A stretch of 64,000 nt of DNA, from contig NC_021184.1 in assembly GCF_000233715.2 (NCBI RefSeq), positions 2,380,001-2,444,000 on the forward strand, read 5' to 3'. The stretch comes from Desulfoscipio gibsoniae DSM 7213. GTDB taxonomy: Bacteria; Bacillota; Desulfotomaculia; Desulfotomaculales; Desulfallaceae. A program made the position numbers and the translations under genes. The notes under the pieces were generated by a model that did not search any database, was not told where the DNA came from, and worked only from the letters and a program-made list of their open reading frames with translations. This document shows positions 1-64,000 of this stretch, piece after piece. Position 1 is the stretch's first letter. Each line of letters opens with the position of its first letter.

Positions 1-1072
1 CCACATCCGCATCCTTCCCCGTTGCGATACTGCCGATTCGGTCTTCCAACCCCAGCACCCTGGCCGCACCAATGGTAATAGCACCCAGCGCCTGCTCCTC
101 GGACAGTCCCCCGCGGGTAGTTAGCCCGGCAGAGATCGGTAAATATTGTATGGGCACTACCGGATGGTCGGTCATAATAGCAAAGCTTACACCCTGGCGA
201 GCTAATGCGGCCGCGGTTTTTAGTGATCGGCCCATTAGCTCTACTTTGGACCGGTTAATCAGCACCGGACCAACTACTGCCGGCACACCCGCTGCGGCCA
301 ACCTATCCGCAACCAGGTGACCCTCAGTGCAGTGTTCAATAACCAGGCGCAGGTTAAACTCATGCCCAATGCGCAGCGCAGTCATAATGTCATCCGCCCG
401 GTGGGCATGCACCCGCAAGGGTATTTCCCGGCACAGCACGCGCGCCACGGACTCCATCTTTAAATCCCGCTCCGGCGGATCTGCCTCCCCTCGACGAGCC
501 CGGGCCTGTTTTTCCAGGTACTGCAGGCCGCGTGCCAGTGCATCTCGTAATAAGGCAGCGGAGGCCATTCGGGTAACTGGAGTCTTTTTATTAGGTCCAT
601 ATACACGCTTGGGGTTTTCCCCCAGCGCAGCCTTTAGGCCTACGGGACAACAAATCACCATATCATCCACAACAGTGCCACAGGTCTTCATAGCCACCAT
701 TTCTCCGCCCAGTATATTGGCACTGCCGGGACCGGTAACCACGGTGGTTATCCCGGCTGCCAGCGCATCTTGAAAACCCATGTCCATAGGGTTGATAGCA
801 TCTATAGCCCGCAGGTGCGGCGTAATTGGGTCGGTAGTTTCATTTAAGTCATCCCCTTCTTCGAATATTTCCTCCAGTATGCCCAGGTGGGTGTGCGCAT
901 CAATAAAACCAGGCATGACTATCATGCCCGCTGCATCATATATATCAGCCCCGGAAGGGACAGCCATATTTTCTCCAACAGCGGCTATTTTTCCATTTTC
1001 AAAAAGCACAGTTCCCCGCGGTACACGTGCACCATGCATGGTCCAAATTTCGCCGTTTACTATGGCTTGCAT
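1..1072 (-). CDS. Amidohydrolase family protein (imidazolonepropionase-like), 3'-truncated by window edge
   Basis: A frame open from ATG at 1072 to the window edge encodes about 357 residues of a metal-dependent amidohydrolase, so only the last part of the C-terminus is missing. Metal-site signatures appear in family order: an HTH motif at residues 60-62 after MPGFID, a lysine in a CPVGLKAALGENPK segment, then HAH, IEHC and MTDH segments. The start is supported by GGAG at 1081-1084, eight bases upstream. The family includes hydrolases of cyclic amides; the substrate cannot be assigned here. The gene precedes the gatase-like hydrolase on the same strand order but is separated from it by about 70 bases. 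Confidence 0.85.
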   Translation of the reverse strand, partial: MQAIVNGEIWTMHGARVPRGTVLFENGKIAAVGENMAVPSGADIYDAAGMIVMPGFIDAHTHLGILEEIFEEGDDLNETTDPITPHLRAIDAINPMDMGFQDALAAGITTVVTGPGSANILGGEMVAMKTCGTVVDDMVICCPVGLKAALGENPKRVYGPNKKTPVTRMASAALLRDALARGLQYLEKQARARRGEADPPERDLKMESVARVLCREIPLRVHAHRADDIMTALRIGHEFNLRLVIEHCTEGHLVADRLAAAGVPAVVGPVLINRSKVELMGRSLKTAAALARQGVSFAIMTDHPVVPIQYLPISAGLTTRGGLSEEQALGAITIGAARVLGLEDRIGSIATGKDADV

Positions 1073-1142
1073 TTAATCATCTCCAAATTCAACTGTTGGT
1101 ATAATGTTTGTAACATATAGTGGTGTTTTTCTACAGCAGCTA

Positions 1143-1886
1143 TTATATATCCTTTAAAAATAAGGACTTTTTGCTCGACAAAAAACGGGTGCATGCTTCA
1201 ATAAAAGCTTTAAAAATACTAAATATATGAGGATATTTAAAATACATGTTTTCAGGATGAAATTGCACCCCCAGCGCAAAAGTTTTATCGTCAGCGCATT
1301 CAATAGCCTCAACAACATTATCCCCGGCTATAGCCGATATTACCAAATTTTTGCCTAAATCATTAATCATTTGGTGATGAAATGAATTTACTCTAACGCT
1401 CTCCCTTTCCATTATGCCGTGCAGCATCGAACCCTTGACCAGTTTTATGTTGTGGGTGGCATACCAGCGCGGTGCCTGCTGCATGTGCTGCAGAGGGCGA
1501 TCAACCCGCAGGTTGAGGTCCTGGCAGACGCTCCCTCCGGCGGCCACATTTAGCACCTGCATACCCCTGCAGATACCTAAAATCGGCATTCCCTTCTTTA
1601 GTGCCAATTTAGTCAGCAATATTTCAAAACCATCCCGCAAAGGATCGATGCAACCATTTACCGGCAAAGGTTCTTCGCCAAAATAATAAGGATCAATATC
1701 ACCCCCGCCTGAGAGCAGTAAACCGTCCAGCCCGGCCAGTAAAGCGGCAACATGTTCCTCGCTATGGTGGGGTATAAAAAGCGGCACCCCACCAGCTGCC
1801 TGGACCGCCCCAGGATAGTCCTCCCCAATAATAAACTTTTTGGCCTCTGCATCATAACTACTTGTAATACCTATCAGTGGGTACAC
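1143..1886 (-). CDS. Gamma-glutamyl-gamma-aminobutyrate hydrolase-like class I glutamine amidotransferase (peptidase C26)
   Basis: This 247-residue protein has the whole C26/PuuD fold signature. It shows SGGGDIDP near residues 59-66, the nucleophile elbow GICRGMQ with Cys106, and GVQFHPE carrying His210 and Glu212, completing a Cys-His-Glu triad. Known members hydrolyse gamma-glutamyl amide bonds (gamma-Glu-GABA in PuuD). The start is GTG at 1886, chosen because a purine-rich AAGGGGG site lies about eight bases before it. No polyamine genes are nearby, so the natural substrate is open. It is a stand-alone hydrolase, not fused to a synthase. Confidence 0.88.
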   Translation of the reverse strand: MYPLIGITSSYDAEAKKFIIGEDYPGAVQAAGGVPLFIPHHSEEHVAALLAGLDGLLLSGGGDIDPYYFGEEPLPVNGCIDPLRDGFEILLTKLALKKGMPILGICRGMQVLNVAAGGSVCQDLNLRVDRPLQHMQQAPRWYATHNIKLVKGSMLHGIMERESVRVNSFHHQMINDLGKNLVISAIAGDNVVEAIECADDKTFALGVQFHPENMYFKYPHIFSIFKAFIEACTRFLSSKKSLFLKDI

Positions 1887-2035
1887 AAAATAAACCCCCT
1901 TCCCTTAATAAAATATATTTGTATGGGAGCAATTATTGCACATTATGTAATAAATAAAGCCGCCACCCTTTTAAGGCAACGGCTTTATTTATAGTATGTA
2001 TTAGTTTATATACCAAATTTTAAATATGTATGTAT

Positions 2036-2386
2036 TTAGATATCCACAAGGCCCAGACTTATTTCCACTGCCTGGTTAACTTTAACCATCATTTCACTGT
2101 GCAATGAAGTTACTTTTTCCAGCAGTCTGCTTTTGTCAATGGTACGTATCTGTTCCAAAAGTATTACCGAATTTTTGCCCAACCCGTCTCTTTCGGCCGG
2201 TAGTTCCACATGGGTGGGTAGTTTGGCTTTGGATATTTGGGAGGTAATCGCGGCAACTATAGTGGTTGGACTGTATTGATTGCCGATGTCGTTTTGTAAT
2301 ATTAATACTGGTCGCGTACCCCCCTGTTCCGACCCCACTACCGGGCTGAGGTCGGCATAATATATTTCACCACGGCGTATTTGCAT
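2036..2386 (-). CDS. ndoA: Type II toxin, MazF/PemK-family endoribonuclease EndoA
   Basis: A 116-residue MazF-fold mRNA interferase. It opens with [30 protein letters not shown], the conserved core of the family, and carries the TSQ and [16 protein letters not shown] segments typical of Bacillus EndoA/YdcE. EndoA cleaves single-stranded mRNA at a short motif when freed from its antitoxin. Its ATG overlaps the stop codon of the upstream antitoxin gene by one base, so the two are translationally coupled. In Bacilli this pair often follows alr; here it follows ilvN. Confidence 0.93.
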
Positions 2387-2664
2387 TATCGCTTGCCTCC
2401 CGCCACAGACTCGTCAAATGCCGGCGCCACCTCGGATTCCAGTCTGTACTGTTCAATGGCCAGGGCCAAATTTATGGTAGCCATTTCCACGTAACCTTTC
2501 TTCATTTGTTCCCTCAACATGCGACGTCTTCGCTCGGCTAGGTAAAGCTTCATGGCCTCCCGGACAAATTCGCTCCGGTTTTGTTTCTCAGCAGCTGCAA
2601 TACAATCTATCTCAGAAAGTAGATAATCCGGCAGGCTGATCATGATACGCTTTACTTGTGCCAC
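2386..2664 (-). CDS. Antitoxin EndoAI, ribbon-helix-helix family
   Basis: A 92-residue antitoxin paired with the downstream EndoA toxin. The N-terminal part, [35 protein letters not shown], is a CopG-type ribbon-helix-helix DNA-binding domain. The acidic C-terminal tail fits a toxin-binding arm. A longer frame reaches 2733, but the GTG at 2664 is preferred: GGGGG lies about eight bases upstream and the extra 23 residues look non-coding. The RHH domain is expected to bind the operon promoter and autoregulate, as in known EndoAI/MazE systems. Confidence 0.9.
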
Positions 2665-2751
2665 CTGCAACAACCCCCAGTATACACAGTTTATATAAAA
2701 CAAATATAGATTATTATATACACAGATAGCCACCTTGTGTCAACACAAACC

Positions 2752-3249
2752 TTATTTTTCATCCTTTGCCGCCCGGGGTTGACGAGATAGAGCAATTTTC
2801 CCGGTGCGCACCATTTCAACAATGCCCTGGTGTTCCAGTACGTGTGTAAAGGCGCTGATTTTCTGCTCATCACCAATAATCTGGATAACCATCGTTTCTT
2901 TGCCTACGTCAACAATATTAGCCCGGAATATTTCCACTATATCCACGATATCTCTGCGTTTTTCCGGGTTCGCCTGAACCTTTATCAGAGCCAGTTCCCT
3001 TTCTATGGAGTCGCGGTCTTCCAGCTTGGTGATTTTAATCACATCCACCAACTTGGAGAGCTGATGGATAACCTGCTCCAGCTCGCGCTCGTCCCCATTA
3101 ACTACAACAGTAATTCTGGTAATATCAGGTTCTTCAGTATAGCCGGCAGCAATACTTTCAATATTAAATACCCGTCTACTCAACAATCCCGCTATACGAG
3201 CCAAAACGCCCGGCTTATTGATAACAAGCACACCCAGGGTATGTGTCAT
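2752..3249 (-). CDS. ilvN: Acetolactate synthase small (regulatory) subunit
   Basis: A 165-residue IlvN/IlvH protein with an N-terminal ACT domain (THTLGVLVINKPGVLARIAGLLSRR) and a second C-terminal regulatory domain, the usual length for the family. The subunit activates the catalytic IlvB subunit and confers valine feedback inhibition in branched-chain amino acid synthesis. The ATG is preceded by AGGAGG. The gene is an orphan here: no ilvB or ilvC is next to it. Upstream is a 440-base gap, then glnA; downstream is the toxin-antitoxin pair. Confidence 0.95.
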   Translation of the reverse strand: MTHTLGVLVINKPGVLARIAGLLSRRVFNIESIAAGYTEEPDITRITVVVNGDERELEQVIHQLSKLVDVIKITKLEDRDSIERELALIKVQANPEKRRDIVDIVEIFRANIVDVGKETMVIQIIGDEQKISAFTHVLEHQGIVEMVRTGKIALSRQPRAAKDEK

Positions 3250-3688
3250 AAGAAATCCCTCCTAGTTTATTAATTGGATTGTTCATAAAAACATTGCTAT
3301 AGAATGGCCACTCAAATGTCTTCTTTTTACTTTAATTTTCAAAAACATAATTCAAGCTATACTAGATATACAAAGTGATTCTGCTGTAAATATCGAACGA
3401 CCTTCCAAAGGCTTGATAAGTGGTACTAAATGCTAATGTCTTTTACTGGTCGTTTATCCAATGCCCGATCAATAAGGATATTTTAACACAAGTAAACGGG
3501 CTACCCAAATATATTTTGGCCAAAAGTTAAAAGATCCACAAAACAAGGCCAATTAAGCAGCCACCTGTTTTGTGGATCTATGGGCACTAATTCATATGAA
3601 GGTACCTGGCGCAGGCGCATCCCCGCCGTATAATTTTGATAAGCTTAAATTTCCTGTAAAACTCCGACACTTAAAGCTGTACTTTAAA
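3250..3688. other. Intergenic space between glnA and ilvN with a 14-bp inverted repeat
   Basis: No gene is visible in these 439 bases. The one structured element is a perfect 14-bp inverted repeat, 3532-3545 against 3566-3579, with a 20-base loop and no T-tract on either side. It is therefore not a classical terminator. The ilvN promoter should lie in the AT-rich part before 3400, but no convincing hexamer pair was seen. Confidence 0.5.
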
Positions 3689-5020
3689 TTAAAATTTGGT
3701 AAGGTATTGACCTAGTTCCCAGGAGTGTACCTGTAGCCGATAGCTGTCCCACTCAATGCGCTTGGCTTCCAAAAAACGCTGCAATACGTGCGGACCAAGG
3801 GCATCCATAATTACCGGGTCGATGGACAGTTGATACAGGGCGTCCCTCAAACTTTCGGGGAGTATATCTATTCCCAGCTCATCACGCTCCTGCGGAGTGA
3901 GTTCGTATATATTGCGGTCACATGGCGTGGGCGGTTCAATCTTATTTTTTATCCCATCGAGTCCCGCCCTTAGGCATACCGCCAGAGCCAGGTAGGGATT
4001 GCAGGACGGGTCCGGGCTGCGTAACTCTATACGGGTGGATTGATCCCGTTTGGCTGGCACCCTGATCAACGGGCTACGGTTGCGGTAGGACCAAGCTATG
4101 TAAACAGGTGCCTCATAGCCTGAGACCAACCTTTTATAAGAATTTACTGTAGGATTGATAATAGCGGTAATGGCTGGAACATGCCGCATCAGACCCCCGA
4201 TATAATGCAGGCAATCCTGGCTGAGCTGGTTTGACGTACTGGGATCGTAAAAGGCATTAGCACCATCTTTCATCAATGACTGGTTTAAGTGCATGCCCGA
4301 TCCGGCAATGCCAAAAACAGGCTTGGGCATAAAAGTGGCATGTAGCCCGTGCCGCTGGGCAATGGTACGCACTACAAACTTAAAGGTCACCACTTTATCA
4401 GCGATGTCAAGGGCATCGGAGTATTTAAAGTCAATTTCGTGCTGTCCGGGTGCCACCTCATGGTGGGAAGCTTCAATTTCGAAACCCATTTGCTGCAGCG
4501 TAAGCACCATATCCCGGCGGGCGTTCTCGCCTAAATCCACCGGGGTCATATCGAAATATCCGGCACGGTCGTGGGTTACAGTGGTGGGTTTACCTTCCTC
4601 ATCAACGTGAAACAGAAAGAACTCAGCCTCGGGACCAACGTTCATGGAGTAGCCCATTTCTTCCGCTTCGGCGATGGCCCGGCGCAAAACATGGCGCGGG
4701 TCGCCTATGAAGGGGGTGCCGTCTGAATTATAGATATCGCAGATTAGCCTGGCCACCGCACCATCCCGAGGTTTCCAGGGAAATATAACGAATGTGGACG
4801 GGTCGGGGTGCAGGTACATATCGGATTCTTCTATGCGCACAAAACCTTCTATAGATGAACCATCAAACATAAGCTCATTATTTAGGGCCTTATCTAGTTG
4901 TTCTACGGTGATGGAAACGTTTTTAAGCACCCCAAAAATATCAGTAAACTGTAAGCGCACAAATTTAACACCGTAATCTCTAGCCATAGTACGCACGTCA
5001 TCACTGGTAAGTACAGGCAC
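3689..5020 (-). CDS. glnA: Glutamine synthetase type I
   Basis: A 443-residue GlnA that makes glutamine from glutamate, ammonia and ATP. The beta-grasp domain carries [20 protein letters not shown]. Catalytic-core motifs include [34 protein letters not shown] and [10 protein letters not shown]. Length and sequence fit the short Firmicute GSI-alpha class. The start is GTG at 5020 with AAGGAGAGG upstream. It lies just downstream of an ANTAR regulator on the same strand, with an ANTAR-type hairpin/terminator leader between them (5082-5162). A second, very similar copy is at 28.4 kb; the two may serve different ammonia levels or compensate for each other (inference). Confidence 0.97.
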
Positions 5021-5081
5021 GCTAAGTCACACCTCTCCTTGTTAGCTAAGAGGCACAATGGTTATTGCAGTAAATTTTACG

Positions 5082-5162
5082 AAAAAAAGCCCACACTGGC
5101 AGAATATGCATTTAACTGCCAGGTAGGCCTCATTGCCCTTATTTATGATACGCCATTGTACC
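5082..5162 (-). promoter_or_regulatory. ANTAR-type antitermination leader of glnA (two hexaloop hairpins plus terminator)
   Basis: Read on the minus strand, hairpin P1 (5162-5147) is a five-pair stem closing the hexaloop AATGGC. After eight bases, P2 (5138-5125) is a four-pair stem (one G-U) closing AATGAG. Both loops have A at position 1 and G at position 4, the known signature of ANTAR-protein targets. The right arm of P2 is the left end of an intrinsic terminator (5128-5089, about 13 bp with one bulge, then seven T's at 5088-5082). P2 and the terminator are therefore mutually exclusive. The ANTAR regulator is encoded immediately upstream. Confidence 0.85.
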
Positions 5163-5247
5163 TTAAATTATTTTATTTTAACCTTAATATTATCCAATTA
5201 CTATTCTATAGTATAGCATAAGTCTACTAAAAAGCCAGTATTTTTTA

Positions 5248-5832
5248 TTATATGTTTAAAGAATGGGCCATTATCACCGCCTCAGCCACCAGCCGTATAT
5301 TCACCCTCTTATTCATGCTCTGGCGCTGCATGCGCTTAAAAGCTTCGGCTTCAGTCAGGCCCTGGGTTTCCATTAAAATACCTTTGGCCCGCTCCACAAT
5401 TTTTCTAGTCTCCAGTGTTTCCTGCAAATCCTTAATTTTTTGTTCAAGAGCGGTAATCTCCTGATAATTCGCCAGGGCCAACTCCACTGCCGGCAACAAT
5501 GATGCTTCCCCCACAGGCTTGATTAGTAATGCAAATACCCTGGCTTCTTTGGCCTTTTCCAGTATCCCGTGCTGGTCGGATGAACTAGTGGCAATCACCG
5601 GGGCCAGTTTATCCTCGTGTACTATTTTGGCCACCTGCAGCCCGTCCATACCACCGGGCAAGGCAGCATCTATAATTAGCAAATCGGGCTCCCGGCTGCG
5701 CACCAGTTTTATAGCGCTCAGACCATCACCGGCCTCTCCCACTACCCAGTGGCCATACTTTGTGAGCATAGACTTTACGTTCTTGCGCCATACACTATCA
5801 GCATCTACCAATATTACCCTGTTTTCACCCAT
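5248..5832 (-). CDS. ANTAR-domain response regulator (RNA-binding antiterminator)
   Basis: A 194-residue two-domain protein. A CheY-like receiver (residues 3-120) has acidic D10/D12, phospho-acceptor D55 and K105. A helical linker leads to an ANTAR domain (about 130-190) with the family core RKIVERAKGILMETQGLTEAEAFKRMQRQSM. ANTAR proteins bind paired hexaloop hairpins in nascent mRNA and stop terminator formation. A longer frame reaches 5922, but ATG 5832 has GGGGGCGGG upstream. It lies directly before glnA, and leaders of the right type precede four nitrogen loci in this window. No partner kinase is present here, so the input signal is unknown. Confidence 0.93.
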   Translation of the reverse strand: MGENRVILVDADSVWRKNVKSMLTKYGHWVVGEAGDGLSAIKLVRSREPDLLIIDAALPGGMDGLQVAKIVHEDKLAPVIATSSSDQHGILEKAKEARVFALLIKPVGEASLLPAVELALANYQEITALEQKIKDLQETLETRKIVERAKGILMETQGLTEAEAFKRMQRQSMNKRVNIRLVAEAVIMAHSLNI

Positions 5833-5855
5833 CGGAGCCCGCCCCCTGTATAACA

Positions 5856-5986
5856 AAATAAAAATGCCCGCGCAAGTATTATTATAACCTGCACAGGGCA
5901 ATCGTTGCCATCTAATGGACACATCATTGTATCCGTTATATTATTTTAAACTATGTTAATTATATCAATATGTTTTGGAAAAGCAA
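5856..5986 (-). promoter_or_regulatory. Promoter and terminator-bearing leader of the ANTAR regulator gene
   Basis: On the minus strand a TTGCTT box (5986-5981), 16-base spacer and TATAAT (5964-5959) form a good sigma-A promoter, identical in hexamers and spacing to the one before the GOGAT operon. About 60 bases downstream is a terminator-like hairpin (5900-5865, 12 bp with a bulge) followed by a T-rich run (5864-5856), all before the start codon. A small hairpin at 5909-5897 overlaps its left arm. That hairpin contains AACGAT, but the loop is not a clean hexaloop. Autoregulation is possible, not shown. Confidence 0.55.
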
Positions 5987-6121
5987 CGGTTTTTTTATTT
6001 CATCATATAAAATCTTATAATCTTCTTCTGTCCAGTAGTAGTTAAAAGCTAGGTTTTAAATTAAGATGCCTTCACTGGATAGCTACTTAAAATTAACTTC
6101 CATAATGAATTTAACCAAAGT

Positions 6122-7704
<1,583 letters not shown>

Positions 7705-7774
7705 CAATTAGTTAAAATTTTAGGAAATTATGTAGTTGTAATTTATTATTTTTGGAATGGCATTTCGAAAATAT

Positions 7775-7789
7775 TTTCTTATCGTGAAA
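7775..7789. promoter_or_regulatory. Candidate IclR operator between gdhA and iclR1
   Basis: TTTCTTATCGTGAAA differs at one position from the 15-bp site at 9223-9237 in front of the glutamate-synthase-like gene. A TTTC...GAAA dyad is typical of the AT-rich palindromes bound by IclR-family proteins, and two such regulators flank this region. It lies about 180 bases upstream of the first IclR gene. Confidence 0.45.
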
Positions 7790-7896
7790 TATATTATCAC
7801 AATGCAAAAAAAAAGAAAAGTTTTTTAGGTATATTAAAAGATAGTATACATAATACTTAAACGGTAACATGGATTATCTGAGCTGCTTTAAGTTCC

Positions 7897-7926
7897 TTGA
7901 CAACTCCTCCGTGTTATGTATACAAT
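7897..7926 (+). promoter_or_regulatory. Promoter of the first IclR gene
   Basis: TTGACA at 7897-7902 is followed after 16-18 bases by TATACAAT (7919-7926), a good sigma-A type promoter about 45 bases upstream of the start codon at 7971. Confidence 0.6.
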
Positions 7927-7970
7927 TTTAAAGGTTATAAGTATAACATGGGTAAGGAGATATGATTTAA

Positions 7971-8771
7971 ATGGCTAAACAAAATAATAATGGAGATGAT
8001 ACCAAAACAGTTCAAGCAGTGGAAAGAGCTTTACTTATATTGGAAACATTGGCCGAGGCTGGTGTTCCAATTACTATTACCGAAATAGCTCAAAAAACAA
8101 GCCTTACCCTGGGAACTACCCACCGGCTTTTATATACCATGATGCAAAGAGGTTTTGTGGAGCAAGATGCCGAAAACAGTAAGTACCGGCTGGGGATAAA
8201 AGCATTTCAAATAGGCATCGCAGCAACCTATTTCAAGGATTTGCGCTCTGTGGCCCGCCCGGTCATGGAAGACTTGCAGCAAAGGTATAATGAAACAGTT
8301 AATTTAGCCACTCTGGATGGTTCCGAGGTGGTATATGTGGATCAGGTGGAATCTACTAATATAGTGGTTGTCAGGATGTTTGCCCGCACAGGCAACCGCG
8401 GTCCTGCCCATTGCACAGGCTCAGGGAAAGTTTTACTCTCCAGTTTGCCCCAGGACAAGCTGGAGGATATGGCATATAACATGGAATTACGGAAGTTTTC
8501 CAATGAAACCATTACTGATCCTGAAATGCTTTTAAAAGAACTTAGCCGAGTTAAGCAGGATGGATATGCCCTGGACCTTGGGGAACGAGATGAAGGAGTA
8601 CGGTGCGTGGCGGCCCCAATTTATAATTTTAAAGGTCAGGTTGTGGCGGCACTGAGCATTTCAGGGCCCAGTATCCGCATTACCACACCGTTCATCAAAA
8701 ATGAACTGGTGGATGCCATAAAGAAGGCCGCTAAAACAATATCTATTCAGTTAGGACATAATGGGAATTAA
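7971..8771 (+). CDS. IclR-family transcriptional regulator (copy 1)
   Basis: A 266-residue IclR regulator. The N-terminal winged helix-turn-helix (about residues 13-75) contains VQAVERALLILETLAEAGVP and ITEIAQKTSLTLGTTHRLLYTM. The C-terminal GAF-like effector domain shows the family core GPAHCTGSGKVLLSSLP and GVRCVAAPIYNFKGQVVAALSISGP. ATG 7971 has AAGGAGATATG upstream. It is closely similar to the second IclR gene at 10985, and the two bracket the FMN glutamate-synthase-like gene. Effector unknown; a 2-oxo acid or amino acid is plausible from the neighbours (inference). Confidence 0.93.
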   Translation: MAKQNNNGDDTKTVQAVERALLILETLAEAGVPITITEIAQKTSLTLGTTHRLLYTMMQRGFVEQDAENSKYRLGIKAFQIGIAATYFKDLRSVARPVMEDLQQRYNETVNLATLDGSEVVYVDQVESTNIVVVRMFARTGNRGPAHCTGSGKVLLSSLPQDKLEDMAYNMELRKFSNETITDPEMLLKELSRVKQDGYALDLGERDEGVRCVAAPIYNFKGQVVAALSISGPSIRITTPFIKNELVDAIKKAAKTISIQLGHNGN

Positions 8772-8850
8772 TGGCATTTGTATACAAAGGCACTCCAATT
8801 GAACGTAGCTAATGGAAGGTTAAACATTTTTTGCAGTAATCCAATAAAAG

Positions 8851-8892
8851 AGAGAGCATAGGGCCGTTTTAAGGCTTAAGCTCTCTTTTTTG
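8851..8892 (+). terminator. Intrinsic terminator after iclR1
   Basis: AGAGAGC (8851-8857) pairs with GCTCTCT (8880-8886), followed by a T run to 8891. The loop has a possible inner GGCC/GGC pairing. It ends the transcript of the first IclR gene. Confidence 0.75.
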
Positions 8893-9145
8893 TTTGACGC
8901 ATTCTTTTGACAGTCAGTTAACTCTTTATAATCCTCATTTATTTTTTTAGCTTATATCTTTCCTCATTTACCAACTACACATCTCTTGATTTACAATTCA
9001 TTTGATCATGTTATCTATTTGTTCTCTTATCTAGTACGTATTATACATTACTTTCCTTTCCACTACCCGTTTGGTGCGCCGTTTTCCACTTGGTGAAATT
9101 CAATACCATTTATTTATGATTTAATTGCTTCTGTATACAAAATAC

Positions 9146-9162
9146 ATTTCACAATGTGAAAT
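9146..9162. promoter_or_regulatory. Palindromic operator A upstream of the GltB-like gene
   Basis: ATTTCACAATGTGAAAT is a perfect 8-1-8 palindrome about 85 bases upstream of the -35 box at 9248. It shares TTTCAC/GTGAAA half-sites with the other three sites of this promoter region. IclR binding is inferred. Confidence 0.6.
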
Positions 9163-9222
9163 ACAATAACTCTGCATCCTGTATGCAATATTCATGCATT
9201 TTGCGGGCTTTGCGCATAAATT

Positions 9223-9315
9223 TTTCATATCGTGAAAGCGGTTTCTATTGACTGACTAACTACTAAGAGCTAAAATGTTTTCAGATCAGTGAAATTTAAT
9301 TTCACAACATGGAAA
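9223..9315 (+). promoter_or_regulatory. Promoter of the GltB-like gene bracketed by palindromic operators
   Basis: TTGACT (9248-9253), a 17-base spacer and TAAAAT (9271-9276) form a near-consensus promoter. Immediately upstream is TTTCATATCGTGAAA (9223-9237). Just past the expected start site is a perfect 7-3-7 palindrome, GTGAAATTTAATTTCAC (9289-9305), overlapped by an imperfect TTTCACAACATGGAAA (9300-9315). Operators on both sides of a promoter suggest tight, possibly looping, control by one or both IclR proteins (inference). Confidence 0.65.
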
Positions 9316-9359
9316 AGTACAGCGATGTACACCAATAGACATAGGAGGTCTGATTATTA

Positions 9360-10940
9360 ATGAGTTATAGTAACGGAATCAATGCCAGTGCAGCGACACT
9401 CACCAAGAACAGAACACCGGGTAATGTTTGTTCCTCCAGCGGCTTATGCGCAACTTGTATAGACGGCTGCCCCGGCCTTTGCGAAGTAGGTAAATCAGCA
9501 TACCGGGGGCGGGAACTCATTTATCCGCAGCCTTTCGGCAGTACAACCAGCGCTTCCCAGAAGGAGTACCCAGTTGATTTATCCCACTTGAACATTATGG
9601 GTACAGCCGTTGGTGCACATGGCATCGAAGCCGATAGCGATAAAGCCACTTTTCCGGCTGTCAATCTGGAAACAGAAATCGGTTCTACCAATACTATTAA
9701 GCTTAAACTGCCCATTGTAATACCTGGCCTTGGTTCCACCCAGGTGGCCAAAGATAACTGGGAAGGCCTGGCCATTGGCGCAGCCATATCAGGCATTGTC
9801 CTGACCATTGGTGAAAATGTCTGTGGTATGGATCCCGATGGGGAAATTAAAAATGGCCGCGTGGTTAAGTCCCCGGACATGGCACGCCGGGTAAAACTGT
9901 TCCAGGAATGGTACAACGGATATGGTGCTATTGTGGTGCAGTTTAACGTTGAAGATACTCGCCTTGGAGTGGCCGAGTATGTGATTAACGAGCTGGGTGT
10001 GGAAGCAGTGGAAATTAAATGGGGCCAGGGCGCCAAGGATATCGGCGGTGAAGTTAAGCTTCCCTCTCTGGAAAGAGCCCAGCAGCTAAAATCCCGCGGC
10101 TATATTGTATTCCCGGATCCGGAAAACACAAATGTACAGCAAAGTTATGCACAGGGATCAGTGAAGGAATTTGAACGGCATTCTCGCATTGGCATGGTAG
10201 ATGAGGAATCATTCATGGCCCGGGTGGCTGAATTACGCAGCCTGGGAGCCAAACACGTTATGCTGAAAACCGGTGCCTATCGCCCGGCGGACCTGGCCCG
10301 GGCTGTTAAATTCGCTTCGCTGGCTAAAATAGATCTTTTGACCATTGATGGTGCCGGTGGCGGCACAGGTATGAGCCCGTGGCGGATGATGAACGAGTGG
10401 GGCGTGCCCACTGTCTACTTGGAGTCACTACTATATCAGTACATGGAACGCATCAAAGCCAAAGGCATGTATGTTCCCAAGGTAGCCGTAGCCGGCGGCT
10501 TTTCTCTGGAAGATCATATGTATAAAGGTCTGGCCCTGGCTGCGCCATACGTTAAAGCCATCGGCATGGCCCGCGCTCCACTAGCCGCCGCTATGGTCGG
10601 CAAAACCATCGGCAATTATGTTAAAGAAGGTAAAGTACCTGCTGATATAGCCAAGCGGTACGGCAATACCGTTGAGCAAATCTTTACCGCTAATACAGCC
10701 TTGAAACAGCAATATGGCGAAGATGCCGCCAGGATTCCGGCCACCGCTATGGGCGTTTACACTTACTTCGACCGTCTGGCCGTGGGCCTGCAGCAGCTGA
10801 TGTGTGGTGCCCGTAAGTTCAGCCTTGATTATATCACCAGGGATGACCTGGCCAGCATTACCCGGGAGGCGGCAGATGTCACCGGCATACCATATATCAT
10901 GGATTTAGATGCCGAAGAAGTTGAAAAGATCCTGGGTTAA
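9360..10940 (+). CDS. FMN-binding glutamate synthase-like protein (GltB central domain homologue)
   Basis: A 526-residue protein related to the FMN-binding (beta/alpha)8 domain of glutamate synthase. Motifs include KLPIVIPGLGST, GVEAVEIKWGQGAKDIGGEVKLP and IDLLTIDGAGGGTGMSPWRMMNEWGVPT. The N-terminus has a cysteine cluster (CSSSGLCATCIDGCPGLC) that could hold an Fe-S centre. It lacks the amidotransferase and GXGXG domains, so it is not a complete GOGAT; the enzymatic reaction is not established for this family. AGGAGG precedes the ATG by 12 bases. It lies between two IclR regulators and behind a promoter with four palindromic sites. Confidence 0.85.
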   Translation: MSYSNGINASAATLTKNRTPGNVCSSSGLCATCIDGCPGLCEVGKSAYRGRELIYPQPFGSTTSASQKEYPVDLSHLNIMGTAVGAHGIEADSDKATFPAVNLETEIGSTNTIKLKLPIVIPGLGSTQVAKDNWEGLAIGAAISGIVLTIGENVCGMDPDGEIKNGRVVKSPDMARRVKLFQEWYNGYGAIVVQFNVEDTRLGVAEYVINELGVEAVEIKWGQGAKDIGGEVKLPSLERAQQLKSRGYIVFPDPENTNVQQSYAQGSVKEFERHSRIGMVDEESFMARVAELRSLGAKHVMLKTGAYRPADLARAVKFASLAKIDLLTIDGAGGGTGMSPWRMMNEWGVPTVYLESLLYQYMERIKAKGMYVPKVAVAGGFSLEDHMYKGLALAAPYVKAIGMARAPLAAAMVGKTIGNYVKEGKVPADIAKRYGNTVEQIFTANTALKQQYGEDAARIPATAMGVYTYFDRLAVGLQQLMCGARKFSLDYITRDDLASITREAADVTGIPYIMDLDAEEVEKILG

Positions 10941-10984
10941 TTAAAATCAAGTAAAACCAAGGAGAGTTAAGGAGAGGTTGTCCC

Positions 10985-11770
10985 ATGTCAACGGGCAAGG
11001 AACGAAAAACAAAAACAGTACAGTCGGTAGATCGCTCCCTGGCCATTTTAGAAGCTCTGGCCAAACACAGGGAACCTATAGCACTAACCGTGCTCAGCGT
11101 TAAATTAGGACTGAATATTAGTACGGTACACCGTCTGCTCAATACACTAATTGTTGCCGGGTTTGTAGAGCAAGAGCCCAACCAGGGGCATTACCGCCTG
11201 GGCCTCAAAACATTTGAAATAGGCAATGCTGCTCTGTATAATCTGGACATTCGCTCCATTGCCAAACCCTATCTTAAAGAACTGGTGGATAGGTGCAGTG
11301 AAACGGCCAATCTTTCTGTACTCAACCGTGGTGAGGTAGTTTATATAGATCAGGTGGAATCACCCAATATAGTAAAAATGTTTGCTAAACCCGGGACCAG
11401 AGGGCCGGCTTACTGCACGGCCAGCGGTAAGGTGCTGCTGGCCGCCCTTCCCCCGGGTGAACTAAACCAAATTATCAAGGAAACCAAGTTCTATAAATAT
11501 ACCGACAGTACCATCACTGACCCCGAACTATTAAAAAAAGAATTAGCCAAAGTTAACCAACAGAATTACGCTAGTGATTTGGGTGAACTGGAAGAAGGAG
11601 TACAGTGTGTGGCAGCGCCCATTCGTAGTCATGAGGGTAAAATCATTGCTGCCATCAGCGTATCCGGACCGGATGCCCGCATTAGCCAAGGCTTCCCCCA
11701 GGCCGAACTAATTAAGCTAATCACCGAAGCCGCCAACCGCATATCCCTCCAGTTAGGCTTTTATCGTTAA
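10985..11770 (+). CDS. IclR-family transcriptional regulator (copy 2)
   Basis: A 261-residue IclR protein: an N-terminal winged helix-turn-helix (VQSVDRSLAILEALAKHREP, then LTVLSVKLGLNISTVHRLLNTL) and a C-terminal effector domain (GPAYCTASGKVLLAALPPGE, GVQCVAAPIRSHEGKIIAAISVSGP). It follows the GltB-like gene by 44 bases with its own GGAGAGG site, so they are probably co-transcribed. Its strong resemblance along its whole length to the IclR at 7971 indicates a duplication, leaving the GltB-like gene between two paralogues. Confidence 0.93.
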   Translation: MSTGKERKTKTVQSVDRSLAILEALAKHREPIALTVLSVKLGLNISTVHRLLNTLIVAGFVEQEPNQGHYRLGLKTFEIGNAALYNLDIRSIAKPYLKELVDRCSETANLSVLNRGEVVYIDQVESPNIVKMFAKPGTRGPAYCTASGKVLLAALPPGELNQIIKETKFYKYTDSTITDPELLKKELAKVNQQNYASDLGELEEGVQCVAAPIRSHEGKIIAAISVSGPDARISQGFPQAELIKLITEAANRISLQLGFYR

Positions 11771-11832
11771 TGTTATCACTCCACTTTCGGGGTTCAAGAT
11801 TTGCTTGACACCTTGGATTAAGGAGGTGCGCT

Positions 11833-14388
11833 ATGGGCATCAACAATAAGGTAAGCACTGGCTTGAAGGGTTTTGACCAAGCCATTGACATGCTGCGGCT
11901 GGGCGATAATGTTGTATGGCAAGTGGATGCAGTCTCTGATTACCGGAAAATCGTTGAACCCTATGTAACACAGGCCAGGCTGGACCAAAGAAAACTGGTT
12001 TACGTCCGCTTTGGCAGCCATGCTCCGCTGCTGGAGGACAGCCCGGAGATTAAAGTTTATCACCTGGATGCAAAAAAAGGCTTTGAAAGCTTTGCCACAG
12101 AGGTGCACAGCCTGGTAGAGCAGGAAGGGCACAAAGCCTTTTATGTTTTTGACTGCCTGAGTGATTTATTGGAATACTGGTATTCTGATTTAATGATTAG
12201 CAACTTTTTCAAGGTGTCCTGTCCCTTTCTACATGAACTGGACACCATAGCTTATTTTGCCATTAAACGCAATGTACACACTTACAGCACCATTGCGTGT
12301 ATCCGTGAAACGACACAGCTGTTGCTGGATTTATACCAGGTTAAGAACAAATTTTATATTCACCCCCTTAAAGTCTGGAAGCGTTACTCGCCCACCATGT
12401 TTTTCCCGCATTTAATTCAGGGTCGGAAGGCTGTCTGCATCACGGCCAGTTCCGAGGCCGCCGAACTGTTCTCCAGCATAAACCGCGGTGAGGAAAGGCT
12501 GGATTACTGGGATGTTGTTTTTAACCAGGCCAAATCTGCGCTAACTCTCGGGCCAGAAGAACAGGAAAAAGCCAAAAGACTATTAATGACGCTGCTCATC
12601 GGCAGCGAGTCTAGAATGTTCGAACTGTGCGACCGGTATTTTACTCTAAAGGACATTTTAAACATTGCAGCCAGAGAAGTGGGATCGGGCTTTATCGGAG
12701 GCAAGAGCGTGGGTATGCTTTTGGCGCGAAAAATTTTGGAGCAGGAAGGCCATGACCGCTTTATCCCCTATTTAGAGCCCCATGACTCTTACTATCTGGG
12801 GTCGGATGTTTTCTATACCTATCTCGTGCAAAACGGCTGCTGGAAGCTGCGCACCAAGCAGAAGACGAAAGAAGGTTATTTTAAATACGCGCCTGAATTG
12901 AAGCAAAAAATCTTAAATGGTAAGTTTTCGGAGCCCATACGGGAAAAATTTATGCGCATGCTTGAATACTTCGGGCAATCACCCATTATTGTACGTTCCA
13001 GTTCCCTGCTGGAGGATAATTTCGGTAACACCTTTGCGGGGAAATATGAAAGCGTGTTCTGCGTGAATCAGGGTACGCCCGAAGAACGCTTTGCAGCCTT
13101 TGAACAGGCGATCCGCACGGTTTATGCCAGCACTATGAATGAGGATGCGCTGGCCTATCGAATGAACCGGGGGCTTTTTGATAAGGATGAACAGATGGCC
13201 ATCCTGGTGCAGCGGGTGTCCGGGGATTATCACAAGGAAAAATTTTTCCCCCATTTGGCAGGGGTGGGTAACTCCTCCAACCTTTATGTTTGGGACAAAA
13301 GCGTGGATATGAACGCAGGCATGCTGCGCCTGGTCTTTGGGCTTGGCACCAGAGCGGTGGAAAGAACTATCGACGATTATGCCAAAATTGTTTGTCTGGA
13401 TAACCCTTTACGCACACCCCCGGTAAATTGTGAGGACAAAAAGAAATTTTCCCAGCATTATGTGGATGTGCTCTCCTTAAAACAAAACACCTTAACCAGT
13501 CAAAGCTGGGAAAAGATTGTTAATGATGATCTCAAAGTAGACAAAAACCTGTTTGCTTCTTGGGACCACCAAACAGCCAACCGCCTGCGCGAGCTTGGCT
13601 ATACCAGCAATCATCTGGCTTATATCCTTGATTTTTCTAAACTGCTTAAAGACACCGAATTTCCAGGCCTGATGCGAGATATGCTGGCACTTTTGTCCGA
13701 GGTTTATGATTATCCTGTGGACATTGAGTTTACAGCCAATTTTACTGCCGACAACCACTTTAAGGTCAATCTTCTGCAATGCCGCCCGCTGCGGACCAGG
13801 GGTCTGGGTACTGCGATGCAGATGCCGGAACTGGTAGACGAGCAGGACTGTTTCTTCTCCACGCGGGGTAATTTCATGGGCGGAAACGTGCGCTTACCTG
13901 TTGATTTTGTTGTTTATGTACATGCGCAGGCTTATGCGGAACGTAATGAACAGAGTAAATGCGCGGTGGCCAGGCAGATTGGTTTGCTCAATACGGCACT
14001 GAAAGGGAAAAACGTCATGCTGGTGGGTCCGGGCAGATGGGGGTCCACCACGCCGTCACTGGGCGTACCAGTACATTTTACAGAGCTGTGCAATATGTCG
14101 GTCATCTGCGAGGTAGCCTCCTGCGATGCAGGATTTACACCTGAGCTGTCCTACGGCACCCACTTTTTTCAGAACCTGGTGGAAGCGGGCATTTTTTATG
14201 TAGCCATTTTTGACGGGCAGGAAGATGTTGTGTTTCACCCGGAGCGTATCTTAAAAAGAGATAATATGCTGACAGCCATTTTACCTCAATGCACACAGAT
14301 TGCCGATGTAATCCATGTTGCCCAAACAGATGGCCTGGTATTATTCTCCGATATTGTAAGGGGTCAGGCTTTAACTTTATTAAACTAA
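11833..14388 (+). CDS. KaiC-like domain fused to PEP synthase/PPDK N-terminal (ATP-grasp) domain, function unknown
   Basis: An 851-residue protein with an unusual architecture. The first 200 residues start with STGLKGFDQAIDMLRLGDNVVWQV, recalling KaiC/RadA-type ATPases, but the Walker A lysine motif is missing. From about residue 290 comes a pyruvate phosphate dikinase N-terminal domain: GGKSVGMLLARKIL and IIVRSSSLLEDNFGNTFAGKYESVF near 380-410, then LLQCRPLRTRG near 655. A C-terminal extension follows. There is no PEP-utilising mobile domain with a catalytic histidine, so it cannot be a complete dikinase. AGGAGG precedes the ATG. Annotated relatives are only called PEP/pyruvate-binding proteins. 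Confidence 0.75.
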   Translation: MGINNKVSTGLKGFDQAIDMLRLGDNVVWQVDAVSDYRKIVEPYVTQARLDQRKLVYVRFGSHAPLLEDSPEIKVYHLDAKKGFESFATEVHSLVEQEGHKAFYVFDCLSDLLEYWYSDLMISNFFKVSCPFLHELDTIAYFAIKRNVHTYSTIACIRETTQLLLDLYQVKNKFYIHPLKVWKRYSPTMFFPHLIQGRKAVCITASSEAAELFSSINRGEERLDYWDVVFNQAKSALTLGPEEQEKAKRLLMTLLIGSESRMFELCDRYFTLKDILNIAAREVGSGFIGGKSVGMLLARKILEQEGHDRFIPYLEPHDSYYLGSDVFYTYLVQNGCWKLRTKQKTKEGYFKYAPELKQKILNGKFSEPIREKFMRMLEYFGQSPIIVRSSSLLEDNFGNTFAGKYESVFCVNQGTPEERFAAFEQAIRTVYASTMNEDALAYRMNRGLFDKDEQMAILVQRVSGDYHKEKFFPHLAGVGNSSNLYVWDKSVDMNAGMLRLVFGLGTRAVERTIDDYAKIVCLDNPLRTPPVNCEDKKKFSQHYVDVLSLKQNTLTSQSWEKIVNDDLKVDKNLFASWDHQTANRLRELGYTSNHLAYILDFSKLLKDTEFPGLMRDMLALLSEVYDYPVDIEFTANFTADNHFKVNLLQCRPLRTRGLGTAMQMPELVDEQDCFFSTRGNFMGGNVRLPVDFVVYVHAQAYAERNEQSKCAVARQIGLLNTALKGKNVMLVGPGRWGSTTPSLGVPVHFTELCNMSVICEVASCDAGFTPELSYGTHFFQNLVEAGIFYVAIFDGQEDVVFHPERILKRDNMLTAILPQCTQIADVIHVAQTDGLVLFSDIVRGQALTLLN

Positions 14389-14603
14389 CTTCAATATACG
14401 AATATGCTAATATTGCTTTACTACTTCCACCAAGGTGCCGTTATTTTTATTGAAATTATGACTACCGAATACCATCCGGACTACGCCTACCTGCCAGAAT
14501 AGCTGACTTAATAACCTTTCGCCAATGATAAGCAAAAAATTACTCACCCGCCGACTGATCACCTGTATCCGGGCTGTAACCTATGATACCAGGCTACTAC
14601 CTG

Positions 14604-16670
14604 CTACTGTAAAAGGCTCCCCAGTACCTCTGTCTCCGTCACCGGTTCCCGGCAGGCCCGATCCCGGCAAACGTATGCGGTTGCCCGGCCGTCAATAGAT
14701 TTCTGCTCCCGGGTAAATGGTGCCAGTTTTCCAATCTGCCCGCCATCCTGTTGGTCACCATCCCCTTCGGGACGGTAGATAAGCACAGCACCGGGCGCAT
14801 ACTGCCGCTGGGCCAGACGTAACATTTCCGCCACTTGCGGGTCATCCCTTTGGCCTGTAATGACAATTTCGCTGGTCGGCCCGGTGGCAAACAATAAAGC
14901 GGTCAAAAAATATGCGTATCCCCTGGGGTGCTGAGCGGCCGTCCCGGCAAAAATATCTATCTGGCGCTCAGCTAATTCCTCCAGCTCGCTGTTCCCGGTT
15001 ATGGCGGCCAACTGCAGCAGGTTGGCGGCCATTACGGAATTGCCCGACGGCATGGCCCCATCATATATTTCCTTGGGCCGGGCAATCAGCTGCTCGGAGT
15101 CGGTACCGTAGAAAAAGAACCCTCCTTGCTCCTGATCCCAGAACAAATCCCGTACGTGATGTGTTAGGTCAATTGCCCTACTCAAATAAACCGCCTGGAA
15201 AGTAGCCCGGTACAATTCCAATAAACCCCAAATCACAAAAGCATAGTCGTCCAGGTAGCCGTTTAAATCTGACTCTCCGTCCCGGTAGCGGGCCAACAAC
15301 CGGCCATCCCGCCTCTGCAGCTTGTGCCGGATAAACTGCTCCGCTTTTACCGCGGCATCCCGGTAACGCACGTCTCCCAGCACGGCGGCTCCCCGGGCCA
15401 GGGCGGCCATCATCAACCCATTCCAGGCTGTCAAGACTTTATCGTCTTTAAACGGGTGTACCCTCCGGGCCCGGTGGTTAAACAATTTTTGTCGGCTTTC
15501 CTCTAACAGCTGCAGCAATGCGCGGGTCTCTATACCTAATTTTCGGGCGTGTTCTTCGGGTAAAGCGCTAATTAAATTAGGTATACTTTTACTTTCAAAA
15601 TTACCGCTTTCGGTAATATTATAAACCTTACAATAAATATCCCCATTTTCACGCCCCAATACTTGGTATACTTCGGCAGGGCTCCAAACATAAAATTTCC
15701 CCTCTACCCCTTCAGAATCAGCATCTTCGGCGGAATAAAATCCTCCTTCGGGGTGAGTCATATCTCTGAGCACATAGGTAAATATTTGCCGTGCCGCCCC
15801 GGCATAAAAATCATTTTGGGTAGCCTGGTAGACTTCCAGAAATGCCAGGGCCAGTAAGGCGTTGTCATACAACATCTTTTCGAAATGAGGCACCAGCCAC
15901 TTTTCGTCGGTGGAATAACGGGAGAAGCCAAAACCAATATGATCGTTAATACCTCCCCGGTAAATGGACTGCAGCGTCTTTTTAGCCATGTTCAGGGCAG
16001 CTTCTTCTCCGTTTTGCTTCCAATAACGCATTAAAAAAAGCAGATTATGCGGAGTAGGGAACTTGGGGGCTAAGCCAAAACCACCGTATTGCTTATCAAA
16101 GGACTGCCGGAACTGCTTATAGCCCCGGGCGGATATATCAGCCAGCGGTTCGTCCGCCAAATAACCCCCCGGTGTAAACTGCACCTGCTCGGTGATCATA
16201 TCGCTGGCTTGGATTAGTTTGTCTCTGTCATTAGTCCATTTATCGGCCACCTGCTCTATAATATCCAGCAGTCCGGCCCTTCCCCAGCGGGAACGTTTAG
16301 GGAAATATGTGCCGGCAAAGAACGGTTTTTTGTCAGGGGTCATAATTACCGTAAGCGGCCAGCCGCCCTGTCCGGTCAAGGCTTGGCAGACAGTCATGTA
16401 TATCTGGTCGATATCCGGGCGTTCCTCCCTGTCCACCTTTATGGAAACAAAATGGTGGTTTAGTGCATCGGCTACTTCTTGATCTTCGAATGATTCCCGT
16501 TCCATCACATGACACCAGTGACATGTGCTGTAACCGATACTCAAAAATATAGGTAAATTAAATCTTTGTGCCCTTTTAAAAGCCTCATCCGACCAAGGAT
16601 ACCAATCAACCGGGTTGTTAGCATGCTGCAGCAGGTAAGGGCTTTTCTCTTTGGCAAGTCTGTTGACCAA
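14604..16670 (-). CDS. yyaL: Thioredoxin-domain protein of the YyaL/DUF255 (SPATA20) family
   Basis: A 688-residue protein of normal family length. The N-terminal thioredoxin-like domain has NPVDWYPW and [16 protein letters not shown], with Cys50 and Cys53 forming the CxxC pair. The remainder is an (alpha/alpha)6 barrel-like region related to N-acylglucosamine 2-epimerases ([54 protein letters not shown]). The family is widespread and its biochemical role is unsettled. The start is TTG at 16670 with AGGAGG nine bases upstream. It is transcribed convergently with the 851-residue fusion gene. Confidence 0.93.
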
Positions 16671-16908
16671 AAAAATAACCTCCTAAAACTGTTTGAGATT
16701 ATTATTTATGATAACTTGCAAAAATATTAACATTATTCTTTGGCCAATGCTTTTCTATACAATATTTTATACTATTCATCCGGACTTTCTTTCTTAACGC
16801 GATGTTGGCAGACAAGCAAAATATAGCGCAAAAAAAACAATCATGGTATGGACCAATCAACATTCCGATACAACGTCACTGTAGATGGGTCAACATTACT
16901 ACTGACGG

Positions 16909-17910
16909 TTATATGATCTCGGCAATTTCCTCAATTCTTGCTGTAGCTGCCGCGAACTCTTGTATTGATGCTGAAATTTGTTGAGTAGATGCAGCTTGCT
17001 GTTGCCCAATTTCTAATATTTCAGTAGTTTTATCTACTATTTGTAAAACTTTATTATTGATTTCTTCTATAATATCTTTTATCTCTTTAACGGAAATAGC
17101 ACTGTTTAAAGCCATTTTGCGGATTTCTTCAGCTACTACGGAAAAGCCCCGACCATGCTCGCCAGCCCTTGCCGCTTCAATAGCTGCGTTTAAACCAAGA
17201 AGATTAGATTTTGTTGCCACGTCACTAATAAAAAGTAGAATCTTATCTGTCTCTTTAATTTGCTGTTGCGCTTCTCGCCCCAGTATTTTCATGTTTTCTT
17301 GGTTTTGAGCTAACTGTTCTGCTGATGAAGCTAGCTCCTCAATTGTTGCCGATATTTGCTCCGCAGTGGAAGCTACATTTTGAGCTGATTCAATTAATGT
17401 TTCTTGGTTTACCAGACTAATTCCCAATCCGATTCCACCGATAATATTTCCTTTTTCATCCTTAATCGGTACACCAGTTGATTTAAAAGGTATCCCAAAA
17501 ACTCCTTTTGGAATTGTTAACCTAACATCTCTACCTGTATTTAAAGCCTGGTATATCGCATCTCCCTCTGGTACCTTCATTCCGATGATCTCTCCCGGCA
17601 TTTTCACTTCCCTACCAGGTATGTAACCTATAAATTTTTCTTTATCTGTTATCCCAATCATAGAATCAAGTGGAAGTAGTTTTTGTATAATTGGAGCAGC
17701 CTTTATCAAAGCATCAAGAAGGGTTTCAGGTTTGGGTTGATTTTGAAGATCTATAACTTTTAGATCTTTCGGATGATGATCCGTATTAATGTGATGATCT
17801 GTTTTAATAGGATTATCTGTGCTGACAGAAACATTAATATCTTTTTTCACTAGTTTATTCCAAAACAAAGCATTATACCCCCTATCATTATTTACTAAAA
17901 TTTCTAACAT
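16909..17910 (-). CDS. Soluble methyl-accepting chemotaxis-type signal transducer
   Basis: A 333-residue cytoplasmic receptor with no membrane segment. The N-terminal third is a ligand-sensing region ([35 protein letters not shown], then a PAS/Cache-like [20 protein letters not shown]). The C-terminal half is a short coiled-coil hairpin whose tip reads [30 protein letters not shown], the CheA/CheW-binding motif. ATG 17910 lacks a good ribosome site. TTG at 17868 is preceded by GGGGG nine bases upstream and would start FWNKLVKKD, so it may be the true start. No che genes are nearby, and the receptor may feed a non-motility pathway. Confidence 0.88.
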
Positions 17911-18711
17911 ATCTAAATATTCTGCTATGACATTTCTAATAGAATCTATTTTATATCATCTCGAAACCGTAATCCTCTAACAATTAGTCACCACCTTACG
18001 TAATAAAGCGACCTAATTAAGCCGCTACATAATGAAAATTCTTAAGCAGCCTGGCAGTTATAGCTTTTAAAGTTTTAGGCTTGCAGTTTTTTGACCCAAT
18101 CTTTAGAATTGATTACCTTTTAAAAAATAACCTGCAATATCCTAGGAAATTCAACTTTATACAAGAGGTTTTAACCATGTATAATATTTATCTAAAATAT
18201 TATAAAATCCTCTTAATAATCTATAACATTTCTCAAACAGTCAAATTCTAAGTAGGGTCAAAAATTATTTCCTTCAACTTTCCCCGTGCCCTTCGAACCG
18301 TGTAATCTTTCAGGTCTGATATATTTTTTGTACTTCCAGGAGCTTCTGTAACAATTTTTTTAGAAGTTTTGCAATAAATTAAGATACCCGCCCCCTATAT
18401 CAATATATTTAATTACATCTTTTATATCATAAACTGCCTGTGACAAAAGTATGGACAAACTAGCCAGGACTAAGACGGTGAAGATACGATCATACGAAAA
18501 ATTAAATACGAACAGGCCGGAGGCCTAAAAGAAAAAGAGACCCTCGCCTCGGGTACTTCCAACTTGAGTTTTTGATAGCTATTCCTAAATTTCTTTTGTA
18601 ATGTTTTAGAGTTTTTGTACTAGACTAGTTCCAATATTTACTTGCAATTACCATTTTATATGCACTACCATTTTAATATCAATTTGCATATTCTGTATTA
18701 GTAAGGCTCAA
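17911..18711. other. Long AT-rich intergenic space before the asnB leader
   Basis: About 800 bases with no supported gene, terminator or known RNA on either strand. The segment 18480-18570 gives short open stretches (DGEDTIIRKIKYEQAGG on +), but nothing recognisable. The asnB promoter must lie near its end, yet no clear hexamer pair was found. Confidence 0.4.
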
Positions 18712-18786
18712 GTAGATGCAACAGCGCATCTACCTTTTACGGCAATGTCGCCCGCCTTTTTTGGTGGGCGACATTTTTATTTTTTC
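18712..18786 (+). promoter_or_regulatory. ANTAR-type antitermination leader of asnB
   Basis: A strong eight-pair hairpin (18712-18733, loop AACAGC) is followed by a three-pair stem (18741-18752) closing the hexaloop AATGTC, which has A1 and G4. The second hairpin overlaps the left arm of an intrinsic terminator (18744-18756 paired with 18763-18775, 13 bp, then a T-rich run). Layout and terminator overlap match the glnA leaders. The first loop has A rather than G at position 4, so the match is imperfect. The asnB start codon is about 80 bases downstream. Confidence 0.65.
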
Positions 18787-18858
18787 TGGGCCATGCTGTG
18801 CTCAGCTTTAGAAAATATAAATTTAGTTAATTTAATCATCATGGGAGGGATAGTTTAA

Positions 18859-20703
18859 ATGTGCGGAATTACAGGCTGGATAGACTGGAATGATGATCTA
18901 ACCAGGCAGCGCCCCACACTGGAAGCTATGAATGAAAATCAATTCCACCGCGGACCCGATGCAGGCGGCACATGGATTTCAACACATGTTGCCCTGGGCC
19001 ATCGCCGGCTGGCTGTGGTTGACCCAACGGGCGGCGGGCAGCCCATGCTTCGCCGGCGAGGAGATTATATATATGTAATGGTATATAATGGTGAGCTGTA
19101 CAATACCCCGGAACTGAGGAGGGAATTGGTGACCCGTGGGTACACTTTCAGCGGGCACTCGGACACCGAAGTGCTGCTGTTATCATATATTGAGTGGGGC
19201 GAGGATTGCTTGCAACGGCTAAACGGCATCTACGCCCTGGCCATTTGGAGCGAGCGAGATCAGAGCTTGTTTATGGCACGGGATCGGCTGGGCGTAAAAC
19301 CACTATTTTATGCCCGGCGGGGGAGTGCACTGTTTTTTGGCTCTGAGTTAAAATCATTGTTAGCCCACCCGGCAATACAGCCCGAACTGGATGCCGACGG
19401 TCTGACGGAAGTGTTAATCATGGGTCCGGGTCGCACGCCCGGACACGGTGTATTCCGTAACGTGGCTGAGCTAAAACCCGGGTACTATCTAGTGTACAAC
19501 CGCAGCGGCCTGCGCATACAACGCTACTGGCAACTGGAAAGTAGACCTCACGAAGACGACCTGAACACAACCGCCGCTAAAGTGCGAAAACTTTTCCACG
19601 ATGCCGTGACACGCCAGCTAGTGGCAGATGTGCCCGTTTGCACTTTATTATCGGGAGGTTTGGACTCCAGCGCCATTACTGCGGTAGCCGCAGAGGCCTG
19701 GCGACAAGCCGGTGCTAAACCGTTGCAAACATGGTCTGTTGATTTTTTTGACAATGAACGCTATTTTGTGCCCGATCTGTTCCAACCCAATACTGATGCC
19801 CATTGGGTGCAGAGAGTCTCGGAAAGCTTGGGGACCGATCACCATACGGTTATCATTGACACTCCTGAACTGGTAGATGCACTGGCAGCCGCCGTGCGGG
19901 CCCGGGATTTGCCTGGCATGGCCGACGTAGATGCCTCGCTGTACCTTTTCTCCCGGGCGATTAAACAATCGGCTACCGTCGCCCTGTCGGGAGAGTGCGC
20001 TGACGAAATATTTGGCGGCTATCCCTGGTTTCACAGGCCCCAGGCCGCGGCTGAAGGCACATTTCCCTGGCTGCGGGGGCTTGCTGAGCGTATGCATATG
20101 TTGGCCCCCGAAGTAATCGATTTGCTTCGACCCGTAGAGTACGTTAACCGGCGATACCAGGAAACGCTTGCGGAAGTGCCCCGTCTACCGGGAGAGAAGA
20201 CCGGGGAGGCACGGCTGCGGGAACTGATGTACCTAACCATAAACTGGTTTAAGGCCACCCTGTTGGATCGCAAGGACCGCATGAGCATGGCCGTGGGTCT
20301 TGAAGTACGTGTACCTTTCTGTGACCACCGCCTGGTGGAATACGCCTGGAACATACCCGGTTCCATGAAAAACTACGGGGGGAAGGAAAAAGGCATACTG
20401 CGCCGAGCGCTTACCGACTTATTGCCTGAGGAAGTACTTAGCCGGCGTAAAAGTCCTTACCCCAAGTCTCATCACCCGGCTTACCTGAAGACAGTGCGAA
20501 AAATAGTTACAGAGATTCTAGCAGATTCTTCATCACCACTGTTGCCCCTGATTAACCGAAATAACGTGCGCCGCATGATCCAATCAAACGCAATGTATTT
20601 TAACAAGCCATTTTATGGCCAGCTAATGACCGATGCCCAGTATCTAGCTTATTTAATCCAGGTGGACACCTGGCTGAGGGAATACAACGTAATAATTCGC
20701 TGA
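18859..20703 (+). CDS. asnB: Asparagine synthase, glutamine-hydrolysing
   Basis: A 614-residue AsnB. The N-terminal class II amidotransferase begins MCGITGWID, with Cys2 as nucleophile after Met removal, and continues with NQFHRGPDAGG, GHRRLAVVD and YNGELYN. The synthetase domain has the ATP pyrophosphatase motif LLSGGLDSSAI near residue 265 and SGECADEIFGGYPWF. It transfers glutamine amide nitrogen to aspartate through an aspartyl-AMP. GGGAGGG precedes the ATG. The upstream terminator with ANTAR-like hairpins links its expression to the nitrogen genes around it. Confidence 0.95.
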   Translation: MCGITGWIDWNDDLTRQRPTLEAMNENQFHRGPDAGGTWISTHVALGHRRLAVVDPTGGGQPMLRRRGDYIYVMVYNGELYNTPELRRELVTRGYTFSGHSDTEVLLLSYIEWGEDCLQRLNGIYALAIWSERDQSLFMARDRLGVKPLFYARRGSALFFGSELKSLLAHPAIQPELDADGLTEVLIMGPGRTPGHGVFRNVAELKPGYYLVYNRSGLRIQRYWQLESRPHEDDLNTTAAKVRKLFHDAVTRQLVADVPVCTLLSGGLDSSAITAVAAEAWRQAGAKPLQTWSVDFFDNERYFVPDLFQPNTDAHWVQRVSESLGTDHHTVIIDTPELVDALAAAVRARDLPGMADVDASLYLFSRAIKQSATVALSGECADEIFGGYPWFHRPQAAAEGTFPWLRGLAERMHMLAPEVIDLLRPVEYVNRRYQETLAEVPRLPGEKTGEARLRELMYLTINWFKATLLDRKDRMSMAVGLEVRVPFCDHRLVEYAWNIPGSMKNYGGKEKGILRRALTDLLPEEVLSRRKSPYPKSHHPAYLKTVRKIVTEILADSSSPLLPLINRNNVRRMIQSNAMYFNKPFYGQLMTDAQYLAYLIQVDTWLREYNVIIR

Positions 20704-20972
20704 TCCTCTCCTTGTTGAAGTGAGGGATAATTTGGTGCAACCCGGAACCAGGGATTCTTCAATCCTAAGATTGCCGCATCGCTTTAGCATACGTCTATCC
20801 ACATTGCCAGCCAAAGAGAAATAAATTTATTTTAGCCAGCCAAACTTTTTACGGACCACATACCACTGACCAATTAATACTAGGTGATAAAAATTATTTA
20901 CGTAAGTCGTAATCATAATCTCTTGTTTCATTAAATGTTCACTGTAATTAAGAAATTATACACAAGTAATTG
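20704..20972. other. Intergenic space after asnB
   Basis: No gene and no convincing terminator could be found downstream of asnB. The space ends in the promoter of the small glycine-rich gene. Confidence 0.4.
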
Positions 20973-21001
20973 TTGACATATGACCATAATAAGCATAGTA
21001 T
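20973..21001 (+). promoter_or_regulatory. Promoter of the small Gly/Arg-rich protein gene
   Basis: TTGACA (20973-20978), a 17-base spacer and TAGTAT (20996-21001), followed after about 55 bases by AGGAGG and the ATG at 21057. Confidence 0.65.
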
Positions 21002-21056
21002 GAATACATGGTTCAAAGGGTGCAAACATTTAACCTTTTGATTAAAGGAGGCGTTT

Positions 21057-21293
21057 ATGATGCCGCAATTTGACAGAACCGGTCCCCAGGGCAGCGGTAA
21101 AATGAGCGGCCGGGGTGCAGGTAAGTGCCAGAATGTGAACAATGCAGGCCAAGCAAGCGGACAGGGGAAAGGAATGCGCAATGATGCTTGCGGACCGGGG
21201 TCAAGACAGGGACAAAGCCGAGGCCGGGGTGCAGGTAGATCCATGAATAAGGGACGCGGTGGCGGAAACAGCGGATGGGGTGGTAACCGTTAA
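21057..21293 (+). CDS. Small glycine-rich DUF5320-like protein
   Basis: A 78-residue protein opening MPQFDRTGPQGSGKMSGRGAGKCQ. This is the same pattern as the small MPxFDGTGPxGxGPMTGRGxGxC proteins (DUF5320 type), often encoded near NifX/NafY-like dinitrogenase-cofactor proteins. The rest is Gly, Arg, Asn and Gln rich and probably disordered, with two cysteines. It has its own promoter and an AGGAGG site; the start could be either of two adjacent ATGs. No cofactor-binding partner is next to it. A 69-bp palindrome lies just after the stop. Function unknown. Confidence 0.75.
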   Translation: MMPQFDRTGPQGSGKMSGRGAGKCQNVNNAGQASGQGKGMRNDACGPGSRQGQSRGRGAGRSMNKGRGGGNSGWGGNR

Positions 21294-21304
21294 CATGTGA
21301 AAGC

Positions 21305-21373
21305 ATGGGAAGTACAGGGAGGGTTCTTCTGCTTCCTTAAAGGAAGCAGAAGAACCCTCCCTGTACTTCCCAT
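21305..21373. repeat. Perfect 69-bp palindrome between convergent genes
   Basis: Two 34-base arms (21305-21338 and 21340-21373) are exact reverse complements around a single central A. It separates the small + strand gene from the end of the GOGAT operon on the minus strand. The core GAGGGTTCTTCTGCTTCC resembles the GACGGTTCTCCTGCTTCC element at 45.9 and 47.1 kb. It could act as a bidirectional terminator or be a full-length copy of a dispersed palindromic repeat. Confidence 0.85.
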
Positions 21374-21386
21374 CGCCCTTGCTATC

Positions 21387-22241
21387 CTAGTAAGCGTATA
21401 TTTGTCCGTAGGGTCTTAAGGATACCGGGATTAGTTTTTGGAAACGGCCCTTGAGGATTTCGTCCGGGCTGCCGCCGAAGTGGCGGCAGTATTCCCGCAC
21501 ATAACGGTCAACAACTACTATGTCCTGGTCGTTCAGCGGGCGCACCCCCACTTCTTTACCCAGCTGGTGCTCGGCCACACAACCCCGCAAGTAAATTACC
21601 CCGCCGTGCATGCCTGTGCCTATATAGCTGGCCCGGTGGGGCTCATCTTCCTGCAGGTTCAAACCCAGCAGCAGCACCATACCCCCGGACATATATTCCC
21701 CCAGAAAATCCTGGGCCGTGCCCCCCACCACCAGCACGGGCGCCTTGTCCCGGTATTCCTTCATGTGAATGGCGGTGCGATAACCCACGTTATCCCTGAT
21801 AAATATTTGGCCGCCCCGCATGGACATGGCCGTTACATCACCCGCCCGGCCATGTACGATAATTTGCCCATCATCCATGGTATTGCCCACGCCGTCCTGG
21901 GCATTACCCTGCACAATGATGCGGTGACCGTTTAAAAAAGCACCCAAATCGTTGCCTGGATATCTATTTACTTCAATGTGCAGTTTTTTATCCTTAGATG
22001 GTAAATATAACCGGGTGCCGATGTACCTTTGCCCAAACACATTATTAATAACCAACTCTGTGCTGCCCCTCTGCACAGTTTCCCTGAGCAAATCATTTAA
22101 CTCCTTGTGCTTTAGCCCGTGGGCATCTATGGTGGCCTGGCAGCCATCAATACTCACTCTTGTTTCGTATAAAACATCCACCGGCTGCAAATCATCCAGA
22201 AAATTATCACGATAACCAAATTTAACATTAAAACCGTTCAT
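21387..22241 (-). CDS. Split glutamate synthase, GXGXG (alpha-subunit C-terminal) domain protein
   Basis: A 284-residue protein corresponding to the C-terminal beta-helix domain of the GOGAT large subunit. It shows the repeated glycine pattern NDLGAFLNGHRIIVQGNAQDGVGNTMDDGQIIVHG and RGGQIFIRDNVGYRTAIHMKEY. In split (archaeal-type) enzymes this domain is a separate subunit that packs between the amidotransferase and FMN modules. ATG 22241 has AGGGGAG upstream. It is the last gene of the five-gene operon, separated from the FMN subunit by 180 bases that contain a palindromic repeat. Confidence 0.9.
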   Translation of the reverse strand: MNGFNVKFGYRDNFLDDLQPVDVLYETRVSIDGCQATIDAHGLKHKELNDLLRETVQRGSTELVINNVFGQRYIGTRLYLPSKDKKLHIEVNRYPGNDLGAFLNGHRIIVQGNAQDGVGNTMDDGQIIVHGRAGDVTAMSMRGGQIFIRDNVGYRTAIHMKEYRDKAPVLVVGGTAQDFLGEYMSGGMVLLLGLNLQEDEPHRASYIGTGMHGGVIYLRGCVAEHQLGKEVGVRPLNDQDIVVVDRYVREYCRHFGGSPDEILKGRFQKLIPVSLRPYGQIYAY

Positions 22242-22299
22242 TTTATCACTCCCCTAATATTTTCCGGAAGTTGTGCTATAGTCGTCTGTCGTCTTGATA

Positions 22300-22359
22300 G
22301 GTGCCAGGTGTTGAAAGGTTGAAAGATTAAAATCTTTCAACCTTTCAACACCTGGCACC
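22300..22359. repeat. 60-base palindromic repeat inside the GOGAT operon
   Basis: Perfect 29-base arms (22300-22328 and 22331-22359) separated by AA. The outer sequence GGTGCCAGGTGTTGAAAGG recurs in variant form at 33999-34024. It lies between two co-directional operon genes, so it may shape mRNA processing or partial termination between the FMN and GXGXG subunits. Confidence 0.85.
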
Positions 22360-22421
22360 AGCCTAACGCCACAGGTAAATCTCTTTTTCGTTTAGTGTTG
22401 TCAAAAGGTGGCTTTCCCTGA

Positions 22422-23936
22422 TTACTCCCCTGCTCCCTTTACCCCCAGCACGTTAAGCTCCCATTCTTCAAGCCCCACGCCGCGCAAGTGTTCCCGGTTG
22501 GCCCGCAGACTTTCTATGGCATTGACACCCAGACCGCCCAACATCTCCTGAATTTCGTGGCTCCAGCTCTTTAACAGGTTGACCAGTCTCCGACTGGTTA
22601 GCTCGGGATTTAATCGCTTGGTCAAATAGGGATCCTGAGTACAAATCCCCCAGTTGCACTTGCCGGTATAACACTTATGGCAAAGGGTACAGCCCATGGC
22701 CACCAGAGCTGCGGTGCCGATATACACACCATCGGCCCCCAGGGCAATGGCTTTGATGGCGTCGGAAGAGGAACGGATACCACCGGCGGCCATTACAGAG
22801 CATTTGTTGCGGATGCCCTCATCTCGCAGCCTTTTATCCACTGCGGCCAGGGCCAGTTCCATCGGTATACCTACATTATCACGTGTGGCCAGGGGAGCAG
22901 CACCGGTGCCACCCCTGATACCGTCAATGGCCACGATATCAGCACCGGCCCGGACAATACCCGAGGCTATGGCGGCCACATTGTGCACTGCGGCAATTTT
23001 TACCGAAACCGGTTTGGTGTAATTGGTGGCCTCTTTCAGCGCGTATATCAACATGGATAAATCTTCGATGGAATATATGTCATGCTGTGGTGCCGGAGAC
23101 AGGGCATCCGTACCCCGGGGGATCATTCTGGTTTGGGCAATGTAATCCGACACCTTTTCCCCCGGCAGGTGTCCCCCGATACCCGGCTTGGCCCCCTGGC
23201 CAATTTTGATTTCAATAATCCGGGCACTGTTCAGATAATCAGCATCCACCCCGAACCGGCCGCTGGCACACTGCACAATGGCGTGGTCGGCGTACTCATC
23301 TCGCATTTCCACAGGCAAACCGCCCTCACCGGTATTGAATAACACACCGGCTTCTTTGGCCGCCATAGCCAGTGATTTAAAGGCCGGGTAACTGATCGCC
23401 CCCAGGGACATGGCAGAAAACACCAGCGGTATTTGTACCGGTACGTTGGGATAAAGCTGGGAGGCTAATTTTGCTTTTCCTGCACTAAATTCAATTTTTA
23501 AAGTATCCGGCTTGCGCCCTAAAAAGGTTTGCAGTTCCATAGGCTCCCTGAGCGGGTCAATGGAAGGATTGGTTACCTGGGAAGCATTAAGCACCAGGTG
23601 ATCCCAATAAATCCGGTACGGTTTGTCATTACCGCTGCCCGTTAGAACCACCCCGCCCGTGGCAGCCTGCTTTTTCAGGTTTTGTATTTTATCTCTAGTC
23701 CAGCTGCTGTTGGGTCGGTAATCAAAGAGCCGTGGCCGTACATACAGGGCCTCGGTAGGACAAAGGTTTACACAGCGTTGGCAGCCCACACAGTCCTTAT
23801 CTACGGAAAAAAATCTTTCCAATTCCGCATCGTATAGGTGTACCCCGTTGGCACACTGCCGCTCGCATACCCGGCAGTGGATACACCTGTCTTCCCGCCG
23901 TTCAACGATAAACTCCGATAATAAGTAAGGATACAT
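22422..23936 (-). CDS. Split glutamate synthase, FMN/ferredoxin catalytic subunit
   Basis: About 504 residues from ATG 23936, chosen over a longer frame because GAGGGTGG lies just before it. The N-terminus is a two-[4Fe-4S] ferredoxin domain (RCIHCRVCERQC and DCVGCQRCVNLCPTEA). The main part is the FMN barrel of glutamate synthase: FSAMSLGAISYPAFKSLA, NTGEGGLP, KIGQGAKPGIGGHLPGEKV, GIRGGTGAAPL. The 3Fe-4S-type cysteine cluster CTLCHKCYTGKCNWGIC follows. It reduces 2-iminoglutarate to glutamate. This archaeal-type architecture uses separate amidotransferase, GXGXG and electron-input subunits, all encoded here. Confidence 0.94.
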   Translation of the reverse strand: MYPYLLSEFIVERREDRCIHCRVCERQCANGVHLYDAELERFFSVDKDCVGCQRCVNLCPTEALYVRPRLFDYRPNSSWTRDKIQNLKKQAATGGVVLTGSGNDKPYRIYWDHLVLNASQVTNPSIDPLREPMELQTFLGRKPDTLKIEFSAGKAKLASQLYPNVPVQIPLVFSAMSLGAISYPAFKSLAMAAKEAGVLFNTGEGGLPVEMRDEYADHAIVQCASGRFGVDADYLNSARIIEIKIGQGAKPGIGGHLPGEKVSDYIAQTRMIPRGTDALSPAPQHDIYSIEDLSMLIYALKEATNYTKPVSVKIAAVHNVAAIASGIVRAGADIVAIDGIRGGTGAAPLATRDNVGIPMELALAAVDKRLRDEGIRNKCSVMAAGGIRSSSDAIKAIALGADGVYIGTAALVAMGCTLCHKCYTGKCNWGICTQDPYLTKRLNPELTSRRLVNLLKSWSHEIQEMLGGLGVNAIESLRANREHLRGVGLEEWELNVLGVKGAGE

Positions 23937-23947
23937 ATTTACCACCC

Positions 23948-25093
23948 TCAAATGGATTTATTTAAACTCTGCAAGTGATCCCGGGTGTGCAGTCTGACCA
24001 CCACCGGTTCACCGCCGGGAGGTGTCCAGGCTAGTTCCAGGTCCGGGCATACCGCTCGGATGGCCGCCTCTTCAGAGGATAAAAACACCAGATCGCCCTT
24101 GGCCCCCGCCGTAATGGGCCGCAGCCTGATACGGTCGGTAAGGCCGATCATTTCTTTGTGATGGGCGACAATAACCGTGAAGGGACCGTTCATTAACAGG
24201 GGCGCATAAGTCATACGCAGTGCGGTATACAGTTCTTTATCGCTATCATCCATATGGCGAATAACTTCCCACATAGGTGGGGCAAAAATTTTCGCCACCA
24301 CTTCAATGGGCAGCCCCTGGCGTCGCATCAATAAATCCACCGCGTAGGCCAGCACTTCGGTATCCGTGTGTAGAGTACAATAATAATTATGCATTTCCAG
24401 GAACCGGCGGTTGGCACCGTAGGATGAAATCTCTCCGTTATGTACCACTGTCCAGTCCAATATGCTCAGCGGGTGTGCCCCGCCCCACCAGCCAGGTGTA
24501 TTGGTGGGAAACCTGCTGTGTACCGTCCATATATATCCTTCATATAACTCATCCAGCATAAAGTAATCCGCGATTTCCTCGGGAAACCCGACGCCCTTGA
24601 AAACACCAACATCTTTACCTGATGAAAATACATAGGCATCATCTATGTGGCTGTTCAGGTGCATCACCTTACTGATTACATACTCATCATCAGGTACATT
24701 CTCCTCTGCGCTGCTTTTCTGCGGAGACACAAAATACCGCCACGCCAGAGGAGGAGCGAACAGGCGGATATCCGGGTTGGTGGGTATTTCTTCATCAAAT
24801 ACCACATAAAAATTCTTTTTCAAGAAAGCTTCCACCGTTTTTTTGGCCGCCATATTTTTGTCCTGGTAGATAATGTGCAGTGCATAATAATCCTTGTATT
24901 TGGGGTACAGCCCGTAAATAGCAAACCCGCCACCCAAGCCGCTGCCCCTCACCTTCATATTTTTTATAGCGTCAATGGCCATTTGACCGCCGAATCTGAC
25001 ACCACCTGTATGCATAACCCCGAACAGCCCGCAGGCATCCATCTCTTTGTCCGGCACAAACCTCTCGCTTTGGTAATATTGTTGTACCAGCAT
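23948..25093 (-). CDS. Split glutamate synthase, class II glutamine amidotransferase subunit
   Basis: A 381-residue Ntn-type amidotransferase that releases ammonia from glutamine for the FMN subunit. The likely nucleophile is Cys21 in KEMDACGLFGVMHTGG, so about 20 N-terminal residues would need removal. Further signatures are TVHSRFPTNTPGWWGGAHPLSILDWTVVHNGEISSYGANRRF and HTDTEVLAYAVD. AGGGGTGG precedes the ATG. It sits immediately downstream of the FAD subunit and ends next to the start of the FMN subunit, so the operon is tightly packed at this point. Confidence 0.93.
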   Translation of the reverse strand: MLVQQYYQSERFVPDKEMDACGLFGVMHTGGVRFGGQMAIDAIKNMKVRGSGLGGGFAIYGLYPKYKDYYALHIIYQDKNMAAKKTVEAFLKKNFYVVFDEEIPTNPDIRLFAPPLAWRYFVSPQKSSAEENVPDDEYVISKVMHLNSHIDDAYVFSSGKDVGVFKGVGFPEEIADYFMLDELYEGYIWTVHSRFPTNTPGWWGGAHPLSILDWTVVHNGEISSYGANRRFLEMHNYYCTLHTDTEVLAYAVDLLMRRQGLPIEVVAKIFAPPMWEVIRHMDDSDKELYTALRMTYAPLLMNGPFTVIVAHHKEMIGLTDRIRLRPITAGAKGDLVFLSSEEAAIRAVCPDLELAWTPPGGEPVVVRLHTRDHLQSLNKSI

Positions 25094-26398
25094 TTATACC
25101 ACCCCTAAAATTACGTCATCTTGCAGCAGTTTCCAACGCAGTGCTTCCGGCAAATCAGCATATCCAAAATCCTTTTTAAATAAATCCTGCTGAAAAGCCC
25201 GTACGTCGATTTTACGCCGCATTAAATTTAAAAATATACCTGCTCTGGCTATTTGACCAACCAGTATAAAACCCTTGATATGGCCCTCTTCAGAGAGGAT
25301 AAATTTCCGGTACGTTTGAGTGTCCTTTTCATATTCCTGTATCACGCCCAGGGCGTCTCTGCTGTTTGCTCCCGTAACATTGATACCGGCATTGATTATG
25401 TTAACGTCAAAAAAATGCATAGCATTCATAGCAGTGCCCTGGACAAATGCCCTTTCCATACCGGCCATATTAAAGCCGGCAATGCGACCGCCCAGATAGG
25501 CGTTGGGCCACAGCGGCAGGTTTTGCCCGGCACCTGTTACAAAGTTATATGTGGAGGCGCAGTCCCCACAGGCAAAGATACCCGGCACAGCGGTTTGCAT
25601 TCTTTTATCCACCACGATTCCTCGGTTGACCTCCATATCCGTGCCCTGGGCCAGTTCCACCCGGGGTGCCACCCCTACTCCTACGATAAGTAAATCGCAG
25701 GGTATATTACGTCCGTCTTTTAAGGTAACACTCTCCACCCGCTCAGTGCCATGCACCTGATCGATGGTGTTTTTTAGATACAAGGTTACCCCGGCCTTTT
25801 GCAGCGCACCTTCCACCAAATGAGACGTGGTTGCATCCACCACCGGTGCCAACAGCCGTTCGGCCAACTCCAGTACATGCACATTAATGCCCCTTTTGTG
25901 CAGCACCTCGGCAGCCATCAAACCGATTACCCCGCCTCCTAATACCACAGCGCTTTGGACAGCGGCCAGTTCTTTTTCAATACCCAACACGTCAGACATG
26001 CTATGAAAACTAAACACATTTTGTTTATCAAGTCCGGGAATTGGCGGGTAGATCGGTTTTCCGCCGGTGGCCAGCAGCAGCTTGCCATAGCCCAGCCGGC
26101 TGCCGTTATCCAGCTCCACCACCCGTACTGTGCTATCGATTTTTACCGCCCGGTGCCCATTTATAACACTGACCCGGGCACGATCATAAAAATCAAGGGA
26201 CCGATAATACAATTTATCCCTGGTAATCTGACCGCCAAGGTAATAAGGAATCAAAGCCCTTGAGTATACGTGATAGTCTTCTTCGGCCACCAGGGCTACC
26301 GTACCGTTTTTGTCCACACTTCGCAAACCCTCTATACAACCCACAGCACCCGCGGAGTTGCCTATAATCAGGTAATCATAATCGCCCATATTACTCAT
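25094..26398 (-). CDS. FAD-dependent NAD(P)H oxidoreductase, electron-input subunit of split GOGAT
   Basis: About 434 residues from ATG 26398, preceded by GGGGGAG. An earlier in-frame ATG would overlap the upstream ferredoxin gene. It is a class I pyridine-nucleotide disulfide oxidoreductase-like protein. The FAD site is DYLIIGNSAGAVGCIEGLR, the NAD(P)H site SAVVLGGGVIGLMAAEVLHKRG, and the second FAD motif GIFACGDCAS. No redox CxxxxC is visible, placing it with the NADH oxidase/rubredoxin-reductase type. With the adjacent polyferredoxin it should pass electrons to the FMN subunit (inference from operon context). Confidence 0.9.
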   Translation of the reverse strand: MSNMGDYDYLIIGNSAGAVGCIEGLRSVDKNGTVALVAEEDYHVYSRALIPYYLGGQITRDKLYYRSLDFYDRARVSVINGHRAVKIDSTVRVVELDNGSRLGYGKLLLATGGKPIYPPIPGLDKQNVFSFHSMSDVLGIEKELAAVQSAVVLGGGVIGLMAAEVLHKRGINVHVLELAERLLAPVVDATTSHLVEGALQKAGVTLYLKNTIDQVHGTERVESVTLKDGRNIPCDLLIVGVGVAPRVELAQGTDMEVNRGIVVDKRMQTAVPGIFACGDCASTYNFVTGAGQNLPLWPNAYLGGRIAGFNMAGMERAFVQGTAMNAMHFFDVNIINAGINVTGANSRDALGVIQEYEKDTQTYRKFILSEEGHIKGFILVGQIARAGIFLNLMRRKIDVRAFQQDLFKKDFGYADLPEALRWKLLQDDVILGVV

Positions 26399-26420
26399 AG
26401 ATGATCTCCCCCACATTAAA

Positions 26421-26858
26421 TTAGCAGTCCTCATATACCAGTGCTTCATTGGGACAGTGACTTACGCAATAAAATGTATCCAAACCGGCGCAAAGGTCGC
26501 ATTTGATGATTTCCCTTTTCCGGGGATTTATAAATATGCTGCCGTAGGGGCAGGTCAGCACACAGCTGTAGCAACCCACGCACTGGTTTGGATCGTGCAC
26601 CACCCGTCCGGTCTCCGGGTCTTTAGATAAGGCCCCGCTTATGCAAGCGGTGACACAGTCCGGCTCGGCGCAGTGCCTGCACTGCAGCGCAAAGGTAAGG
26701 GGCAGCTTTTCCTCCACCACCAACCTGGGCAGTGGTTTATCCTCTTCATATAGAAATGCCTTAATAATGTGTTTGGATTTGGAATGGGCCACCGCACACC
26801 ATACTTCACACAGGTGACAACCCATACAAACCTCGGGTTTGGCCTTAATTCTCCCCAT
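26421..26858 (-). CDS. Four-cluster ferredoxin subunit (HycB/DmsB type) of split GOGAT operon
   Basis: About 145 residues from ATG 26858; an AAGGA site nine bases before it decides this start over upstream ATGs. Sixteen cysteines fall in four clusters: CMGCHLCEVWC, CRHCAEPDCVTAC, CVGCYSCVLTC and CDLCAGLDTFYCVSHC. This is the pattern of electron-transfer subunits such as HycB with four [4Fe-4S] centres. It is the first gene of the GOGAT operon and lies directly behind the ANTAR-type leader. It probably wires the FAD subunit to the FMN subunit, or lets reduced ferredoxin drive the enzyme. Confidence 0.92.
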   Translation of the reverse strand: MGRIKAKPEVCMGCHLCEVWCAVAHSKSKHIIKAFLYEEDKPLPRLVVEEKLPLTFALQCRHCAEPDCVTACISGALSKDPETGRVVHDPNQCVGCYSCVLTCPYGSIFINPRKREIIKCDLCAGLDTFYCVSHCPNEALVYEDC

Positions 26859-26918
26859 AATGCTCATTCCTTCCATGTAAAAATGCACTTGCTGAATGTG
26901 TATGTGGCGCAATCAGCG

Positions 26919-27047
26919 CAAAATAAAAAGGCCCACAAAGTATGGCCTTTATGAAGGTATGACCTTATCAAAAAGGTAGACCTTATCAAGCAATACTTTG
27001 TGGGCCGCGTCGCCCTTTAATAACTATACGGTCTCGCCATTGAGCCG
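26919..27047 (-). promoter_or_regulatory. GOGAT operon leader, distal hairpin-terminator module
   Basis: On the minus strand a seven-pair stem with one bulged A (27047-27029) closes the hexaloop AATGGC (A1, G4). A four-pair stem (27015-27002) then closes GACGCG, which has G4 but G instead of A at position 1. The right arm of the second stem is the start of a terminator whose 14-bp arms (27006-26993 and 26943-26930) enclose a long loop with two small AAGGT/ACCTT hairpins. A T-rich run (26929-26919) follows. The first operon gene starts about 60 bases on. Confidence 0.7.
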
Positions 27048-27113
27048 CCAGCAAAACTGCTGTCTTTATTATCAAGTTGTTTATTTTTGCTGATATCTGT
27101 TGCTTAGGGTAAT

Positions 27114-27222
27114 AAAAAACGCCCCTAATAATTTGCCTCGTGCAAATCGTTGGGACGCCTTTGTCCTAAATTAAATATTTTATTTGTTCAATTAATTATA
27201 CTAATTTGCAGAAAAAAAGCAA
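27114..27222 (-). promoter_or_regulatory. GOGAT operon promoter and proximal hairpin-terminator module
   Basis: TTGCTT (27222-27217), a 16-base spacer and TATAAT (27200-27195) form the promoter. The transcript then meets a stem (27166-27153) closing the hexaloop AAAGGC, with A1 and G4. The right arm of this stem overlaps a large terminator hairpin (27157-27120) followed by six T's (27119-27114). No clear first hairpin precedes it. With the distal module this gives two terminators before the operon. Confidence 0.7.
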
Positions 27223-27273
27223 GGTTTACCGAGCAGAAATATTGTATACACCCGGTGATGAAATTATTTTATA

Positions 27274-27786
27274 CTATAAACCACGCTGTACACAATATAA
27301 GCTATCCAGGAAACACGTTCCGGTACTGGTCTTAAAGATCTTTCTTTTTATAGCTTTGATTTGATCCCTTCCAATATTATCTTCAAAAATATTGACAATA
27401 AAATCTGCTTCAACAAGAATTTGAAAATCTATAGCGTCTATTTTGCTGTATGTGTGATGGTTACCTATCAAATAACTGACTCTGTCAATAAAAGATTTAC
27501 TTAAATTGAATTCCTCTAAAATATTACATGCTACAGATGGTCCTTCTAACTGCTGGTATTTCCCAGAAGATGATGAGTATTTTTTTTCACTTTCTTTAAT
27601 TCCAATATCATGTAAAATAGCAGCTACTTTGAGTAAATTTAGTTCTTCCTGTGAAATACCCTCAAGCTCTCCTATGCTTTTGGCAAACGCATATACCTTC
27701 AGTGCATGGTTTATTCGTTTAACGTCACCATCAAAATATAATATCATTTTTTTTATAACCTCACTATGAATATTCAGAACCAGCAC
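27274..27786 (-). CDS. HD-domain metal-dependent phosphohydrolase
   Basis: A 170-residue HD protein. The metal-binding pattern is visible: NHALKVYAFAKSI, AAILHDIGIKESEKKYSSSSGKYQQLEGP, IGNHHTYSKIDAIDFQILVEADFIVNI. It most resembles small stand-alone HD hydrolases of unknown nucleotide substrate. The GTG at 27786 has AGGAGGAGG almost adjacent; an internal ATG (residue 14) is an alternative. Upstream on the same strand is a fossil of the nadE 3' end. The 3' end of the gene lies just beyond the GOGAT promoter. Confidence 0.82.
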   Translation of the reverse strand: MLVLNIHSEVIKKMILYFDGDVKRINHALKVYAFAKSIGELEGISQEELNLLKVAAILHDIGIKESEKKYSSSSGKYQQLEGPSVACNILEEFNLSKSFIDRVSYLIGNHHTYSKIDAIDFQILVEADFIVNIFEDNIGRDQIKAIKRKIFKTSTGTCFLDSLYCVQRGL

Positions 27787-27824
27787 ACCTCCTCCTTTGA
27801 TTTATCCACTTTTCCCAAATGGTA

Positions 27825-27971
27825 TTATGCAAAACGCCAACCCCGGGCAATAGGCATGCGGCGTTCCGGTCCGAAAGCCCGGGAGGTCACCCGCAAACCA
27901 GGCGAAGCTTGCTGTCGTTTATATTCAGCAGTGTCCACCCGGCGGACTATATCCAGCACCAGATTCCTACC
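27825..27971 (-). pseudogene. Remnant of the C-terminus of glutamine-dependent NAD+ synthetase (nadE)
   Basis: The minus-strand frame ending at 27825 reads LVLDIVRRVDTAEYKRQQASPGLRVTSRAFGPERRMPIARGWR. This is the invariant C-terminal tail of NadE (VRRVDxxEYKRRQAPPGLKVTSRAFGxxRRxPI). Nothing of the synthetase or amidase domains is present upstream, where a minus-strand terminator hairpin (28011-28040) and then the + strand glnA leader follow. The tail keeps an intact frame, suggesting recent truncation. Confidence 0.8.
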
Positions 27972-27999
27972 ATGCCTCATAGCCATATACTTATTACCC

Positions 28000-28040
28000 A
28001 AAATAAAAATGCCCGGCATTCCACGAAAGAAACGCCGGGC
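28000..28040 (-). terminator. Minus-strand intrinsic terminator upstream of the nadE remnant
   Basis: GCCCGGC (28011-28017) pairs with GCCGGGC (28034-28040), and on the minus strand the right arm is followed by a T-rich run (28010-28000). No gene to the right uses the minus strand, so it seems to be a relic of rearrangement or insulation against read-through from the glnA region. Confidence 0.6.
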
Positions 28041-28154
28041 GTCCTTGCCCCCTGCAGGTCCTCAGTAACCTTACGCGTTTATTTATATAAGATTATACAA
28101 CAAAGTGATATAATTTGCGTAATGTTAGTTATAAAAATAATTCAACAAAGGTTA

Positions 28155-28183
28155 TTGCAATTTAAAAACAATTCCTTTATAAT
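28155..28183 (+). promoter_or_regulatory. Promoter of the second glutamine synthetase gene
   Basis: TTGCAA (28155-28160), a 17-base spacer and TATAAT (28178-28183). The expected start near 28190 puts both ANTAR-type modules (28207-28363) inside the transcript. Confidence 0.75.
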
Positions 28184-28206
28184 GACATTATTCAATTAAA
28201 TATTAC

Positions 28207-28282
28207 TTAATACAAAGGTGTATTAATAATTTGGCAATGATGCCCACGAACAGTTTATACAACTTGTTCGTGGGCTTTTATA
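28207..28282 (+). promoter_or_regulatory. glnA2 leader, ANTAR-type module 1
   Basis: A perfect seven-pair stem (28207-28213/28220-28226) closes hexaloop AAAGGT. A GGC/GCC stem (28233-28244) then closes AATGAT. Both loops have A1 and G4. The right arm of the second stem begins an 11-bp terminator (28242-28252 with 28265-28275) followed by a T-rich tail. Confidence 0.85.
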
Positions 28283-28287
28283 TTTTA

Positions 28288-28363
28288 GCCGTGCAATGGT
28301 GTGCGGTAACCCGGCAAAGAGGCCGGCACAAGGTTTGTTAGATCAGACCTTGTGCCGGCTTTT
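28288..28363 (+). promoter_or_regulatory. glnA2 leader, ANTAR-type module 2
   Basis: A six-pair stem with two G-U pairs (28289-28294/28301-28306) closes hexaloop AATGGT. Four bases later a five-pair stem (28311-28326) closes AAAGAG. Both loops have A1 and G4. The right arm of the second stem is the start of a 16-bp terminator (28322-28337 with 28344-28359) plus four T's. The arrangement repeats module 1 directly, so glnA2 lies behind two ANTAR-controllable terminators in series. Confidence 0.88.
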
Positions 28364-28393
28364 AATATGTAACAAGGTAATTATTTAACTAAT

Positions 28394-29734
28394 TTGAAAG
28401 GTGGCTCGGTCATGGATAAAAGAGAAGTTATTGCTGAAGCGAGGGAAAAGGGAGTTAAGTTTATTCGTTTGCAGTTCACTGATCTGCTGGGGGTAATGAA
28501 AAACGTAGCTATTACTATTGATCAACTGGAAAAAGCTTTGGATGGAGAATTAATGTTTGACGGATCATCCATATATGGTTTCACCAGGATAGAAGAATCC
28601 GATATGTACCTGCGTCCTGACCCAAGCACCTTCGTGGTATTTCCCTGGCGACCCAGAGAAGGCGGAGTGGCCCGGTTGATGTGTGATATTTATAATCCCG
28701 ATGGTACTCCATTCGACGGCTGCCCCAGAGTGATCTTAAAGCGCCAATTGGCAAGGGCCGCAGAACTTGGCTATTCTATGCAGGTGGGCCCGGAGCTTGA
28801 GTTTTTCCTGTTCTGTGTGGATGATAATAACGTACCCACTCTAAAGACCCACGACAACGCTGGTTATTTCGATCTCTCCCCAGTAGATCTTGGGGAGCAA
28901 GCCCGTAGGGATGTAGTACTAACCCTGGAGCAAATGGGATTTGAGATTGAAGCCTCTCACCACGAGGTGGCCCCGGGCCAGCATGAAATCGACTTTAAAT
29001 ATTCAGATGCCCTTGACACCGCTGATAAAATCGTTACTTTTAAATTTGTGGTTCGAACTATTGCCCAACGGCACGGCCTGCATGCCACGTTTATGCCAAA
29101 ACCTGTATATGGCATCAATGGCAGCGGCATGCACACCAACCAGTCTTTGTTCAAAGGGAATATCAACGCCTTTTATGACGAAAATAGCCCTTTGCAATTA
29201 AGCAAGGAGGCCTATTACTATATAGGCGGTTTATTAAAACATGCCCGGGCTCTGGCCGCTATAACCAACCCCACGGTGAATTCCTACAAGCGCCTGGTGC
29301 CGGGTTATGAAGCGCCGGTGTACCTTGCCTGGAGCGGCCGCAACCGCAGTCCTCTGATTCGCATCCCCGCCAAGCGTGGACAGAGCACCAGAGTTGAGCT
29401 GCGCAACCCGGACCCATCTTGCAACCCCTACCTGTCACTGGCAGGATGCCTGGCAGCTGGTCTGGATGGAATCGTCAACCAAATAGATCCGCCGCCGGCT
29501 TGTGACCGGAATATCTACCAGATGACAAGTACAGAACTGGATGAACTGGGCATTAAGTCATTGCCCGGCAGCTTACCGGAAGCATATGCTGAATTAAGCC
29601 GAGATGAGGTTATTAGGGATGCACTGGGTGAGCATATTTATGAAAAACTATCTGAAGCAAAGGCCAAAGAATGGGAAAGTTTTTCTTTGCAAGTACACCA
29701 GTGGGAAATAGACCGTTACCTGACTTTGTTTTAA
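28394..29734 (+). CDS. glnA: Glutamine synthetase type I, second copy
   Basis: A 446-residue GSI closely similar along its whole length to the enzyme at 3.7-5.0 kb. It has [59 protein letters not shown] and [31 protein letters not shown]. The GTG-preceded frame can start at 28394 (ATG) or at ATG 28412, where GGTGGCTCGGTC precedes; the latter gives [17 protein letters not shown], aligning with other GlnA N-termini, so it is the likelier start. It makes glutamine. Expression is gated by two consecutive ANTAR-type modules and it has its own terminator. Confidence 0.96.
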
Positions 29735-29760
29735 ATGGGTACCAACGAAACGTGGACAAT

Positions 29761-29805
29761 AAGTCCCGACACTGGGTGTTCAGCCCGGGTATCGGGACTT
29801 TTTTA
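29761..29805 (+). terminator. Terminator of the second glnA gene
   Basis: AAGTCCCGA (29761-29769) pairs with TCGGGACTT (29792-29800), followed by T's to 29805. It lies between the convergent glnA and the binding-protein gene. Confidence 0.85.
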
Positions 29806-30771
29806 TTAAGAAAACACTTCCGGGTGTATTATCTTGGCCATTTGTTCTAGCCCTTCAATCAGCCGCGGTCCGGGCAGAGTGACCAGGTCATCTTCAATAG
29901 AATAAACCTGATCTTCACGCACGGCATTTAACCCGGCAAAACCGGGACGGCTTTTGATATCCTCCGGCTTGTGAGCGTGGGAATTGATAATGTATATTTC
30001 CGGGTTTCTGGCCAACAGCATTTCCCGGTTAAATTCGGTAAACTCCTCAGTCGTATCCCCGGCAATATTAGAACCCCCGGCAATGCTAATCAAATCATCT
30101 ATAAACGAACCCGGGCCGGCAGTCATCAGCGGGTCATCCCAAACTTCAAAAAAGATGGTCGGCTTTGTTTCTGTCCGGTCTATCCTTTCCTTGACATTGG
30201 CCACTCGCTGCTGGATATCCTCAACAACTTCCGATGATTTGGCTATGGCTCCGGTCACTTGGCCGGCCAGATGGATATTTTCTATTACCTGGTCAATATT
30301 CCTGGCATCAAGAACTACTACATTAATCCCCAGTTGATCAAACTGCTTGATAAAGTCTTCCTGAATACCTGCCGCGGTAAATATTAAGTCAGGCTCACTA
30401 CCGACAATTAGTTCCAGATTTGGTGTTTGAAAACTACCCACCTTTGGTTTCTGCAGCGCTTCGGCGGGGTAATCGCAGTAGTCCGTAACTCCGACAATAC
30501 TATCTGCCACGCCAATGGCAAATAAAATTTCTGTAATTGCCGGGGACAATGATATGATTTTGCCGGGCTCTGATTCAATTACAACTTCCCTGTTCAGGCT
30601 GTCCACAATGGTTAGGGGAAAAGCATCTTGTTGGGATGCCACGTGATTCTGCAAAGCTGATTCATCCCCGGATTGATCCTGGCCGCTGCCTCCGCACCCG
30701 GCGGCAAACAATAACAGCATGGCTACGAACAAAAGTAATATAATCTTATTACTCATACCAATAAATTTCAC
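29806..30771 (-). CDS. btuF: BtuF-like cobalamin/siderophore-type substrate-binding lipoprotein
   Basis: A 321-residue periplasmic-binding-type protein with a lipoprotein signal: a hydrophobic stretch then FAAGC, so it is anchored on the outer membrane face through Cys26. The mature part fits the BtuF/FhuD helical-backbone family: SLSPAITEILFAIGVADSIVGVTDYCDYP, VGSFQTPNLELIVGSEPDLIF. The GTG start has AAGGGAG upstream. It forms an ABC importer with the permease and ATPase encoded upstream on the same strand. Cobalamin or a corrinoid is the likely cargo because cobalt and corrin genes are near, but iron-siderophore cannot be excluded. Confidence 0.88.
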   Translation of the reverse strand: MKFIGMSNKIILLLFVAMLLLFAAGCGGSGQDQSGDESALQNHVASQQDAFPLTIVDSLNREVVIESEPGKIISLSPAITEILFAIGVADSIVGVTDYCDYPAEALQKPKVGSFQTPNLELIVGSEPDLIFTAAGIQEDFIKQFDQLGINVVVLDARNIDQVIENIHLAGQVTGAIAKSSEVVEDIQQRVANVKERIDRTETKPTIFFEVWDDPLMTAGPGSFIDDLISIAGGSNIAGDTTEEFTEFNREMLLARNPEIYIINSHAHKPEDIKSRPGFAGLNAVREDQVYSIEDDLVTLPGPRLIEGLEQMAKIIHPEVFS

Positions 30772-31051
30772 TTATATCGCTCCCTTGGATAAGAAAATAA
30801 ACTAACCTGTGCTTTTTCCTCTTTAGATGTACCCACCTGACAAGATATGGCTTGATAAGAATTTACATATACCAGGCATTTCCGTAATTTCCGCTACTCC
30901 ATTTGTTACCAGTGACCCGGGTATTTTCGGCATACTGGACAACCTATCTTTTAATACCGCATTTAATAGAATTCCGGCAGTTTGGATGGCCTGTTTTTGC
31001 GGCAGTAGTCCCCAGGTCAGTTCGTCCTACAGGTGAATAAGCGCAGCGGTA
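30772..31051 (-). other. Gap between ABC ATPase and binding protein with an unassigned open frame
   Basis: The minus strand is open for about 65 codons without a start (from about 31025 to 30827), reading DELTWGLLPQKQAIQTAGILLNAVL and onward to a stop. It looks like protein-coding sequence, perhaps the tail of a lost gene, but no family was recognised. Confidence 0.35.
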
Positions 31052-31111
31052 AGTTTAAGCCTGACCCCTTAATAAGGCTGTTAGTTTAGGATAGTTTAAG
31101 TCTGACCCCTT
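31052..31111. repeat. Two direct copies of a GTTTAAGxCTGACCCC element
   Basis: AGTTTAAGCCTGACCCCTT (31052-31070) and AGTTTAAGTCTGACCCCTT (31093-31111) differ at one base. On the minus strand the ATPase frame runs through both copies and stops inside the first. Elements of this look are dispersed in several anaerobe genomes; a transposase-linked origin is inferred, not shown. Confidence 0.7.
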
Positions 31112-32311
31112 GCGCGCCATTTCCTTATAAATTTCCGAGGCCTGGCCGCCGGTATAATCCCGCTGGCTGATATCCTCCGCGCCCACCAGAATAACTGTTT
31201 TCCCTTGTTGCATAGCGTCCCTGGCCTGCTGCAGGTTGCCCAGGTTGCCTGTGCCAAAGGGAATGGGCAGCAGCACCACCACGTCCGCCTGGTCGATTAA
31301 AGCCTGGTTTTTCTGGTAAGTGGCAGGCTTGATACTGCTGAAGGGCGCCTCTTCCACCAAGGGCAGCCCCAGCGACTTGGCCTTGCTCCAGTCGCTGTCG
31401 CCTATATTCAACACGCCACAGCTTACTATGTAACCATATTGAACCAATTTATCCATAATGTGGGCACCGGTCCCTCCGCCACAAATAATATGCACCCGGC
31501 AGTTGGCGTTATTTTTACTCTCTGGGGCACTTCTGGAAACTGGTATAATATTGAACCGCCCGGTCAAGCTGTTCGGGGCTACAATGACTTCAATGCCATA
31601 TACCTGCCTGATATTTTGCGGAGTCAGTACCTCTTGAGGGCTGCCGGAAACAAAAATACCGGCCTGGTGCAGCATTATAACATTTTCGCTGAACTGGGCC
31701 GCCAGGTTAAGGTCGTGGAGCACAGCTATTACCGTAAGCTTGCCTGCCCGGGTAAGGCCTTGCAATAACTCTAATAACCCCAATTGATGCTGTAAATCCA
31801 AAAAGGCGGTGGGTTCATCCAGCAGCAGCACCCGGGGATCCTGGGCCAGCGCCCGGGCCACAATTACTCGCTGGCGCTCACCTCCGCTAATATCGGTGAT
31901 CAGCCGGTCCTTGACAGGCCAGGTTCCAGTAACCTGCATAGCCCACCGGGCAATGGCCATGTCTCGCTCGCCCTCGCCCTGAAACCGCCTGAGGTGAGGC
32001 ATGCGGCCCATTAAAACCGTTTCCATAACGGTAAATGGGAACTGGGCGGCCGTTTCCTGAGGCACCACCGCTATCTTTTTGGCTAACTCGGCGGGTTTCA
32101 TCTTATCTACGTTTTGTTGATCAATTAACACAACCCCAGCACGGGGTGTTAAAGCAGTGGATATGTTTTTCAGCAATGTGGATTTTCCCGAACCATTGGG
32201 CCCGATAATGGCGACAAAGCCGCCGCACTCAACTGCAAAGGAGATATCCTTTAAAACTTCCCGTCCCTTATATTTGAAGCCCAGCTTTTCAACTTCCAAC
32301 TGTGGATGCAT
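31055..32311 (-). CDS. btuD: ABC transporter ATP-binding protein (BtuD/FecE type) with extra C-terminal domain
   Basis: A 418-residue protein. Residues 1-255 are a FecE/BtuD-type ATPase: Walker A GPNGSGKSTLL, signature DISGGERQRVIVARALA, Walker B VLLLDEPTAFLDL and the H-loop VLHDLN. Residues 275-400 form an added domain (CRVHIICGGGTGAHIMDKLVQYGY, ADVVVLLPIPFGTGNLGNLQQARDAM) with a glycine-rich nucleotide-like motif, seen in some clostridial homologues; its role is unknown. The last 19 or so residues (RKGSDLNYPKLTALLRGQA) are encoded by a dispersed repeat, so the natural C-terminus was probably replaced. GGAGAG precedes the ATG. Confidence 0.88.
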   Translation of the reverse strand: MHPQLEVEKLGFKYKGREVLKDISFAVECGGFVAIIGPNGSGKSTLLKNISTALTPRAGVVLIDQQNVDKMKPAELAKKIAVVPQETAAQFPFTVMETVLMGRMPHLRRFQGEGERDMAIARWAMQVTGTWPVKDRLITDISGGERQRVIVARALAQDPRVLLLDEPTAFLDLQHQLGLLELLQGLTRAGKLTVIAVLHDLNLAAQFSENVIMLHQAGIFVSGSPQEVLTPQNIRQVYGIEVIVAPNSLTGRFNIIPVSRSAPESKNNANCRVHIICGGGTGAHIMDKLVQYGYIVSCGVLNIGDSDWSKAKSLGLPLVEEAPFSSIKPATYQKNQALIDQADVVVLLPIPFGTGNLGNLQQARDAMQQGKTVILVGAEDISQRDYTGGQASEIYKEMARKGSDLNYPKLTALLRGQA

Positions 32312-32529
32312 AAAAATCTCTCCAAATAACTAAAGTCGCTGTTTAAACACTTGTTTCAGCAGATGACCTGGCTTTTTACTATAAAATGAAATAAAAAGAT
32401 TGTTTATCGCTGCTGCAGCCACAATTTGGCATAGCTTTGCATCACGTTCCCGGTGCCATCAAGCAAAACCCCGTATAGGTAGTAAATTAGTTAACACATA
32501 CTGCTAATGGCAATAACGAATGCAGCATA
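32312..32529. other. Short gap between permease and ATPase genes
   Basis: About 220 bases with no gene or recognised RNA. The separation is large for a BtuCD pair, so the ATPase may have its own promoter. Confidence 0.35.
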
Positions 32530-33573
32530 TCAAACACCGGATTTTTTGCTCCTCAATAGATAAATGAAAAACGGGCCCCCGATGAAAGCTGTAATAATAC
32601 CCACCGGTATTTCAATAGGTGCCAGGGCAATACGTGCCAGGGTGTCAGCCGCCACCATCAAAGACGCCCCGGCTAAAACCGATGCCGGCAATAAAATACG
32701 GTGGTCCGGCCCCACCACCAGCCTGACCATATGGGGGACAACCAGCCCGACAAAACCAATAGTGCCGCTGACAGCGACAGCGGCCGCCACCGCCAAGGCA
32801 GCCAGCGCCAGAAGTAGTTTTTTTAGCCTCTCGGTATTAATGCCCAGGTGCTGTGCTGTATCTTCGCCAAACAGCATGGCATTCAAATCTCGGGCAAATA
32901 TAAAAAGGCCCGCTATACATAACAAAACCACCGGGAGGGCCACTGCTACATGGGACCACCCTTTGCCGGAAAAGCTACCCAGCATCCAAAATACAATTTG
33001 CTGCATCTCAGTGGCATTTAAAATCATAACAAAGGACATCATGGCGCTGTTAAAGGCGCTTATAGCTACACCAGACAGCAGCAATGTATAAACCGGCACC
33101 CTTCCGCCAACCCGGGCAATGTTGTATACCAGCCAAGTGGATAGCAGCGCACCAATAAAGGCCGCAACGGGCAGAGTCCAGTAACCCGTTATACCGCCGG
33201 CACCCAGAACGATGGCAACAGCAGCACCCAGCGCGGCACCCGATGAAACGCCTATGATGTAAGGGTCGGCCATAGGGTTTTTAAATAGTCCCTGCAGGGT
33301 GGTACCCACCGCCGCCAGCGCTGCGCCCACCAGGGCGGCCAGTATCACCCGGGGCATTCTTATTTCATTTATAATCATCACATGGTTAGGCGGGCAGTTA
33401 CTCGTGTCCACCAGCGCGTCCAATCCCGGGGGCATCGCAATAAACAGCCTTAGCGATTCCGCCAGAGAAATACCGGCAGGGCCCAGTGTTACGCTCAGCA
33501 GCATAATAAACAACATTAACACCGCGCCGGACATTATAATTAAAGGCCAATAAGTTTTCGATGGGTAGGCCAT
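32530..33573 (-). CDS. btuC: BtuC/FecCD-type ABC transporter permease
   Basis: About 347 residues with ten or so hydrophobic membrane spans. FecCD family signatures are clear: NEIRMPRVILAALVGAALAAVGTTLQGLFKNPMADPYIIGVSSGAALGA and GTIGFVGLVVPHMVRLVVGPDHRILLPASVLAGA, the latter the region that docks on the ATPase. ATG 33573 is chosen because GGAG lies seven bases upstream. It makes the membrane channel of the importer with the ATPase and binding lipoprotein downstream. Confidence 0.92.
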   Translation of the reverse strand: MAYPSKTYWPLIIMSGAVLMLFIMLLSVTLGPAGISLAESLRLFIAMPPGLDALVDTSNCPPNHVMIINEIRMPRVILAALVGAALAAVGTTLQGLFKNPMADPYIIGVSSGAALGAAVAIVLGAGGITGYWTLPVAAFIGALLSTWLVYNIARVGGRVPVYTLLLSGVAISAFNSAMMSFVMILNATEMQQIVFWMLGSFSGKGWSHVAVALPVVLLCIAGLFIFARDLNAMLFGEDTAQHLGINTERLKKLLLALAALAVAAAVAVSGTIGFVGLVVPHMVRLVVGPDHRILLPASVLAGASLMVAADTLARIALAPIEIPVGIITAFIGGPFFIYLLRSKKSGV

Positions 33574-33994
33574 CAGCAATCTCCTGGATAAAATATTTTC
33601 GCGATTTTGACATGCTACTTATTGCTTAGCAGTGCTTATCACAGTAGTTCGACAGCATATATTTTAACACCTGCATTTTACATCTGTCTTGCTTTTGATG
33701 GGGTACACACTTTTACCTTGTCCTATTAAAATATCTTACATTGTTCATTTTGGTGGTTTTGGCATACAGTGCTTGTCTCATGTTAAATCAAAGTTATCCA
33801 ATTTAATTGGTGAACGGCAGGTTAAGTGATAGTCGTTAAAACATGTCCCATGTTGGGATTCTTCAAGTGGTCGAATTGAGTGTACCACAAGTGTCCTCCC
33901 CTTCAGGGGTAGACATTGTGGTACACCCACCGGACCGTTTTGAATGGAATTTTTATCAAACGTCATCAATCTTAGTGTTCAATAATCTTAGCTT
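33574..33994. other. Intergenic space with a large hairpin
   Basis: No gene was seen in these 420 bases. At 33880-33926 a hairpin of about 15 bp with one bulge (GTGTACCACA pairing with TGTGGTACAC at the ends) encloses an inner CCCCTTCAGGGG stem. It lacks a T-tract, so it may be a palindromic repeat rather than a terminator. No cobalamin-riboswitch hallmark precedes the permease. Confidence 0.5.
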
Positions 33995-35146
33995 TCAGTT
34001 TTTCAACCTTTCAACACCCGGTACCTTCGACATACCATCGATTTCCGCGGCCAGGTCCAGGATCCGGGCAAGTGTTTTTTCGCGTCTGGCATTGATGGCC
34101 TCAAAATCCATGTACGGTGCATAATATTTTTCCATATCGTCATGGGTGGCCTTGGCCTGGCAAAGGAATGATATGGCCTGCTCCATGCATTCCCGGTACA
34201 TTTTACGGGCCGTTGTCTTTTCCATTAAATACTTTTCGTTAAGAATGGGGTTTACACACTCCATTGTATCAATTACTACATCACCGGCTTGGGGACGGAA
34301 ATCATGCGGCTCCACCGAGTTAACGATAGCCACGTCCAGGGCGGGTATTACCAGGTGATCAATTAACTTGGGTTCCAGGGCACAATGGTAAGCCTCTACA
34401 TTAAACCCCCGCATCATAGCAGCATCCATCAGCCTGCTCACCAGAATGTTTTTACCGGTTCCGTCATCCCCTTCAATAATGTATCGCTTGCCAATATGAT
34501 CCACAATAGTGGCTAGGTGGCTCACCGGGCCGTCGGGCGTGATGGCGGTGGCAAATAATCGTCTGGCTTTGGGATTATCGGTTTGCCGCTCCTGCCCCTC
34601 AAAGATTTCGTGTACCAGGTTCAGTGACATACGGTCGAAACTGCCCACATTAATAGCGCCTGTTTCTGTATAATACAGCTTAACCTCATTGAGAAATATT
34701 TTGGCAGCTGCCAAATAAGCATATGCTCGCTTAAAAAGTCGGCCAACCTCCTTGTTGCAAGCTAGTATCTCCTGCTTATTGGCGCGGATGCCCTGCTCGT
34801 TCCAGTGGTCACCTAAATGGATAATACTGTCAACTGCTCCGGGGTGCTTGGGATCCACTATATGGGGAGCCGTGCCATCCAGCATCGCCACACCTATAGC
34901 CGGGATAACAATTCCATCCAGTGAACCGTTATCCGAGGAACAGCAGTGGAACTCTACATCATACCCGCGTTCCAGCATCTCTTCGGCAATCTTGCGCATA
35001 AAAGTTGATTTACCCACACCAGGGCCGCCTTTAATGACGAATATCCGGGTAGCGCTTTGTTGGTCAATAATATAATCATAAAAAGAGTAAAAGCCCTGGC
35101 TGGTGTTTCCACCGGGAAAAACTTTCTTCATTCTTCCCTTGGACAA
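33995..35146 (-). CDS. PRK06851-family ATPase with two P-loop halves
   Basis: About 383 residues from TTG 35146, chosen because GGGGG lies eight bases before it and the product then begins MSKGRMKKVFPGGNTSQGF; a longer frame reaches 35218 without a good site. The protein is an internal duplication. The first half has FVIKGGPGVGKSTFMRKIAEE and ends in a CSSDNGSLDGIVIPAIGVAMLDGT switch. The second half has YIIEGDDGTGKNILVSRLMDA and CALEPKLIDHLVIPALDVAIVNSV. The family is annotated only as ATPases. The last codons (PGVERLKN) overlap a copy of the dispersed GGTGCC/GTTGAAAGG repeat. Confidence 0.82.
   Translation of the reverse strand: MSKGRMKKVFPGGNTSQGFYSFYDYIIDQQSATRIFVIKGGPGVGKSTFMRKIAEEMLERGYDVEFHCCSSDNGSLDGIVIPAIGVAMLDGTAPHIVDPKHPGAVDSIIHLGDHWNEQGIRANKQEILACNKEVGRLFKRAYAYLAAAKIFLNEVKLYYTETGAINVGSFDRMSLNLVHEIFEGQERQTDNPKARRLFATAITPDGPVSHLATIVDHIGKRYIIEGDDGTGKNILVSRLMDAAMMRGFNVEAYHCALEPKLIDHLVIPALDVAIVNSVEPHDFRPQAGDVVIDTMECVNPILNEKYLMEKTTARKMYRECMEQAISFLCQAKATHDDMEKYYAPYMDFEAINARREKTLARILDLAAEIDGMSKVPGVERLKN
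33999..34024. repeat. Partial copy of the GOGAT-operon palindromic repeat
   Basis: TTTCAACCTTTCAACACCCGG and the following bases match one arm of the palindrome at 22300-22359 with two substitutions. It forms the 3' end of the PRK06851 reading frame. Confidence 0.6.
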
Positions 35147-35612
35147 ATGAGGTTCCCCCTTTATTACATATACCTGCCGCAGCTGTGGCGAGGGGTTAAT
35201 ACCCGTATTTAACATCAATTACCGGAGATAGGCAGCCCTGGTGGCTGCATGTGCCGGCACTACAGGTTTTAAGCCTCCACCGACTCAGTAATGCTTAATA
35301 CGGCAGGCACCCTTTATTTGTGGCTGGGTATTAACTCCACAATATAAAGCACCATGATATAGGTTTTTTTAGGTAAACCTTCTCATGGCGCCATTGCCAG
35401 AGTGTTTTCATAACCACAGGGTTAGTTTATTATATGCGGGTATATGTAAAAATGATTTGCCGAAGGGACACCCGGGCGTGCCATATATTGGACACCAATA
35501 GCCGGAAAGGTGTTTAAAAGCCAGGCAATCAATGACACATATTCATTAATATACTATAACAAGTACCTACATAGTATTATTTAACGTACCCAATGGATTA
35601 TCTTGTTAACTA
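35147..35612. other. Intergenic space
   Basis: About 465 bases between the ATPase start and a small hypothetical gene. GC-rich patches occur at 35221-35330 (GGCAGCC, GTGCCGGCAC), but no gene, terminator or known riboswitch could be supported. Confidence 0.35.
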
Positions 35613-35882
35613 CTAATGGCACTGGCACTTCAATTCAGGCGGCAGTGTGATGCCCTGTTCCTCCAGGTATTCCTCGGCCCGGTGACTCAGGTAGTGCACC
35701 AGCGCCTGGTTCTCTTCATCAGTTAAAGTTACTGCGTTGGAAATAAAAGATCCGCTTTTCAGGTTGAGCATACCGAAGTAATCTTTCTCCCTAAGCTTGA
35801 AATGAAATTTAACTTCATACAGCTCATCTTCAACTAATCCCACAGCGGTAATTTTAATTGTCTCAATGATATTGTTTTCCAT
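35613..35882 (-). CDS. Small hypothetical protein
   Basis: An 89-residue acidic protein without recognised domain, beginning MENNIIETIKITAVGLVEDELYEVKFHFKL and ending ELKCQCH. Alternating hydrophobic residues suggest a beta-rich N-terminal half and a helical C-terminal half (EENQALVHYLSHRAEEYLEEQ). A weak AAGGA site is 12 bases upstream. The terminal CxCH could bind metal. Codon use and internal regularity support it as real. It lies downstream of the nitrilase-family gene. Confidence 0.6.
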   Translation of the reverse strand: MENNIIETIKITAVGLVEDELYEVKFHFKLREKDYFGMLNLKSGSFISNAVTLTDEENQALVHYLSHRAEEYLEEQGITLPPELKCQCH

Positions 35883-36042
35883 AAATGAACTGGTCCTTGG
35901 ACAGCAGCGCTGAACTAGGATGCGAGTTCAGTCCAAACTCCCCTGACCATTTTTCACTCCCTTCTTTTATGGCATTAAACAAAGAGGCGAACCAAAGAAT
36001 AGATAACCGTTATAATGACCACTAACCAGAAAATCAATAGGC

Positions 36043-36876
36043 TTAACCTCTTTTGCTCAATTCACCGTACAACTCCGGACGCCGGCCGTCCAGGTAAAAG
36101 CTATGGCGCATGGAACCGGACTCCCGGCGCCGTATGGTATTGATTACAACGGGATCAAGGTCGGCTACCAGCAGCTCTTCCCGGTTATTGAATGCCTCAG
36201 CAACAACGTTGCCCTTGGGGTCAATCACCAGTGCTCCTCCACAAAAAGCGTGCCCGGTTCCGTCCTCACCTACCAGGTTGCAGGCCGCGACAAACACCGC
36301 ATTATCATAAGACCTGGCGGTCATATATTTAAGCCAAATTTCCCGGCGGTCCCCCACTATAGTGGGTGAGGCATGGGGCGCAAAAATTACCTCCGCCCCC
36401 TTTAGCGATAAAATGGCAGTAACCTCCGGGAAATGCAGATCCCAACATACTTGTACACCAAATTTCGTCTTAGCATGGCTGAAAACCGGCAGCTCCGAAC
36501 CCGCTGTAAAATTTGGTTTTTCGCTGTTGCCTAAATGCGTTTTCCTGTATTTAAGCAATTTTCCGTCAGGATAAGCCGCCAGCTGAGTAATATAAGGCCT
36601 CCCTGTGGGCGATGTCTCGGCCACTCCCGCCAGCACCACAATGCGGTACCGGCGCGCCATATCCACAATACGCCCCGCCGATGGTCCGGGAACGGGCTCA
36701 GCGGTGGGCCCGGAATAGTTCCGGCTGTACCCCTGCACACATAATTCGGGAAAGCAAATAATATCTGCTTTTTGACCAGCCGCATCACGGGTGAAAATTT
36801 CTATTTTATTTAAATTGTTTTTCGTTTGAGCCAATTGTGCGTTCATCTGAACCAGGGCTATCCGTAATTGTTCCAT
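36043..36876 (-). CDS. Carbon-nitrogen hydrolase (nitrilase superfamily)
   Basis: About 277 residues from ATG 36876 (an AGGTG site precedes it). The Glu-Lys-Cys triad of the superfamily is visible: Glu in CFPELCVQGYS, Lys in YRKTHLGN and Cys in VQVCWDLHFPE. Members hydrolyse amides or act as N-carbamoyl-amidases. The pattern is closest to aliphatic amidase/omega-amidase-like branches, and the exact substrate is not assignable. It ends the minus-strand run that begins with the cobalt genes, separated from cbiO by about 45 bases, so it may be co-transcribed with them. Confidence 0.87.
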   Translation of the reverse strand: MEQLRIALVQMNAQLAQTKNNLNKIEIFTRDAAGQKADIICFPELCVQGYSRNYSGPTAEPVPGPSAGRIVDMARRYRIVVLAGVAETSPTGRPYITQLAAYPDGKLLKYRKTHLGNSEKPNFTAGSELPVFSHAKTKFGVQVCWDLHFPEVTAILSLKGAEVIFAPHASPTIVGDRREIWLKYMTARSYDNAVFVAACNLVGEDGTGHAFCGGALVIDPKGNVVAEAFNNREELLVADLDPVVINTIRRRESGSMRHSFYLDGRRPELYGELSKRG

Positions 36877-36920
36877 ATTTTCACCTAACAATCATAATCA
36901 TTTAACCCCAAACTACATCG

Positions 36921-37796
36921 TTACTGTGCTACCCTTATTTTAACACCGGCGGCACCCGGGGATGCATTTCTAATTAACTCTAGCAATGTTTCCTTACTGT
37001 CGGGCATGGGCGCGGTTGTGGCAAGCAGTCCGCTATCGATTAACTCCCTGTAGACCTCCAGCACCCAGGGCTGTTTCAGACCGCAACCGGCCAGCAGTTC
37101 CCGGTTTAAAAACACCTCCCGGGGGGTTCCTTCCCCGGCAACTTGACCGCCGTTAATAAAGTAAATATAATCAGCCCAGCTGTAGGCCAGGTCAACATCG
37201 TGGGTAGACATAACCAGTGTTTTACCTTGCTTGTTTAACCGGTGTAGTAAATCCATTGTTTTATCCACCATACGGGGATCCAAACAGGCGGTAGGCTCAT
37301 CAAAAATTATCACCCGGGGCTCCATAGCCAGCACCCCAGCGATGGATACCCGCTTTTTTTGCCCGTAGCTTAAAAAATGGGTTGGTTTACTGCTTAAAGT
37401 ATCAATTTCTGTCTGTCTCATAGCCTCCCGGGCTTTGGCCAGGGCCACATTCTTATCCAGTCCCAAATTCAGCGGTCCGAAGGCGACATCCTGCAACACG
37501 CTGGCCGAAAATAGCTGGTGGTCCGGGTCCTGGAATACGATAGCTACATTTTTCCGCAGCTCCACTAAAGAACGGTGTCGGTAATCCATCGACCGCCCGT
37601 CAAATAAAATCTGACCCTGCCGGGGTCGCAAAATACCGTTAAAATGCAAAAACAAGGTGGATTTACCCGCCCCGTTGGCACCCAGCACCGCTACTTTTTG
37701 CCCTTCCTTTATTTGCATAGTTAACCCGTTAAGTGCATTGGTGCCGTCGGGGTATTGATACACCAACTCCCGGGCTTCAATAATGTATTTTCTCAC
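36921..37796 (-). CDS. cbiO: Cobalt ECF transporter ATP-binding protein
   Basis: A 291-residue ABC ATPase of the energy-coupling-factor class. Walker A is GANGAGKSTLFLHFNG, followed by Q-loop FQDPDHQLFSASVLQDVAFGPLN typical of CbiO/EcfA, signature LSYGQKKRVSIAGVLA, Walker B VIIFDEPTACLDP and switch STHDVDLAY. The GTG start overlaps the cbiQ stop codon (GTGA) with GGGAGGT upstream. It energises cobalt uptake with CbiM, CbiN and CbiQ for corrinoid synthesis. Confidence 0.95.
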   Translation of the reverse strand: MRKYIIEARELVYQYPDGTNALNGLTMQIKEGQKVAVLGANGAGKSTLFLHFNGILRPRQGQILFDGRSMDYRHRSLVELRKNVAIVFQDPDHQLFSASVLQDVAFGPLNLGLDKNVALAKAREAMRQTEIDTLSSKPTHFLSYGQKKRVSIAGVLAMEPRVIIFDEPTACLDPRMVDKTMDLLHRLNKQGKTLVMSTHDVDLAYSWADYIYFINGGQVAGEGTPREVFLNRELLAGCGLKQPWVLEVYRELIDSGLLATTAPMPDSKETLLELIRNASPGAAGVKIRVAQ

Positions 37797-38572
37797 ATTA
37801 TACCTCCCGCGTACAGTGCCCAGGCTGCCAGCACAGCTTCAACCGCCACGATTACCAGCACATGGCACAATGACCAGTTCCGCTTGTCTTCTATAAAGTG
37901 CAGCTGCCCGTCATAACAACGCGCCACCAAAGAATCATACATATTTTGAGATTGCCGATAAGATTTTATAAACATGGATAGTATCAGCTGGCTTAAAGCA
38001 GTAAAACCTGTACGCATGCTTCGATAACCCAGCCGTGATGATTGGGCTGTATATATTTGCCCGGCCATCTCCAGCAGTATGAATATCAGCCGGTAGATTA
38101 AGGTAATTAATTCCACCACCAGCGCAGGTACCCGAAGTTTACGCAATAGGCCCACCATTTCGGTCATGGGCGTGGTAAGGGACAAAAAATACAGGCAGGA
38201 TACCGCTCCCAATGAGCGGAAAAACAGATTTACCGCGGTATCCAAGCCTGCTTTGGTTATACCCACCGCATAGTCGCCCAGGTAAGTACCCCAAAGAAAT
38301 TGGCATGGCTCACGGGTTACGGAAACCGCCACTGCAACCAGACCAATAATCAGAAAAGAGCCCGGCACCAACAGCAGCTTGCCATAAAACTTCCAGGGAA
38401 TTCCGGCTAAAAGCACCACCACCCCGGCCATCAGCAGAGTGACGGCCAGGGAAGTGGAGAGTGATGGCAGAAACAGGCAAACACTCATGGTTAACACAAA
38501 AAAAAGTGCTTTTTCACCCGGGTGTACCTGCGTAAACCTGTTGTTATATGCAAAATGATCAATTAATAACAT
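37793..38572 (-). CDS. cbiQ: Cobalt ECF transporter transmembrane protein
   Basis: A 259-residue EcfT-type membrane protein with about five hydrophobic spans. It starts MLLIDHFAYNNRFTQVHPGEKALF and has the cytoplasmic coupling segments ELITLIYRLIFILLEMAGQIYTAQSSRLGYR and SYRQSQNMYDSLVARCYDG, the two short Ala/Arg-rich motifs that contact the ATPase. It sits six bases after cbiN and overlaps cbiO, so translation is coupled. Confidence 0.95.
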   Translation of the reverse strand: MLLIDHFAYNNRFTQVHPGEKALFFVLTMSVCLFLPSLSTSLAVTLLMAGVVVLLAGIPWKFYGKLLLVPGSFLIIGLVAVAVSVTREPCQFLWGTYLGDYAVGITKAGLDTAVNLFFRSLGAVSCLYFLSLTTPMTEMVGLLRKLRVPALVVELITLIYRLIFILLEMAGQIYTAQSSRLGYRSMRTGFTALSQLILSMFIKSYRQSQNMYDSLVARCYDGQLHFIEDKRNWSLCHVLVIVAVEAVLAAWALYAGGIM

Positions 38573-38577
38573 ACTGG

Positions 38578-38874
38578 TTATTGATCCCTCTTAGAATTCT
38601 TTTTACCTTTCATATAGCCCAGATAGTAACTTATAAAACCCGCTCCCAGCGCCCCTTGCAGGGCAAATAGGAGGCTTTCTATTTCTCCGCTGGGTGGTTC
38701 CCAGATGGAGGAAAACCAGGGGCGGTAATCGGGATTAATTTCCGCAATAACTTCCTCCGCCTGCCCGTCGGCCCCCCCAAATTCCGCGCCGTTTACCATT
38801 ACCAGCGGTACCACGACCAGGGCGACCACCAAAGCAAGCAGCAGTATATTATTACGCAGCATACTGTTTTTCAC
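38578..38874 (-). CDS. cbiN: Cobalt transport protein CbiN
   Basis: A 98-residue protein with an N-terminal and a C-terminal membrane helix flanking an extracytoplasmic loop (GADGQAEEVIAEINPDYRPWFSSIWEPPSGEIESLLFALQGALGAGFI). This is the standard CbiN layout; CbiN helps load cobalt into CbiM. GTG start with GGGGAGGTG upstream, placed three bases after the cbiM stop. Confidence 0.93.
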   Translation of the reverse strand: MKNSMLRNNILLLALVVALVVVPLVMVNGAEFGGADGQAEEVIAEINPDYRPWFSSIWEPPSGEIESLLFALQGALGAGFISYYLGYMKGKKNSKRDQ

Positions 38875-38877
38875 GAG

Positions 38878-39663
38878 CTAACGCACCTCCCCTTGCAAAT
38901 GCTCCGGGATAATGGCCAGCTCAACAAGCTCATTCTGGCTGTAGGTATACAGCAAATTAAAAATTAGTACGGTAAGCAACCCTTCACTGACAGCCAAGGG
39001 AATTTGCGTAAAGGCAAAAATAGCTGCAAACTTAGTAAAGGAGGCCGGTATCCCCCCGGTAGCGTCGGGTATGGCCAGGGCCAGCTGCAATGAAGTAGTA
39101 AGGTAAGTTAGCAGATCGCCCAGCGCAGCACCCGAAAAAACAGCCAGCCACAGTGGGGTGCGCAACCGGCGGCACAGTTTATAAACGCCGTAGGCCACAA
39201 ACGGGCCGACCACGGCCATAGAAAAGGCGTTGGCACCCAGGGTGGTAATGCCGCCGTGGGCCAGCAGCAGTGCCTGAAACAGCAGCACAATGCTGCCCAA
39301 CACCGCCATAACGGCCGGCCCGAACAATATAGCACCCAGTCCAACACCCGTGGGATGCGAACAGCTGCCCGTCACCGAGGGAAGTTTAAGAGCGGACAGC
39401 GCAAAAGCAAACGCCCCGGCAAAGGCAATGAGCATCTTCATTTTTGGATTCAGCCCAACGGTTTTGTTAATGGAAACCAGACCCAGAATAAAAAAGGGCA
39501 GCGTTAATAAATACCATATCGCGCACCATGTTGAAGGTAAGTAACCTTCCATGATGTGCATAGCATAGGCATTTTCGGGTACCGCCAGCACCACCAGCAG
39601 GCTATATAAAAGCGCTAAAGTGCTATATTTAAGATTAATTAAAGGCAATAATGTTTTTTTCAA
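38878..39663 (-). CDS. cbiM: Cobalt ECF transporter substrate-binding membrane protein
   Basis: A 261-residue S-component. After a signal-like first helix the conserved metal-site N-terminus [18 protein letters not shown] is exposed; in CbiM this free N-terminal MHI segment binds Co(II) after processing. Other CbiM motifs are [57 protein letters not shown]. The start is TTG at 39663 (GAAGGTG upstream). It follows cobK by about 100 bases and shares its riboswitch-controlled transcript (inference). Confidence 0.95.
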
Positions 39664-39764
39664 TAATGCACACCTTCTTCTAATGTATGAATAAAGAAAT
39701 TCCTTTCATTTTAGAACCTGACTATAATCGCTATAAAACTTTGGTCAACTGCAAAATAGTGCTG

Positions 39765-40535
39765 TTACCGTCCATGAAAAGGCAGCTTCCGGTTGATTAC
39801 CCGCACAGCTTCCTCCCAGTTATATTCCCGCCGGGCAATGACGCTTGGGCGTTTGACAATCACCACTGGTATCTTTAAGGACAGGGCGGCTTCAATTTTG
39901 GTATCAGTACCGCCGGCCCGGCCGCTATCTTTGGTAACCACCACTGCGGCACGGTACATTTTAAACAGTGCTTTATTGATTTGTTTGGAAAAGGGCCCCT
40001 GCATGGCCACGATGTTCCTGGTATGAATACCCATGTCCTGGCATTTTTTTACAACCCTGTGTTCTGGCAGCACTCTCACCACCAGACGAATGTTATGCGT
40101 TTTTTGCAGTGCAACAAAGTACTCTAGATCATGACTTCCCGTCGTTAAAAAAATTGTCTTTCCCAAACCGGCGGCCTTTATAGCGGCCTCGGGCATTGAA
40201 TTCACCGGGTGGACCAGTTCGTGACAGGTTATATTAATCTCATCCCTACCAATATGCAGGTAAATAATATCCATTGCCTGGCAGTGTTGAGCCAGCCTGT
40301 CATCAGTCATTTCACCAAAAGGGTGCCTGGCATCAACCACGGCCCGCACCCCCAACTGCTTCAGCCACACCTCTGTTTCAGACGGCAGCTCGTTTTCCAC
40401 CAGGGTGGCCCCGTATTGCACAGCCAGTTCACGGCCATAATCCGTAGAGGCTATAGCAACCACCCGGTAGCCCTGCCCCGTCAAAGTTTGAGTTATCATT
40501 CCACCGTCGCTTGTACCCTGCAAAACCAGTATCAA
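39765..40535 (-). CDS. cobK: Precorrin-6A/cobalt-precorrin-6A reductase
   Basis: A 256-residue CobK/CbiJ protein with the family pattern VLQGTSDGGMITQTL, VVDARHPFGEMTDDRLAQHCQAMDIIYLHIGRDE, IFLTTGSHDLEYFVAL and VTKDSGRAGGTDTKIEAALSLKIPVVIVKRP. It reduces a ring double bond in anaerobic corrin synthesis using NAD(P)H. The start is TTG at 40535 with GGGAGTG upstream. It is the first gene behind the cobalamin riboswitch at 41 kb and precedes the cobalt importer genes; other cbi genes are not in the window. Confidence 0.93.
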   Translation of the reverse strand: MILVLQGTSDGGMITQTLTGQGYRVVAIASTDYGRELAVQYGATLVENELPSETEVWLKQLGVRAVVDARHPFGEMTDDRLAQHCQAMDIIYLHIGRDEINITCHELVHPVNSMPEAAIKAAGLGKTIFLTTGSHDLEYFVALQKTHNIRLVVRVLPEHRVVKKCQDMGIHTRNIVAMQGPFSKQINKALFKMYRAAVVVTKDSGRAGGTDTKIEAALSLKIPVVIVKRPSVIARREYNWEEAVRVINRKLPFHGR

Positions 40536-40556
40536 GTAAAATCACTCCCAGTGCAC

Positions 40557-40584
40557 AAAAGCCCCCTGGTATTAGCGGGGGCTT
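40557..40584 (-). terminator. Terminator hairpin just upstream of cobK
   Basis: On the minus strand AAGCCCCC (40584-40577) pairs with GGGGGCTT (40566-40559), followed by a short T run. It is 22 bases upstream of the cobK start, so read-through or riboswitch-linked antitermination is needed for expression. Confidence 0.7.
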
Positions 40585-40847
40585 AAAAGTTAAGGCGACC
40601 GCATGCAAACCACAGTTCAACCACCCCCTAATAAAACTATCAGCGGTGCGCTTGAACAGGCCCGGTTTGCTGATTTGGATATGCGGCCCCAAGTATTTTT
40701 GGGTTACCATGCCTACACAGCATAAAATGTAGCCGAATTTAAGCTGTGCGCTTCTCGAGCCACAGCACCTGTTATATTTGGTGATAAAATATCCCTGGAC
40801 GTGTAATGCTAATTCCGGAGATGCCAAAGATATTCAACTAATCACAA

Positions 40848-40884
40848 ATAATAAAAGCCTTAGCTCCCACGTTAGCTAAGGCTT
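40848..40884 (-). terminator. Terminator downstream of the cobalamin riboswitch
   Basis: An 11-bp stem (40884-40874 with 40865-40855) with an eight-base loop and a TTTTATTATTT tail on the minus strand, about 90 bases after the riboswitch core. It is a candidate expression platform. Confidence 0.75.
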
Positions 40885-40969
40885 ATCTTTTACAATACCG
40901 TAATAAAAGCACTTTGATACGGCTGCAAAGGTATCCACACCAACCCTCTCCGTGGGAGGTTAACTATGT

Positions 40970-41145
40970 GTGTAACCCGGGTAGGTCTCCTGACTTATGG
41001 TTCACCGCCCGCCTTTAGCCTTCCCGGTTACGCCGGTGGCAATTAAAAGGAGGCTCGCCATTTACAGTGGCCGGACCGTCCAGGACTTTCACCTGGTTCC
41101 CTATTATCCCCATGGCACCTGGTTTTTGGTGTGTTTGGGGCACCC
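40970..41145 (-). promoter_or_regulatory. Cobalamin (adenosylcobalamin) riboswitch
   Basis: The minus strand shows the conserved cobalamin-riboswitch blocks in order: AATAGGGAACCAGGTGAAAG near the 5' part, CGGTCCGGCCACTGTAAATGG, then GGGAAGGC and the B12-box region AAGTCAGGAGACCTACC (41000-40982). It precedes cobK-cbiMNQO and should reduce their expression when cobalamin is plentiful. The first terminator downstream ends at 40848. Confidence 0.93.
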
Positions 41146-41272
41146 GAGTAATAAACTTACTATTTGATTATATTATCAATACTAGCACATTTATGTTATA
41201 TTGTCCATAGATTGCAAGGTGATTAAGTAGCCAACCACCACAACCGGCTAACCGACCACTTTTGCCCAGCGG

Positions 41273-41674
41273 CTACTGCAACAGTATGGACAATAACCCC
41301 AGCGGATTATTTAATAACAATACATCCGTAGCATTAAAGCTCAACGTTATATCTTTTTGCACATCTAAAGGCACAACTTCCAAAGTAACGGTAGCCTGGG
41401 CAGTGGTACCCTGAACAGATATATCCCGCACATTATGCAGTTTGATGTTGCCTTTGAGCTGATCAATCAGCTTTTCAGCAATAGGTGTGGCGACACCCAC
41501 ATACTTTTGGACAGTTTCCATATTACCGCTGTTGATGCCATTAATAAGTTCAGTAACTGCATTCCTGACATCTTGCTCGGTAAGCACATTGGGATCATTA
41601 ACATAATCTTTGTTTGACGAGCAACCCACCATAAGCATAGCAATAACAACCATTAATAACATTACACGCTTCAT
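41273..41674 (-). CDS. Hypothetical lipoprotein
   Basis: About 133 residues from ATG 41674, chosen because it gives a proper lipoprotein signal: MKRV, a hydrophobic stretch, then LMVGC with the lipidated cysteine near residue 18. A longer frame to 41722 would bury this signal. The mature part reads SSNKDYVNDPNVLTEQDVRNAVTELINGINSGNMETVQKYVG and resembles small ketosteroid-isomerase-like or DUF-type extracytoplasmic domains, but no family is assigned. It stands alone between the riboswitch and a TatD-like gene. Confidence 0.72.
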   Translation of the reverse strand: MKRVMLLMVVIAMLMVGCSSNKDYVNDPNVLTEQDVRNAVTELINGINSGNMETVQKYVGVATPIAEKLIDQLKGNIKLHNVRDISVQGTTAQATVTLEVVPLDVQKDITLSFNATDVLLLNNPLGLLSILLQ

Positions 41675-41768
41675 ACTTCGCCCGTAAAAGAACCCAGCTG
41701 AATTAAAATTGTTGAGCATCAAGCTGGCTTCCCCCGATCAGGCTTCACCCCTTTCGGCTTAAACTTAT

Positions 41769-42533
41769 TTATATGTGATACAACCGCGCGGCATTATCCC
41801 TGGCCAGTGCATTGATTATATTTTCATCAACCTGCCTGGCTTGCATATATTCTACCGCATCGACGAAACCAGCAGGATCATTGGGCATAATATTGCTGTA
41901 ATCGCTGTTCATCATGCCCCGGGCGAAAAGATCCAAGTGTTCCACCAGCACATCAGCAGTCAGGTTCTGTACCCGCATGGTCAACCCCGGTACAGCGCCA
42001 AAATCATTAATTTGCCCGATGATGTCCAGATGGGCATGGTCAATAACCAGCAGGGTGGGATCTACGCCCACACGCCCGGCGATATTTAACATTTCATCCA
42101 CCACAGCAGGCCGGTTTTCCTTGGGGGTATGGATAATTGCCGGTACATTGCAGCTTTTGGCCACCTCCAGCTGAGCCCGCAGCACATCTTTTTCCAGAGT
42201 TGAATTCTGGTTCATGCCCACTTCCCCGATGGCCACCACAGTGTCACTGCTGATAAAATCGGGTAAACTCTCAATCACCCTGGGCCAATCGTCCGGGATA
42301 CCGGCCGGGTGTACGCCCACCGCTGAAAAAAGCTCAATGCCAAAGGATGCAGCCAGCTTTCTGTAAAATCCTTCGATCATCCTGAAATGGTCAAAGTAGC
42401 TTTCCGCATGCCGGGCCGCTAAAACTATGGCACAGCTCATCGCTTTGTTGATCCCTTTATCCGCCATAGCCTGAAAACCCGCATAGGGTATCATACCGGC
42501 ATGGGTGTGACTCTCAATATAGCCTTTAGACAT
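41769..42533 (-). CDS. TatD-related metal-dependent hydrolase
   Basis: About 254 residues from ATG 42533, with GAGG ten bases upstream. It is an amidohydrolase-fold protein with ESHTHAG at the N-terminus (two metal-binding His), AIGEVGMNQ (a metal-ligand Glu), IIHTPKENR, IDHAHLD and a C-terminal MNSDYSN (Asp ligand). These fit TatD-type phosphoesterases/DNases, though spacing is closer to the archaeal and clostridial TatD-related subgroup. It lies eight or more bases after recQ on the same strand, so it may be co-transcribed with it. Confidence 0.83.
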   Translation of the reverse strand: MSKGYIESHTHAGMIPYAGFQAMADKGINKAMSCAIVLAARHAESYFDHFRMIEGFYRKLAASFGIELFSAVGVHPAGIPDDWPRVIESLPDFISSDTVVAIGEVGMNQNSTLEKDVLRAQLEVAKSCNVPAIIHTPKENRPAVVDEMLNIAGRVGVDPTLLVIDHAHLDIIGQINDFGAVPGLTMRVQNLTADVLVEHLDLFARGMMNSDYSNIMPNDPAGFVDAVEYMQARQVDENIINALARDNAARLYHI

Positions 42534-42564
42534 TATTTGCAACCTCACTTTCAAGTTCGATTAA

Positions 42565-44376
42565 TCATATTCCACGTTCAACATTGGGATAATCCACGAC
42601 TCCGCCCTCTTCCAAATAACGCCGTATTTCTTGCAAAAATTCTGCGCCGTAGCGTTGCAACTTGAATTCCCCCACCCCACTGACAGCCAGCAGTGCCTGT
42701 TCATCCACCGGGCAGCACCGGCTCATATCCTGCAGCGTCTTGTCGGAGAATATCATATATGGCGGCAGTTTTTCCCGAACTGCAATATCCTTACGCAGCC
42801 GGCGCAGCACCTGGAAAAGGTTGTCGTCAACCCGGGCTTGTTTTTCCCGGCGCACTTTTTGGTACACACTGGCCTGGCCTTTCAGTACCGGGTAAGCATT
42901 TTCCTTTAACTTAAGCACAGGGTACTCACCCTGAGTCATGGCAATATAACCCTCGGCTATGAGCATGTTAATCATATCTTTAATTTCCTGGATGGTATAA
43001 TTGCTTAACAATCCATAGGTGGATAAACGATCAAATCCCAGCTGCTGTACCTTTTTATTCCGTGAACCTTTCAAAACACCGGCCACCATTGTTATGCCGT
43101 ATTGTTCCCGCATGCGCCACAAGCATGATAAAATTTTTTGCGTTTGCACAGTGATATCCACCAGCTCACAATCACCGCTGCAGTTGAAGCAGTTACTACA
43201 CGTATCGGCAGCTTCCGCGTCGCCAAAATAAGTTAAGATATACCGGCGTAAACATTGCGGCGTATGGCAATAACCAATCATAGCCTGTAATTTGCGATAA
43301 TCGGCCTCCCTGCGCTCCGGGGTCGATTCATTAAGTTCAATTAGTCTTTTTTGCACCTGGATATCCTGCGGGCTGTATAAAAGTATACATTCACCAGACT
43401 CACCGTCACGCCCGGCCCGGCCGGCCTCCTGGTAGTAAGCCTCCATGTTCTTGGGCATATTGTGATGGATTACAAAGCGCACATTAGATTTATCGATACC
43501 CATACCAAATGCGTTGGTTGCTATAATTACCTGAATGTTGTCATGGATAAAGTCGTCCTGAGCCCGGTTGCGCTCCCTATCGCTCAGCCCGGCATGATAC
43601 TTGCCGACGGAAAACCCTTTAGCCTGTAAAAAGTCGTACAGGCTGTCCGCTTCCTTGCGCGTGGCAGCATAGATAATGCCTGAACGCCCCTCATTCTGGC
43701 TCAGGTATTGAAGCAAGAAGTTTTTTTTGTCTTCACCTTTATTCACTTGCAGGTATAAATTAGGACGATCGAACCCTCCAATGTGGATTAAGGGATTTAG
43801 CAGGCCCAGTTGTTCAATGATATCCCGCCTCACTGCCTCCGTGGCGGTGGCTGTAAAAGCGGCCACCACCGGCCGGGTGGCAAAACCATTGATCAGCCTG
43901 GCAATAGCCAGATAGCTGGGCCTGAAGTCATGACCCCATTGGGAAACGCAGTGCGCTTCATCCACGGCCACCAGGGAAACATTAAGCTGGTAAATAAGCT
44001 CCAGAAAGGAATCTGACTCCAGCCGTTCCGGTGCTATATACAGCAGTTTGTAAGAGCCCCGGGCCAGGTCATGCATACGTTTGACAGCATCACGGTAGGC
44101 CAGCGTACTATTAATAAATACGGCCGGTATGCCCTGATTGATTAATGCATCCACCTGGTCTTTCATCAGCGATATCAATGGTGATATAACAAGTGTAATA
44201 CCTGGCAACGCTAAGGCCGGTACCTGGTAACAAATGGATTTACCTCCGCCGGTGGGCATTACCACCAACGTATCTCGCCCACCAAAAATATTGCTGATAA
44301 TTTTCTCCTGGCCTACCCGAAAGTATCTATAACCGTAATATTTTTTCAACAGTACCCGGGCTCTTTCCATGATCAT
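42565..44376 (-). CDS. recQ: ATP-dependent DNA helicase RecQ
   Basis: A 603-residue RecQ. Helicase motifs in order: Walker A MPTGGGKSICYQ, DEAH box VAVDEAHCVSQWGHDFRPSY, FTATAT, the second RecA lobe with GIIYAATRKEADSLYDFL and GRAGRDGESGECILLY. They are followed by a zinc-binding RQC region (CRRYILTYFGDAEAADTCSNCFNC) and a C-terminal HRDC domain (LFQVLRRLRKDIAVREKLPPYMIFSDKTL). It unwinds DNA 3' to 5' in repair and recombination restart. Confidence 0.96.
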   Translation of the reverse strand: MIMERARVLLKKYYGYRYFRVGQEKIISNIFGGRDTLVVMPTGGGKSICYQVPALALPGITLVISPLISLMKDQVDALINQGIPAVFINSTLAYRDAVKRMHDLARGSYKLLYIAPERLESDSFLELIYQLNVSLVAVDEAHCVSQWGHDFRPSYLAIARLINGFATRPVVAAFTATATEAVRRDIIEQLGLLNPLIHIGGFDRPNLYLQVNKGEDKKNFLLQYLSQNEGRSGIIYAATRKEADSLYDFLQAKGFSVGKYHAGLSDRERNRAQDDFIHDNIQVIIATNAFGMGIDKSNVRFVIHHNMPKNMEAYYQEAGRAGRDGESGECILLYSPQDIQVQKRLIELNESTPERREADYRKLQAMIGYCHTPQCLRRYILTYFGDAEAADTCSNCFNCSGDCELVDITVQTQKILSCLWRMREQYGITMVAGVLKGSRNKKVQQLGFDRLSTYGLLSNYTIQEIKDMINMLIAEGYIAMTQGEYPVLKLKENAYPVLKGQASVYQKVRREKQARVDDNLFQVLRRLRKDIAVREKLPPYMIFSDKTLQDMSRCCPVDEQALLAVSGVGEFKLQRYGAEFLQEIRRYLEEGGVVDYPNVERGI

Positions 44377-44840
44377 TCACTCCAGCGATTTGTTGGTTAG
44401 TTTTGTTTATGCAAAAATAGTTTTATAAAAACCAGCCCTAATATAATAGATTAATCATGTTATGCGATTAATAGTATCCTTTTGTTTGCCTAATTCATTT
44501 TTTGAATATGTCAGCTTTCTCCTGTAATGTTATAGTTTTATATGGTGGGCTGCAACAATTTTATATTTCTTGCACGTATAAGCTTTATCCTGCCGCGAGG
44601 TAAACAAGTCTTACAAATCAAAAACATGTTAGTAACGCCTTTTGCTGTTGTAACTACATTGCCAGTGCAGCAAGCAGGGCGAGATAATCTAATATAAGAA
44701 TGCCGCGAGTGCCCGTGGGTAAGTATAATTGCCTGCGGACGGCTGTCTTTACCGAAGCGACGGTCAACAGATTGCAAAATAAAATGGGCGCAATTAAACG
44801 ATAGGTAAAACCTACATGATCCAAAGCGCCTCCAAGGTTT
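44377..44840. other. Intergenic space with a possible MBL-hydrolase fossil
   Basis: AT-rich and without an intact gene. On the minus strand 44777-44700 reads DRRFGKDSRPQAIILTHGHSRH, resembling the RPxAIILTHGHFDHVG metal motif of metallo-beta-lactamase-fold hydrolases with the Asp lost; reading on breaks down. The rest carries no recognised signal. Confidence 0.4.
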
Positions 44841-44877
44841 AAAAAACCCTTGAAGCAGAATAATCGCTTCAAGGGTT
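44841..44877 (-). terminator. Terminator of the LysM-NlpC/P60 gene
   Basis: A 12-bp stem (44877-44866 with 44856-44845) with a nine-base loop and a run of T's on the minus strand, 25 bases after the stop codon at 44902. Confidence 0.88.
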
Positions 44878-44901
44878 ATTATATTAGTTGATTTTTACAA
44901 G

Positions 44902-45534
44902 CTATGGTATTATCCTGCTGTAACCATAAAAGTGAGTACCCCAGTACGCACTGTGTACAGAAGCGGTCTCCACACCGCGGCTGGATGTGGAGCTAATGAA
45001 TTGACCACCTCCAAAGTAGATACCGGTGTGATTAATATAACCACCGCTACTGAAAGCTACGATATCACCGGGCTTTGCTTCCTGGGCGGATACCTTGGCC
45101 CCCCTGTAGAATTGTTCTGCTGCAGTGCGGGGTAAATTAATACCCAAATGGTTGAAGACATATTTGACATACCCGGAACAATCAAATCCTGCGGGCGTTT
45201 GTCCACCATAAACGTAGGGTACACCTGTGAATGATTTAGCATAATCCAGTAGTATTTCAGTACGGCTTGTCCCCCGGGATACCTCTGCCGTCTGACTAAC
45301 CGGAGTACTGCTTGATATGAGCAACTTTTGACCGGGGAATATCAAGGTTGTGTAAACAGCGTTTGATTTTTGGATTTGCTCCACCGAAACACCATACTGC
45401 CTCGAGATTCTCCATAGCGTATCACCAGGCTGCACGGTATAATACGTATCCGCGTAGGCCGGCCCAGTCACCCCAAACAAGATAGCACCTAGCGCAAACG
45501 TAAAAATTAATGTCCAGAATTTTGTCATGTCCAT
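44902..45534 (-). CDS. Secreted LysM / NlpC-P60 peptidoglycan hydrolase
   Basis: About 210 residues from ATG 45534; the frame can extend to 45549, but those bases belong to the riboswitch. A signal peptide (TKFWTLIFTFALGAILFGVTGPAYA) precedes one LysM domain (YTVQPGDTLWRISRQYGVSVEQIQKSNAV). After a Ser/Thr linker comes an NlpC/P60 endopeptidase domain with catalytic Cys in PAGFDCSGYVKYVF and His in INHTGIYFGGG. It cleaves stem peptides in the wall. It lies behind a c-di-AMP riboswitch, the known regulatory logic for such hydrolases in Firmicutes. Confidence 0.94.
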   Translation of the reverse strand: MDMTKFWTLIFTFALGAILFGVTGPAYADTYYTVQPGDTLWRISRQYGVSVEQIQKSNAVYTTLIFPGQKLLISSSTPVSQTAEVSRGTSRTEILLDYAKSFTGVPYVYGGQTPAGFDCSGYVKYVFNHLGINLPRTAAEQFYRGAKVSAQEAKPGDIVAFSSGGYINHTGIYFGGGQFISSTSSRGVETASVHSAYWGTHFYGYSRIIP

Positions 45535-45544
45535 GCTCGCTTTC

Positions 45545-45690
45545 CACACCTGCGAGGTTAGCTGGGCAGATCAGACGAAAGATAGCCCTTGTTTTTAACA
45601 ACTCACCCCATGTTATTGGTTCCCCAAATTCGGTGTAAATAATTATTCAGAGGTTTACTCAATTAGTTATTTGATTGACCACCTCCCGTT
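45545..45690 (-). promoter_or_regulatory. c-di-AMP riboswitch (ydaO/yuaA type)
   Basis: The minus strand carries the diagnostic block CAGCTAACCTCGCAGG (45564-45549). Upstream lie ACCGAATTTGGGGAACC and ATGGGGTGAG, the expected order for the ydaO motif. It ends immediately before the wall-hydrolase start codon. The ligand is a signal of wall and osmotic state in Firmicutes. The 5' limit is approximate. Confidence 0.85.
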
Positions 45691-46052
45691 TTTATATGGT
45701 TTTAGTGCTAAAATTTACATATGTGAATTTTAACACTACATATGTTAGGTACGGTTCATAGGTCAAAATTTGGGGGTATTGTCGCTATTTTGCCGCCATT
45801 ATCGACGTACCATTTACCGGACTGTTTGCGCTATATAGTTCTGTTCTTGACTTTGCCGTATATCTTGGCGATATAAATTTATTTTTATCAAGCCCATCTT
45901 GGCTATTTTTATTAAAACAGGCATGCAAAAAAAAAGGAAGCAGGAGAACCGTCCCCATTGCTTCCACCTTCAATATTCTGACCACCTGAATAATAACAAA
46001 AAATATATATTATAGTTTAGTCCATGCTCTTGGAATACGAATATAAATATTA
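45691..46052. other. Intergenic space with one dispersed repeat
   Basis: No gene is supported. It contains a 30-base element at 45936-45965, GGAAGCAGGAGAACCGTCCC and following bases to GCTTCC, with short inverted ends. A near copy is at 47093-47121. Confidence 0.5.
45936..45965. repeat. AGGAGAACCGTCCCC dispersed repeat, copy 1
   Basis: The element begins GGAAGC and ends GCTTCC, enclosing AGGAGAACCGTCCCC. A second copy is at 47093-47121, and a related sequence forms the core of the 69-bp palindrome at 21305. Confidence 0.7.
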
Positions 46053-46448
46053 TTAATAACCTCTGACTAATTTAATGATGATCATATCAAATTCCTCTTG
46101 GCTAAGAATCCGGTAACCTTGGTCCGAATGCTCAACCGCTACGCCCACATGGTTAAAAATATCATACCTAATAGAGATAGCATTGTCCCCTGCATTTCCC
46201 ATAACGGTACCGATGGTGTATACCCTGTTGTCCCCTTTGCCTAGTACGATGCGGTCCCCCGCTTGCAACGCCGCCGCCATTTTTTCTGTACAGTCTATGC
46301 TGCTAATTTGCCCCACGCCTTTGGTGACCTGCACTTCCGGCACGGATGCTAATAACCGCACAGGCTGCCTGTTAGATAAACTTGATAATACGTGCCCTAC
46401 ATTACTACCGTGCGCATGGACTTCACTCAGCATTTCAGTTTGATACAT
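46053..46448 (-). CDS. Hypothetical protein under T-box control
   Basis: A 131-residue protein that matches no family I recognise. It has a mostly beta-like central part (GVGQISSIDCTEKMAAALQAGDRIVLGKGDNRVYTIGTVMGNAGDNAISIRYDIFNHVGVAVE) and a C-terminal helix (SQEEFDMIIIKLVRG). There is no signal peptide or membrane segment. AAGGGGG precedes the ATG. It is the only gene between the T-box leader and the next terminator-poor space, so it is the apparent target of an amino-acid-responsive riboswitch, which is unusual for an uncharacterised soluble protein. Confidence 0.7.
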   Translation of the reverse strand: MYQTEMLSEVHAHGSNVGHVLSSLSNRQPVRLLASVPEVQVTKGVGQISSIDCTEKMAAALQAGDRIVLGKGDNRVYTIGTVMGNAGDNAISIRYDIFNHVGVAVEHSDQGYRILSQEEFDMIIIKLVRGY

Positions 46449-46466
46449 AGAAAAACCCCCTTAAAT

Positions 46467-46752
46467 AAATTAAAACATCCCGCCCCACTAAGGGACGGGA
46501 TGTAATGGCCTCGCGGTACCACCCTATTTACCCCGGATATTGATCCGAAGTCACTCTTTCAAGGTACGGGAAAAAAACTTTTTCCGATACCCCCTTCCTT
46601 TTAACGGCGGAAGTCTCCGGCCCGGCCTACTAGACTCTATGAGCATTCAGCCTGCAGTTCCGGGGTGAACTTCAATTTAACCGTTCTCACCAGGCTCCCA
46701 CCGCCCCTGGTTCGCTGAGGAGACTAATTAAATCTACTTTACCCCTTCATGA
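46467..46752 (-). promoter_or_regulatory. T-box riboswitch leader
   Basis: On the minus strand a Stem I-like region (46752 onward, with GGTGGGAGCC and TGAGAAC segments) is followed by the invariant T-box sequence AGGGTGGTACCGCG (46525-46512). A terminator then follows (46503-46475, ACATCCCGTCCC pairing with a GGGGCGGGATGT arm) with a T-rich tail. The bases after GAA in Stem I include CTC followed by A, so a leucine specifier is possible but not secure. The riboswitch senses uncharged tRNA. Confidence 0.92.
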
Positions 46753-47092
46753 CATTTATTTACTATCTACTTAAAAACAACTTTAACAATTATCAACTAA
46801 TTTGTCAACCTTTTTTATTACTTAAAAATAAACTATTCTGTTATTTTCTTCTAAGCCCTAATTTACCTTCATTTGGTTTTTAAGTTATAAAGTTGGGGTT
46901 TCCTCTCAAGGAGCGGTTGAAACGGTAAGCTGAAGATTCGGCTTACTGGTATTAGACAATTTTTCTGACACAGAGCAAAGCAATGAATACGGAAAAATAG
47001 CGGAATATTTAGTAACCCAGAGTAAGAATCAACCGGGCCTATCTCCCCGGTTAACCTGGTGATTATACTAGGGAAAGCAGGATGGAGAGGAG
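46753..47092. other. AT-rich intergenic space upstream of the T-box
   Basis: No gene is seen. The T-box promoter should lie in the AT-rich part near 46760-46860. A short CCGGG/CCCGG pairing occurs at 47035-47060. Nothing else could be supported. Confidence 0.35.
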
Positions 47093-47121
47093 GGAAGCAG
47101 GAGAACCGTCCCCATGCTTTC
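47093..47121. repeat. AGGAGAACCGTCCCC dispersed repeat, copy 2
   Basis: GGAAGCAGGAGAACCGTCCC and following bases to GCTTTC, a near match to 45936-45965. It abuts the stop codon of the small gene at 47121. Confidence 0.7.
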
Positions 47122-47390
47122 TAAAAATCGTCCTCGTGGTCGGGGTGGTTGATAAAATACTCTCTCTCCAAAAGCTCGTGGAACTGCTTGGGCACAGGAA
47201 CTAGCTGCCTTGAGGTTGTCCCCTCGGAATGCATCAATTCAAAGATAAGCTCGTAACTCCCATCGTTGTTCTTGCGGGGGCGCCACCTGCTCAGCTTCGT
47301 ACCTTCCTGGGAAATATGCGCGCGCACAGTTTCATCGCACCAATTAAAAAAAGTAGCTTCCTCATCATTCATGTAGTCAATCATACGCAA
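47121..47390 (-). CDS. Small hypothetical protein
   Basis: An 89-residue acidic protein beginning MRMIDYMNDEEATFFNWCDETVRAHISQEG and ending NHPDHEDDF. No domain is recognised. It has GGAGGGAATT upstream of the ATG and a plausible fold with one amphipathic helix and a beta-rich middle (YELIFELMHSEGTTSRQLVPVP). It is isolated, and its stop codon abuts a dispersed repeat. Confidence 0.6.
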   Translation of the reverse strand: MRMIDYMNDEEATFFNWCDETVRAHISQEGTKLSRWRPRKNNDGSYELIFELMHSEGTTSRQLVPVPKQFHELLEREYFINHPDHEDDF

Positions 47391-47840
47391 ATTCCCTCCT
47401 AACGTCAGTCTGGTTAGGTCTTAAGGTTACCTATATAAGTATACTATAATTTACATTGGTTTGCATTATCGATAGAATACTGGAAAAAATCTATTGACCA
47501 AAATATTAGACTAGATTAAATTTATTATTTGGAGTATTAATTGATGATTAGGTAACAGTCGAATAAATATCTTAAGACTGCTAGAAAAAATTATGTTCTA
47601 TCTCCGCCCGGCAGAACTATTAAAATCTGATTCGTAAGGAGTACAGAGCATATGTTGACGGTTGAACCAATTTATTTATAGTTTCATACATTTTATGTAA
47701 ATACATAAAGGTAAAAAAGCTCACTTAGCGAATATGCATATAAACAGCCTTTTCATTGCACCCTAGGCACATTGCTCGGGGGTTAGTAATTAATATTTAT
47801 TTTTCGTACATTAAGATTGTTTTAAAGAGGTGTTATTGAC
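47391..47840. other. Intergenic space between divergent genes
   Basis: AT-rich, 450 bases, no gene or structured RNA recognised. It must contain the divergent promoters of the small hypothetical gene and the Nudix gene. Confidence 0.35.
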
Positions 47841-48362
47841 TTGGATAGTATTCTTTTTAATAACCAATGGATTCAAATCCGCAAAAAAAAATATTATGTT
47901 TATGCACATTTAAAATGGTGTAATGGCATAGGAGTAGCTATCCTACCGTTCAGAAAAAAAACAGCAGGCCAAATAGAATATTTAGGGAGATATGAAACGT
48001 GCCCTCCACATGGAGAAGGATTAAAGCTGTGCTCGATTACCGGTGGATACGATAACGCCAACCGTTTCAGCATAAAAGAATGCGCATTGAATGAACTTGG
48101 CGAGGAAGCGGGATATCATGCTTCCATAAAAGATTTAATTGATTTGGGCACTGTTTATGATAGTAAAAGCTCTGATACTGTTATTTATATGTTTGCCATA
48201 AATTTTGATATAGCTGACATTAGAAAAGTCAAAGCCACAGGTGACGGAACCGTCGGTGAAAAAGGAGCTTATTGTAACTGGATTAATAAACATGATGCCA
48301 TTACCTGTGGTGACCCTTTGCTAATAACTATGGTTGCAAGGCTTGAATATGTAGCTCCTTAA
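47841..48362 (+). CDS. Nudix hydrolase-like protein with divergent Nudix box
   Basis: A 173-residue protein with the fold and second half of the Nudix box (ECALNELGEEAGYH). The first part of the motif is atypical: GGYDNANRFSIKE replaces the usual G-x5-E spacing, leaving one metal-binding Glu uncertain. Nudix enzymes cleave nucleoside diphosphates linked to other moieties; the substrate is unknown. The start is TTG at 47841 with AGAGGTG upstream. No operon partner. Confidence 0.75.
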   Translation: MDSILFNNQWIQIRKKKYYVYAHLKWCNGIGVAILPFRKKTAGQIEYLGRYETCPPHGEGLKLCSITGGYDNANRFSIKECALNELGEEAGYHASIKDLIDLGTVYDSKSSDTVIYMFAINFDIADIRKVKATGDGTVGEKGAYCNWINKHDAITCGDPLLITMVARLEYVAP

Positions 48363-48434
48363 GGACTGGTGTTTCTGACCGGATCGGGCGGCTCTTTGGA
48401 GAGCCATTATAATCTGCCTTTTTGTCATCTATAG

Positions 48435-48989
48435 TTATCGTAAAACCTGTAACGCTTCCCGGGCAAACAATTTTGCCGTCAACGTAAAAAACCATTCATC
48501 AACACATTCACTGAGCCATTTCAGGTATTTATTGCGTTCTATTCCAAAACGCTGGTAATCAATTTCAAAACCACGGGGAGAAAAACGAAATAGCTTATCC
48601 GCGTCCTTAACAATTCGATCGTTTGGGGAAATGGCTTCAAGCCTGGAATCATGGCCATCAATAATGAGCAAAATTTCTTCCATTTTACTAGCATCATAGT
48701 CGACCTTTTCCAGAATCTCTCTCGCCATTTTTACTCCTTCCACTTCATGCTTACGCCTGAGTTCCCAGTCAAATTGTGGCCCAAAGGCCTTTAGATGTAA
48801 ATTAACCGGCACTTTCCACCAACCCAGATCATGAAGAATTACTGCCGGAATAACAATATTATCATCGCCGGCCTCCTTTTCCAGAAGTTTATAAGCATAG
48901 CCCAGGGATATTTCAATATGAATATCATTTTTTCTGGTATTAAGAAAAGGTTTGGCCAATTCATAAATTAATTTATGAGTTTCCTCCAT
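48435..48989 (-). CDS. HD-domain hydrolase
   Basis: A 184-residue HD-superfamily protein. Metal-ligand pattern: HIEISLGYAYKLLEKEAG, VILHDLGWWKVP, RKHEVEGVKMAREIL, IDGHDSR and the final Asp in VKDADKLFRFS. The HDLGWW core and spacing place it with small HD phosphohydrolases that act on nucleotides or similar phosphate esters. AAGGAG precedes the ATG. It follows the GNAT gene on the same strand by about 40 bases and may share its transcript. Confidence 0.84.
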   Translation of the reverse strand: MEETHKLIYELAKPFLNTRKNDIHIEISLGYAYKLLEKEAGDDNIVIPAVILHDLGWWKVPVNLHLKAFGPQFDWELRRKHEVEGVKMAREILEKVDYDASKMEEILLIIDGHDSRLEAISPNDRIVKDADKLFRFSPRGFEIDYQRFGIERNKYLKWLSECVDEWFFTLTAKLFAREALQVLR

Positions 48990-49030
48990 GTTAACCTTAA
49001 CTCCTTATAAGGATTATTTATCTTCAGCTT

Positions 49031-49543
49031 TTATTGGCACCCATAGGAATCATACGGAACTACCCTGTTTTCCTTAGTCAAAATCTTAAAAGTATCAATA
49101 TCCTGCTGATAACCACAACGAGAGTAAAACTGCCAACCCTCCTCTGTTACACTCAAGATAAAAATTAAGGTGCCATCCTGGCAGGCCGATTCAAAAAAAC
49201 CATAGATATAACGAGCCAAGCCCAGGCCACGTAATTCTTCCTGAAGGACGATTATATCTATCTCCACTAATTTTTCCGTTTTAGGTTTAAATACCAGAAG
49301 GCCGGCACTTCGTCCCGATGGCCAGGTCATCACCAAAATAAAATTGTTATATATCTCCTGCAATCCAATATAGTAGGGGTTGATCTCACCAAAGTCCGAA
49401 AATTGTTGGAAAATCTGCTCGAAATCTTCTCGCCCGATCAACTTTGCGCCTTGTATCTGCATCCGGCTGCTAAAGTAATCAACGAGACTATTATCGATCA
49501 TAGCGGGACAATATAACTTGTATTTCCACCAGCCTGGGTACAC
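49031..49543 (-). CDS. GNAT-family N-acetyltransferase
   Basis: A 170-residue GNAT-fold protein. The acetyl-CoA motif A is visible as IDIIVLQEELRGLGLARYIYGFFE, followed by SVTEEGWQFYSRCGYQQ, the typical C-terminal strand. The start is GTG at 49543 with GGGAGGGAG upstream. The substrate is unknown. It lies before the HD hydrolase gene and downstream of the aromatic cluster. Confidence 0.8.
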   Translation of the reverse strand: MYPGWWKYKLYCPAMIDNSLVDYFSSRMQIQGAKLIGREDFEQIFQQFSDFGEINPYYIGLQEIYNNFILVMTWPSGRSAGLLVFKPKTEKLVEIDIIVLQEELRGLGLARYIYGFFESACQDGTLIFILSVTEEGWQFYSRCGYQQDIDTFKILTKENRVVPYDSYGCQ

Positions 49544-49674
49544 GGCGCTCCCTCCCGTTTATGCTCAACCCTCTCTTAGCCATTCTATTGTTAAAAAAAT
49601 AAGTATAGAATCTATTCTCACCCCTTCCAAATAATTAATTAATAGGATTAAATGTTCAATACTACTCCACGCAT

Positions 49675-50232
49675 TTAACTTCCTTCCCAGCGGCGAAATA
49701 GCTGGTGTTCTATGCCAAACTGATCAAGGGCTTTACCGACAGTTTGATTGACTATATCGTCAATAGTTTTTGGCTGGTGATAAAAAGCCGGCACCGGTGG
49801 CAAAATTGTTCCACCAAGCTCGGCCAGTGTAACCAGCAGCCTCAAATGGCCTATATGTAGTGGTGTTTCGCGTACAATAACCAGTAGTTTTCTCTTTTCT
49901 TTCAGGGCTACGTCTGCGGCGCGTACCAACAGGTTGTCATTGTACGAATTAGCTATAGCCGATAAGCTTTTAATGGAACAGGGAGCCACAATCATGCCGT
50001 CATGTTTAAAAGAACCACTGGCAATGGCAGCACCGATATTTTCATTTTCATAAACATAATCTGCCAGTGCTTCCACATCGTTAATGCGATAGTTCGTTTC
50101 CATGCTGATAGTTATTTTAGCGCTTTTACTAATCACCAGGTGTGTTTCAACCCCGCACTGGCGCAAAGCCTCAAGTGCCCTGATCCCATAAATGGCTCCA
50201 CTGGCGCCGGATATCCCGACAACGATTTTCAT
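49675..50232 (-). CDS. ubiX: Flavin prenyltransferase UbiX
   Basis: A 185-residue UbiX, which makes the prenylated FMN cofactor that UbiD-type enzymes need. It shows KIVVGISGASGAIYGIRALEALR (FMN phosphate site), SMETNYR, IVAPCSIKSLSAIANSYNDNLLVRAADVALKEKRKLLVIVRETPLH and the C-terminal TVGKALDQFGI. ATG 50232 is chosen over an earlier in-frame ATG because AGGAGG is nine bases away. It is the last gene of the aromatic cluster and serves the UbiD enzyme encoded at 53.9 kb. Confidence 0.94.
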   Translation of the reverse strand: MKIVVGISGASGAIYGIRALEALRQCGVETHLVISKSAKITISMETNYRINDVEALADYVYENENIGAAIASGSFKHDGMIVAPCSIKSLSAIANSYNDNLLVRAADVALKEKRKLLVIVRETPLHIGHLRLLVTLAELGGTILPPVPAFYHQPKTIDDIVNQTVGKALDQFGIEHQLFRRWEGS

Positions 50233-50435
50233 TAACATAGACCTCCTTTTGCAAGCCGGCATATTACCGGTGCTAGCTTTAATTTGGCGTATTGCTTGCC
50301 TTTGGACGCATATTTACACTCCAAGGCAAGCAATCATACCCCAAAAAATTGCACATATTTGTATTTTCATTTGTAGTTGGGCCCAACCGATGGATGTGAT
50401 TGAAATAACGTTATAATATTTACCTTGCTTACTTG

Positions 50436-52073
50436 TTACATTTTCTTTTCCAATTCTGCTTTAAGGACTTTTTTATCGATTTTGCCGGAATCCCCCACGG
50501 TGGGTATACTTTCCACAACTTCCAAGCGTTCCGGCAGTTTAAAAGAGGCGAGTTGCTTTTCCTTTAAAAAGGAAATCATTTCTTCAAATGTAAAGTTGGT
50601 ACCGGGTTTAGTGACAACAAAGGCACACGCCCGCTCTCCCAACTCTTTGTCTGGATAACCGACAATAGCCACGATTTTAACTTTTGGATGCTCTTGAAGC
50701 AACCCTTCTATTTCAGCCGGGTAAATATTCTGGCCGCCCCGGATGATCATATCTTTGGCTCTGCCCATTATCCAGAGACAACCTTGGTCCCATTTAACAA
50801 TATCACCAGTAGTGGCCCATCCCTCACTGTCAAAAACAGTGGCGGTGGTTTCGGGATCGCGAAAGTAACCGGCCGGAGAGTTGGGTCCCCTGAACCACAG
50901 CTGGCCGGGTTCACCGGGCGGAACAACATTACCGTCTTCATCAATTAGTTTGACTTCGTTACCTGCTAACGGCCTTCCCACGGTTCTTCTTCTCAGTTCC
51001 GGAGGATCATCCACCCTGCACCCGGAAACGGAACCCACATCCTGAGTACCAAGATCGCTTGTAATAACACCGCCTAACGTGCTTTCTGCCATCTGCCCCA
51101 CATCCGGAGGAAGGTAACCGCCGGCCGAGCGGATAAAGCGCAGGGAGCTGATGTCATAATTCTCCACCGGCTGCTCAAGCATTCGGACCAGGTGGGTAGG
51201 AACGACCCCGATGCACGTCGCCTTCTCTCTTTGTATAAGCTCAAGTGCGCTTTCGGCGGTAAATTCCTCAAGCAACACGGTCTTTGCCCCCACCAATGGA
51301 GCAGCGAAATAAGTAAGAGTACCGGCCGCACCTCCGGCAAAGGGGGCAATGGCAGCAGTAGTATCCTCCACATTTAGGTTCCAGATATCAACCCGGCCCT
51401 TGGCCGTGCAAAGCCGCGGTGCAATGTTCCACTCTACCAACTTGGGCAGTCCGGTTGTTCCGGTTGTGCTGGTAAGCATTGCCATATCCCTGAAAGGATC
51501 AAAACGCCGGTCATCTAAAACTGTTAGTTTTTCATTTGGAACCGGATCCTTCATAAGCTGGGGCAAAGAATATGTTCCTTCCGGAGCACCGGCAGGGACA
51601 TCTTCGTCAAGGAGAAAGATATATTCTAAACGAGGGGATAGTTTACGGAGCTCATTGTACATCTCCAGATAATTGAAATTTCTGTATGTGTACGGAATAA
51701 CTACTGCCGAAGCTCCTGTTTTTTCAATCATATACGATAGTTCCTTTTGACGCATATAAGCATATACAACAAGAGAAACTAATCCCGCGCGCTCCGCGGC
51801 AATCCTGGCCAGAAAAGCGTTGACTTCATTTGGCGCCTGAATAATTATCCGTTCGTACTTTTCCAGGCCCATATCAACCCAATGGTAAGCAATCTGATCT
51901 ACTAATTCTTTGGCCTGCGCCCAGGTAACCCTGTGACGCGAATCCACAAGAGCTTCCCGATCGGGAATTTCTCTAGCGTTTTTTGCCCAGAAATCGTAAA
52001 AAGTCTCGTCAGTCCAATAACCTTTATCTTTAAATTCACTAATCATTTCATCTGTATACCGAATTACTCTCAT
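50436..52073 (-). CDS. Aryl-CoA ligase (probable 4-hydroxybenzoate-CoA ligase), AMP-forming
   Basis: A 545-residue ANL-family enzyme. The phosphate loop TSTTGTTGLPK and the motif TSDLGTQDVG are followed by the hinge and C-terminal region WATTGDIVKWDQGCLWIMGRAKDMIIRGGQNIYPAEIE and the catalytic lysine in DSGKIDKKVL. Overall it resembles EntE/dihydroxybenzoate and hydroxybenzoate ligases. In this cluster the likely acid is 4-hydroxybenzoate from phenol carboxylation, giving the CoA ester for ring reduction (inference). AGGAGG precedes the ATG. Protocatechuate is an alternative substrate if the cluster acts on catechol. Confidence 0.85.
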   Translation of the reverse strand: MRVIRYTDEMISEFKDKGYWTDETFYDFWAKNAREIPDREALVDSRHRVTWAQAKELVDQIAYHWVDMGLEKYERIIIQAPNEVNAFLARIAAERAGLVSLVVYAYMRQKELSYMIEKTGASAVVIPYTYRNFNYLEMYNELRKLSPRLEYIFLLDEDVPAGAPEGTYSLPQLMKDPVPNEKLTVLDDRRFDPFRDMAMLTSTTGTTGLPKLVEWNIAPRLCTAKGRVDIWNLNVEDTTAAIAPFAGGAAGTLTYFAAPLVGAKTVLLEEFTAESALELIQREKATCIGVVPTHLVRMLEQPVENYDISSLRFIRSAGGYLPPDVGQMAESTLGGVITSDLGTQDVGSVSGCRVDDPPELRRRTVGRPLAGNEVKLIDEDGNVVPPGEPGQLWFRGPNSPAGYFRDPETTATVFDSEGWATTGDIVKWDQGCLWIMGRAKDMIIRGGQNIYPAEIEGLLQEHPKVKIVAIVGYPDKELGERACAFVVTKPGTNFTFEEMISFLKEKQLASFKLPERLEVVESIPTVGDSGKIDKKVLKAELEKKM

Positions 52074-52437
52074 TATGCTACTTTCCTCCTCTCAAGAAAA
52101 TAGAACTATTATTGTCACAAGCAACCATTGTTTTTTGACAGCAACTTTGCTTATTTATCATGGCATTATTCTTAAAGACAGAAATTTTAGATTATTATGT
52201 CAAGTCTACTGCTACAAATTATCATCGCAGTAGTGTCAGGGGATCAAAACGCTAAACATGATGGCCCTTTATGGCATATTTTACAATTATACCGCATAAT
52301 AAGCCCTGTAGCAACGTTTACATGGGGCTGCGATAACGATTTTACCTACTGCAAATCGGTTCTTGCGACTGCTCTAATCCTTGATACACAAGGATTTAGA
52401 ATATATTGTCGCCAACCCTGGGTATTATGTCAATATT
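52074..52437. other. Intergenic space in the aromatic cluster
   Basis: About 360 bases with no gene, terminator or known RNA. The ligase gene probably has its own promoter here. Confidence 0.35.
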
Positions 52438-53712
52438 TTATTTACTAACGGTTTGTATCCTGTTTTCTACATTTTCGCCTGCTTTCATAACATCCTTAAA
52501 GGCCTCCAATACTTTTTCGGCAAACACCGGTTCTTCAAGGTTGGCTTCAACTTCCCTAATTTCAATGTCGGGCCGCAATCTTTTGCGCAATTCCTCTACA
52601 AAAATGCGGTCGGTTTCGGGATCATAAAGAACAGAGCCTTCTCCGTCAATGCCGGACCACCCTCTGGTAGGAATAATAATCTTTACCGGTCCCCTGGCCT
52701 GGTTAAGTTTCCCGGCGAAGGTTTCAGCAACCATGACCAGCTCATCAGGTGATAATCTCAAAAAGGTACGCAAGGCATCAAGATCATATCTTTTACGGCT
52801 GTAATAGTCAGGTTTGTATTTACTCTTTGGTGGTGTCATTAGGTTCACCAGACAGGGCGCAATAATTTGGGGGATACCTGCCTTGCCGGCCGCTTCCAAC
52901 CTGTGCGGGCCGGCCGCCCTGGTGCCGCCGATTAACTCTTCCCCTACCGCGCCCGGGGCCAGGTCGATCACTGCGTTAAAAATGCCTTCCTTACCGATTA
53001 GTTCTTCCATGGCCATGTCTGCTACACCTGTGGCGGAAAAACCAATTACCTGGTATCCTTCTTGTTCCAGGCGCCGCCGCACATGTGTGGCGCACTTTTC
53101 ACACATATTCAACAGGGTCATGGCTACAAGCATCTTTCCTTGCTTCCTGCCTGCCCCTACAGCAGCATCGGCTTCTTTCATTTCCACCATACCCAGGATA
53201 CTACCCGCAGCTCTATCCAAAACATCGCGCATGAGATCGTTTAAACTGGTAAAATCTATTACCGAGTGCATAATCGCTATATCCGCAGTGCCAAAATAGC
53301 GACTGGTCAATCCCCGTGCGGCAGCCACACTGGAAACCATCAGTTTTGGGACACCAAAAGGGAGTGCTTTCATTACACCGGTGCCCATAATAGTGCCGGT
53401 GGCTCCACCGATTCCGATAATTCCGTGCAATTTCTTTAAGGCATAAAGCTCCTTAGATTTATTTCCTGCACCCTCGACCATTAATTGCATTAATTGGGGC
53501 CTGTTTTGGGACAGCTTTTCGGTATCAATTTCCTTACCGGAAGCGGCAAGCACTTCTTCACGAGTGATATCTGCGGATATGTTAGGCGAATCTTTTGTGC
53601 CTATATCCATAATCAATGCCTTATAGCCTTTTTTTTCTATTTGCCCTTTAAGATACTTTGTCTCTTGAGCTTTAGTATCAAGGGTACTCACTATTACTAC
53701 TGTTTTTTCCAT
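52438..53712 (-). CDS. UPF0261 (Tm-1-like ATP-binding) family protein
   Basis: About 424 residues from ATG 53712, with GGGGG eight bases upstream. It has the two-domain UPF0261 layout: an N-terminal Rossmann-like Tm-1 ATP-binding domain (VVIVSTLDTKAQETKYLKGQIEKKGY, GIIGIGGATGTIMGTGVMKALPFGVPKLMVSS) and a C-terminal TIM-barrel-like domain (GYQVIGFSATGVADMAMEELIGKEGIFNAVIDLAPGAVGEELIGGTRAAGPHRLEAAGKAGIPQIIAPC). The family's activity is largely unknown; the plant member Tm-1 binds ATP. It lies between the UbiD and aryl-CoA ligase genes, suggesting an accessory role in phenol carboxylation or ATP-linked control (inference). Confidence 0.88.
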   Translation of the reverse strand: MEKTVVIVSTLDTKAQETKYLKGQIEKKGYKALIMDIGTKDSPNISADITREEVLAASGKEIDTEKLSQNRPQLMQLMVEGAGNKSKELYALKKLHGIIGIGGATGTIMGTGVMKALPFGVPKLMVSSVAAARGLTSRYFGTADIAIMHSVIDFTSLNDLMRDVLDRAAGSILGMVEMKEADAAVGAGRKQGKMLVAMTLLNMCEKCATHVRRRLEQEGYQVIGFSATGVADMAMEELIGKEGIFNAVIDLAPGAVGEELIGGTRAAGPHRLEAAGKAGIPQIIAPCLVNLMTPPKSKYKPDYYSRKRYDLDALRTFLRLSPDELVMVAETFAGKLNQARGPVKIIIPTRGWSGIDGEGSVLYDPETDRIFVEELRKRLRPDIEIREVEANLEEPVFAEKVLEAFKDVMKAGENVENRIQTVSK

Positions 53713-53946
53713 CAAGCTCACCCCCTCATTGTCAACAATCAGCGCTTTATCAGCTTCCTTTCCTCGTACTTATTAATACCAGCGTTGCAAATAGCTTTTA
53801 ACTGCTTGATTTATCATCACGGATACCTAATTAAAGGCACCCGTAATGATAATTTTCCAAGGTCGCTCAAAGCAGCTCAGCCTTAGCCAAACAAAGTTAA
53901 TAATTTATTAGCTTTAACAAAGTCCTTCAAGTTTGATTGTTAAAAA

Positions 53947-55356
53947 CTAGAAACCATACTCCTGCCACTTGCTCCGAACTTTATCGGCCATTTCCGTGTC
54001 AAGCTGGATTTCTAATGGTTTTCTATCCCATTCGTAGGGTATGCAGGCATCAATAATAATCCTGGAGCAAATCTCCCGGGCATTGATCGGCAGTGCAGGG
54101 TCGAGTGGAGTGGAGCGCCCCCTATTAATGATTTGGGTGCGCGCAACCGGGTCGTAGCGCATGCTCATCGCCCAAAAGACCTTGGTCCAGTCATCGGCCG
54201 GAATATCATCATCGACCACAATAACACCCTTTAAGCCATAGTGTCCCGTGGTGGTTGATATGACCGCCGTGCCGACATGCATCGAATGCCCGGGATACAT
54301 CTGCTTCACCGACACAATGCCCCAGAAACGGCCGCCGGATTCGGGAGGGAGATAGACCGATTTAATACCGGGTATATGCATATTCTCCAAATCAGTCCAC
54401 ATTGTGGCCGTGCGGTTCAGTGACTGGATCATGTGAGTATCGGTAATTGGTTTCCCTACCGTGGTGGACCACAAAATCGGGTTGTTACGGAAATACACCC
54501 GCTTAACATTGATAAAAGGCTTGGGCCACTCGTCACTCTTTTTGCCGGAATAGTAACCGGTGTATTCACCGAACGGTCCTTCCTGGCGACGCTCCACCGG
54601 GTCAATTTCACCCTCCAGTATGATCTCACAATCATACGGCAGCGGCAGCCCGGTGAGGTCGCTGATGAAGACCTTGGCCGGTTCGTCACGCAGGGAACCT
54701 ATAATCTCGTATTCTGAAACACCGGCTGATACCAGGGTGCTGCCCACCAGGAAGTTCAGGGGATCGCCGCCAATAATCGCTGCCGCCGGCATTGGCTTGC
54801 CCAATTCCTTGTAACGGTTCATATGAAAGTCAGCATGTTTGCCCTTAATGATCTGAACACCTACGCTGTTTTCATCCAGCACCTGCATCCGGTAGGTGCC
54901 CAGGTTGACCCAGTCGCTATCTGGATCCTTGGTCACCAGAGCCGCCGTGGTACCGATAAACCTGCCGCCGTCCATGGGGTAAAACTTGGGTACAGGTAAA
55001 TCAAACAGATTTATTTTGTCGCCCTCCACCACGTTATCAAAGACTGGGCCTGTGCTAACTACTTCCGGGGGAATTAACTTTTTCGTGGTAGCTTTCATCC
55101 AACTTTTAGCAATTTCACAAAGAGAAGCGGTTTGCGGCTGTCCGAGGGCAATGGCTAAGCGTTTATTAGTGGTAAATGCACTGGTGAGAACCGGCGTGTT
55201 ATACCCCTTAATATTTTGGAAAAACAGCGCCGGGCCTTTCTCTTCTTCGTTAAGCTTGGCGATGTGGGACAATTCAAGATCCCAGTCCACTTCCTTTTCA
55301 ATCCGCTTCAACTCTCCCGCTTCCTCACACAATTTAATAAAATCCCTTAAGTCCAT
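53947..55356 (-). CDS. UbiD-family carboxylase/decarboxylase, probable phenylphosphate carboxylase catalytic subunit
   Basis: A 469-residue UbiD-fold enzyme needing prenylated FMN. It shows family features MDLRDFIKLCEEAGELKRIEKEVDW, TTAALVTKDPDSDWVNLGTYRMQV, GEYTGYYSG near residue 265 (catalytic Glu and partners) and GIVSVKQMYPGHSMHVG. Length fits the PpcA/PpcB subunits of phenylphosphate carboxylase, which add CO2 para to the phosphate to give 4-hydroxybenzoate. Only one such subunit is encoded here; the Thauera enzyme also has a second UbiD-like subunit and two small ones. GGAG precedes the ATG. It lies 60 bases downstream of ppsB. Confidence 0.82.
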   Translation of the reverse strand: MDLRDFIKLCEEAGELKRIEKEVDWDLELSHIAKLNEEEKGPALFFQNIKGYNTPVLTSAFTTNKRLAIALGQPQTASLCEIAKSWMKATTKKLIPPEVVSTGPVFDNVVEGDKINLFDLPVPKFYPMDGGRFIGTTAALVTKDPDSDWVNLGTYRMQVLDENSVGVQIIKGKHADFHMNRYKELGKPMPAAAIIGGDPLNFLVGSTLVSAGVSEYEIIGSLRDEPAKVFISDLTGLPLPYDCEIILEGEIDPVERRQEGPFGEYTGYYSGKKSDEWPKPFINVKRVYFRNNPILWSTTVGKPITDTHMIQSLNRTATMWTDLENMHIPGIKSVYLPPESGGRFWGIVSVKQMYPGHSMHVGTAVISTTTGHYGLKGVIVVDDDIPADDWTKVFWAMSMRYDPVARTQIINRGRSTPLDPALPINAREICSRIIIDACIPYEWDRKPLEIQLDTEMADKVRSKWQEYGF

Positions 55357-55416
55357 AAATTAATCTCCTTTCATAATTTTTTATTTTTTTGACCATTGGT
55401 CATATTGATTGATTAA

Positions 55417-56484
55417 TCATCTAACCTTTTTGCCGGTTATAAGCGTACCTGCAATATGGCTTAACGCGCTCGTGTTTGGTTTTACCAGTGGCTTAACTTC
55501 CTTCTTGTTCCATACAGTTTCCGGCCTGGTCTGTAATAAGATAATGTTTCTGGGGAAGGGGAGGTCTTTATCTATTGCCCATTCAATATCCTGTGGGAGC
55601 TTATTGTTTGCCTCCACCAGCTTGCCGAGCTTGCCCAGTTGGATTATTTCTTCATCGGTGAGACATGGTGCATTTTGCCTTTCCGGTTCAACTTCCACGG
55701 GTACAACGTCACCTTGCGGCCCATAGACCATTTCTATGGACTTGTTACAAATTATCCGCTTTGTAATGGACAGCGTCACTTTGTTCAGGGCAAACTTATC
55801 CGGTGTGACCTGGCCGCTGACCAGACTTTCACCCAGCCCCCAGCTTGCTTCGATAAAAATCGTAGACCGGTCGCCATTTAATGGATCAAGGGTGAACATA
55901 ACCCCGGATGCCCTGGCATTAACCATTTTGAGCACGGCTATACCAATGGGGGAACTTTCCACAGGCATTGCCCGCTGCATCCGGTAGTGCATAGCCCGAC
56001 CGTTAAAGGAACTAGCCCAAACTTTTTTTACCCGATCCAAAAGCTCCTCTTCACCCTGGACATTAAGGAACGTATCGAACTGTCCGGGCATGCTTACCGG
56101 GCCGCTGGAACGCACTGCCACCCGCACGTTTTCCACATTGCAACGAGTGCAAAGTTCTCGGTAGTAATTCAAGATATAGCTTTGAATATCTCCGGGTATT
56201 GGCCTTGATTCAATAAGTTGGCAAATATATTCACTTGCCTGGTCAAACAGGCTGACATCGTCCTGCAACCTGTCTTTTATTTCCTCAAAGTAACTGGATA
56301 TAGCCTTACCAACCCCGGTTTCGTCAATAAACTTCTCGTATGCCTTAAGAGAAATGGCGAAGCCAGGGGGAACCGGTAAACCAGCTCTTAACATCTCGCC
56401 AAGGCCTTTGCACTTCCTTCCCGCTATGAAGACATCGTCCTTGTCAAGTTCACGAAGCCAGTAGACATAATTTTGGGTATCCAC
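55417..56484 (-). CDS. ppsB: Phenylphosphate synthase subunit B (PEP-synthase N-terminal-like)
   Basis: A 355-residue protein matching the N-terminal ATP-binding part of PEP synthase, about 40 kDa, the size of protein 2 of phenylphosphate synthase. It shows FIAGRKCKGLGEMLRAGLPVPPGFAIS, VRVAVRSSGPVSMPGQFDTFLNVQG, VSGVMFTLDPLNGDRSTIFIEASWGLGE-type and DIEWAIDKDLPFPRNIILLQTRPETV motifs, the complete ATP-grasp set. With subunit A it drives phenol phosphorylation from ATP, releasing AMP and phosphate. The GTG start has AAGGGGGG upstream, 33 bases after ppsA. Confidence 0.87.
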   Translation of the reverse strand: MDTQNYVYWLRELDKDDVFIAGRKCKGLGEMLRAGLPVPPGFAISLKAYEKFIDETGVGKAISSYFEEIKDRLQDDVSLFDQASEYICQLIESRPIPGDIQSYILNYYRELCTRCNVENVRVAVRSSGPVSMPGQFDTFLNVQGEEELLDRVKKVWASSFNGRAMHYRMQRAMPVESSPIGIAVLKMVNARASGVMFTLDPLNGDRSTIFIEASWGLGESLVSGQVTPDKFALNKVTLSITKRIICNKSIEMVYGPQGDVVPVEVEPERQNAPCLTDEEIIQLGKLGKLVEANNKLPQDIEWAIDKDLPFPRNIILLQTRPETVWNKKEVKPLVKPNTSALSHIAGTLITGKKVR

Positions 56485-56517
56485 GGTTTGCCCCCCTTAA
56501 CAAAACATCAAATTATT

Positions 56518-58356
56518 TTAATCCTGTAAAATGTAAACAATCCCTTTATAACCGTCCACTTTGATTTTTTGCCCGGTTTTAATTGCTGCGGTTGCATAAC
56601 CTGAACCTACTACAGCCGGCAGACCATACTCTCGGCAAACGATGGCGGCATGGGACATGATCCCTCCTACGTCCGTGACCGCTGCACTAACTTTGACAAA
56701 TATGGGAGCCCAACTTGGTGAGGTAGTCGGTGCTACCAGGATCTCACCTTCTTGTAGTAATCCCAGTTCAGACGGACCGCGTACCACCCTGGCAATTCCT
56801 TCAACTATACCCGGTGAACCAGGATGACCTTGCAATTGGCTCATATCTTCCGCCTTAGTCGAACCGGCATCTAACCAGTCTGAAAGTCGGTTGGTTGTAA
56901 TCCCCCACAGAGTGATGGTGAACGGTTCGGTTACCACTTCGGGCGGCACTCCAAGCGCCGGCGGAGGGGTATATCCACGAAATTTATCTATTACACCTTT
57001 GCGCCAGTTTATTTCCTGCGGCCAGTAGGAAGCCCCGCAAGCTTTTACCCCTGTTGCCCAGGCGCATACTAAATCATAAATTGCCTCACCAATTTCAAAG
57101 CGATTCAAGTACCAGATGTCCTCTATGTCGTTAATCAATCCTTTTTTGACAAAAACCGCGGCCAATTCTCGAATTTTTCCATAAATCAAGCTATGGGACC
57201 AGTGTTCAACATAAAATCCGTGCTCTTCAGTATAGGGAAATACCTTCTGAGAAATAGCCAACAACTGGTCAAAAGCATCTTTATCTTCTTGAGTTTGCAA
57301 AAGCGAATAGTACTCGGCAACGATCCTGTCTCTTTCCTCAATTAATTTTTCAGTAGGTCGATCCAGACTTTCTCCTTTTTCCGCCTTTTGAATGTAGCTT
57401 TTAATAGACATGAATGGAATTTCAGGGCGGTCAAGCCAACAGTAATGATCATGATACCACCCTGTTCCGGAAGACATGTAGAACCAGGGGTATTTGGCCT
57501 GCTCATACTGTTCAAGCCAATTTTTTCCTTCCTCGCTTTTTTCGAGAGCAGTGATAATTTCATCCGGGGTTGATTCATTTTTAAAATAGCCGGTTACGCC
57601 CAGGGTGATGGCTAACTTTGCCAGTTTTCTTAATTGCATGTCAGGTTGAAAGAGAATAACGTCAATCCCGGCAACCATCCTGGTAATCGTACCGTCATCT
57701 ATTCCCGAAAAAGCCTTCCGGCAAAAGTCAGCAAAAGTAACGAAAGCAGCGTAACAGAGGTTTAAAAATTCAAAGTGGTACTGCCAAACCAGCAGCGCGG
57801 TGTCAATCAGATGATTATATTTTTTTACGAGCTCATAACCGCTGCTGCGGCCAATTCCTTCATTTACAATGGATATATCCTCCATATCCGGCAAGTCGGT
57901 AAACTTAATACTATCAATCTCCTTGATCAATCCCTCCATTTTGCCTTTCCAGAGACTATATAAATCATTCCAGTTTTCGTAATAATAGCCGGCTCTTTGC
58001 AAGAAATGCTGAAGCCTTTCCTCAACCTGCTTAGGATCGGTCACCGGCACAGGCGATATGTAGATATAGCCGTTTACAATGCGGTGATCTACACCAAACG
58101 CCGCCGGGACCATGAAAATGCGGGTGTTGAATTGAGATAATCCTAGATACCAACCTTCATCCCATATCAAATCAAATGGATACATGGGTTCCGGGTAATG
58201 AAGCCCGTCATAATACCATAGTGTGCTGTTTTCGTAAGCTTCTCTATCCTTATCAATACCAAACCGGTAGTAATAAGGATACATTCTTTCCCAGCCTTCT
58301 GTGCCGGGTATAACGGGAACCTCGCTCGGTTTTTTGAACCTGGGAGTTTCGGACAT
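56518..58356 (-). CDS. ppsA: Phenylphosphate synthase subunit A (phosphohistidine/mobile domain)
   Basis: A 612-residue protein (about 70 kDa) that has the central and mobile region of PEP synthase but no ATP-binding domain. The C-terminal swivelling domain reads GSPGIVEGIARVV, then GGIMSHAAIVCREYGLPAVVG. The histidine in MSHA is residue 569 when counted from this ATG, and as I recall the phosphorylated histidine of Thauera protein 1 has the same number. It carries the phosphoryl group to phenol. AAGGGGTGG precedes the start. It is the first enzyme gene after the regulator, and the third (CBS-domain, PpsC) subunit is not in the window. Confidence 0.88.
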   Translation of the reverse strand: MSETPRFKKPSEVPVIPGTEGWERMYPYYYRFGIDKDREAYENSTLWYYDGLHYPEPMYPFDLIWDEGWYLGLSQFNTRIFMVPAAFGVDHRIVNGYIYISPVPVTDPKQVEERLQHFLQRAGYYYENWNDLYSLWKGKMEGLIKEIDSIKFTDLPDMEDISIVNEGIGRSSGYELVKKYNHLIDTALLVWQYHFEFLNLCYAAFVTFADFCRKAFSGIDDGTITRMVAGIDVILFQPDMQLRKLAKLAITLGVTGYFKNESTPDEIITALEKSEEGKNWLEQYEQAKYPWFYMSSGTGWYHDHYCWLDRPEIPFMSIKSYIQKAEKGESLDRPTEKLIEERDRIVAEYYSLLQTQEDKDAFDQLLAISQKVFPYTEEHGFYVEHWSHSLIYGKIRELAAVFVKKGLINDIEDIWYLNRFEIGEAIYDLVCAWATGVKACGASYWPQEINWRKGVIDKFRGYTPPPALGVPPEVVTEPFTITLWGITTNRLSDWLDAGSTKAEDMSQLQGHPGSPGIVEGIARVVRGPSELGLLQEGEILVAPTTSPSWAPIFVKVSAAVTDVGGIMSHAAIVCREYGLPAVVGSGYATAAIKTGQKIKVDGYKGIVYILQD

Positions 58357-58718
58357 GGTTAACCACCCCTTATCTTTTTTAAACCCTTTATAGACTTGAT
58401 AGACTTGCTATCTTAGCATGTTTTCATGCTCAAACCACCACCTTTATACATAATCGCCGTAAAGAAGAATGGTATATCTTGACACGAGCGCTCCCTGATT
58501 GTAAAATAGGCATAGCAAAGCTGGAGGCGCGGGCCTTATATAGGCTTTGCGCTATACAGACGTAGAGCCGCACCGATTTGAACCTCTGCCAAAGGGAATC
58601 GGTTTGCGGTTATTTTTTTTGAAGTCACTTACTTGATGTTGCACAAATATATAATCTATACAAATTTATATCTATGATATAGATAATGGCTTTAACCTGG
58701 ATTAACACCGAATTAGTT
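58357..58718 (-). promoter_or_regulatory. Putative promoter/operator region of the pps genes
   Basis: This 360-base space must hold the promoter of ppsA. Features seen on the minus strand: a 16-bp palindrome AGCATGTTTTCATGCT (58430-58415) about 60 bases before the ppsA start, and a hairpin around 58600-58550 in which CCGC and ACCGATT pair with AATCGGT and GCGG, without a T-tract. No convincing -12/-24 sigma-54 element was found, although the sensor is of the DmpR type. Confidence 0.45.
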
Positions 58719-58721
58719 CGC

Positions 58722-60719
58722 TTAAATTCCTTCAATCATTTTAAGGGCCAAATGCACCATAAGAATGGTTTCTGAATTGGAAAAATCGATGTTGGCGATT
58801 TCCGAGATTCGCTTTAATCTATATTTCATCGTTGCAGAATTCAAAAAGCCATTTCGGGAAGCCCTCTGGACATTGCAGTTATTATTAAAGTATAAGGTTA
58901 AAGTTTCAACCAATTGGGAATTGTTCTTTTCATCATAATCAATAAGCGGACCGATTACTTTTCGGATAAAATTGCGAAAACGATCAACGTTTATATTGAT
59001 TAAACTAAAGACCCCCAGTTTTTCATAGGCCAAACAGCGGTTTTTACGATTCAATGCTTTGACTATATCGATAGTGGCGCGGGCTTCATGATAGGAGGTG
59101 GCAAAATCACTCAACCGACTGCAAGGCGACCCGATACCCACCCACCACTTATATTCTTCCGGCAAATGTGTTTTTAGGTCGGTTTCTATTCTTTGCAAAA
59201 CAGTTGATAGATTATTAATATCGGTATCTTTTGTTTCAACCGTAACTGGTAACAATCCGATTGTATTATTACAATTACCGCTTAAAAAGAAGCCGGGACA
59301 AATGCTCTCAAAAACATAACGTACTGTTTCAAAGAAATTTTCCGCCATATGCACTTGCTTGTATTGCCTTTTTACATTATCTACAACCTCCTCAAGCTCA
59401 ATGTCAATGGACATTAAACGATAGGTTTTACTTAAATCAAGCCCTAATTGCTTAGCCCGCCATAAAACAATATCCTCGTTTTCATACTTACCCGTCAAAA
59501 GTGAATCAAAAAAATTTTCCCGGATCCTCAGCTCGGATTCAAATGACGCTTTTTGTTTCAGCATTTCCAGCGCTATTACCGTTGCCGCATGCTCCAGGGC
59601 AATACAGTCAAGTTTACTCAGGGACTTTTCTTCATCCAAGGCGGTCACAAATCCAAGGTGATTGTTGCCTGCAATAATGGGAACCACTACCATGCTCTTA
59701 GTGCCATTACTGACGGGAAACCCAAGCCGGGAATAATGATTGCCGGAATCCATAGCTAGAAGATCCTTGCTGACCGCTGGATCGGTAACTACCTTTCGCC
59801 AGATCGATTCAATGTCCACTTCGCTTTCCCGCAAATGTTTAGAACAAGACATAACCTGAAAAAAACGATCGGCCACCAGTACCGTTCTGTCAATAATGCA
59901 GGCGAGGTTTTCTACAATTCCTGAAAGCCCTTGTCCCTCCAGAACCAGGGTGGTAAGCTGATTGTGAATGGCTGCGGATTTTTGCATAGCTCCTTTTTCC
60001 TGATTCAGCAGCTTATTCACTTTATTCAGTTCCGCAAGCTTTTCCTTTAAAATTTCATTTGTTCGTTCCAGCACATAATTGCTCATCCCCCGCCAAAGGG
60101 TTACCCGTCTCTGCGCCTCTTCCACCAGGCATTGCTTTAAATCATCAATATTGCGCATAGCTGCGCCATTCCAAGCTTCGATATTGCGTAATTCGAATTG
60201 ACAATATGGATCTCCCATACCCTGGCACATAGTCTCGACGCAGATAACCTGCCGGCCAAAGAAACAGGTGCCAAAACCACTGGCATAGCCGCTCAATGTC
60301 CAGCAAACCGGTTCCTTGTCCGGGCCGAAAAGGCGCAAGTGGTGCTCAGCCTCATAAGAGTTGCGCCATATGCCCCGCATTAAGAAATTACCTTTTTGCC
60401 GGTCATATTCAAGGATTTTAGCGGAAGCATGCACAAGTCCTTCTAATGTGTGCATCAACGGCCCGGCTAGCATCCAATTGGCATCGTTCTCAAACTCAGG
60501 GAAATTTTGAAAGGAGGTAGCATCATTAAAACCACAACGGTAGCCGAAACGAGCCAGGATACCACGAACAATATCTTCCCCCAGGGAATCGATCATTTCT
60601 TTACGCAATTCATAAAAATAACTAGACAGGAAAACCAACATCCTATGACCGCGGAAATTAATTATGCCATCTTCCTTATTTATGTCGAGAAGTTCCGTTA
60701 GTTTGAATTTCTGTTTCAC
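58722..60719 (-). CDS. Aromatic-sensing regulator: XylR_N/V4R sensor fused to PucR/CdaR-type HTH
   Basis: About 665 residues from GTG 60719, chosen for AGGAGG seven bases upstream (the frame reaches 60743). Domain order: XylR_N aromatic-binding domain (residues 1-115, IINFRGHRMLVFLSSYFYELRKEMIDSLGEDIVRGILARFGYRCG), V4R domain (130-200, CWTLSGYASGFGTCFFGRQVICVETMCQGMGDPYCQFE), a coiled-coil linker (about 215-255), a GAF-like region (265-400), a CdaR GGDEF-like region (425-570) and a C-terminal PucR helix-turn-helix (YFNNNCNVQRASRNGFLNSATMKYRLKRI). The sensor half is that of DmpR/XylR phenol activators, which normally drive sigma-54; the output half is instead PucR-like. Confidence 0.86.
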   Translation of the reverse strand: MKQKFKLTELLDINKEDGIINFRGHRMLVFLSSYFYELRKEMIDSLGEDIVRGILARFGYRCGFNDATSFQNFPEFENDANWMLAGPLMHTLEGLVHASAKILEYDRQKGNFLMRGIWRNSYEAEHHLRLFGPDKEPVCWTLSGYASGFGTCFFGRQVICVETMCQGMGDPYCQFELRNIEAWNGAAMRNIDDLKQCLVEEAQRRVTLWRGMSNYVLERTNEILKEKLAELNKVNKLLNQEKGAMQKSAAIHNQLTTLVLEGQGLSGIVENLACIIDRTVLVADRFFQVMSCSKHLRESEVDIESIWRKVVTDPAVSKDLLAMDSGNHYSRLGFPVSNGTKSMVVVPIIAGNNHLGFVTALDEEKSLSKLDCIALEHAATVIALEMLKQKASFESELRIRENFFDSLLTGKYENEDIVLWRAKQLGLDLSKTYRLMSIDIELEEVVDNVKRQYKQVHMAENFFETVRYVFESICPGFFLSGNCNNTIGLLPVTVETKDTDINNLSTVLQRIETDLKTHLPEEYKWWVGIGSPCSRLSDFATSYHEARATIDIVKALNRKNRCLAYEKLGVFSLININVDRFRNFIRKVIGPLIDYDEKNNSQLVETLTLYFNNNCNVQRASRNGFLNSATMKYRLKRISEIANIDFSNSETILMVHLALKMIEGI

Positions 60720-61037
60720 GGAAGCCCCTCCTGATGTAGACATATTATTTAAAATATTCGGACTATTTGAACCGGTTGAATATTTGTTTCAAGAAGATGT
60801 TATCACAGCAAGTAAAACAAGTCTATCCCTATAATGGGAAAAATTGACCTTTTTGTTTTTACTACTTTGGATATACCGCCCCCGAAATTACCTCTACTGT
60901 ATATAATGTCCTTCTTTCTAATTCTCAGATCCCCCTCTTTTGAAATAGCTAAGGCCGTTTCATTCTTTCACCATTAATTGACATTTGCTTATAACGGTTG
61001 TATAGTTGATTAAAACAAAACGGAATGGAGGAAAATA
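60720..61037. other. Divergent intergenic space between regulator and carbonic-anhydrase-like gene
   Basis: Holds the promoter of the + strand gene at 60978-61006; no other gene or RNA was recognised. Confidence 0.4.
60978..61006 (+). promoter_or_regulatory. Promoter of the gamma carbonic anhydrase-like gene
   Basis: A consensus TTGACA (60978-60983), a 17-base spacer and TATAGT (61001-61006), about 30 bases before the start codon. Confidence 0.75.
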
Positions 61038-61571
61038 TTGCTTTATTCATTTGACGGAAAACAACCCGAGGTTGGCAAAGATACTTATGTCAGCGAACAT
61101 GCTCTGGTTATTGGAGATGTAAAAATTGGAGACAACTGTTATATCGGTCATGGTGCTATCTTACGCGGGGATTACGGGACTATTGAAATAGGCTTAGGAA
61201 CTGCTATCGAAGAAGGTGTAGTAGTCCATGCCCCACCAAATGACATATGTAAAATTGGTAAAAAGGTAACCATTGGACACGGAGCCGTAGTTCACGCTGC
61301 GCAAGTTGGAGATTTTGTTGTACTTGGTATGGGCACCATTACCAGTTTGTATTCAGTAATTGGCGAAGCATCTATAGTGGCAGAAGGCGCGGTTGTAAAA
61401 ATGGGCCAGATAATTCCTGATAAAGTCGTAGTTGCAGGAAATCCAGCCAGTGAGGTACGCAAAGTAAGTGAAAAAGATACTGAAAGATGGGCGTATGGGA
61501 AACAGCTTTATATAGATCTAGCTAAAAAATACCTTAATATAGGGATGCACATAATTCCCGCGGAAAAATAA
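61038..61571 (+). CDS. Gamma-class carbonic anhydrase-like hexapeptide-repeat protein
   Basis: A 177-residue left-handed beta-helix protein of the YrdA/PaaY/CaiE gamma-carbonic-anhydrase group. Hexapeptide repeats run from about residue 12 to 140 (ALVIGDVKIGDNCYIGHGAILRGDYGTIEIGLGTAIEEGVVVHAPP, VTIGHGAVVHAAQVGD) and carry the three zinc-binding His typical of the family. The start is TTG at 61038 with GGAGG seven bases upstream. CO2/bicarbonate supply would fit the carboxylation pathway next to it, but PaaY-like relatives act as thioesterases, so the role is open. Confidence 0.87.
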   Translation: MLYSFDGKQPEVGKDTYVSEHALVIGDVKIGDNCYIGHGAILRGDYGTIEIGLGTAIEEGVVVHAPPNDICKIGKKVTIGHGAVVHAAQVGDFVVLGMGTITSLYSVIGEASIVAEGAVVKMGQIIPDKVVVAGNPASEVRKVSEKDTERWAYGKQLYIDLAKKYLNIGMHIIPAEK

Positions 61572-61707
61572 GTTTCTTTAAAGGATAGCACTTTTGCTGA
61601 TAACCCACATGGATGTTATCAACGGATTTCTTTTAGTAAAAGCTTCTATACCCTGCTTTCCACAAATTCCATAAAGCTTATCTGTTCGCTCCCGAATAGA
61701 AAAGGCC

Positions 61708-61750
61708 CCTGCCTTGGATGAACCTTAGGCCGGGGCAGGTTTCTTCTTTC
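61708..61750 (+). terminator. Terminator after the carbonic-anhydrase-like gene
   Basis: CCTGCCTTGG (61708-61717) pairs with CCGGGGCAGG (61730-61739), including two G-U pairs, followed by the T-rich TTTCTTCTTTC. Confidence 0.65.
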
Positions 61751-61809
61751 AAATCCATTGTTGGTTCAAGGTTCCTTTTATTATATTGACCAAGCAAGTA
61801 CCGTAAAGG

Positions 61810-62178
61810 TCAGTTATCCATACGATATACTAGACCTTCCGCAATTGCGATTAGTGTGTCTCGATCGTCCTTTACTTCCATTCGATAAAGACCCGTCTTC
61901 CTGGTTAAATTATCCTCAGTTGCCGTAGCAGTAAGAATTGCCCCTTCTTTTGTGGTTTTTAAAAAATGGATGTTTACATCTAATGCTAATGCAAGCGGAC
62001 CATGAGAATTACTGGCTGCAGCAAGCACAACGTCCGCTAAGCTAAAAATTGTGCCACCATGAGTAACGCCTGCTCCATTGAGTAATTGTTTAGTAATTTT
62101 TACGGTAGCTTTGGCATAGCCGGACTTTACTTCAAGCAGCTTAATTCCCAGGTGTCCTGCTAACGCATCTTTCTTCAT
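61810..62178 (-). CDS. Hotdog-fold thioesterase, PaaI family
   Basis: A 122-residue single hotdog domain. It has the PaaI signature: KATVKITKQLLNGAGVTHGGTIFSLADVVLAAASNSHGPLALALDVNIHFLKTTKEGAILTATATE, with the catalytic Asp in SLAD and the HGG loop. Such enzymes hydrolyse aryl-CoA or other acyl-CoA esters, so it could release trapped CoA from 4-hydroxybenzoyl- or benzoyl-CoA (inference from context). AAAGGTGATT precedes the ATG. It is transcribed opposite to the carbonic-anhydrase-like gene. Confidence 0.88.
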   Translation of the reverse strand: MKKDALAGHLGIKLLEVKSGYAKATVKITKQLLNGAGVTHGGTIFSLADVVLAAASNSHGPLALALDVNIHFLKTTKEGAILTATATEDNLTRKTGLYRMEVKDDRDTLIAIAEGLVYRMDN

Positions 62179-62476
62179 GTATAATCACCTTTTTCTTTTC
62201 TAACTTATTGAATTCCATCTCCGCGCCATCAATACAACAAAAATTTGCCCTTAAGGATTTCTTATGGGATTACCCAAGCATGTATGTTAATAAAATACGT
62301 AATTAACTTTTAATTTCCTCTTTTCAAACTATTAGATACCAATAAAATAGATATATTTTATCAAAAGGCAAAGGAAAATAGAACTATTCAGAGAATATGC
62401 CTATTATCATTTATGCCAACATTTTGTAGATGTTGGTTTTAAGGATAAATAAATATTATTTTTGGAGGTAGCAAAA
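62179..62476. other. Intergenic space between divergent genes
   Basis: Strongly AT-rich; it should carry the divergent promoters of the thioesterase and MBL-fold genes. No structured RNA or clear hexamer pair was seen. Confidence 0.35.
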
Positions 62477-63328
62477 ATGCAGGTTACCAAACATGTACAT
62501 GCCCTGAGAATTCCCTTTCAAATAACTGTTAGCCCTGAATTAAAAATTGACAGGTTCGTGTATGCATATCTAATCTATGGTCCTAAAATTTGTCTCATTG
62601 ATACCGGGGTAAAATCCGCAGAAACAATAATATTTGATTATTTGCGAAAAACGGGCCGCCAACCTGAAGAAATAGATATGATTGTACTAACTCACTCCCA
62701 CCCTGATCATATTGGATCGGTACATTCCTTAAAAAAAGCTACCGGTTGTGTCATTGCGGCACACTCCGGAGAAAAAGATTGGATTGAAGATGTAGATTTG
62801 CAATGCAGGGAGCGACCCGTTCCTGGCTTCCACTCTCTCGTAGGAGGTTCTGTTGAAATTGACCGTCTGGTGGAAGAAGGGGATATTCTAAATCTAGGGG
62901 ATGGATTAAGCCTGGAGGTAATCCACACACCGGGCCACTCTAGAGGATCTATATCCCTGTATTTTCCCGCGGATAGGGTGTTATTTTCCGGCGATGCAGT
63001 GCCGCTGCCGGGAGATATACCTATTTATGATGATTATACATCATCCGTCAGCTCAATTAATAAGTTAAAGGATCTTGAAGGTGTTCATACTATGTTATCA
63101 GCCTGGGATATTCCGCGAGAGAGCGATGATTTGTATCAACTGATGGCAGAAAGTATAAGTTACCTTAATCGTATTCATAAGTTTGTTGCCCAAAATGCTG
63201 TTAATACCTCGCCGGATTTAATGGATTTGTGCAAACAGGTTGTATCTAACTTAGAATTGCCCACAGCAGCCGCAACGCCATTGCTGGCCAGGTCACTTCG
63301 GGCCAACTTAAAGGCACTTGGACGTTAG
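62477..63328 (+). CDS. MBL-fold metallo-hydrolase
   Basis: About 283 residues from ATG 62477, eight bases after GGAGG; a TTG five codons earlier would overlap the ribosome site. It has the metallo-beta-lactamase metal motif VLTHSHPDHIGSVHSL (H-x-H-x-D-H), further ligands in IHTPGHSRGSISLY and FSGDAVPLPGDIPIYDD. The C-terminal helical tail (ESISYLNRIHKFVAQNAVNTSPDLMDLCKQVV) is typical of hydroxyacylglutathione hydrolase-like family members. Substrate unknown. Confidence 0.85.
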   Translation: MQVTKHVHALRIPFQITVSPELKIDRFVYAYLIYGPKICLIDTGVKSAETIIFDYLRKTGRQPEEIDMIVLTHSHPDHIGSVHSLKKATGCVIAAHSGEKDWIEDVDLQCRERPVPGFHSLVGGSVEIDRLVEEGDILNLGDGLSLEVIHTPGHSRGSISLYFPADRVLFSGDAVPLPGDIPIYDDYTSSVSSINKLKDLEGVHTMLSAWDIPRESDDLYQLMAESISYLNRIHKFVAQNAVNTSPDLMDLCKQVVSNLELPTAAATPLLARSLRANLKALGR

Positions 63329-63373
63329 GAATTTAAATACGTAAATTTTCAAGTAACGTCTTCCTGGAAATTT

Positions 63374-63408
63374 AAAAAAAAGCAGCTTCCATAATGGATT
63401 AGCTGCTT
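63374..63408 (-). terminator. Terminator of the citrate synthase gene
   Basis: AAGCAGCT (63380-63387) pairs with AGCTGCTT (63401-63408). On the minus strand the stem is followed by a run of T's. The plus-strand tail is weaker, so it may work in both directions between convergent genes. Confidence 0.75.
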
Positions 63409-63457
63409 CTATCGTTTTTACAAAACTGAGGTTATTTTAAACCGGTTACACTTTAAG

Positions 63458-64000
63458 TTAGCGTTCATCCATAAAGGTGTAAGGTCGCCTTTTTGCCACG
63501 CATTTGTATGCGGGTCTAATAATCTTACCTGCGTTTACAATTTCTTCTATCCGGTGGGCGCTCCATCCTGATATTCTGGATATTGCAAAAAGCGGGGTGT
63601 ACATTTCAGGTGGAATATCCAGCATTCGGTACACAAAGCCTGAGTAAAAATCGACATTGGCACTGACACCTTTGTCCCTTTTATGAACTTTGCTAATTAC
63701 CTTGGGCGCCAGTGTCTCAACCTTGGAATAAAACTCATATTCATCCTGCAATCCCTTTTCTATGGCCAACCTGGCTATGTGATCTTTAAATATAACGGAT
63801 CTTGGGTCTGATATAGTGTATACCGCATGGCCCATGCCATAAATCAGGCCGGAGCGGTCAAAAGCCTCTTTGTTAAGAATTTTTTCCAGGTAGTTTTCAA
63901 TTTCTTCATCGTCTTTCCAACTTTTTAGATTTTGTTTCATATCCTCCAGCATTTGAATAACCTTAATGTTAGCGCCGCCATGCCTTGGCCCCTTTAATGA
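63458..64000 (-). CDS. Citrate synthase (C-terminal part, truncated by window edge)
   Basis: The minus-strand frame is open from the right edge to the stop at 63458, giving about 180 C-terminal residues. It enters with SLKGPRHGGANIKVIQML, containing the conserved His of the GPxHGGAN motif, then has IYGMGHAVYTISDPR, NVDFYSGFVYRMLDIPPEMYTPLFAISRISGWSAHRIEE and RPAYKCVAKRRPY. It condenses oxaloacetate and acetyl-CoA to citrate. Re- versus Si-type cannot be decided from this end; the fold is that of Si-type/methylcitrate synthases. Confidence 0.93.
   Translation of the reverse strand, partial: SLKGPRHGGANIKVIQMLEDMKQNLKSWKDDEEIENYLEKILNKEAFDRSGLIYGMGHAVYTISDPRSVIFKDHIARLAIEKGLQDEYEFYSKVETLAPKVISKVHKRDKGVSANVDFYSGFVYRMLDIPPEMYTPLFAISRISGWSAHRIEEIVNAGKIIRPAYKCVAKRRPYTFMDER

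Follow-up and report, generated by a model that had tools for sequence, protein, structure and literature searches.

Two serial ANTAR modules before a glutamine synthetase gene of Desulfoscipio gibsoniae: a probable two-stage transcription attenuator

Does one leader carry two ANTAR antitermination modules in series, and what would the second module add to the first? We asked this of the leader of glnA2, a glutamine synthetase gene of Desulfoscipio gibsoniae DSM 7213 that lies in the stretch of 64,000 nucleotides analysed here, called the window throughout. In the EutV/EutW system of the Enterococcus faecalis eut locus, one dual-hairpin motif is described for each terminator, before four eut genes (PMC3369931). 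The active EutV dimer is indicated to bind the hexaloops of the motif and to hold its second hairpin, P2, against the terminator (PMC3369931, PMC8934654). The NasR and AmiR leaders are also described with one unit per leader (PMC3369936). The glnA2 leader shares with eut the dual hairpins, the A1/G4 hexaloops, the overlap between P2 and the terminator and a response-regulator ANTAR protein (PMC3369931); with the NasR and AmiR leaders it would share ANTAR antitermination of nitrogen genes by means of P1, P2 and a terminator (PMC3369936). Unlike all of these, which have one unit per terminator or leader as described, it holds two units.

A preliminary description of this DNA had stated that known ANTAR leaders contain one unit. 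This agrees with the accounts of eut, nas and ami (PMC3369931, PMC3369936), but not with the at least 13 ANTAR elements in six transcription units reported for Desulfotomaculum acetoxidans (Ramesh 2012), nor with serial modules that we found in another genome, G039 (below). The D. acetoxidans numbers put several elements per unit on record, although intergenic elements within operons could give the same count. That regulon resembles ours in coming from Desulfotomaculum, in its nitrogen genes and in having several elements per unit; the relevant section of Ramesh 2012, which also names glutamate synthase genes of D. reducens and nif units of Pelobacter, does not discuss serial arrangement, its conservation or its consequences, which are our subject here. 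In the sections of the literature that we read, serial ANTAR modules in one leader are not discussed.

Within 27900-28700 we located the elements of the leader by folding, pattern scans and reading by eye (Table 1). Each of the two units is built as an ANTAR dual hairpin, with two hexaloop hairpins of at least 3 bp, the second of which overlaps an intrinsic terminator. All four hexaloops of the leader have A1 and G4. The 3' arm of P2 is the start of T1 (GCC, 28242-28244) and the 3' arm of P2' is the start of T2 (GCCGG). On these points the preliminary description, which had proposed two tandem modules with A1/G4 loops and an arm shared between each second hairpin and its terminator, was accurate. 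The spacing from loop to loop is 22 nt in module 1, 21 nt in module 2 and 23 nt in the single module before glnA1, and 59 nt separate the P2 loop from the P1' loop. P2 and P2' have predicted energies of -3.5 and -9.1 kcal/mol; both terminators are predicted to be far more stable, so termination should be the default. The tail of T1 reads TTTTATATTTT and that of T2 TTTTAATATG, a short U-tract. T2 had been called the stronger terminator: this is right for the predicted stability of the stem, but its U-tract is the poorer one. The promoter scan performs at chance level in the window (2 promoter-like sites versus 1.9 expected) and by itself proves nothing; several relatives have a promoter-like element 5' of module 1 by eye.

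Table 1. Features of the glnA2 leader and of the ANTAR regulon in D. gibsoniae (window positions, except for nifH)
Feature	Position	Strand	Basis and details
Sigma-70-like promoter TTGCAA-17-TATAAT	28155-28183	+	scan, 10/12 bases
Module 1, P1 hairpin	28207-28226	+	7 bp; hexaloop AAAGGT 28214-28219
Module 1, P2 antiterminator hairpin	28233-28244	+	3 bp; hexaloop AATGAT 28236-28241
Terminator T1 with U-rich tail	28242-28286	+	stem 28242-28275, predicted -20.1 kcal/mol
Module 2, P1' hairpin	28288-28307	+	7 bp with G-U pairs; hexaloop AATGGT 28295-28300
Module 2, P2' antiterminator hairpin	28311-28326	+	5 bp; hexaloop AAAGAG 28316-28321
Terminator T2 with tail	28322-28366	+	stem 28322-28359, predicted -30.9 kcal/mol
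RBS-like stretch of glnA2, GAAAGGTGG	28396-28404	+	
glnA2, type I glutamate-ammonia ligase	28412-29734	+	NCBIfam, over cut-off; ATG at 28412
REC-ANTAR response regulator	5248-5832	-	Pfam PF00072 and PF03861, over cut-off
Single ANTAR module, ANTAR gene's own leader	5896-5933	-	R1 about 27.2-27.3 bits; R3 24.0 bits, E 0.0033
Single ANTAR module before glnA1	5125-5162	-	descriptor and R1
glnA1	3689-5020		
Doubtful ANTAR module with terminator	18715-18753	+	R1 19.6 bits; R3 14.7 bits, E 0.47
nifH leader, ANTAR modules in series, with terminators (L104, L134)	C1:2461346-2461560	-	

Could such hairpins arise by chance in an AT-rich leader? We scored them with three covariance models. R1 was trained on 30 modules from glnA leaders only, the window modules included, so its scores for these prove little. 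R2 was trained on 55 modules, including those of the window and many from nifH leaders, whose R2 scores therefore hold partly by construction. R3 is a hold-out model of 44 modules, trained without the glnA2-leader modules of the window and of the loci L002-L011 from relatives and without the module in the ANTAR gene's own leader, which is outside the training of R1 too; the glnA1 module belongs to all three training sets. In a search of 266,995 bases (the window and L002-L011), R3 matched module 1 with 32.9 bits (E 2.7e-5, 28209-28245) and module 2 with 24.4 bits (E 0.0026, 28290-28325). It recovered module 2 of L002, L006 and L007 (24.6, 24.2 and 23.1 bits), gave that of L005 only 15.1 bits (E 0.39) and, in the same search, did not find module 2 of L003, L004 and L011.

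A structure descriptor run over the two strands of the window gave four matches, namely both units, the glnA1 module and a doubtful site at 28066 on the minus strand; its controls, one strand each, gave 0 matches (reversed) and 1 match (complemented). It misses the module in the ANTAR gene's own leader, and a simple terminator scan calls neither T1 nor T2. At the gathering threshold Rfam reports no ANTAR family in the whole window, and at E up to 5 it gives only sub-threshold, unrelated names for 28100-28420 (best ncr1175, E 0.0082). The covariance-model search suggested by the preliminary description is thus positive for both modules with our own R3, but not with any Rfam family at threshold. 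Elsewhere in the window Rfam recognises a T-box leader (46488-46759, minus strand) and a cobalamin riboswitch (40963-41162, minus strand). A weak, divergent ANTAR-like unit with a terminator adjoins the glnA2 promoter at 28011-28071 on the minus strand (R1 14.2 bits, E 0.08); it may be a chance match.

The motif is short, and neither the promoter scan nor the terminator scan does better than chance. Among relatives in which we found no ANTAR gene (n = 4), R1 still matches three times in G029 and once in G051, which shows that the specificity of the models is incomplete. The hold-out E-values of R3 argue against a chance origin of the glnA2 modules, as do the conservation and covariation of the leader and the R1 matches at unseen sites before nitrogen genes, both described below. 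We therefore consider chance hairpins extremely improbable.

An ANTAR attenuator calls for an ANTAR protein. A PF03861 search of the genome (4,855,529 bases) found one ANTAR gene, which lies in the window (Table 1). The best solved relatives of its product are 1S8N (149.6 bits) and 6WSH (115 bits), which we take to be Rv1626 and EutV, and its phosphoacceptor Asp aligns with that of both. At the phosphorylation-site positions, which we assume to follow those of CheY, one residue of the acidic pair in the receiver is Ala; the congeners read have Ala or Ser. Judged by its sequence, the receiver may differ from those that are phosphorylated in the usual way.

R1 pointed to a regulon. Its top eight sites in the genome (150 of 1951 candidates were scored) are three training modules and five unseen ones: before P-II/amt (31.7 bits), the ANTAR gene (about 27.3), a nifV-like gene (27.2) and nifH (24.1 and 22.5); the next site has 17.7 bits. 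R2 separates the eight more sharply (each above 29 bits), having been trained on all of them. Gene names are by NCBIfam, with nifH, amt and glnA over their cut-offs and P-II and the nifV-like gene below theirs. The nifH leader has two modules by R1 and a third, with a terminator, by descriptor and eye; R1 misses this third module in L134, and R2, trained on it, gives it 21.3 bits. With the leader of the ANTAR gene itself counted, the genome has six such leaders and nine modules. Probable targets of the one ANTAR protein are its own gene, glnA1 and P-II/amt (one module each), glnA2 (two), the nifV-like gene (one) and nifH. A doubtful module precedes a gene for asparagine synthase (glutamine-hydrolysing; 18859-20703), and its P1 loop, AACAGC, lacks G4.

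Is the double layout before glnA2 kept in relatives? In an alignment of seven glnA2 leaders (the window and L002-L007, of which L003 and L004 are near-identical), with structures taken from the window row and thereby favoured, the antiterminator structure is paired in 93.2% of cells and the terminators in 89.6%. Of the terminator pairs, 7/30 changed on both sides (3/14 in T1, 4/16 in T2). P1' is paired in 83.3% of cells, and four of its six tested pairs changed on both sides, a count that leaves out the outermost pair, split by a gap. In the descriptor scan of glnA leaders some picks of P1 were spurious or doubtful (for example ACCGCG in L003/L004), so the leaders were read by eye and with the models as well. 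The search took in 17 genomes, six of them at order level and none of them the family members G011-G015; the by-eye count covers our own genome together with ten members of the family (G000-G010). By eye, two terminators can be seen in 11/11 of these glnA2 leaders, and a hexaloop with G4 overlaps each of them; an automatic rule for the same arrangement finds it in 9/11; T1 of G001 and both terminator tails of G008 look weak. P1, P2 and P2' each have G4 in every one of the 11 leaders by eye, and position 1 is A in 11 (P1), 8 (P2) and 6 (P2') of them and G in the rest. The near-fixed G4 fits the base-specific contact of EutV at G4 described in PMC8934654. Of the proposed conservation of A1/G4 loops, then, G4 holds and A1 gives way to A or G. 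In the glnA2 and nifH leaders of relatives taken together, position 1 is likewise A or G and G4 almost fixed.

Farther away the layout fades. L008 has a degraded second unit by eye, and the more distant L009 and L010 have one unit each before glnA2. Among 79 glnA loci, two R2 matches within 300 nt 5' of glnA (E up to 0.2) were found only in the window, L002, L006, L007 and L061, where the two lie 231 nt apart, and single modules before glnA are far commoner. The tandem arrangement that the preliminary description proposed to look for before the glnA genes of relatives thus recurs in the family, but L009 and L010 depart from it: the double layout is mainly a close-family trait and not general to glnA leaders.

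Two other readings of the leader concern its second unit. Only module 1 might be regulated; the second unit would then be a duplicate in decay, or simply a terminator that reduces output. In 10/11 genomes module 2 has a lower R3 score than module 1, and in G008, one of these, it has no match; the paired test gives p 0.002 (p 0.008 without G002 and G008), ignoring kinship and setting the missing module of G008 to 0. The poor U-tract of T2 and the single units of L009 and L010 point the same way. Yet the 5' arm and G4 loop of P2' are kept in 11/11 leaders by eye although both lie outside T2, P1' shows compensatory changes, and R3 matches module 2 in the window, L002, L006 and L007. We find it quite unlikely that module 1 acts alone.

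Alternatively, an ANTAR dimer loaded at module 1 could be passed on, so that module 2 needs P2' alone; in several species module 2 would then be a hemi-module. For EutV, successive binding is proposed, with one dimer cycling from P1 on to P2, and EutV also binds single hexaloops (PMC8934654). If a dimer went on to P2', P1' would not be needed, and its weaker conservation would agree with this. By eye, P1' is canonical in five leaders (G000, G004, G006, G007 and G009), imperfect in G010, ambiguous in G002 and G005 and unseen in G001, G003 and G008, whereas P2' is kept in all; by rule, it is absent in G001, G003, G008 and G010. In the glnA2 leader of a Soudan MAG (L011 9795-9920), a full module is followed, by eye, by a second unit that has P2 and a terminator but lacks P1. 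On the other side, P1' is intact in the window, and a linker longer by 20 nt abolished EutV antitermination in vitro (PMC8934654), while 59 nt separate the P2 and P1' loops here. Counted by position, P1 and P1' are present in 9/11 and 7/11 leaders (p 0.64), which is no statistically clear loss of P1'; the test is unclean, as the rule overlooked module 1 of G001 and G008 and accepted doubtful P1' hairpins in G002 and G005. We hold such a hand-off to be unlikely.

Serial modules are not confined to glnA2. We examined the nifH leaders of 30 genomes (the best 30 of 55 matches; L157 has only about 150 bases of leader) with R2, because our automatic unit counter missed short nifH terminators as well as module 1 of L011. 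At E up to 0.5, R2 finds three modules in 8 leaders, two in 12, one in 6 and none in 4; R1, which had no nifH training, finds at least two in 12/30 at the same cut-off. Three modules precede nifH in Desulfoscipio geothermicus DSM 3669 (L005 16184-16398). An ANTAR regulator of nif genes has reportedly been studied in Geobacter. In ten genomes picked from earlier matches, the 95 R2 matches join into 81 sites (within 300 nt), and 11 of these sites, spread over 8 of the genomes, are multiple. R3 finds serial pairs before amt-like genes of G012 (L220 2094-2204; 27.8 and 21.3 bits) and G039 (L224 10909-11132; 30.8 and 21.9 bits) and before a nifV-like gene of G039 (L222 1904-2211; 26.0 and 26.0 bits), these gene names coming from reading of the translations only. 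Between the two matches of L222, a hemi-module with its own terminator is visible by eye.

Taken together, the hold-out R3 matches, the anatomy and the conservation in close relatives, supported by the R1 matches at unseen nitrogen-gene leaders, make it very probable that ANTAR attenuation of transcription in the glnA2 leader proceeds in two stages. RNA synthesis would start 5' of P1. When no ANTAR protein is active, T1 would form, and polymerase that leaks past it would then meet T2. The active ANTAR protein would bind the P1 and P2 hexaloops and hold P2, blocking T1, and binding at P1' and P2' would likewise be needed to block T2. Two antitermination events per transcript follow if both predicted terminators work, and overall readthrough would be approximately the product of the two stages. 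In this scheme we infer the start site, binding, termination, antitermination, the independence of the stages and the nitrogen-related signal.

What kind of switch would two stages make? The preliminary description had envisaged a steep or AND-like one. In a two-input AND gate each module would answer a different regulator. The loop and stem letters of the two modules do differ, and many relatives have two or three ANTAR genes; our genome and its six congeners G001-G006 have one each, yet they show the two-terminator leader by eye. A two-input gate is accordingly very improbable, and since we found one ANTAR gene both units probably read one input.

Steepness was addressed with a model of independent hyperbolic gates, for each of which we assumed that readthrough ranges from 0.1 to 0.8. 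One, two and three gates give modelled ranges of 8-, 64- and 512-fold, half-points of 1.0, 2.0 and 3.3 and Hill coefficients of 1.0, 1.12 and 1.21; four parameter sets tried for two gates give Hill coefficients of 1.08-1.19. By this arithmetic, serial gates would square the leak and move the threshold while changing steepness little. Cooperative dimer binding, if present, would make the curves steeper for any number of gates. With one gene, one input and a two-gate Hill coefficient of about 1.1-1.2, the case for a steep or AND-like switch is weak, and we set the steep reading aside on these assumed numbers. Tandem riboswitches of the same class, described as pseudo-cooperative and more digital (PMC9481103), and a triple-tandem c-di-GMP riboswitch (PMC4759541) repeat like elements in one leader, as glnA2 does. 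Riboswitches sense their ligand directly, whereas each stage of glnA2 would use a protein antiterminator.

We tentatively suggest that the number of modules might act as a dial. With one ANTAR protein, the serial count would determine both how far each gene is shut off and at which threshold it is induced, and rising activity would switch on the regulator and glnA1 (one module), then glnA2 (two) and then nifH (three); downstream modules may be hemi-modules fed by a dimer loaded upstream. This idea is possible, but we hold it with less confidence than its opposite.

Serial ANTAR modules in one leader are a variant on known ANTAR attenuators, for which several modules per transcription unit were already implied. 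Attenuators of this kind, controlled by a protein and placed in series, would rank genes under one regulator while promoters and binding sites stay unchanged. The natural full-full, full-hemi and triple arrangements are test material for the successive-binding model of ANTAR antitermination, and they suggest a concrete way in which these anaerobes might regulate nitrogenase. With gates in series, expensive nitrogen genes may stay firmly shut down until nitrogen runs short.
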